Shown: positions 1 to 29,193 of the stretch, piece after piece
How positions within the stretch are numbered: the stretch's first letter is position 1
Layout: the number at the start of each line of letters is the position of its first letter
Virus record (IMG/VR): IMGVR_UViG_3300017763_000124
Location: 1 to 29,193 of that record
Reading direction: 5' to 3' (one strand)
Length of the DNA stretch: 29,193 nt
From: a virus
Made by a program: the position numbers and the translations under genes
The notes under the pieces: generated by a model
Databases searched by the model: none
What the model was told of the DNA's origin: nothing
Seen by the model: the letters and a program-made list of their open reading frames with translations, nothing else

Positions 1-3000
1 AAAGTCTTCAGCTGATGGTGGTATAAAGAACTGGAACCTACCTTTGTTAGCTCCAACTACTTCTGCCTTAACACGCTTGTATCTTTTCTCAGATGCAATA
101 CCTGTTTTAACTTCTAGTATATCATTAAATTCTTTGTTAAGATCAAGACTATCGTAAAACTGTTTATTAGCTTGTTTAGCATCAGCGTCTAGATTAGACA
201 TGTTATCTAACGTGTTAGGCATTGATTTTCTAAGACTTGATTTTTCTCTAGTAGGTCCAATTATTTTAGAATTATTTACTACAGAAGCTTTTTGTCTAGA
301 TAAATTTCCAACATCAGAAATTCTACTACCAGTCGCGTCAACATTATAAATATCAAAAACACTTTTACCACCTGTAAGCTTTATAGTGTTCGGATCTATT
401 CCAAACCTATTACTAGCTACATCCATGTTAAAATATCTAGCCCAAATATTGTCTGTTATCATCCAACCCTGAGGCGTTTGATCTATATAATCAAAAAACT
501 TTTCATCTATATCAGATATACCTTTAAGTTTTTTATCATTTGTTTTTGATAGTGGTCCTTGAAAATAATTTTTTCTTACTCCTTCAAAAGCTTTACTAAC
601 AGAACCATCAAGAGCTTGAACAAATAAATACTTACCAACAATTGTAGCTGGAAGCGTATGCTCTAAAGTGTTTTGACTTGAGCCAGTGTCCATGTAACCT
701 TCTTCGTAAAATCTATAAGGTGCTGCTGTTCTTAAGAAATGACCTTGACCATATGAACTAGAAGAAAGTAAAGCACCTGTAAAAGCAACTCCATCAAAGT
801 TCATAGTACCGTCTGAGTTTCTCATTACATTATTTTGCAATATTTCAAACAACTTACCTAGTTGATCTATAGAATCATCTTGTCTTTGAACAAAAACAGG
901 ATCATTTAAAGATTTATCTAGTCTAAGTTTTTGACTATAAACCCCTTCTTTTTTAAGCATAGCCGCAAATCCTGGTGAATCTTTTTCACTAGCAAAGTTT
1001 TCTAAACCAGTTTCATCAATCCACACCTGTGCTTCTTCAGTGTTTTTAAAAGGTAAATTACCAGTGTACTCTCTTAAATCACCTAAAATATCTGACTCTG
1101 TAAAAACCGTGTTGTAAGCTTCTGGACCTTGTTCTTTTAAATCTCTAATATCTTGAAGCGTTAAAGCGTTTTCAGTTGTAAAAGCTAAAGCTCTCCAAAA
1201 ACTTGGTGGTGTTTCTTTAGTAAAGCCACTATCAACAGCAAATTTTAGAAATCTTTTTCTACCTTCTGGTGTCTTCATGTTTATTTTTTTAACACCAGTA
1301 CCTTTTAATATTTCTGTTAAAGTCTTGTTGTAATCTATATTATATGAAGCAAAGTCTGTGTCTGTGTTTATTTGACCCATAAAAACATTTGGACTAACTC
1401 TTCTAAGCGAAGCAGCATCTCTAGATTTACCAGCCCCAGTATCTGCTTGCTGTTGCTTAGTAGTTTGTTTTCCTCTACCAGCAGCATTAATCGCATTAGC
1501 TAAATACGCTTTAGAAAAGCCAGTTAAAGTAGTACCATACTTGCTTCTGTTTTCAGCAGATATTTTTTGATTTGGTACTCCAGACTCGGTGACACCTACA
1601 TCATCTTGTATTTGTTTAACTACTTCGTTACTAATTCTACCCGTGTACTCAGGTTTAAGCTCATACACTTGTGTTTGTGTAGTTAACCCTAAGCTTCTAC
1701 CTTTAGCATTGGATATACCTGGTATTGCTCTAGTAACAGGCTGATAATATTTTTTAATAAACTTACTTGATAAACCTATAGATTTACCTTTAACATCTCT
1801 AGAAACGTCTATAGTTTCTCCTTGCTCGTTTATAACTGTTTCACTACCAGCAACATTGTATGGTGGCATTGTTTTAATTAGCTTTCTAACGTTATTAGGA
1901 TCAACAAATAATCTTTGTAAAGACTTAGCCTCGGCATCTGTTAATGTAGCGTTGCCTCGTATTTTTTTACCAGGAACATTAAACACCTTAGTAGAAACTT
2001 CATCTAAGTTTTGCTCAGCAAGCTCTCTAAATGAAGGCTTTTCACCTTGTTTTATTGTAACAATATTATCTATGCTTACACTAGCAGCTGGCCCAAAGGT
2101 TCTAGAATCAACAAGCTTTCTTGTGGTTGTTTTCTGTTGTGGTGTAGAAGTTTCTTCAGCAGCAATACCTCTAGCTTCTGTTATATCAGCAGCTTGAGTT
2201 CTACCACCTATAGTCTGAGCTCTTTCTAATATCTCAGCTTGTCTTGGCCCTAACGTGCTACCTATAAAAGTATTTACTTGAGAAGTTTCGGGGTTATAAG
2301 TATCAAATAAAGCTGTGCCTCTGCCTGGAAATATACCTTGAATTTGTTCTGTAACAGCTTCTTTAACAGCATCCATAGGTATACTACCTGTTGGATTAAA
2401 TTTAACTGCCTTACTTATTACAGGCCAATTTTTTTCTACAACAGCCTCAATAGCACCAAATTTATCCTCCTGAGTAGATGACGGAGATTTAACTACATCA
2501 ACTAAACTTTCATTAGTAAGTACACCTTCATCTACTAAGCTTATAAATTCTTGTCCTTTAGGTGTTCTTAACGATGCTGATTCTGTTGAACCAGTTGTTG
2601 TTTCAGTTGTAGTCTCTGTTACTAGCTTACCTTTAGCCCCTTCAGTTGCTACCGCCTTAGCAGCTTTACCTAAACCTTTACCTTTTTCTATAGTAGTATT
2701 ATAGTCTCTAATAAAACTTAATACATCTTTACCAGAATTAAATTTAATACTCAACACGCCAGCATCTCTTAAAAACTTACGCACGTAGTTACCTATTTTA
2801 ACCAATGTACTTTCTTGTATAGTTATACTTCCATCGGACAGAGCTTCACTTGTAAGATTTAAAACTTCTTCCATTGTTTCAGCCTCTGTTTTTCCGGCTC
2901 GTACATAGTCTAAAAGTCTTTTTTGAAATGCAGGATTATTTATTTTAACTTTAGGATTATTGTTTAATTCTTCTAACAAAGATTTACCAAAGGCTATAGC

Positions 3001-5688
3001 AGCTTCTGGGTTATTAGCAAAGGTCTGCCGCGTTAAAGGGTGTAATACTTCATGCTGATCTGTTGTATAAACATTATCTTCTTTTGCAACTTGCTCATTT
3101 ATAACTATAACAGTAGAACCATCATCTAAAGTGTAAGCGTTACCATAACTAGCAGACGCTGATACATTAAGATTTTTATTTTCTTTTCTTAATTGTTCTT
3201 TTCTAGCGTCAACCTCTTCTTGAGTTTGATATCTCTCAATAGGTTTAATACCTAATTGCTCTGCTATCACGTCAGCTCCAGCAGCTGTTTTAGCTTTTTG
3301 AGTTTTAGCTATAGCTTCAGCAACCGGCTGTTCTGATCTAGCTATTCTATTTAACTCTTCGTTTATTGTTTCTATGTTGTTTAACTGTTCAACGGCAAGA
3401 GCTTTATCTGTTTGCTTGACTTCTTTTTCAAGTTTTTCTCTTTCTAATATAAGATCATAAGATCTTTGCTTATCTTGAGTAGAAAAATATTCAGGTATTT
3501 TCATACCAGTATTACGAGCGTTAGCAAGTTCTTGTGATTGCTCGCTATATTCTTCTTTGCTTATAACACCTTGATCTCTAAGACCAGCTAAGCTAGATTC
3601 AGCTTCTTTAAAAAACCCGTCAACAAGTTTTATTTGCTTTGCGTTTCTTAAATTAAACTTAGTAGATACATCTCTCGCCATAGCCCTAAGCTCTATGCCA
3701 CTTTGACCAGCAACTCTACCACTAAACGGTAATATAGTACCAACTAAACCACCTTGTTGTGCTGCTGTTTTGATCTCTGAAGGATCTATAAATGTAGCTA
3801 CAGGTAAATCAAGCTGAACCGCTGTACTCACTTGGCTTAAACCAGTTTGTGCGCCTTCTGTAAGAGCTTCGCTAAAACCACCCATTGCTACTGATTTAGC
3901 TTTTTTAGGTAACTGCGTAGCAAATTTTTTCATTTCACCTCTATATAAAGATGAAGTTGCTTTTTTAAAGTCAGTGCCAAGGCCTATACCTTTAGTAAAA
4001 CCTTTCATCACTTGAGTTGCACCTACTCTTTCTAGACCAGCTTGAAGAGCTGCAAAAGCAGCTGACTCTGCTCTGTTAGCGTAGTTACCTTCTTCAACAG
4101 CTTTAGCTATGTTTTCAGTGGTTGGTTTTATACCATCTTGTTCTAAACCTTTAGTAATAGCATCGTAATAATTACCACCATATTCTTGAGCGAATATAAC
4201 AGCTAGACCCATACCACCACTTACAAGACCTGTCAAACCAGCCGCTGTAACTTGTGGTAAAGCTTCACCTAATCCTATCATAGCCCCTTCAAAAGTAAGG
4301 TTATCAAAATCAGCTTCTTTAAATAAACCTAACTCTTCTTCTTTTTCTGATATTTTACCTACTTTATCTACTATTCTTTTTACTCTATTGTCTTTTCTAT
4401 CATTTAAAGTATTTAACCTTTCACGTACTGTAATTTTCATACGCCTGTTTAAAGGATCTGTAATTTCAGAATCTAAAGTTAAATTACCACTGTCTATTTC
4501 TGTTTGAAGTTTATTAATATCACTATTAATAGAAGCAACTTGTCCATGAAACTTACTTAAGTCAGCTTGATTAAAACCTAAAGACATTTGTTTAACACCT
4601 TTAACAGTACCTTCGATTAAAGCAAACTCGCTTAAACCTCCTTCATCTAAAAAAGAATGTTGAGCTCTAGCATATTGTTTATTTTTATCAGCTAATATAG
4701 ACTCAGAAACATCTAAGTATTGAGTTTGTAATGACTTAAATAAATCAGAATTTTCAAAAGGTACTAAAATTTCTTCTTGTATATATTTATCTACATCTGA
4801 ATTAGCTAACGCTAGGTTTGCTTCAAAAGTTTCAGGATTAGAAAAATCATATTTATCTTTTAAGCTTTCTTGATATTCATTTACTTTATCAGCGTTTAAT
4901 TTTACTTGCGCATTTAAAGCTGTACGCATAACAGGATCTTTACTAAACGCCTGCGATCTACCTTGGTTTAATGCTTGTGCCCATTCTTCAGGAGTATCAT
5001 ACATTTCCATATCGCTAGGCATGTGCGATTCTACCATACTTACAAATTCTTTAGTAGGTTCTATTTCGTAAGTATCTGTGTTTTGGTTATAAACTTTTTT
5101 ATTGTAATTAGGTTTAGCTATTACCTTATCAACTAAATTTAATCTTTCTTCCTGAGTGTAATCAGCAAAGTTTTCAAACTGGCCTTTTGCATTTATTAAA
5201 TCATTTAAAGCCGTGTTGTAGTCGGCAACCTGTTTGTTTAAGTCTCTTTGATCTCCGTAAACAAACTCACCTTGATCGTCTACTTTTCTAACAGGTTTTG
5301 TTATTTGTTCAGAAGCATTATATACATCTTGCCTTATGTCTTCAGCTGATCTACCTTTTTTTCTTTCTTGTCTAAAATAACCTTGATCATTTGCTTGTAA
5401 TTCCCCAGAAGTATCTGCCGAGTCTGATACCGTACTCTCTGGTTGAGCATCTACAATCATGGATGCTCTGCTTGGAGTTGTTACTGGTGCTACAGCCGCA
5501 TCCGTTTCCACAGCACCGTTTGTCTTTCCCTCAGGGTCAGTTTGTATTTCTTCTGTAACTTCTACAGTTTCCAAACCATCTTTTTGATTTACATATTCAT
5601 CAACAGAAAGTCCTTCGACCTCCGCAGCTTCAATAACAAAAGATTCACTTATTGGTTCACCATTAAAAGTGTAATCTGTATTTACCAT
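1..5688 (-). CDS. Giant internal virion/cargo-type protein with HEVLH zincin motif (3' end outside window)
   Basis: I read an uninterrupted minus-strand frame from ATG at 5688 to the left edge: 1896 codons with no stop, so the C-terminus is missing. The N-terminal ~120 residues are acidic and look disordered, followed by long charged helical stretches. A Gly/Ala-rich hydrophobic region lies at about residues 468-512 and could be membrane-active. HEVLH at residues 879-883 fits the HExxH zinc metallopeptidase motif, and a Thr/Glu-rich linker lies near 1020-1035. It is the last of three large proteins after the tail genes, the place where podoviruses keep ejected internal virion or cargo proteins. 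From family knowledge, very large phage proteins of this kind often mix protease and polyvalent domains. Its virion role is inferred from position; the protease activity is only suggested by the motif. Confidence 0.85.
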   Translation of the reverse strand, partial: MVNTDYTFNGEPISESFVIEAAEVEGLSVDEYVNQKDGLETVEVTEEIQTDPEGKTNGAVETDAAVAPVTTPSRASMIVDAQPESTVSDSADTSGELQANDQGYFRQERKKGRSAEDIRQDVYNASEQITKPVRKVDDQGEFVYGDQRDLNKQVADYNTALNDLINAKGQFENFADYTQEERLNLVDKVIAKPNYNKKVYNQNTDTYEIEPTKEFVSMVESHMPSDMEMYDTPEEWAQALNQGRSQAFSKDPVMRTALNAQVKLNADKVNEYQESLKDKYDFSNPETFEANLALANSDVDKYIQEEILVPFENSDLFKSLQTQYLDVSESILADKNKQYARAQHSFLDEGGLSEFALIEGTVKGVKQMSLGFNQADLSKFHGQVASINSDINKLQTEIDSGNLTLDSEITDPLNRRMKITVRERLNTLNDRKDNRVKRIVDKVGKISEKEEELGLFKEADFDNLTFEGAMIGLGEALPQVTAAGLTGLVSGGMGLAVIFAQEYGGNYYDAITKGLEQDGIKPTTENIAKAVEEGNYANRAESAAFAALQAGLERVGATQVMKGFTKGIGLGTDFKKATSSLYRGEMKKFATQLPKKAKSVAMGGFSEALTEGAQTGLSQVSTAVQLDLPVATFIDPSEIKTAAQQGGLVGTILPFSGRVAGQSGIELRAMARDVSTKFNLRNAKQIKLVDGFFKEAESSLAGLRDQGVISKEEYSEQSQELANARNTGMKIPEYFSTQDKQRSYDLILEREKLEKEVKQTDKALAVEQLNNIETINEELNRIARSEQPVAEAIAKTQKAKTAAGADVIAEQLGIKPIERYQTQEEVDARKEQLRKENKNLNVSASASYGNAYTLDDGSTVIVINEQVAKEDNVYTTDQHEVLHPLTRQTFANNPEAAIAFGKSLLEELNNNPKVKINNPAFQKRLLDYVRAGKTEAETMEEVLNLTSEALSDGSITIQESTLVKIGNYVRKFLRDAGVLSIKFNSGKDVLSFIRDYNTTIEKGKGLGKAAKAVATEGAKGKLVTETTTETTTGSTESASLRTPKGQEFISLVDEGVLTNESLVDVVKSPSSTQEDKFGAIEAVVEKNWPVISKAVKFNPTGSIPMDAVKEAVTEQIQGIFPGRGTALFDTYNPETSQVNTFIGSTLGPRQAEILERAQTIGGRTQAADITEARGIAAEETSTPQQKTTTRKLVDSRTFGPAASVSIDNIVTIKQGEKPSFRELAEQNLDEVSTKVFNVPGKKIRGNATLTDAEAKSLQRLFVDPNNVRKLIKTMPPYNVAGSETVINEQGETIDVSRDVKGKSIGLSSKFIKKYYQPVTRAIPGISNAKGRSLGLTTQTQVYELKPEYTGRISNEVVKQIQDDVGVTESGVPNQKISAENRSKYGTTLTGFSKAYLANAINAAGRGKQTTKQQQADTGAGKSRDAASLRRVSPNVFMGQINTDTDFASYNIDYNKTLTEILKGTGVKKINMKTPEGRKRFLKFAVDSGFTKETPPSFWRALAFTTENALTLQDIRDLKEQGPEAYNTVFTESDILGDLREYTGNLPFKNTEEAQVWIDETGLENFASEKDSPGFAAMLKKEGVYSQKLRLDKSLNDPVFVQRQDDSIDQLGKLFEILQNNVMRNSDGTMNFDGVAFTGALLSSSSYGQGHFLRTAAPYRFYEEGYMDTGSSQNTLEHTLPATIVGKYLFVQALDGSVSKAFEGVRKNYFQGPLSKTNDKKLKGISDIDEKFFDYIDQTPQGWMITDNIWARYFNMDVASNRFGIDPNTIKLTGGKSVFDIYNVDATGSRISDVGNLSRQKASVVNNSKIIGPTREKSSLRKSMPNTLDNMSNLDADAKQANKQFYDSLDLNKEFNDILEVKTGIASEKRYKRVKAEVVGANKGRFQFFIPPSAEDF

Positions 5689-5691
5689 AAT

Positions 5692-7137
5692 TTAATTGTT
5701 TAGCAATGGATTTGAAGGTAGGCTTGGTAACACTTTACCATCAAAACCTCCTATTTCTTTTGGAGAACCACCATAAATTTTATACACAAACTTTTTTACA
5801 TCTTCTGAAGTCATATCTTTTATAGAAGCTGTACCCATAGATGTGCTACCTAAAAGAAATTCAACATCACCACCTTCAATTTGTCTTAACTTTAAGCCTT
5901 TACCAGAGATATCTTTAACCATATTTTGAGATAGCTTGTTTATTAATTCAAACTTATCTTTAGTACCTTTGTTACCTATAACACTCACATCTTCTACGTT
6001 TATTTCCATAGGGAAATTTTTTATACTATCGAGTTGTTGTTTACTTATCTTAAGCTTTTCAGTTTGTTTTCTTTCTGTAGCCGTAAGTTCTTTAGGTTTT
6101 GGAGCTTTCTCTGTACGCTCTATAATTTCTTGTGTAAAGTAATTAGCACCTAAACCGTAGTCAACATAAGCTTCTACAAATTGTTTCTTTTGATCATCTG
6201 TTAACACATTTTCGTAATCCCAATCAGTACCTTTATTGTCAAGTGTATTGTTCCACATCGAAACAGCGCTGTTTCCAGGCATTTCTAAAAGCGATTCAGC
6301 ATTTGCCCTAAGCTCAGCACCTACAGGATTTCCAGGTTGTCTCAATAAATCAAAATTTGGAGTTCTATAATAAGTTATATCTCCATTTTTTTCTTCTCTT
6401 TTTTCAATTTCAGTAAGATAAGCAGGATTTATAACTCGTTTCTTTGGGTCAGTAGAACCTCCTGGGTCTGGCATTAAAGAAAATTCATGAGCAGCTTGAA
6501 AGTTAGGACCTTCATCAGGTATAATTCTTCCAAGAACATTTGCGCCAAGATCTCTATTTAAAAATTCTCTAACAGAGCTTTCAGTATGTACTTTACCATT
6601 TATATCAAAAGCAGCTTCACCGTCTACAAATGTTAAATTGTTAGCACCTGCTAATTGCCCAAGAAATATTTGAGCATTTTTTAAACCTTCAGGTGAAGAT
6701 CCTTTAGCGTCAAATCCTCCTGGTTTACCCACGTTAGCAACAGAACTAGTTAGTTCCTCTGCATTACTTAATAAGTTTTCACCTAGTGATTTAGCGGTAT
6801 AAGGCGAGGCTAATATTTTTGCTTGCTCTTGCTTTTCTTGTGCCGTGGCTGTGCCATTGTCTATTTTTTGCTGTATTATATCATACCGCTGTACCATAGG
6901 TTCCCAATCATCAGCGTTAAAGTTATCTCCACTACGCTTAGCAAATTCAGTTCTTAAATTTAAAACACCTTGCTCACGCTCTCTTATTAAACGTAAGTTT
7001 TCTTTTTCGTTAGCTTTAGCTTTTTCTCTAGCTCTTTTAGCCATAGCATCACCTACGCCTATAGAAGTCTTTATAAGATCTACATACGCTTGACCTGACT
7101 GTTTGTCGACAAATTGTTGTGGGTTTCTATAACTCAT
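5692..7137 (-). CDS. Putative internal virion/cargo protein, 481 aa
   Basis: I do not recognise a named family. The first ~70 residues are helical and rich in Lys, Arg, Glu and Ala, probably a coiled coil. The middle is mixed alpha/beta, and residues ~340-375 form a Lys/Glu/Thr-rich helical stretch. There is no signal peptide or obvious membrane segment. It sits 3 bases upstream of the giant virion protein and 12 bases after the 288-aa core-like protein, so all three are probably co-transcribed and act together as internal (ejected) proteins. The start ATG at 7137 is preceded by an A/T-only leader, as elsewhere in this genome. The structural role is inferred from position alone; a fibre-associated or assembly role cannot be excluded. 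Confidence 0.82.
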   Translation of the reverse strand: MSYRNPQQFVDKQSGQAYVDLIKTSIGVGDAMAKRAREKAKANEKENLRLIREREQGVLNLRTEFAKRSGDNFNADDWEPMVQRYDIIQQKIDNGTATAQEKQEQAKILASPYTAKSLGENLLSNAEELTSSVANVGKPGGFDAKGSSPEGLKNAQIFLGQLAGANNLTFVDGEAAFDINGKVHTESSVREFLNRDLGANVLGRIIPDEGPNFQAAHEFSLMPDPGGSTDPKKRVINPAYLTEIEKREEKNGDITYYRTPNFDLLRQPGNPVGAELRANAESLLEMPGNSAVSMWNNTLDNKGTDWDYENVLTDDQKKQFVEAYVDYGLGANYFTQEIIERTEKAPKPKELTATERKQTEKLKISKQQLDSIKNFPMEINVEDVSVIGNKGTKDKFELINKLSQNMVKDISGKGLKLRQIEGGDVEFLLGSTSMGTASIKDMTSEDVKKFVYKIYGGSPKEIGGFDGKVLPSLPSNPLLNN

Positions 7138-7149
7138 AATTTTTATTTA

Positions 7150-8016
7150 CTATATATTTGATTTAAATCCACCAAAAAACTTTTGCGCTGCGCCTGGTCC
7201 AGATTTAGCAGGACCCGCAAATCCACCGCCTTCAGCAAAACTACCTAAGCCACCTACTATACCGCCTATAGCTGTAGTCATTATACTAGTTCTATCAGCG
7301 GCAGCTTGTCTTTGTCTAGCTTCAGCACCAGCTAACTGAGTCGAAACTCTATCTAGCTGTTGCATTTCTCTGTTTTCTCTAGCACCAAACATAAACTGTT
7401 GTCCTTGCGCTTGAGCATTTTGTATTCTTTGCCCTTCTGATATTTCAACACCTTGAAGTCTTTGTTGTTCAGATATTTTTTGTTGTTGTAACGCTTGCTC
7501 ACCTTGTGCTCTAAGCTTTTCGTTTTGAGCTTCTTGTTGTTCTATATTAGCACTCACGCCTTTCTTGCTTTGTAAAGCTGCTTGAGCTAATGCTGTCGCT
7601 CCACCGGCAGATGCTCCTGTAGCTTGTAAAGTATCTAGTGTGTTTGCTAAAGATATATCAGCTTGTTCTATTTGCATTTCAGCAGCTTGTGTAGCAACAC
7701 CTAAATTAGCATAAGGATTAGTCATCTGACCAGATAAGTCTTCAACTAAGCCACTCAAGTCTTTTGTACCAGCGTATGGGTTAACTATAGCTTGCCTGTT
7801 ATTTTCTAAGCTATTTAATTTTCTTTGTAATCTTTCTTTTTCACGACGTGCCGCCCGTTCAGCTCTTCTAGCTTTGCCACCACCGAATATACCACCAAGC
7901 AAACTACCACCAGCTTTTACTATACCAGCAATAGCTAATGGAGCTAAACCGTAGTCTAGTCCAACTACGTCTGGTCCGTGCCAGAGATTATGTAATATTT
8001 CTAATATATGTTCCAT
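7150..8016 (-). CDS. Internal core/pilot-like virion protein, 288 aa
   Basis: The protein starts with a short amphipathic or hydrophobic segment, followed by a Gly-rich stretch (about residues 28-48, with GGSLLGGIFGGG). An Arg/Lys/Glu helix follows, then a long Ala/Gln-rich region (about 100-240) predicted to be coiled coil. A second Gly-rich hydrophobic patch (about 245-275, IGGIVGGLGSF) lies near the C-terminus. This pattern of glycine zipper, long Gln/Ala helix and glycine zipper resembles small internal virion proteins of podoviruses, such as T7 gp14-type membrane-conduit proteins. That comparison rests on architecture, not on a demonstrated alignment. It lies directly after the 526-aa tail protein and before the two large cargo-like proteins, which agrees with an ejected or muzzle-bound role. 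Confidence 0.8.
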   Translation of the reverse strand: MEHILEILHNLWHGPDVVGLDYGLAPLAIAGIVKAGGSLLGGIFGGGKARRAERAARREKERLQRKLNSLENNRQAIVNPYAGTKDLSGLVEDLSGQMTNPYANLGVATQAAEMQIEQADISLANTLDTLQATGASAGGATALAQAALQSKKGVSANIEQQEAQNEKLRAQGEQALQQQKISEQQRLQGVEISEGQRIQNAQAQGQQFMFGARENREMQQLDRVSTQLAGAEARQRQAAADRTSIMTTAIGGIVGGLGSFAEGGGFAGPAKSGPGAAQKFFGGFKSNI

Positions 8017-8021
8017 AGTTT

Positions 8022-9602
8022 TTAATATGATGATTCTACGTATTCTGTTGACACGGCAAATAGTTCGTTAAATTCTCCAGGACTTGTACCACCGACTGTC
8101 ATTTTAACAATAGCAAAAAATCCTTTTATACCACTCATTGATTTACCAAATAAAATTTCACCGTTATTTTGTGGAGTTGCATTTATAATATTAGCAAAGT
8201 ATTTATCTTCTTTTCTTAAAAAATTATTTGAAAACAAATTGTTTTCTAAACCTTGCTGTGTTGTGGCTAGTGTATAACTACCTATGTTTTTACCTACATC
8301 TTCATTAGTAGTGAGCTCAGTAACAACCCAGTTTTTAGACCCTTCATAGTTTATAGTGTTAAAGTTTTTAACTACAGAAACATTAGGGTTAAATATAAAT
8401 GTTACATTTGCAGGTGTTGACAAATTATAAAACGTGCCTCTGTTATTGCTTTCTGAATAGTGTTTATATATTTTACCATCTTTAATAGAGTAAAAATCGT
8501 TTTTCAAACTACCAACAAAATCAGGACCGTATGTATAGAAGCTTGTCCAACCTCTAACACTTTCGTCGAATGATAAGGTTTTATAATCATCGACCTCTTG
8601 TGAAGGATCTAATCCTCTGAATTGACCTTCTTTTAATATACTTACTTCGTATTTTTTAGTATGTAAATCATAACCACCAACAACAGTACCATTACTGCTT
8701 ATAGATGATAATTCATCACGCCAAAAATCTGTCATGCCATATCTTGATATTTCTTCTATACCATCACGTGATAATCTAAGCACAGCGTTTCGTCTTCTGT
8801 CTGTAAAATATTTTCTATATCCATATATAGCAAAGCTTTCTGGATCCTTTGATATACCATACTTTCCACCGTAAGGAACTATTTGGCCAATAACTAGATT
8901 AGCTGTGCTAACAGCAGTACCTTGTCCTTCAGCTGAGTATATAGCGTCTTTATCTATAAGAGCTCTACTAACTTTGTCTTCTTGAAATATAGTTAGATTA
9001 GTATTTTCAGCATATAATCTTTGTATACTACCATTGGCAGGATCTAAAGATCTAGTTATGTCTTCAGCTACAGAAAATTGATTTGTATTATTAATACCTG
9101 TTCTAGAGTTGTATACACCAGAGTATATTAAAGAACTAGCTCGTGTCTCTCCTTGCTTAACATCATCTACAACATAAGCTTTAATACCAAAATCTACAGA
9201 TGTGTTATTATAACCACCACGTATTCTAGCTTCTTCTATATACCAATCATCATCATCAACACCTGGGTAACCATTAGGTATATTAGTAAAATCTTCTATT
9301 TGTCCAAATATTATTGTAACATTTCCTGACAAAACGGGTGATGGCGTCGGTGATACTTTAAATTCAGTACTACTTATTCTTTCTGTAATAAAACCTGTGT
9401 ATGTGCCGGAATTTGACAAAAGTATAGTTACACTTTGTCCGACGTTCATTTCTGTGTCAGGCAAGCTAGAAGTTATTGTTATTGTATCGCCGTTTTGCGT
9501 AACGGTTTCAGCAATTTGCCTACCCGGCACAACAGCTGTGATACTAGCTATCTTCTTTAACCAGAAAGAGTTATAATATTTTACTTCTATAGTAGCTGCC
9601 AT
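8022..9602 (-). CDS. Tail structural/stabilization-type protein, 526 aa
   Basis: This beta-rich protein has few Lys/Glu helices. Its central block (about residues 120-300) contains repeated aromatic and Asp/Asn-rich strands, including WYIEEARIRGGYNNTSVDFG, NSRTGINNTNQFSV and ITRSLDPANGSIQRLYAE. I recall this sequence type as recurrent in uncultured marine phage structural proteins, usually next to the large hub protein. The N-terminal ~110 residues form a separate beta domain with alternating Thr/Ile/Val. It follows the 1484-aa protein after a 33-base gap and probably forms part of the tail hub, plug or fibre base. A beta-propeller-like or P22 gp10-like tail stabilization role is possible by position, but I cannot show it from the sequence alone. 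Confidence 0.85.
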   Translation of the reverse strand: MAATIEVKYYNSFWLKKIASITAVVPGRQIAETVTQNGDTITITSSLPDTEMNVGQSVTILLSNSGTYTGFITERISSTEFKVSPTPSPVLSGNVTIIFGQIEDFTNIPNGYPGVDDDDWYIEEARIRGGYNNTSVDFGIKAYVVDDVKQGETRASSLIYSGVYNSRTGINNTNQFSVAEDITRSLDPANGSIQRLYAENTNLTIFQEDKVSRALIDKDAIYSAEGQGTAVSTANLVIGQIVPYGGKYGISKDPESFAIYGYRKYFTDRRRNAVLRLSRDGIEEISRYGMTDFWRDELSSISSNGTVVGGYDLHTKKYEVSILKEGQFRGLDPSQEVDDYKTLSFDESVRGWTSFYTYGPDFVGSLKNDFYSIKDGKIYKHYSESNNRGTFYNLSTPANVTFIFNPNVSVVKNFNTINYEGSKNWVVTELTTNEDVGKNIGSYTLATTQQGLENNLFSNNFLRKEDKYFANIINATPQNNGEILFGKSMSGIKGFFAIVKMTVGGTSPGEFNELFAVSTEYVESSY

Positions 9603-9635
9603 ATATAATTAATCACTTGTTTTGATATTTTATTA

Positions 9636-12600
9636 CTAAGGAAACAATTTGTAAAATCTAGGAGCTGCGTAGTTTAAACTACTACAAGTACCAACACCAC
9701 CACCACCTGATGGTGAACCTTCTATTATAGCTGCGTATGGTGCTCCTCCTGTTTCATTTTTTAATCCATCTATATTTAATTTGGGTGCAGCTGTAATGTC
9801 TGCTGTAGGTTGATTATAAAGTGCTGGATAAAATCTATTAGCTACTGGCGGTGTATAAACATTTACTAAATCCGATGCATTATAAAATTCTCTAATATAT
9901 TCAGGAAAAGGATTATCTGCATAAGTGGAATCGTTTGAAAGATCTTGAACTGAGCAAATGCTGCTTTGAGATATATAACCGTTACCTCCGTTATTGTAAA
10001 TACGGAATTGAAAATTATCTTGAGTTTGGCTTGTAGTTATGTAATGTAAATCTCTAAGCCTTGTTTGTATTACTGTATCAAATGTGCTCGCTCCACCATT
10101 AGCACATAGTGTAATTTTTTCAATTTTAATTAAAAAAGCATATTTACCCGGCATATTACCAGCAAAATATGTGTTCTCTTCTGGACTAGCCCCACTAGCG
10201 GCACTATCATAATACGAAGGATTTAATCTTATATAATCAATACCATTAACATCGCCATCAAGACCATTTATATCAGCCACTCTAGTCCAATCATTACTAG
10301 TAGGATTAGAAGCCGTAGTATGATACACACGCATAGTTATTATTGATTGTATTGTAGTTGCTTGTGGTGGTTGTTGGCACAATCCTGCAAAGTAAGTAAC
10401 TTTAGCTTCTTCAATACCAAAAACAAATTCACCTATAGACTGCGAATCACCTATTTTATAAGCATCTCTATTCTGACCTATAGGGTTTGGGGTGCAAGGT
10501 GTTGGGTTTGCAATTGCTAGAAAATTCCCGTTATTATCATAATTAGGTAAATTGCTATTACTTATAAGACCATCAGACATATAACAGCATATGTAATCAA
10601 AAGTTGAGGTGTTTCCCGAAGGACAATTGCTAGTTTTATCCGGGCTTGAACTAGTCCAGGCTTTATTAGCCCTGCTAGATACGTAAGAATCACTCTGTGG
10701 ATAACCCTTTATAACTGTAATATTTTGATCAATTAATAAACTGCCCGCGCCAGGGGTTGAACCATCAAGCGAAGCGTCTTCTAATCTTATAGTTATAGGA
10801 TATGAATTATTACCAGAAGTTAAACCTGCTGTTGTTAGTTTAAGCTCACCAGAAGTAGCATCAATATCAAAGTAACCCGCTTCATTGCCAGTTGGTAATA
10901 TTGTCCATAGTAAATCTAACTTTTGTGTAGTATCTATACTTGCCCCGTTAACAGAATCAGCTTGTGCTCCAAAGTTGTGTATAACTTGACCAACAATATA
11001 AGTATCATCATAAAAATAATAAGGATTTGGAGTTGCTATTGTAAAACTAGGATCGTTGTTTATTAAACTACCTGTAAAAGAAAGTGTTTGTGAACCCCAA
11101 GTACTACCACTTCCACCTTCGTTAAAAGTAATATTAAATGTAAATACATCTTGCGTAGAACTATCGTTAATATATTCGTAACCTACTGTATTTTGTATTC
11201 TATAGTCTCCGCCTGGTAGATGTATTAATTCAAAGTCATTTGTAACATTTCCTCTAGGACTTGTTACTACAAAATTACCGGGCGTTGTATTGATTATTGG
11301 AGATCCTAAACTATCTAACGGATAAAAATCTTGAGTTACAGCGGTGCCTATAGCATCTGTTTCTTCAAAAACAAACACAGGGTTTATAGCTACAGGACCG
11401 TCAAAACCAACAGCTACATCCCAATTTAAATCAGATATTAAACCAGCTTGAGTTGTTTCCCAATATATATCAAGAGCAGATACCACAGGTTCTGTTTCAA
11501 GTATAGTTAAGTTTTCTATATCTTGATAGTCTCCTTGTTGATCTTTTTCATTAAAAACACCAAACTGTTCATCTGTTTGACTTGAAGTTATAAATTCTGC
11601 AATAAAAGGATTTGACTCAGATTTAAAAAACCCATGATACGGGTTTGCTGGATCTGTTATTGGCACACCTGCAGTACCTTGCGTAACTGTATTAACATCA
11701 AAAAGATCAAACAAATCTTCTATAGTGTTTGTTGTAAAGTTTTTATTACCAGGATAATACTGAGCGTTACCAGTATTACTAAATACATTTGTTGTATTTT
11801 CTACCCTACCAAAAAGCCTAACACTACTTCTAAAAGTTTTATCTTGAGGCCCTACTTCTGATAAATCTCTAGGAACTTTATTTATGTTATCATTAATAAG
11901 AGTTATAAACGAAGTGCTTGGATTTACTGGATTGGCAGCGTCTGGCGGGACTGGGTTTTGGGCATCGTAAATTAACGGAATGTCTTTCATAGCTCCAGCA
12001 GAGTACACATTGTAATACTCTTGCTCGTTTTGTTTAACAACAATTTTATAAGAATACCAACCTAAAACATTTTCATTGTATGCAAATTTAATATCAGCTA
12101 TACTAGCGCCTAACGTAAGATCAGCTAAATACATATCACTAACTCTTCCATCTGTTGTTACTACATATGGATCTCCACCTATGCCTGTACCTGTGACACC
12201 TGTCACCTCAACGTAATCTATACTAGCACCGCGCATATAACTATTAGCCGTAGGTATCGATGTCCCAGCACCTGTAACGGTTGAAATTATAAAAGTATAA
12301 GTAGTATCAGTTATAACTGGGGTTGTTGATTTTTCAATATCAAAACCGTTTCCTATTTGAGTAGCGTATAAACCCGGAGCTTCGTCTCCTACACCACCTG
12401 TTATAGCGCTATTTACTAGCATTACTATAGAATTACCAAACCAATTTAAAACACCATTGGGCATATACGTTGGATCGGGTATACCTGAACCGGCTGGTTC
12501 GTCTTTTATATAAGGAGCATAAATAGTAGAACCTCTAGAGTTACTAGCACCAACAGTAGATTCACTTACTGGTGATAAAATAGTATCTGATTGTCTTCCA

Positions 12601-14090
12601 AATTTATCTGACAAAACAAAACCTACCTGATAATTTCTATTTTGTTTAATAGTATGATTAGGATATTCTATAAAATTAGTATACTGAGGATTTGCTATTT
12701 TTTTCTCTATATTTACAGTATAGTTTATTGTATCAGGCGGGGTATGCTTAGTTTGAAAGTTTCCATAAACAACTCTATTGCTAGTTATTTCTTGTGTCTT
12801 AGCTTTAACAGGTACCTTATCATAAACCCTAACGGTTTGATCTTGTGGTAATACACGTATGGGTTTTCTAGATTGATATGAATATGTATAAAAAGTATTA
12901 TCAGCAGAACTACTACTTATTTCATTTACAAAAACAGTATCAAGAACCTTTACAGAAGATTGGTCTGATTCTGAATATAATAAATCAACACTTAAAATTT
13001 TATAAGAAGAAGCTATATTGTTAGCTTTGTCTGGAAGAGGTATAATTAATTCTATATTATTAATATTATTTTCAAACCAATCCAATATAGTGCTATTAAA
13101 AGCGCCTTTTTCGTTTGAGTTTATAAAATAACCATTTTGTTTAGGCACATAGGCTATTTGAGTAAACGGAGAAAATATAGAATACTCGTTGTCTTCAAAT
13201 TTAAATCTATATCCAAATCTAACAAACTTATCTTGCAAGTAATCAGGATCACCAGGCCAAGAAGTAATACTAGACTGATCTGTCATTGTAGATGCTAGAA
13301 AATATATTATATCTGTTTGTGATATAGGTGTAGAAGGTGCATTGTCTATCGTGATAGTTGTTTCTGTAGTAGTTGTAACAGCACTAATAACCTTTATATA
13401 TTCTGTAGGAAGTATTGTATTAACACCAGCTGTAGTAGTACCAAGCAATGTCATACCAGCGGTTATGTTGCTATTAGGAGCTGTTAAAAACTCAGTAGTA
13501 GTTGTTACACCTACAACACTTTCAATCTCCTCTTTTATAAGTGATATAGATTGATAAGGATTATATTTAGCTACAGATATATGATTTTCTTTGTAGTAAT
13601 GATTAGCATCATTCGCGGCTAACTCTACGTTTATTTTTCTAGGTTGGTTTCTATTGTCTGTAAAGAATAATAAATCTTCTAAAAGATTTACAGCTATAAT
13701 AGGGCTTTGAGTAGAGAAGTTTAAAAAACTACCACTTACAAGCGTTTGATATTGAGTGGTGTTGTTTACGTTTAAAAACCTAATAGAACAGCTAGCGTCA
13801 ACAGGCGCTTCTCCATCACCAGTCCAGTCTGTAAGAAAGGTATATATGCGATCTTTAGAACTATCCATTAAATAACCAATGATATACATTTTACCATAAA
13901 TGCCATCAGCTATTGTAGTAGAGGCTATAAGCTCATTACCTTTAATATTTTCCAATGTACCAACACTATCTTCTTCAGATTTACCTACAAGTATATTCTG
14001 AGCAGTTCTGTATTCACCATTAGGCAACAACCTGTCGTCCAGGTCTTGATTCATTTTTGCCTTTAGAAAATTATTTTTAGCTTCAGCCAT
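9636..14090 (-). CDS. Large tail hub/tail tip protein with cadherin-like segment, 1484 aa
   Basis: The N-terminus has the pattern KMNQDLDDRLLPNGEYRTAQN followed by GTLENIKGNE. I recognise this as the start of a large structural protein recurrent in marine and flavobacterial podovirus-like phages, where it forms the tail hub or muzzle region. The rest is nearly all beta, rich in Thr, Asn, Ser, Gly and aromatic residues. Around residues 1070-1104 the pattern YFDIDATSGELKL...YPITIRLEDA matches the cadherin-repeat signature, suggesting an adhesive beta-sandwich. Downstream, a Cys-containing region (from ~1155, with ICCY) and a Gly-rich segment near 1460 could belong to a receptor-binding tip. The gene follows the connector genes with a 5-base gap. 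Hub versus fibre assignment is uncertain; the structural role is likely. Confidence 0.88.
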   Translation of the reverse strand: MAEAKNNFLKAKMNQDLDDRLLPNGEYRTAQNILVGKSEEDSVGTLENIKGNELIASTTIADGIYGKMYIIGYLMDSSKDRIYTFLTDWTGDGEAPVDASCSIRFLNVNNTTQYQTLVSGSFLNFSTQSPIIAVNLLEDLLFFTDNRNQPRKINVELAANDANHYYKENHISVAKYNPYQSISLIKEEIESVVGVTTTTEFLTAPNSNITAGMTLLGTTTAGVNTILPTEYIKVISAVTTTTETTITIDNAPSTPISQTDIIYFLASTMTDQSSITSWPGDPDYLQDKFVRFGYRFKFEDNEYSIFSPFTQIAYVPKQNGYFINSNEKGAFNSTILDWFENNINNIELIIPLPDKANNIASSYKILSVDLLYSESDQSSVKVLDTVFVNEISSSSADNTFYTYSYQSRKPIRVLPQDQTVRVYDKVPVKAKTQEITSNRVVYGNFQTKHTPPDTINYTVNIEKKIANPQYTNFIEYPNHTIKQNRNYQVGFVLSDKFGRQSDTILSPVSESTVGASNSRGSTIYAPYIKDEPAGSGIPDPTYMPNGVLNWFGNSIVMLVNSAITGGVGDEAPGLYATQIGNGFDIEKSTTPVITDTTYTFIISTVTGAGTSIPTANSYMRGASIDYVEVTGVTGTGIGGDPYVVTTDGRVSDMYLADLTLGASIADIKFAYNENVLGWYSYKIVVKQNEQEYYNVYSAGAMKDIPLIYDAQNPVPPDAANPVNPSTSFITLINDNINKVPRDLSEVGPQDKTFRSSVRLFGRVENTTNVFSNTGNAQYYPGNKNFTTNTIEDLFDLFDVNTVTQGTAGVPITDPANPYHGFFKSESNPFIAEFITSSQTDEQFGVFNEKDQQGDYQDIENLTILETEPVVSALDIYWETTQAGLISDLNWDVAVGFDGPVAINPVFVFEETDAIGTAVTQDFYPLDSLGSPIINTTPGNFVVTSPRGNVTNDFELIHLPGGDYRIQNTVGYEYINDSSTQDVFTFNITFNEGGSGSTWGSQTLSFTGSLINNDPSFTIATPNPYYFYDDTYIVGQVIHNFGAQADSVNGASIDTTQKLDLLWTILPTGNEAGYFDIDATSGELKLTTAGLTSGNNSYPITIRLEDASLDGSTPGAGSLLIDQNITVIKGYPQSDSYVSSRANKAWTSSSPDKTSNCPSGNTSTFDYICCYMSDGLISNSNLPNYDNNGNFLAIANPTPCTPNPIGQNRDAYKIGDSQSIGEFVFGIEEAKVTYFAGLCQQPPQATTIQSIITMRVYHTTASNPTSNDWTRVADINGLDGDVNGIDYIRLNPSYYDSAASGASPEENTYFAGNMPGKYAFLIKIEKITLCANGGASTFDTVIQTRLRDLHYITTSQTQDNFQFRIYNNGGNGYISQSSICSVQDLSNDSTYADNPFPEYIREFYNASDLVNVYTPPVANRFYPALYNQPTADITAAPKLNIDGLKNETGGAPYAAIIEGSPSGGGGVGTCSSLNYAAPRFYKLFP

Positions 14091-14095
14091 TTAAT

Positions 14096-15313
14096 TTAAT
14101 GTTTTATCCATTTAGATTTTCCGCGCAAAACCTGCACTATCTCATTAAGCTTAATATTTGATAAACGTATTTTAGCATTTCTAAGCTTTGCGCTTTTTTC
14201 ACGCTTTAACCTTTGTACCACATACTCAGGTTGATTTATTCTACTAGCTATTACAGCATGAGATATATAAGCATACATAGCTTCTTCAGCCATTTTAGGT
14301 ACTCTAGTGTTTAGATCGTTTGATAAACCATCTGATATATATTCTAATATTATTAATTTATCTACAAGATTTGCAGAAAAAGATATTTTACCCTCGCGGT
14401 CGTTAATGTTAAAATAACCATTCGCGTTCGCGTATTGAGGATCCATGCCATACAATTGACCGTAGCCAGCAGACTGCCAACCGTAGTAATAATCCCAGTC
14501 CCAACTACCGTTTGCGTTGTCTAAAATATTTTCGTCTAAATTTTTTAATTGATTTTCTCTCCACCTTTCTTCTATTAAAGAAGTACCTTCAATATTGTTG
14601 TTGAAATTATCTTGAACTGGAATGCCTTTATTGTCTTGTATGGGAGTTTCGTATGGGCTACCTGTTAAGTTATTAGAAGGCATTATAATATGTTTAACAC
14701 CTTGGTCATCTATCCAATAAAGATTAACGTAGTTAACGTAATCTTGTGGTATAACTACACTTAAATTTTTAGGTATACTAAGTTCTTGAGAGTTTACGCT
14801 TTTTAAAGTGTCATAGCTAAATTCTTGTAAAGCTCTTTTAGCGTGAAATATAACGTCTGTTCTTTTTATATTTGGTATTAATTTGTTAGTACCAACATAA
14901 GCAAGTAAAAAGTTATTTACAATGTCTTCAATTTTCACATAGGAATATGAACCGTAATTATCTTCAACAGTATTACCATAAGCTTTTTCACTAGCAGTTG
15001 CAGCGTAATTACCACCGTCTAATTTTTTTAGCTGTACAACTATATATTCATTAACAACTGGCGCTACATCAAAAGTTATAGTGTTTTTAGAGACTGTATA
15101 ACCGCTAAGCACTTCTGTCCAAGTTCCAGGACCACCAGCTGCACTTGAATATAATTTAAAGTTATTTAAACCGTAACTAACCTCAGCGTTACTCGCTGCA
15201 CCAAATATTAAATCAGTATTAAAAGTAGTTGTAAAGCTAACTTTATTCCCATCGCCTTGAAAACCTTGAGCGCCTTCATAATACTGTCTATTGTTTTCTT
15301 TTAGTAGTGACAT
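14096..15313 (-). CDS. Head-tail connector/tail tubular-like protein, 405 aa
   Basis: Two parts are visible. Residues ~20-97 form a beta module (GNKVSFTTTF ... NTITFDVAPVVNEYIVVQL) of the type found in phage tail and fibre adaptors. Residues ~126-235 contain a helical segment, DVIFHAKRALQEFSYDTLKS, followed by strands around VIPQDYVNYVNLYWIDDQG. I associate the second region with gateway or tail tubular A-like connector proteins. The C-terminus is basic and helical (about 340-405), plausible for contact with DNA or the portal. It lies between the 306-aa connector-like gene (3-base gap) and the large hub gene, as expected for a ring or adaptor below the portal. Connector function is inferred; equivalence to T7 gp11 or P22 gp4 is not established. 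Confidence 0.84.
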   Translation of the reverse strand: MSLLKENNRQYYEGAQGFQGDGNKVSFTTTFNTDLIFGAASNAEVSYGLNNFKLYSSAAGGPGTWTEVLSGYTVSKNTITFDVAPVVNEYIVVQLKKLDGGNYAATASEKAYGNTVEDNYGSYSYVKIEDIVNNFLLAYVGTNKLIPNIKRTDVIFHAKRALQEFSYDTLKSVNSQELSIPKNLSVVIPQDYVNYVNLYWIDDQGVKHIIMPSNNLTGSPYETPIQDNKGIPVQDNFNNNIEGTSLIEERWRENQLKNLDENILDNANGSWDWDYYYGWQSAGYGQLYGMDPQYANANGYFNINDREGKISFSANLVDKLIILEYISDGLSNDLNTRVPKMAEEAMYAYISHAVIASRINQPEYVVQRLKREKSAKLRNAKIRLSNIKLNEIVQVLRGKSKWIKH

Positions 15314-15316
15314 GCT

Positions 15317-16237
15317 TTAGCTTTTTTCGTTTACTTTTTCTGATTGAATTTGACTAGCTGCTATTTGAATTAATTGTGGGTTTTTTATTACAATACCAGC
15401 ATATAAAAGTATTCTTGTTACAACCGAAGTTTGTTCTGTTGGTTGTAGCAAAAAATCAACAGTTGTAGACGGATCGTATATATAACCATCACCGTTAGAG
15501 GTGAATCCCCAATTAACATTAGCTGGTTTCTTTAAATAAGAAACTTTAATATCGCTAGTTATACTTACTGGTTTTACATAAAGCTTATTGTTTTCAAATA
15601 TATATACGGGAAAAGATGTTGTAGGTCTAGTTAGTGGAGACATGTTAACTCTTAAAAAGTCGTTTCTTTCTATTAGCTCTACTTCTTTTTCATCATTATA
15701 AATTACAGTACCAATTTTATAAAAATCATCTTGATAAAGATTTACTTGAAGAGTATCACCGTCTGGAGGAATATTTATAAGCTGTATAAAACTACCACCA
15801 GAAGATAAAGTGTAATCTACATTCTGTGTAATTTTAACGCCATTTAAAAAAGCCTCTATAGTACCTGATATAACGCTTGATGCTGGTAAAACTGTAAAGT
15901 TATATACTTGTTGACCGCTAATAGTTGTAAACGGTTCTTGACCTACTAGCGAAGAAGTTGTAGGTAAATTAAAATAATCTGAATTATAAGTTACCGATGT
16001 TGGTATGGTTTTAAAAGGAGCTAGTTTTTCCTCTATATTTTTTACTCTATCGGCATATTCGTTTTCATTTTGAGGAACTCTTGTTTGTTGGTTTAACTCT
16101 TCAAAATATTCATTAAACATTTCAAGTTGAACTTGAGTACCTATTTTATTAAAATCATCAGGTGTTAAATAACCACGCTGCTCCTTGTTCATTATTAATA
16201 GAACAGTTCTATACACTTGATCTACGCTTATTGCCAT
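15317..16237 (-). CDS. Structural connector/adaptor protein, 306 aa
   Basis: An N-terminal helical domain (about residues 1-75, VYRTVLLIMNKEQRGYLT ... VQLEMFNEYFEELNQ) is of a kind I recall from marine phage structural modules. It is followed by an inserted beta module at ~104-170 (GQQVYNFTVLP ... GTIEAFLNGVKI ... PPDGDTLQVNLYQ), then a mixed region and a C-terminal helix ending at KVNEKS. The beta module has the same strand-NGV-DYT-strand layout as the N-terminal part of the next gene. It is preceded by an intergenic hairpin, and its ATG follows an A-rich leader without Shine-Dalgarno. A role in the head-to-tail interface is inferred from position after the capsid gene and before the connector and hub genes. 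Confidence 0.83.
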   Translation of the reverse strand: MAISVDQVYRTVLLIMNKEQRGYLTPDDFNKIGTQVQLEMFNEYFEELNQQTRVPQNENEYADRVKNIEEKLAPFKTIPTSVTYNSDYFNLPTTSSLVGQEPFTTISGQQVYNFTVLPASSVISGTIEAFLNGVKITQNVDYTLSSGGSFIQLINIPPDGDTLQVNLYQDDFYKIGTVIYNDEKEVELIERNDFLRVNMSPLTRPTTSFPVYIFENNKLYVKPVSITSDIKVSYLKKPANVNWGFTSNGDGYIYDPSTTVDFLLQPTEQTSVVTRILLYAGIVIKNPQLIQIAASQIQSEKVNEKS

Positions 16238-16251
16238 TGATTTTTTTATTT

Positions 16252-16283
16252 ATATACAGGGCGCATTACACGCCCTTGTATAT
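16252..16283 (-). other. Intergenic hairpin (bulged 12-bp stem) before the 306-aa gene
   Basis: The plus strand reads ATATACA-GGGCG, a 7-nt loop, then CGCCC-T-TGTATAT: a 12-bp stem with a single bulged base. It lies in the 55-base gap between the 275-aa and 306-aa genes. On the transcribed (minus) strand no U-tract follows; the next bases are A-rich and contain the start of the 306-aa gene. The octamer ATTACACG is repeated at 16265-16272 and 16285-16292. The lack of a U-tract argues against a classical terminator, so an mRNA processing or 5'-stabilising hairpin is more likely. Confidence 0.6.
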
Positions 16284-16292
16284 TATTACACG

Positions 16293-17120
16293 TTAAAGAA
16301 GTTTTTTCTCTATTGATTTATAAACTTCCACACCTTCGTCTGTTTTAAACCATGCAGCCATTGCTGAATATGGATTTTCATCAAACGGTACGTTCATTAG
16401 TTTTCTTCCATTGCTACCCCAAGTAAATGTTCTTTGATCTTGCGAAAGTTTTACAATACCAGATTCAGCAGCTACAATAGCTATGTTTCTTAATTGTACA
16501 TTTTCATCATTAGCTAGTTCTAAAAACAAGTTAGGATTATTCTTAGCGAATATAAGTAAATCTCTTTTAAGTTCTTTAGAACTCATCTTAGTTACTTTAG
16601 AACCTAACTCTACACGCATTATAGCCTCTGATTGATCTACGTCCATTTCTCTTGCTGCGTTAAGCGCATCGACTTGAAGTTCTATAATATCAAGCTGATC
16701 TTTAGCCTCTTCAACCGCACTAAACTCTTGGTATATCCTATCTTTTAATGGGTGATATAATGAAAGTAATTTTTGTAGGTTTTGATTCTCTTTAGGAACC
16801 TGTAAAGATCCATTTTTAAACATAATATGCCCTAGTGTTGACTCTCCTTTTTGTTCTTCAACAAACGGTGAGTCTTGATTAGTGGCATATCTTAATTCTT
16901 TTTGAACACCTGTTTCCTTGTCAAAATATATTAATGCATGCTTACGAGTATGCCTACTGGGAATTGTTAATGTTAAAGGAGATGAATTACCTTTTAAATA
17001 GTAAATTCTATCTTTAATTTCCCATTTAGGTTTATTTGGTTTTTGTTCTACAGTTTTAACCTTAACTGTTTTTTGAGGTGCAACCTCAATTGTTTCTACT
17101 GCTTTAGCTTCTTTAGCCAT
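16293..17120 (-). CDS. Conserved phage structural protein of unknown function, 275 aa
   Basis: I do not know its exact function. The first ~35 residues are Lys/Val/Glu-rich and look disordered. Residues ~35-125 appear to be a small beta domain (KWEIKDRIYYLKGNSSPLTL ... LRYATNQDSPFVEEQKG). Residues ~130-185 form a charged helix, probably coiled coil (AVEEAKDQLDIIELQVDALN). The C-terminal ~80 residues (FLELANDENVQLRNIAIVA, then GSNGRKLMNVPFDENPYSAM) look like a small helical domain with a beta turn. It is alone between two intergenic hairpins, directly after the major capsid gene, so its dosage may be set separately from the capsid protein. Head-completion or capsid-associated protein is the best guess by position. 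Confidence 0.8.
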   Translation of the reverse strand: MAKEAKAVETIEVAPQKTVKVKTVEQKPNKPKWEIKDRIYYLKGNSSPLTLTIPSRHTRKHALIYFDKETGVQKELRYATNQDSPFVEEQKGESTLGHIMFKNGSLQVPKENQNLQKLLSLYHPLKDRIYQEFSAVEEAKDQLDIIELQVDALNAAREMDVDQSEAIMRVELGSKVTKMSSKELKRDLLIFAKNNPNLFLELANDENVQLRNIAIVAAESGIVKLSQDQRTFTWGSNGRKLMNVPFDENPYSAMAAWFKTDEGVEVYKSIEKKLL

Positions 17121-17149
17121 GATATAATAAAATTAAATAATTAATAAAG

Positions 17150-17190
17150 GTAATAGTTACCCCCGTTAGTTCAACGAGGGTAAGTATTAC
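17150..17190 (-). terminator. Hairpin terminator candidate after the major capsid gene
   Basis: On the transcribed minus strand an outer 6-bp arm (GTAATA/TATTAC) and an inner 11-bp arm (TTACCCTCGTT/AACGGGGGTAA) enclose a 5-nt loop, separated by one C/C mismatch. One inner pair is G-U in minus-strand RNA but would be C-A in plus-strand RNA, so the hairpin is stable only for the direction in which the genes are read. It lies 9 bases past the capsid stop codon. The following tract is U-rich but interrupted (CTTTATTAATTATTTAATTTT). It probably attenuates read-through or protects the 3' end of the capsid mRNA. Confidence 0.65.
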
Positions 17191-17198
17191 TTAAATGA

Positions 17199-18680
17199 TT
17201 ACACTCCTTTGAAAATAACAAAGTTGTTAGCACCTTGAGTTACCAAACATCTTTCAGATAGGAAGTTTACTTCCATTGCGTCAAGAGTTGAAGTATAAGC
17301 ACCACCAACTGAGCCAGTCAACCAAGTCTTCATGCGACGATCATCACTTTGTGATGCTCTATATCGCACGTGCAAGAATGGACGACGGATGTTAGATCCT
17401 AAGATTTGATCATATACAGTTGAAGTACCAGCTGGGATAAGAACTCCTTCAACAGAGCTTATACCATCAATACCACCACGTGTAGATGCATCATTTAGAT
17501 ATTTCCAGTCAGTTTTATAAAAGTCATAAGAACCTCTACGGAAATCATTAAAGCCAAGGTTTAACGCCATGTCTTCAGAGTTTTCAAACAAACCGTAAGA
17601 ACTACCACCGTTGTAAACTCCAGTACCACCTTGTTGAGCTACGCCAGCTAGCATATCATCGAAGTCCAAAGAAGTTTGACGTTGTAGAAACAACATGTTT
17701 TCTTCAATAGCACCTTGAGTGTCTAGGTTTTTAAGGATAGCATCAAAATCAGCTAGACCTGCAGCAGCAGTAAATCCTACCATTTTATTACCACGATCTT
17801 CAATAGCAGCAAACAAACCTTGAGTACCAGGAAGTTTATCAGTTTGATAATCTCCAGCACCAGCGTTTGTATTTCTTTCACCTTCTACCAAAGCCATTTC
17901 TAAGTAATCTTCGAAACGTAAACGAGTTTCAGATTCAGCTTTTAGATACCATAAATATCCAGAAGTTCCATCTTCAGTCGCTACTTCTACCCAACCAATC
18001 TGCGCAGTATCAGAACCTGACACAACATATTGATTACGAATAATAACTGGTGAGTTACTATATTGAGTTAATTGTGGTGTTACGCTTACACGTGAAGCAG
18101 AGTTACCTGCACCAGTACCAATAGTAGTACCTTTAGTGTAATCAGATCCATATACAAAGATCTTCAACGTTTGAGATGAAGTAAATACTGTTTGCACATC
18201 TGAACCTCCATAAAGCTGTACAGCAATATGCCCTGCATCACCAAGACTACCGCCGTTAGCTACAGGAACGTCAGTAACAATACCTTTAGCTTCAATACCT
18301 GTAACAGTGTCAATAATAACGATAGTATCGTTAATAGAAATTACATTTACTACAGTAGTTCCGTTTACAGTTGTAAGGTCTAGATGAGTTGCTGTACCTA
18401 AGTTAGCAGCGACACTCGTGTAGGAAATATGTAGACGGTTTTGTTCAGACCAAATTACTTGATCAGATGTCATCGGCATTTCAGCGCCAACCATTCGTAA
18501 GAATCCAGAGAGTGTACGATTTCCGTAACGCTCTACTTCTTGTTCATAAATTTCAGGTAGATATTGCTGAGCAAAATCGTTTCCTGTACCATCATTAAAC
18601 TTTAGATAATTGCTATCTAAAATTTGTTGTTTTTGAGATGGTATTAAAGTACCAAATTCTGGTGTTAATGTTCCAGCCAT
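17199..18680 (-). CDS. Major capsid protein (HK97-fold type), 493 aa
   Basis: Evidence is position (portal, acidic scaffold-like gene, this gene, then connectors), length and recognisable sequence. The N-terminal arm contains LTPEFGTLIPSQ and VERYGNRTLSGFLRMVGAEM, followed by QVIWSEQNRLHISY, a pattern I recall from capsid proteins of uncultured marine podovirus-like phages. Residues ~85-240 are Thr/Val/Gly-rich strands, possibly an inserted surface domain. The rest contains the mixed helices and strands expected of the P and A domains, ending LVTQGANNFVIFKGV. The start at 18680 follows an A/T-only leader. It is followed by a hairpin, as is common for highly expressed capsid genes. Compared with neighbouring genes it shows relatively clean, less AT-extreme codon use, consistent with strong expression. 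Confidence 0.92.
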   Translation of the reverse strand: MAGTLTPEFGTLIPSQKQQILDSNYLKFNDGTGNDFAQQYLPEIYEQEVERYGNRTLSGFLRMVGAEMPMTSDQVIWSEQNRLHISYTSVAANLGTATHLDLTTVNGTTVVNVISINDTIVIIDTVTGIEAKGIVTDVPVANGGSLGDAGHIAVQLYGGSDVQTVFTSSQTLKIFVYGSDYTKGTTIGTGAGNSASRVSVTPQLTQYSNSPVIIRNQYVVSGSDTAQIGWVEVATEDGTSGYLWYLKAESETRLRFEDYLEMALVEGERNTNAGAGDYQTDKLPGTQGLFAAIEDRGNKMVGFTAAAGLADFDAILKNLDTQGAIEENMLFLQRQTSLDFDDMLAGVAQQGGTGVYNGGSSYGLFENSEDMALNLGFNDFRRGSYDFYKTDWKYLNDASTRGGIDGISSVEGVLIPAGTSTVYDQILGSNIRRPFLHVRYRASQSDDRRMKTWLTGSVGGAYTSTLDAMEVNFLSERCLVTQGANNFVIFKGV

Positions 18681-18695
18681 GTTAAATAATTTTTA

Positions 18696-19877
18696 TTAAT
18701 TAAACTTTTTAGTTTTGATTTTTAATTTTGAAGAATCAAGACCGCTAACAGCTTTTACTTTTAATCCATTTATAAACACTTCACCAGAAGCAGCTTGCCT
18801 AGGTTCTGTACTTATGTTTTTAGATTTAGCCATAACGTCCTTTACAGCATCGGCTTTGCCTTGCTCATAAAAATGTTGGGCTATAGTATCAGCATTACGC
18901 GCTGCATACAAAGCTTTATGATAGCCTTTAGCATCTTGTATTTCTCCTTTATCATTTAAGAACGTCTTAATAAAATTTGAAATATCAGATTGTTGCTCTG
19001 CTACCTGTGATGGGTTTTTAACACCATATCTAAACTTTTTATCACTAACGTTAAAATCAAAACCTTTGAACTCTTCGTTAAGTAATTGTTTAGTTTTTTG
19101 TTTGAAAACCTCATGCTTAGCTTCATTTGCATCTTGCTCTTCGTTGTATCGGTTGAAAAAGTCTGTAGCTTTTTGTTGGTCTTGAGTTACGCCCGGTCTC
19201 AACTTGATTTCGTCGTAGTATTTACTCTTTAAGCCTTCAAGAAAGTCTTTAGCTTTTGCAGCCTCCTCTTTAAACGCAATTTTCTTTTTGCGTATTTCTT
19301 TTGGTTCATCTATATCATCGTCATAATCAAAGTCTTCTAATAAAAGACTTACATCTTCAGAATCTAAATGTGGTTTAGTTTGTTTATAATATTCACTAAT
19401 TAAAGTTTTATTATCAACATTGGTATAATCTGCGTTAAGCCTAACGTAGTCTTCTACAGTTCCACCAGTTTCTTCCATAAAAGTAACTAGCTTGTCAATA
19501 TTTTCTGGTAGAACTCTTTGCTCTTGCACAGCTTGTTCTACTTGTTTAGTTACTTCAGTTTGTTCTTCTTCACTATTTTCAATAACAGTTAAAGGAGATT
19601 CTACTTCTTCACCGGTGGTCCGTATTTCTTCAACCACTTCTTCGCTGTTGCCACTGTCTTTGGACTCTTCGATAACAGCATTGCTATCATTTGTCTCTTG
19701 TGTTTGAACGGCATCTTTTTCTTCTTTTATTATTACTTTAGTAACTTCTGGTTCTGTCTCTATTAAAGGTTCTTTAATATTAACTTTAGTAACTTCATTA
19801 CTTGCTTTACCTAAGTTTTTAGGCTTTGAAGGTGTTTTTATTTTAAACTCTCCTTCTTGTTTTACTTCTTCTGACAT
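18696..19877 (-). CDS. Scaffold-like protein upstream of the capsid gene, 393 aa
   Basis: A strongly acidic, low-complexity N-terminal half (residues ~1-125, rich in Glu, Thr and Val) is followed by a Lys/Glu/Asp-rich helical half with few hydrophobics. It sits between portal and major capsid genes, the classic place for a scaffold in T7-, P22- and HK97-type gene orders. The C-terminus is basic (KLKIKTKKF), the end that often binds capsid protein in scaffolds. The N-terminus carries a 16-residue tandem duplication (see repeat at 19735-19796). There is no recognisable protease domain, so it is a scaffold rather than a protease-scaffold fusion. Function is inferred from position and composition; I see no family motif. 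Confidence 0.82.
   Translation of the reverse strand: MSEEVKQEGEFKIKTPSKPKNLGKASNEVTKVNIKEPLIETEPEVTKVIIKEEKDAVQTQETNDSNAVIEESKDSGNSEEVVEEIRTTGEEVESPLTVIENSEEEQTEVTKQVEQAVQEQRVLPENIDKLVTFMEETGGTVEDYVRLNADYTNVDNKTLISEYYKQTKPHLDSEDVSLLLEDFDYDDDIDEPKEIRKKKIAFKEEAAKAKDFLEGLKSKYYDEIKLRPGVTQDQQKATDFFNRYNEEQDANEAKHEVFKQKTKQLLNEEFKGFDFNVSDKKFRYGVKNPSQVAEQQSDISNFIKTFLNDKGEIQDAKGYHKALYAARNADTIAQHFYEQGKADAVKDVMAKSKNISTEPRQAASGEVFINGLKVKAVSGLDSSKLKIKTKKFN
19735..19796 (-). repeat. 48-base-period imperfect duplication in the scaffold gene
   Basis: The 14-mer ACTTTAGTAACTTC (plus strand) occurs at 19735-19748 and 19783-19796. It encodes EVTKVNIKE at residues 28-36 and EVTKVIIKE at 44-52 of the scaffold-like protein. 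The period is 48 bases (16 codons), so the frame is kept. It looks like a recent in-frame duplication in a disordered acidic region. Confidence 0.75.
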
Positions 19878-19910
19878 AATATAATAGTATAAAATTAAAG
19901 GATTTTATTT

Positions 19911-22328
19911 TCAACGAGGTTCAAACTGTTCGAGTCCAAATCCTCCTAGTGAGTCAAATCCAGATGACTCAAAGTTTTTAGGTAGTTCATCGTTTTGACG
20001 TTGCGAAATCATTTCTGATTGTTGCGTACCTATGATTCTAGCACGCTCGTCTTTACGATTTTCTATTTCTTGTTCTTTAGATTTTTCAACATCAGCTCTA
20101 GCTCTAGCTAACTGTATGTTGTAATTAAATTCCTCAGCCATTAACTCTCTTTTTATTTGAGCTTCTGTCTGCATACGTTGTATTTCAAACTGTGATTTAG
20201 CTTGTTCAATACTAACTTTTTCCTGTGTAAGCGCTTGTTGTTTTTGAACTTCAGCCATAGCTGCTTGTTCAGCAGCTTGAGCGTTAGCCTGCGCTTGCGC
20301 TTGTATGTTTGCTTGTTGAGCTTCTTGCTCTCTTTGTCTTTTTTTCTTTTGGCTTAACTTAAGATATTGATTAGCTAGTTTTATGTTACTTATCTGCCTA
20401 ATGTCAATAGCGTCTTCTAAACCAATTTGCCCCGCTTGTAAAGCTATTTGTATATTTTTTTCTAATGTTTGCTTTTCTTCTTCTTCAGGTTCAAGCTCTA
20501 AAAATATACCAAACTCATGCATATTCAATTGATCTACTTCGGTTAACGTAGCAACATTAAAAGAATTTATAGAGTTTAATAAAGCTTCTCTTGTTAAAGG
20601 GAAATTAAGCATATCTCCAATACGCAAACTAATGTTCTCAGCAGATCGTATAGTTAAATACATCAAAGACTGTAATATATGTTTAGTAGCTACATTAGAA
20701 GCTGCTGCTGCTAGTTTTTGTAAACCAACTAAAGCATCTTTAGAAGGTTGACTACCATCTCTAGCCTCGTTAAGCCCGGTAACATCTCTAATCATTTGCA
20801 AGTAATACTGATACGTTTGTATTAACGCTTGTATTTTTGCCATACCAGAAGACGTTTGTAACTCTTGAATAGGTACTTTACCTCTATTGGGATCGCCATC
20901 TTGAGTTAAACTTCTACCTACAATACTACCAGTTTGGAAGTACATGTTTAAAGCTTCTTGCGGATTATAGTTTGTGCCATTGCCAAGATCAACTTCTGCT
21001 AAACCATCTACGTCTACAAATACACCATCAGGTACCATACGCGCTAGTACTTGTTGTATTTTTAAATGTGTTAACTGTATCATATCAGCAAAACCAATGC
21101 ATTTACTTACAAGCGACTCTATGCGACCTTTATACATTCTAGGTGCGGATATACTATAATTCATTTGCACTTTGGTCTGGTTGCTGTAAGGTCTTGTCAT
21201 GTTTTCAGCAAGTTCCCATTTAAGCATTTTTTCATGCCCAAGTATTTTAGCGCCACTATATAAAACTTCTATAGCTCTGTGGACTCTATTAAAGTTATCG
21301 CTTTCAGGCGGATCAAACGTGTCTGGCTTCTCTAAAGCTTTTTCTAAACCCTGGTCTGTTTGCTTTATTTTAAATACTTGATTTTGATATGTTTTATATT
21401 CAAAATACAAAACTTGTATTTGATTGTAATCATCATCTTGCGCATAGTAATTTCTAGTATAATTAGAATTACCAGGATATTTTTCTATTTCTTTTAAATC
21501 ATAATCTGTTAAATTAGGAAACTGTTTTTTTAGTTCTTCAAGACTAATACTTTTAACTTCACCAGCATAATATATATCTTCAAAGTTAGGATCTTCCGTG
21601 TAAGAATATACTAAATTAACAGGATCTACATAGTCAACAGTAATTCCATTGGCTAAATTAAAATCTGTTTTAACAGCTGATACACCTAAAACCGCTAAAT
21701 CGTAAGCTAAACGCTTTTTTGTTTCCTCGTATTTATTATAATTAAAAACGTTAGATATAGCTTCTTCCTCTGCTATTTCAATAGCTTGCTTGTAATTTAA
21801 TTGAATATATAAATCTAATTCTTCTTTACTTTCAGGTAAACTAGTTGGATCAGAAGTGTTAAAAAGATCAATGCCAAGATTCTGTTGTATAGATTCTAAA
21901 AGCGGTTTAGCGTTCATATCTCTAAGTATGTTCGCGGCGTAATTAGTTCTTTCTTTTAAAGCGTAAGGATCAGATGCAAATGATTTTATTTCATAGCCTT
22001 TATCAGTCATACCGTTAACAACAATATCTACAAACTTAGATAAAACAGCTACTGGTTTCCAGTCTAAATTTAAATAAGATAAATCACCGTTAATAGATAA
22101 TTCATCTTTGTATTTTTGAACAGATTGTTCACCTCTAGCGTAAAGTCTTAAATTATGAAAATACTGCCAGTTGTTTCCAAAGCGACCACCAGCACCTAAG
22201 CCTCTGTCACCGCGGAACCATTCTCCTTCTATAGCTCTACCAACTTGAAGACCGTAGTCGTATGTTGATTTCTCTACGTCTGGTACTACCTGACTTGGAA
22301 AAGAACTATTAACATTAGTGTAAACCAT
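19911..22328 (-). CDS. Portal protein, 805 aa
   Basis: The gene directly follows the large terminase (stop codon adjacent to this ATG) and precedes scaffold and capsid, the standard portal position. The length is in the range of large podoviral portals (N4- or P22-like sizes rather than T7's ~540 aa). The sequence shows a Trp/Tyr-rich N-terminal region (ARGEQSVQKYKDEL, LNLDWKPVAVLSKFVDIVVN), the central acidic alpha/beta body, and a segment at about 500-600 with TGLNEARDGSQPSKDALVGL. Similar GLNEARDG segments are familiar from marine phage portals. The last ~160 residues are a Gln/Ala/Glu-rich coiled coil (QANIQAQAQANAQAAEQAAM), fitting a barrel or internal core contact, ending in a short Gly/Phe tail. 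It stops with TGA, so TGA is a true stop in this genome. Confidence 0.9.
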   Translation of the reverse strand: MVYTNVNSSFPSQVVPDVEKSTYDYGLQVGRAIEGEWFRGDRGLGAGGRFGNNWQYFHNLRLYARGEQSVQKYKDELSINGDLSYLNLDWKPVAVLSKFVDIVVNGMTDKGYEIKSFASDPYALKERTNYAANILRDMNAKPLLESIQQNLGIDLFNTSDPTSLPESKEELDLYIQLNYKQAIEIAEEEAISNVFNYNKYEETKKRLAYDLAVLGVSAVKTDFNLANGITVDYVDPVNLVYSYTEDPNFEDIYYAGEVKSISLEELKKQFPNLTDYDLKEIEKYPGNSNYTRNYYAQDDDYNQIQVLYFEYKTYQNQVFKIKQTDQGLEKALEKPDTFDPPESDNFNRVHRAIEVLYSGAKILGHEKMLKWELAENMTRPYSNQTKVQMNYSISAPRMYKGRIESLVSKCIGFADMIQLTHLKIQQVLARMVPDGVFVDVDGLAEVDLGNGTNYNPQEALNMYFQTGSIVGRSLTQDGDPNRGKVPIQELQTSSGMAKIQALIQTYQYYLQMIRDVTGLNEARDGSQPSKDALVGLQKLAAAASNVATKHILQSLMYLTIRSAENISLRIGDMLNFPLTREALLNSINSFNVATLTEVDQLNMHEFGIFLELEPEEEEKQTLEKNIQIALQAGQIGLEDAIDIRQISNIKLANQYLKLSQKKKRQREQEAQQANIQAQAQANAQAAEQAAMAEVQKQQALTQEKVSIEQAKSQFEIQRMQTEAQIKRELMAEEFNYNIQLARARADVEKSKEQEIENRKDERARIIGTQQSEMISQRQNDELPKNFESSGFDSLGGFGLEQFEPR

Positions 22329-24533
22329 CTATTTTATTATTTTTGAAATATTACCTTGGTTATCAAATTTTTTAAAACCTAAAGAAACAATATTTTTTTT
22401 ACCTATATTTATAGGCGTATATCTGTTTTTATTACACGCCATTATTGCTAAACCAGAACTAATAGAAGCATCGTGCTTTGTTCTATTGTTTATATTAAAC
22501 TTAGCCCAGTCTTCTAATGTTTCTTGAAAATACATATTACCGTATGCAGTTTCTTTTAATCCGACAAAATCTTCTATATAAGATTCTATAGCAGCAGCGT
22601 GTGCTTGTTTAATGTCTTCTGACGAGTTAGGTATTCCACCTATTTCTCTTTCCGCTACAGACAGTTTTAATTTATCTGGTCTGTTCATTGAAAAAGCTCT
22701 GTAACCTCTACGTTTTAAATAGTATAAAAGTCTAGGTTTGTTATTTTCTGCTAATATCGGCATGCTATAAAAATGCAAAGCCATTAATACGTCTTCAAAA
22801 AATATTTCAGCCGTGGGTGGTCTTGATATATATTCCAAGAAAAACATATTAGCAGGTACATTTTCCATAGAAAATTTTGTAAGCCCATGAAGAGCTCCGT
22901 TAGATCCTCTGTTATCTACCGTGCCTGATATATCATAAGAGTCACAACCAAAAGCACCGCAATGTTCATTACCAGGAAATTTAACTCCATTTTTTATTAT
23001 TACACGATTTTGTAATTCTGCAGGCGGTACCCAAGAAACTAGAAACCTACCATTTTTATTTGGCATAAAATTAACAATAGTATCTTTAATACCACCTTGC
23101 CAAACAAAGTTACCTCTAGTTACTAACTTAGAGTTATCAGACTCATCATTATAATCTATCTGCTCGTATATTTTAGTTAGATTAAACAAAGACTGTTTTG
23201 TCTCATCTCTAAAAGCGTGTTGCTCTGTACGAGGAAACTGCCTGTAATATTCGTTTAAACTGTCTTGATCACCTTTTAGACCATCAACTTCGTTTTCCCA
23301 GTGGTTTATAACACCTACTTCAATTTGAAGCCCGTCTGAACCTTCAACTGGTTTTGTCGGCGTATCAAAGACAGGGTGTCCATAAGTATCAATGAATCCT
23401 TCGTAGTTCCACTCCATAGGTATGAACAAAGAATATAATCCTGAGCTAGTCTGTCCGTTGCGGTTTCTTCGTGTGACATCTGATGCATAGTATAATTTCT
23501 TAAAATTCTCACCGCCTTTATCTAAAGCGTTTGATGTTGAGCCCATCATACATTTGCCTACAACTCTACTACCTAATCGCAGTGTGGTTTTTGTAACCCT
23601 CCAGTTGTTCAATATGTTATCAGGTCTTTCCCATTTACCAGATTCATCGTGTACTAACAGTTTTAGTTTTTCGCCATCATAGCTGTTGTCACCTGTATTT
23701 TTCCAGTCAATAGTAGTATCAAGTCCTACAACTTCTTCTGCGGTTTCACCTTGATCAAGCTTACGTCTGGTAAGCTTAGACGCGGGGACTCTATAAGCAA
23801 GTTCCGTTTTTGGTCGGTCCATACCGTCTTGTATGGGTCGAAAGAAGAACGGATAGTTGATAGATATCGGTACGACTTTGTCGGTAAACATTTTTTTAGC
23901 ATCAGCCCCTGACTTTGATAATATGCCAAATCTTGCATCGCTTGATATCGTAGCGAGGTTGACTGTTTCACCCGATGCCATGAATGAAAAACCAGAGCGT
24001 CTGTTTTTAAGGTAGCACATACCATAACATCTTTGGTCTGCTTTACAAGCTTCCCAGAATATAAAGAATAATCTGTTTGACTCCCTAAAGTCTGCTGCCC
24101 CAACGTCAATTTTAGACCACTGCAAGTACATGTAGTGAGTGCCAGTAATATAAGTAGCAATGTCTTTATTGTTGAACCAATAACCTTCGTCACGCCGTTT
24201 AAACTCTTCATCAATATACCCATACCATCTTTCTTTGAAGTGCTCTGGGTATTTATTCCACTCAAATACACTTTTTATTTTATTTAATTCTTTAGGATAT
24301 TCTTCTCTAGACCATTTGTACTTATCCTTATTTAGTTTATCTTTAAAAGGTGGTAACGCTATTTTAAGGTTTTGTATTTCATATACTTCACCTATTTGAC
24401 CAGTCTTACTTATAACAACCACATCATGTTCTTTGTTATAACCGTACTCCCACTTTTTGCTTTTGTTATTTCTTTTAAGCACGTGGGGTTTTATGTGATC
24501 TGTAAGTACAGTAAATAAAATTTGTTTGTACAT
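22329..24533 (-). CDS. terL: Terminase large subunit, 734 aa
   Basis: This is the ATPase-nuclease packaging motor that acts at the portal. The ATPase half shows a deviant Walker A-like segment KNRRSGFS at residues 176-183 (instead of GxxxxGKT/S), a Walker B segment KLLVHDE at 291-297 (D296, catalytic E297), and a coupling motif GSTSN at ~331-335. The nuclease half starts near 525 with GCDSYDISGT (D531/D534 as likely metal ligands) and continues through a conserved stretch RPPTAEIFFEDVLMALHFY at ~571-589. The long N-terminal extension (~150 residues before Walker A) and total length exceed the usual 450-600 aa. It starts with TAATG overlap with the preceding gene, which suggests translational coupling. 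The identity is secure; packaging type cannot be told from one sequence. Confidence 0.93.
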   Translation of the reverse strand: MYKQILFTVLTDHIKPHVLKRNNKSKKWEYGYNKEHDVVVISKTGQIGEVYEIQNLKIALPPFKDKLNKDKYKWSREEYPKELNKIKSVFEWNKYPEHFKERWYGYIDEEFKRRDEGYWFNNKDIATYITGTHYMYLQWSKIDVGAADFRESNRLFFIFWEACKADQRCYGMCYLKNRRSGFSFMASGETVNLATISSDARFGILSKSGADAKKMFTDKVVPISINYPFFFRPIQDGMDRPKTELAYRVPASKLTRRKLDQGETAEEVVGLDTTIDWKNTGDNSYDGEKLKLLVHDESGKWERPDNILNNWRVTKTTLRLGSRVVGKCMMGSTSNALDKGGENFKKLYYASDVTRRNRNGQTSSGLYSLFIPMEWNYEGFIDTYGHPVFDTPTKPVEGSDGLQIEVGVINHWENEVDGLKGDQDSLNEYYRQFPRTEQHAFRDETKQSLFNLTKIYEQIDYNDESDNSKLVTRGNFVWQGGIKDTIVNFMPNKNGRFLVSWVPPAELQNRVIIKNGVKFPGNEHCGAFGCDSYDISGTVDNRGSNGALHGLTKFSMENVPANMFFLEYISRPPTAEIFFEDVLMALHFYSMPILAENNKPRLLYYLKRRGYRAFSMNRPDKLKLSVAEREIGGIPNSSEDIKQAHAAAIESYIEDFVGLKETAYGNMYFQETLEDWAKFNINNRTKHDASISSGLAIMACNKNRYTPINIGKKNIVSLGFKKFDNQGNISKIIK

Positions 24534-24805
24534 TACTTAGATCTACCTTCTGCAAAACCCTGAAAGGATTTTTGTTTGCTATCACTTAGCTTGTCTTCAA
24601 GCATATTTTTTTCTTCTTCAATGCGGTTAAGTATTTCAAATGCATCGAATATAGCTAACTTTTTTGTTGCAGCCGCGTTCTTTAAACGATCAGCCGAGAT
24701 GTCATCATCTGAATCTACAATAGGTTCTTTAGCTACCTTAATTAATTCCTCAACTGCTCTTTGCCCAGCTTGGATTATATTCAACTTGGTTTTCTTGGTG
24801 CTCAT
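24533..24805 (-). CDS. terS: Probable small terminase subunit, 90 aa
   Basis: This small helical, charged protein (ADRLKNAAATKKLAIFDAFE, then coiled-coil EEEKNMLEDKLSDSK) ends GFAEGRSK. It is read immediately before terL, with its stop overlapping the terL start in TAATG. Small terminase subunits are short, helical and usually precede terL, so the assignment rests on position, size and helical character; I cannot see a definite helix-turn-helix. Its first 56 bases overlap the end of the GroES-like gene in another frame. The next internal methionine would remove most of the protein, so the overlap is probably real. It could instead be an accessory packaging factor. Confidence 0.72.
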   Translation of the reverse strand: MSTKKTKLNIIQAGQRAVEELIKVAKEPIVDSDDDISADRLKNAAATKKLAIFDAFEILNRIEEEKNMLEDKLSDSKQKSFQGFAEGRSK

Positions 24806-25355
24806 ACTTAATTACAATATCATTTGATTTCATACAATAAAGCCGTTGGTTATTCACGATAAACTCAAACTCACTGTTGGGTGTAAACCCTATAGTATCT
24901 CCCTCGTTTATTCCTTTAGCTTCTAAGGACTTATTACCGTATTTTAATACACCAATAAGCTTTTGCTCTTTATCGAGCTCTAGATCATTATTATTTTCAA
25001 GCGGCATAGCAAAGCATCTATCAGCAAACGCGTGCCATTTGTATATTTTTTTATATAAATATATTTGATCTATTTGACAAAAGTAAAGATCGTTTTTAAA
25101 AAACTTACTACTATTAACTTCTTTACCTTTTATATTATAATATCTTCTAAATATATTATGATGAACTATAATCTCATCTCCTTCCTCTATAGGTGTTTCA
25201 AAAGCAAGTGGTGTAGAAACTACAATAGCTCTATTACTTACAAACTTATGTTTATCTATACTTGTGTTTAACAAAAGTTCTTTACCATTTACATTTATAG
25301 AATTATCATAAATTTTACCAACCGGTTTTATAATAAAATTATATACGCTTTTCAT
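24750..25355 (-). CDS. GroES-like cochaperonin with two tandem Cpn10 domains, 201 aa
   Basis: Domain 2 (about residues 104-186) matches GroES layout: WHAFADRCFAMPLE for the first strands, KLIGVLKYG for the middle strand, then INEGDTIGF, FEFIVNNQRLYCMKSNDIVI for the C-terminal strands. Domain 1 (about 6-103) repeats it: FIIKPVGKIYDN, a loop with hydrophobic LLL at 27-29 followed by NTS, then IVVSTP, IEEGDEIIV, and DLYFCQIDQIYLY. GroES monomers are ~97 aa, so this is a double-length protein. A LLL loop in domain 1 would be the GroEL-binding mobile loop; domain 2 has a shorter polar loop. T4 gp31 is a known phage cochaperonin for capsid folding, and the location next to head genes suits that role. 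The double-domain reading is my inference by eye. Confidence 0.78.
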   Translation of the reverse strand: MKSVYNFIIKPVGKIYDNSINVNGKELLLNTSIDKHKFVSNRAIVVSTPLAFETPIEEGDEIIVHHNIFRRYYNIKGKEVNSSKFFKNDLYFCQIDQIYLYKKIYKWHAFADRCFAMPLENNNDLELDKEQKLIGVLKYGNKSLEAKGINEGDTIGFTPNSEFEFIVNNQRLYCMKSNDIVIKYEHQENQVEYNPSWAKSS

Positions 25356-25582
25356 TAATATTCTAAATCATACTCAACAGATATAGCCATGTTAGAATTA
25401 AATTTCTTCCATGGCAATACCTCGTTGTTTTTCTTTATATGAATATTATAAGAACTATCATGGTCTTCAAATAAAATATGCGATATTTCGTGACCACCAT
25501 ATACCTGCTGACCCACTGAATAATGCATCGCATCGTTTTTATAATCAGAACCAATACTGATTTTTCTTATAACAGAATTCAT
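25355..25582 (-). CDS. Small conserved phage protein before the cochaperonin, 75 aa
   Basis: I know no function. The protein is mostly beta, with the pattern RKISIGSDYKNDAMHYSVGQ at the N-terminus and NSNMAISVEYDLEY at the C-terminus. I recall similar proteins beginning this way in uncultured marine phages. Its stop overlaps the cochaperonin start by one base (TAATG), so the two are translationally coupled, which hints at a joint role in chaperonin-dependent folding or capsid assembly. No signal peptide or membrane segment. Confidence 0.78.
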   Translation of the reverse strand: MNSVIRKISIGSDYKNDAMHYSVGQQVYGGHEISHILFEDHDSSYNIHIKKNNEVLPWKKFNSNMAISVEYDLEY

Positions 25583-25583
25583 T

Positions 25584-25856
25584 TTAGTCTTCTGCTTTAA
25601 CTACAGCTAGTTCACCTTCGTCTTCTTCTTTTTCGATTTCAGTGTACGTACCATCTTCTAAATTAATATTAATAGCTCCGTATGTTTCTTCTAGTTGTTT
25701 TTTAGTATCTTCGATACCTTCGTTAATACCAGCGATCTTATGAAGCAGTGAATGTTTGTTTGCTTCTAACTGGCCGATCTGATTTACAACAATACTTAAT
25801 TGTGATTGTTGTTCTTTAATAGTTTTAAGCTCTTCAGCTGTAATTGAATTTGACAT
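25584..25856 (-). CDS. Coiled-coil protein with acidic tail, 90 aa
   Basis: Residues ~7-60 form an uninterrupted charged helix (ELKTIKEQQSQLSIVVNQIG, then LEANKHSLLHKIAGINEGIE) with heptad-like hydrophobics, so a homodimeric coiled coil is likely. The C-terminal 25 residues are highly acidic (IEKEEDEGELAVVKAED). The shape (helical hairpin-like segment plus acidic tail) recalls prefoldin-like or small scaffold-like proteins, but I cannot assign a family. It is read just before the 75-aa protein and the cochaperonin with one-base spacing, and after a palindromic 25-base gap. The start at 25856 follows the A/T-only leader TTAAATTAAATTAA. Confidence 0.8.
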   Translation of the reverse strand: MSNSITAEELKTIKEQQSQLSIVVNQIGQLEANKHSLLHKIAGINEGIEDTKKQLEETYGAININLEDGTYTEIEKEEDEGELAVVKAED

Positions 25857-25868
25857 TTAATTTAATTT

Positions 25869-25882
25869 AAGTTATTTAACTT
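25869..25882. promoter_or_regulatory. Perfect 14-bp palindrome in the gap before the coiled-coil gene
   Basis: AAGTTATTTAACTT is a perfect inverted repeat (6-bp arms, 2-base centre). It sits in the 25-base gap between the 3-TM holin-like gene stop and the next start, partly overlapping that stop codon. It could be an operator half-site pair or a weak RNA hairpin. In AT-rich DNA such a match may also be chance, so confidence is low. Confidence 0.25.
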
Positions 25883-26280
25883 TACTTATTATTACTTATT
25901 TTTTTACCTTTTTCCCACGTACGACCCACAAAGTAAGCGCCATACACAGTTATTAATAGCGACTGGAATATAGGTATATAATCCTCTGCTATTGAAAACT
26001 CTCCTATGTTACCATCAAAAAATGCTAATACAGAAAATATAAAGGTAAGGTATATAAGAACCATTGGCCTTATATTCTTAGACAAGAAGGAATCGGACTT
26101 CATATCCGACTCCCATCTTGCTGTTACCTGATCTTGAGCGTCTTTATCCGCTTGCTCTAGCAGCTCTTCAACTTTTTGTTTAGCTGCAAGTCTTTCTTCA
26201 TCAGTAGTTACTAGATCATCTATTACTTGACCTATATCTTTGATGAGACCTCCAGTTATAAATTGAAGAATTTTTTTCAT
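25882..26280 (-). CDS. Holin-like 3-TM family protein, 132 aa
   Basis: The N-terminal ~60 residues are a charged amphipathic helix (DLVTTDEERLAAKQKVEELL, then QVTARWESDM). The segment KSDSFLSKNIRPMVLIYLTF leads into a transmembrane helix at ~71-88, and a second one lies at ~102-119. This order matches the gene-transfer-agent/phage holin family GTA_holin_3TM, whose typical pattern is TTDEER...K then RWxxDMxSDxxLSKxIRP. Such proteins form inner-membrane lesions that release the endolysin. It sits downstream of the M15-type peptidase gene in the same lysis/accessory cassette. Family assignment is from recalled motif; function as holin is inferred. Confidence 0.82.
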   Translation of the reverse strand: MKKILQFITGGLIKDIGQVIDDLVTTDEERLAAKQKVEELLEQADKDAQDQVTARWESDMKSDSFLSKNIRPMVLIYLTFIFSVLAFFDGNIGEFSIAEDYIPIFQSLLITVYGAYFVGRTWEKGKKISNNK

Positions 26281-26685
26281 TTATTTTTTATCAATTGAAG
26301 TTGTAATATATTTTTTCCCATCTAATTCTTTAGAAGGAATAAGACCTGTGTAATTTGGATTAGAGGTTGTAGGATCTTGCATATCTCTAAGATCTGAACC
26401 AGCTTGTTTGATAATTTCACCTTCAACATCTCTAACTTGTGGATTACCAATCCCATAACCGTGATCTCCAAACGTGATAGGTTTTGAGGTTACTTTTCTT
26501 ACTGTCCCTGTTACTCCAGCAGCGTCAGCTTTAAAGTCTTTTGGTATTGGATTACCAAACTCATCTAAGTTTGTTTTTTTAGCTACAGAATCCATATGAA
26601 CTGCTGATCCTTCTGCCATATATCCTACAGCTTTGTTTGTTGTTTGACCTTTCATAAAAGTTACAGGTCCTTTTTTATATGCCAT
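26281..26685 (-). CDS. Small basic protein of unknown function, 134 aa
   Basis: I do not recognise it. It is Lys/Gly/Thr/Asp-rich with few hydrophobic stretches and no membrane segment, so probably largely disordered. The N-terminus reads AYKKGPVTFMKG and the C-terminus DGKKYITTSIDKK. It ends directly before the 3-TM holin-like gene with no gap and follows the zincin gene, so it is part of the lysis/accessory operon. A minor virion or host-interaction role is equally possible. Confidence 0.72.
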   Translation of the reverse strand: MAYKKGPVTFMKGQTTNKAVGYMAEGSAVHMDSVAKKTNLDEFGNPIPKDFKADAAGVTGTVRKVTSKPITFGDHGYGIGNPQVRDVEGEIIKQAGSDLRDMQDPTTSNPNYTGLIPSKELDGKKYITTSIDKK

Positions 26686-26695
26686 TTTATTTGTT

Positions 26696-27004
26696 TTATT
26701 TTGTTTTATTATAAGCTTCTTTTTCCCATGGTAGGTTTTTAGCTCCTTCTTTAATACTTGAGCGGGGTATTACTTTACCTTTCCAATATACGTTTTTATT
26801 ATCATAATCAAGATCACCTCTACGCATTTGGTCTATATGTATCATTTCGTGGTTTATAACTTCTTGTATTTTACCACACGGTACATCTTTGTTTATAATA
26901 ATAGTACCGTTGTTATTAGCTTTTCCTAAAACACCGTCCTCCATGTCTACGTGATAAACAGGAGTATTGTCTATTGAAAACGGAGGTGTTAATTTAAAAG
27001 CCAT
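26696..27004 (-). CDS. Small HExxH zincin-type metallopeptidase candidate, 102 aa
   Basis: HEMIH at residues 52-56 inside VINHEMIHIDQMRRGD fits the HExxH zinc-binding helix (H52, H56 metal ligands, E53 catalytic base). The preceding strand region TIIINKDVPCGKIQEV and a downstream acidic residue in LPWEKEAY (E96) give a plausible third ligand in the usual position of small zincins. At 102 aa it would be a minimal metallopeptidase core. It lies in the lysis/accessory cassette, 2 bases after the 51-aa Cys-x-Cys gene and 10 bases before the 134-aa gene. The substrate is unknown; peptidoglycan peptide, host or capsid-assembly protein are all possible. No signal peptide. Confidence 0.75.
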   Translation of the reverse strand: MAFKLTPPFSIDNTPVYHVDMEDGVLGKANNNGTIIINKDVPCGKIQEVINHEMIHIDQMRRGDLDYDNKNVYWKGKVIPRSSIKEGAKNLPWEKEAYNKTK

Positions 27005-27005
27005 A

Positions 27006-27161
27006 TTATTTGTTGTAGGGTACTTTATCGTTAAACCAAGCTTGTCTAGCAGAGCAACCGCAAGGAATATTTAATCCCTCTGAAAGTTTATCAACTACAG
27101 TTTTAATACCTGTAGCTTTAGTAAACTTTGCTATGTCGTCTCCTAAACCTTTTGATTTCAT
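27006..27161 (-). CDS. 51-aa conserved protein with Cys-x-Cys motif
   Basis: Read by hand from ATG at 27161 to TAA at 27006; too short for routine calling. The product starts MKSKGLGDDIAKFTKATGIK and contains NIPCGCSARQAW, a Cys-Gly-Cys pair, ending DKVPYNK. I recall similar short proteins with a GLGDxI...CGC layout in Bacteroidota phages, without known function. Flush spacing on both sides (1 base after the previous stop, 1 base before the next start) supports it as a real gene. The Cys pair could bind a metal or react with thiols, which is inference. Confidence 0.75.
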   Translation of the reverse strand: MKSKGLGDDIAKFTKATGIKTVVDKLSEGLNIPCGCSARQAWFNDKVPYNK

Positions 27162-27425
27162 TTATTTTCCGTATTTATCATACTGGTTTTTACCAGAAGA
27201 TTTAGCATCTCTATCAATTACGTTTTCCATTTTCATAGGAGTTTTATAACGTAAAGCGGAAGTACAATGCTTATGCATAGGGCTGTGTCCCATGGGTAGC
27301 GCAGATCCTTTCATTTGACCAGCGGCTTTGTATTTTTTATCTTCTTTGTGTATTGCCTTTTTTGCATCGTAGATTAGCTCTCTCTCATGCATCATATCCT
27401 TAACATATTTATTCATAATTACCAT
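27162..27425 (-). CDS. Small basic His/Lys-rich protein, up to 87 aa
   Basis: Unknown function. The body is Lys/His/Ala/Met-rich with KGSALPMGHSPMHKH and SALRYKTPMKMENV, plus many positive charges. The start is uncertain: the upstream ATG at 27425 overlaps the previous gene by 7 bases, while a second in-frame ATG at 27416 (MNKYVKDMM) lies just past the previous stop and is at least as likely. SPM/TPMK-type patterns appear in small basic proteins of marine Bacteroidota phages by my recollection. A DNA- or membrane-associated role is only a guess. Confidence 0.72.
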   Translation of the reverse strand: MVIMNKYVKDMMHERELIYDAKKAIHKEDKKYKAAGQMKGSALPMGHSPMHKHCTSALRYKTPMKMENVIDRDAKSSGKNQYDKYGK

Positions 27426-27679
27426 TTTACTTTGTCAGCCCAATAGGCAGCAGACATTTTACCTTTTTTAATGTTTTTAGCGTGACGAGCTTTAAAACTA
27501 GCTCTACGTGCTTTAGACTTAGCATCTGTTTTTTTACCAGCTGTGCTAACACCTTGTTGACCAAACCTTATAATTTTTTCTTTACCTGCAGAACAAGCTT
27601 TAACTATATGTGATTTAGTTTTATGATCTGGCGTACGCCGAGGTTTATTACACTTAAGTGTTTTCTTATCAGTTGCCAT
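27419..27679 (-). CDS. Small Lys/Arg-rich protein ending in YWADKVKW, 86 aa
   Basis: Highly basic (Lys and Arg about one third of residues), with SHIVKACSAGKEKIIRFGQQ and a C-terminal KGKMSAAYWADKVKW. I recognise the C-terminal pattern as typical of a family of small uncharacterised phage proteins (possibly DUF5872-like; not verified). It could bind nucleic acid. It starts 11 bases inside the M15 peptidase gene end and its stop overlaps the next gene, consistent with tight operon coupling. No membrane segment. Confidence 0.78.
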   Translation of the reverse strand: MATDKKTLKCNKPRRTPDHKTKSHIVKACSAGKEKIIRFGQQGVSTAGKKTDAKSKARRASFKARHAKNIKKGKMSAAYWADKVKW

Positions 27680-28031
27680 ATGTCCAAATTACATTAGGTG
27701 ATTTATCATCGTCTATATCAGCGTGAATAAAAGTATCACCAATACCTATACGGTCTACACCGTGTTCTAATAATTCTCTAATCAAAGAAAAACGTTCTTT
27801 ACTTTTGCTGCAAGCTATATCTACAGCAAGTCCTTTTAAATGAGATGACTCACTTGTTCCACCCACGGCTTCGTTATGTGAAGGTGTTCGATAACCAGAT
27901 GTTATACGCAAAGGCATGCCTAGCTCTTCTCTTATGCTATCTAATATACTTATAAGCTTTTTACTCATCATCTGCCCGCTACCTTGCACATCAGGCGAAT
28001 CGAACTCTTCGTAAGTAAAATACTTAAACAT
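27669..28031 (-). CDS. M15-family peptidoglycan peptidase (endolysin-type), 120 aa
   Basis: The zinc D-Ala-D-Ala-carboxypeptidase-like (Peptidase_M15_3) signature is clear. SGYRTPSHNEAVGG at residues 45-58 is followed by SSHLKGLAVDI at 62-72, giving H64 and D71 as metal ligands. The downstream FIHADID at 101-107 (H103) provides the third ligand. It cleaves peptidoglycan cross-links, acting after holin opens the inner membrane. At 120 aa it is a single catalytic domain without a cell-wall-binding extension, common in phages of Gram-negative hosts. It starts in a TAATG overlap with the class II holin-like gene, supporting a holin-endolysin pair. No signal peptide, so it needs a holin to reach its substrate. 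Confidence 0.92.
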   Translation of the reverse strand: MFKYFTYEEFDSPDVQGSGQMMSKKLISILDSIREELGMPLRITSGYRTPSHNEAVGGTSESSHLKGLAVDIACSKSKERFSLIRELLEHGVDRIGIGDTFIHADIDDDKSPNVIWTYGN

Positions 28032-28186
28032 TATTTTTTCTTTTTAAGCTGCATCCATTTGTTTACAGTGTAACCAATAGTTACTACTAAAAGCAATACT
28101 TTTAAACTCATTTCTATTTGTGCAAATGTAGTTACACCAAGCGTAGTTGTATTAATAGCGTATAATTTTAAATCGTTAAGACTCAT
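28031..28186 (-). CDS. Class II holin-like small membrane protein, 51 aa
   Basis: Read by hand from ATG at 28186 to TAA at 28031. The product starts MSLNDLKLYAINTTTLGV, then has one strong membrane helix (SLKVLLLVVTIGYTVNKW, about 27-44) and a Lys tail (QLKKKK). The layout with an N-terminal weakly hydrophobic segment, one TM helix and a basic tail resembles T7 gp17.5-type class II holins. It overlaps the peptidase start by one base, the expected arrangement for a holin-endolysin cassette. Family assignment is by pattern and context. Confidence 0.78.
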   Translation of the reverse strand: MSLNDLKLYAINTTTLGVTTFAQIEMSLKVLLLVVTIGYTVNKWMQLKKKK

Positions 28187-28187
28187 C

Positions 28188-28391
28188 TTAAAATCCTTTT
28201 GCTCTCATTGTAATTGGCCCGCTCTTATATTCACATGGGTATTTTTTTACCTGCATACCTGTAATACCAGAGCTACTGCCTTTACCCATTGGAAAACCGC
28301 TAGTATCTAGTGGTCCGTCCCAAACGTGTGATTCTCCTACCTGACCTTCTAGCGTAGGTTTACCTAGTAATTTACTTATATTTTCGTGCAT
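28188..28391 (-). CDS. Small protein of unknown function, 67 aa
   Basis: No recognised family. It is Gly/Ser/Pro-rich (DTSGFPMGKGSSSGITGMQV), probably disordered, with a C-terminal basic patch (YKSGPITMRAKGF) and a single Cys. It is read in tight order between the 178-aa gene (2-base gap) and the class II holin-like gene (1-base gap). A structural or accessory role in the late operon is possible. Confidence 0.7.
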   Translation of the reverse strand: MHENISKLLGKPTLEGQVGESHVWDGPLDTSGFPMGKGSSSGITGMQVKKYPCEYKSGPITMRAKGF

Positions 28392-28393
28392 AA

Positions 28394-28930
28394 TTATTTT
28401 ATTATTCGTTTTATTTTTGGAATTTCTTGAGCTTTAGATGAAGTCTTTGCAGATGTTGATGTTGATACTCTACTTTTATCAACTAATGTTTTCCTCATCT
28501 TAGGTTTCATCATTTCATTAAACCTTTGCTCGCGTTTTGCCACTCTTACGCTATCAGCATAATTTTCTGCGCCTAGCGAATATTTTTGACCTAGCACCGT
28601 TCTATCATGAGAGACGCCTTCATGAAACTCTACTGGTGACACCATTTTAGTAGCAGCGTCATAACCCATTTGCTCTACAACACTATCGTCTAAAGCTCTA
28701 AGCCCTGCGCCTTCATTGCCTTCTGGAATATCTTTCATAAACATAGGTGGCTGTGGCATAGACATTTGTCTTTGAAAAGGTGTTCCATATACTTGATTAC
28801 CTACATTTTGAGCAGTTTGGTTAAACACAGGTTTAGCTGTACCCATTTGATTTGCTGGCATAGGGGGTTGCGGTGTCATCTCCATACCAGTTAATGGGTC
28901 TATCATTTTTAAAGGATTTTTATAGTCCAT
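28394..28930 (-). CDS. Pro/Met/Gln-rich protein of unknown function, 178 aa
   Basis: Residues ~1-70 are Pro/Met/Gln/Asn-rich (PQPPMPANQMG, QMSMPQPPMFMKD) and appear disordered. The middle (about 70-140) is a mixed charged region with EQMGYDAATKMVSPVEFHEG. The C-terminus is Ser/Thr/Lys-rich (VSTSTSAKTSSKAQEI) and basic, ending KIKRIIK. Neither a catalytic motif nor a membrane segment is visible. It heads the string of small genes and is read one base after the partial right-edge gene, so it belongs to the same transcript. A minor virion or DNA-associated protein is possible, unproven. Confidence 0.74.
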   Translation of the reverse strand: MDYKNPLKMIDPLTGMEMTPQPPMPANQMGTAKPVFNQTAQNVGNQVYGTPFQRQMSMPQPPMFMKDIPEGNEGAGLRALDDSVVEQMGYDAATKMVSPVEFHEGVSHDRTVLGQKYSLGAENYADSVRVAKREQRFNEMMKPKMRKTLVDKSRVSTSTSAKTSSKAQEIPKIKRIIK

Positions 28931-28931
28931 A

Positions 28932-29193
28932 TTATCTTTCTTTATCTTTGTTTACGTTATACACAGAGGTGATTAATACTTTATCGGTATAGGTTTGTCC
29001 ACGCATTATCTTATTTCGTCTTTCACTAATTGGAATATCTTCCTCGCCAACCATAATCTTGTACATAGTGTTGATTAGCCTTTTACATTTAAACGAAACT
29101 TTGTATATGTTATACTTCTGCGTCGTCCTGTTTCTTTCACGCCATACTACTATCCAACCTTCTTTCAGAAGCCTGTTCCATCTTCTGTTGTCC
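28932..29193 (-). CDS. Right-edge partial gene, possible winged-helix C-terminus (86 aa visible)
   Basis: An open minus-strand frame enters from the right edge and stops with TAA at 28932, giving 86 residues; its 5' part is outside the window. The visible part starts NRRWNRLLKEGWIVVWRERN, a helix followed by two beta strands. These could be the recognition helix and wing of a winged-helix domain, with KYNIYKVSFKCKR as the second wing strand. A basic helical tail (ISERRNKIMRGQTYTDKVL) follows. I recall related sequences in marine flavobacterial phages without known function. A transcription or late-gene regulator is a reasonable guess, but without the N-terminus it is only that. Confidence 0.7.
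   Translation of the reverse strand, partial: DNRRWNRLLKEGWIVVWRERNRTTQKYNIYKVSFKCKRLINTMYKIMVGEEDIPISERRNKIMRGQTYTDKVLITSVYNVNKDKER

Follow-up and report, generated by a model that had tools for sequence, protein, structure and literature searches.

A 102-residue probable zincin of flavobacterial-type podoviruses shares a clade-specific N-terminal peptide with other phage proteins

What a very small protein with a zinc-peptidase signature might do beside the lysis genes of a phage is the question raised by this locus, which lies in a virus record of 29,193 bases (hereafter the window, meaning that whole stretch at its full length). A sequence-only reading had described a 102-aa open reading frame carrying HEMIH and LPWEKEAY as a minimal zincin, encoded near a separate M15-type peptidase, and had proposed for it a second cleavage of the cell envelope, the processing of lysis proteins or an anti-host function. 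The reading frame, which opens with ATG, was indeed found among the window ORFs, with the two motifs at residues 52-56 and 91-98 (Table 1).

The source virus is a flavobacterial-type podovirus, and its terminase large subunit (TerL) is 63% identical to that of the uncultured podovirus ctfjg026, 44% to those of Flavobacterium elemo phages and 38% to that of Cellulophaga phi38:1. On one strand, the genes run from the M15 endolysin through an 86-aa phrog_7595 protein (DUF5754-like, with a score below the cut-off), an 87-aa protein and the 51-aa GLGD/CGC protein (a weak match to phrog_32048) to the zincin, and then continue with the 134-aa accessory protein, the holin, two small proteins, the GroES-like protein, a 90-aa protein, TerL and the portal gene. 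Because it shares its strand with adjoining genes for lysis, chaperonin, terminase and portal, the zincin would probably be expressed late. The GroES-like gene precedes TerL, a GroEL-like ORF was noted by eye upstream in another locus (L049:942-2483), and phages of the zincin clade may thus carry their own chaperonin pair. Elsewhere in the window, the adjacent ORFs 8022-9602 and 9636-14090 match different parts of the 1474-residue PHROG 14478 (best stretches 927-1258 and 1-181), as if one virion protein had been split or much enlarged.

Table 1. Features of the window that bear on the zincin gene (minus strand throughout).
Feature	Coordinates	Strand	Evidence or remark
Minimal zincin, 102 aa, probable gluzincin-type metallopeptidase, whole gene	26696..27004	-	relative searches, model, alignment
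HEMIH, residues 52-56: presumed zinc ligands H52 and H56, presumed general base E53	26837..26851	-	276/276 relatives; predicted helix 43-62
PWEKEAY, residues 92-98; E94 (26723-26725) likely third zinc ligand	26711..26731	-	275/275 rows; predicted helix 92-101
N-terminal tag MAFKLTPPFS, residues 1-10	26975..27004	-	strict pattern and controls
Accessory protein MAYKKGPVTF..., 134 aa, loose tag form	26281..26685	-	outside the strict pattern; homologues with strict form and SPx repeats
Accessory protein MDYKNPLKM..., 178 aa, loose tag form	28394..28930	-	by eye
GLGDD...CGC protein, 51 aa	27006..27161	-	where found (68/85 loci), as a rule directly 5' of the zincin
M15 peptidase, endolysin	27669..28031	-	Pfam M15_3 5.8e-19; PHROG endolysin 5e-29
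Holin	25882..26280	-	GTA_holin_3TM 2.7e-05; PHROG holin 7.1e-27; present in 84/85 loci
GroES-like co-chaperonin, 201 aa	24750..25355	-	PHROG GroES 1.6e-20
Terminase large subunit (TerL)	22329..24533	-	PHROG 4.6e-161

Conservation of the presumed catalytic residues was complete in the relatives collected. The first search returned 390 viral stretches, and HExxH was kept in the best 80 of 80, at 72-97% identity. The window protein was then aligned with 277 relatives, many of them near-identical and two truncated; a fragment (L091) was left out of every count of relatives, be it of zincin loci, alignment rows or tags. H52, E53 and H56 were found in 276 of the 276 relatives that reach them, in all families, most of these relatives having come from pattern or similarity searches in which the catalytic motifs themselves took part; the fairest sample is that of the TerL-anchored loci (18 of 18), where a wholly degraded copy would still escape. 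Homologues lacking HExxH, which the sequence-only reading had named as the case against it, did not occur. E94 and A97 were present in all 275 rows reaching them and Q59 in all rows but 2. The third zinc ligand is likely E94 and not E96, because E94 is invariant in the alignment while E96 is replaced in four relatives (by M, D, K and N). The earlier suggestion of a third ligand within LPWEKEAY was thus right as to an invariant acidic residue, with the choice now falling on the glutamate of PWE, E96 being variable. Relative to the window gene, dN/dS had a median of 0.09 and a range of 0.04-1.02 over 40 same-length pairs with finite dS, the top value of 1.02 presumably coming from a shifted pair. 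Together with the conserved motif, this takes the gene well beyond a chance occurrence.

Structure prediction pointed in the same direction. In the best of five AlphaFold models made from 55 aligned sequences (pLDDT 84.5; the other four, 64.6-68.4), the window protein is predicted to form strands, a helix (43-62) that carries HExxH, strands between 65 and 80 and a helix (92-101) that carries E94, so that the pair of putative metal-binding helices expected of a zincin is predicted. Foldseek found no zincin among the best 50 of 139 PDB matches of this model. In a comparison with 336 chains, which can judge only the families contained in that set, the single match with Z of at least 2 was a weak alignment to proabylysin 4jiu (Z 2.1, 58 residues, 3.8 Å), and a BFVD search gave 8 matches at E <= 0.001, two of them named SprT-like. 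A sister family found on T4-like contigs, linked to the window family by profile comparison (98%), was modelled at pLDDT 92.3. The top match of that model was the Aquifex protein 1oz9 (Z 11.1, 109 residues, 2.5 Å), which, like two further matches (rows 7 and 9), we take to be a YbeY-type metal hydrolase, not a peptidase. It also matched ERAP1 6mgq (Z 10.5, 117 residues, 3.4 Å), 6mdw ('Mechanism of protease dependent DPC repair', presumably Spartan; Z 8.0, 102 residues, 3.5 Å), IrrE 3dte (Z 7.5, 94 residues, 3.1 Å), Wss1 5xbv (Z 7.4, 107 residues, 3.4 Å) and selecase 4qhj (Z 7.0, 89 residues, 3.0 Å). Since these matches span zincins and YbeY-type hydrolases, the predicted general fold would be zincin-like without being that of a peptidase by fold alone, and the peptidase reading is drawn from the HExxH plus Glu pattern. 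Compared with the modelled sister (about 140 aa), the window form has no counterpart of the opening helix (14-31), and its closing helix is shorter. Taken together, invariant residues, predicted helices and zincin matches of the sister model support a minimal zincin distinct from the M15 peptidase, and we regard the 102-aa protein as very probably an abbreviated, active gluzincin-type zincin.

At the level of named families, the significant profile matches of the window protein were phrog_16532 (2.4e-10) and phrog_10499 (1.6e-08). Membership in SprT-like (PF10263) was rejected, the window protein being unlisted and its relatives L081 and L082 (the latter of the sister family) scoring 12.1 and 22.4 bits against a Pfam cut-off of 25.6. 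The same holds for Peptidase_M78/IrrE (PF06114), where the window protein was again unlisted and L081 reached 13.9 bits against a cut-off of 22, PF06114 being annotated on some distant relatives, and for the putative metallopeptidase family DUF6782 (18.5 bits against a cut-off of 27). NCBIfam held no family for the window protein, and a sequence search of the PDB with it gave no meaningful match.

The distribution of the gene was assessed from TerL. Among 160 loci fetched, the 48 with at least 6 kb upstream were used and the 112 shorter ones left out; the zincin was found in 18 of the 19 loci with a window-type TerL (six-frame count, including an overlapping gene in L351) and in none of the 29 with a TerL of the ctfjg026 type, which form a sister clade. 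In the one exception (L394), about 9 kb upstream are without a zincin, and two ORFs of more than 1000 residues fill most of the stretch. A bacterial origin was rejected, as L087, a metagenome-assembled genome (MAG) titled Sphingobacteriales that carries the gene, was the only match among 395 genomes sampled from its own phylum. With the gene in 18 of 19 clade loci and, among those genomes, in L087 alone, the zincin has the distribution of a phage gene that is near-core in its own clade. The MAGs that contain three further phage-like contigs with a zincin (L086, L089 and L091) bear the titles Euryarchaeota, Aliivibrio and Woesearchaeota; contamination is the probable cause. More distant relatives occur in phages of Methylophilales, Prochlorococcus, Synechococcus, Sinorhizobium and Caulobacter, as well as of Xanthomonas (XacN1), Ochrobactrum (OC), Stenotrophomonas (DLP_6) and Roseobacter (CRP-9); a search for relatives seeded with the XacN1 protein gave no matches. 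The combination stressed by the sequence-only reading, a zincin near but separate from M15, is seen in the window; across the zincin loci there is no fixed tie, a match to the M15 of the window being present in 29 of 85 (within flanks that are often short), at times with only 32% identity. Four of five larger records contain an M15, in one case at a distance of some 37 kb from the zincin gene. Two enlarged forms were observed in the upstream slices: a 393-aa ORF (L386_5220_6401, coordinates of a 9-kb slice) with a zincin domain carrying HEEHH and some 250-290 residues containing SPY, and an ORF (L412_3720_4187, slice coordinates) in which an N-terminal extension holding SPI and SPL stands before MGFKMKGSPY.

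A lead to the place of action comes from the N-terminus. By eye, other proteins encoded nearby begin in a similar way to the zincin, which starts with MAFKLTPPF, or in L049 with MAFKMKPSPF. This resemblance was put into a strict pattern, ^M[AGPSN][FY].{0,10}[SPN]P[FYLMIVA], written after inspection that included some proteins of a later TerL-anchored set; a narrower pattern, noted before those later loci were fetched, is the only version fixed in advance. In 105 loci of the zincin clade (104 with the zincin, L394 being the one without; redundancy cut at 60%), the strict tag was carried by 43 of 370 non-redundant late-region proteins other than the zincin, against 0.3 by shuffling (maximum 2 in 200 shufflings). 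None of the control proteins fitted the strict tag; these comprised 224 from the sister clade without the zincin, 93 and 457 (together 550) from T4-like loci and 123 from six isolates without the zincin. Among 56 families new to the later set (no BLAST match in the first), four had the strict tag, or five counting any member, against 0.05 expected, and one had the narrower pattern, against 0.000. Over all loci, the narrower pattern was found in 10 of 1560 clade proteins and in 0 of 431, 0 of 819 and 0 of 1335 proteins of three control sets.

Without removal of redundancy, the strict tag was carried by 159 of the 1560 clade proteins, comprising 74 zincins and 85 others. The 85 fall into 22 BLAST clusters, with 49 of them in one family, while 25 of the 99 zincins in their own cluster lie outside the strict pattern and 74 fit it. 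At least one tagged protein other than the zincin was present in 67 of the 105 loci, and one such protein has a DUF6321 domain above the cut-off. Tagged proteins were mostly basic: pI was at least 9 in 70 of the 85, against 572 of 1376 untagged proteins (20 of 22 against 60 of 162 when counted by cluster). In the window itself, the zincin is the only one of 24 called proteins with the strict tag, and a 481-aa protein (5692-7137) that starts MSYRNPQQF is loosely tag-like by eye and outside the strict pattern. F3, K4 and P7 of the zincin tag are invariant in 22 rows. At the codon level, the tagged starts in the window differ in part, so that recent copying of DNA is not an obvious cause of the shared tag. 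The T4-like homologues of the zincin are without it and lie mostly away from late genes as annotated. The tag is therefore a clade-specific N-terminal peptide common to the zincin and many mostly basic proteins; as tag and zincin coincide in a single clade, their link may reflect one evolutionary event.

We tentatively prefer, at somewhat less than an even chance, the view that the zincin is tagged virion cargo, serving as a maturation protease or as an ejected one. The protein would act as a phage zinc endopeptidase, with H52, H56 and E94 as zinc ligands, E53 as the residue that activates a water molecule and the strand ahead of the active helix aligning the substrate chain; its fold class suggests that it cuts proteins, not peptidoglycan. 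The first ten or so residues might work like the capsid-targeting sequence of T4, bringing tagged proteins into the prohead, where the protease could then act, for example on co-packaged proteins, or from which it could be expelled into the next host together with the DNA. An ejected protease would fit the surroundings of the zincin in T4-like phages, where the neighbouring genes are small and mostly unannotated. More doubtful is the wider proposal that the flavobacterial podovirus clade has a capsid-targeting peptide of its own, M[A/G/P][F/Y]K...[S/P/N]P-hydrophobic, which routes a rotating and mostly basic cargo that includes the zincin, and that the zincin either processes its co-passengers or is fired into the next host.

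Zincins of the IrrE/ImmA and Spartan types cut specific proteins, and the window protein might in the same way stay in the infected cell and remove one host regulator or defence protein. Such a host-directed role, which we judge rather unlikely, is in line with the position of T4-like family members among small, mostly unannotated genes and with their annotation as T4-GC 70/PF06114, WLM protease or ImmA/IrrE; host targets were also favoured for SprT-like copies in jumbo phages, in the part of that work available (PMC7824862). However, a near-core gene (18 of 19 loci) with late-type neighbours and a clade-wide tag is unlike an optional early takeover gene.

The neighbourhood first suggests lysis, and in the corresponding scenario the zincin would leave through the holin lesion together with the M15 endolysin and cut tethers between outer membrane and wall, a spanin-like job. 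This is unlikely in our estimate, and possible without being general. In the window, the zincin gene stands between the endolysin and holin genes. In the Melnitz-type T4-like branch (80 loci fetched), a GH108 enzyme (35 loci) or a GH19-like one (5) lies at most four genes upstream in 40 of the 48 loci with at least four upstream genes, and Hydrolase_2 at most seven genes downstream in 34 of 54; the GH19-like match, to an enzyme with a peptidoglycan-binding domain, is below the Pfam cut-off. This association represents one or a few events, because the Melnitz-type contigs are closely related. Across these loci (L094-L173), the slot beside the zincin was seen to hold either the GH108 or the GH19-like enzyme while the zincin is constant. 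By contrast, an annotated cell-wall hydrolase was near the zincin in 2 of 13 isolate regions (Melnitz-3 and DLP_6) and absent as an annotation from the other 11, which is weak evidence as most neighbours there are unannotated or hypothetical; the OC region has a rIII-like gene. A third branch (L182-L261) has no obvious lysis neighbours by eye, inspection by eye reveals neither a signal peptide nor a membrane segment in the zincin, its tag is common to many other proteins, and the 29 sister-type loci are without it, yet ctfjg026 and the elemo phages carry an M15 or carboxypeptidase gene. The envelope-cleavage role put forward in the sequence-only reading accordingly retains circumstantial backing, from the same-strand run with lysis genes and the T4-like branch beside endolysins, and loses its generality with the isolate regions and the widely shared tag.

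It is still less probable that the zincin works in the prohead as the maturation protease of the clade, removing the shared tags or cutting proteins with SPx repeats in place of a serine prohead protease. In its favour, tag and zincin are confined to the same clade, and SPx occurs 193 times in 221 representatives of accessory proteins, against 51.6 (sd 7.2) by shuffling, while in 109 representatives of hand-picked core clusters it occurs 8 times, against 9.8 expected. A PHROG scan of ten ORFs at E 0.001 brought up no prohead protease (three of the ten were matchless, one of these lying between the portal and capsid genes), and such a role was suggested for the conserved zincin of group 1 jumbo phages in the accessible text of PMC7824862. 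Against it, zincin-less relatives are also without an annotated prohead protease in the portal-capsid interval, where many genes are hypothetical, so that none may be needed, and SPx is mildly raised in zincin-negative loci too (108 against 79.1 expected; 94 against 41.8 in zincin-positive loci). With enrichment only moderately different between the two types of loci, SPx repeats are not put forward as obligate zincin substrates. As for position, SPx was found within the N-terminal 35 residues of 93 of 593 proteins, against 26.4 expected, and within the C-terminal 35 residues of 29, for which no shuffling was run. SPx repeats stand in tandem in homologues of the 134-aa accessory protein (for example L055:4727-5287 and L051:4735-5604), two instances being MGHESPAKMGHESPAK and AMEMSPYKM.

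Last, a catalytically dead zincin fold, or another metal hydrolase, serving as a binding module is very improbable: the protein is very small, lacks the N-terminal helix of the sister family and has a relative whose model best matches a YbeY-type protein, but its presumed ligands and general base are invariant in 275-276 relatives and the HExxH plus Glu pattern is that of gluzincins.

Returning to the tagged-cargo reading, which we tentatively prefer, part of the background is already known: phage zincins of the broad type have been annotated as T4-GC 70/PF06114, WLM or ImmA/IrrE, or stand as PHROGs of unknown function. As far as we have seen, the abbreviated podoviral form, its near-core status, the E94 ligand candidate and the shared clade-specific tag are new; within a partial coverage of the literature, to which the tag itself did not belong, no paper was titled on a zincin family in flavobacterial phages. 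In marine phages, small zincins turn up repeatedly under three annotation names, none with a tested function that we came across; the present clade adds a near-core zincin of 102 residues and a tangible clue to where it acts.

Among known systems, the minigluzincins (proabylysin 4jiu, selecase 4qhj) are likewise proteins of about 100 residues with a HExxH helix, and in them a glutamate is the third zinc ligand; they differ in being archaeal and have no significant sequence match to the window protein. Wss1 and SprT were earlier likened to minigluzincins, according to the available portion of PMC4559962. With the SprT-like, WLM and ImmA/IrrE-like zincins of phages (T4-GC 70, phrog_16532, phrog_10499), the window protein shares the HExxH..Q and WE..A motifs, whereas it bears the tag, is without the N-terminal helix and has a short last helix. 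For jumbo-phage zincins, host-directed and maturation roles are both discussed in the part of PMC7824862 that was accessible.

As regards virion cargo, crassviruses, which are also viruses of Bacteroidota, store phage proteins in capsid and tail; that cargo is large (60-277 kDa), and no zincin or such tag is mentioned in the sections available (PMC10172136). A parallel to the proposed role is T4, in which ten N-terminal residues are enough for an internal protein to enter the head; the targeting peptide is cut off by gp21, and many of these basic internal proteins are ejected (PMC9026906). Both systems have a short N-terminal peptide on unrelated, mostly basic proteins with a protease among them; they differ in the sequence of the tag, in that gp21 is a serine protease and in that packaging and processing are, for the present clade, proposals. 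Should the tag indeed direct proteins to the capsid, sequence alone would predict the cargo of an entire group of Bacteroidota-type phages, most of them uncultured, the substrates of the zincin could be sought through virions, and the clade would provide a second, independent case of the internal-protein strategy of T4.
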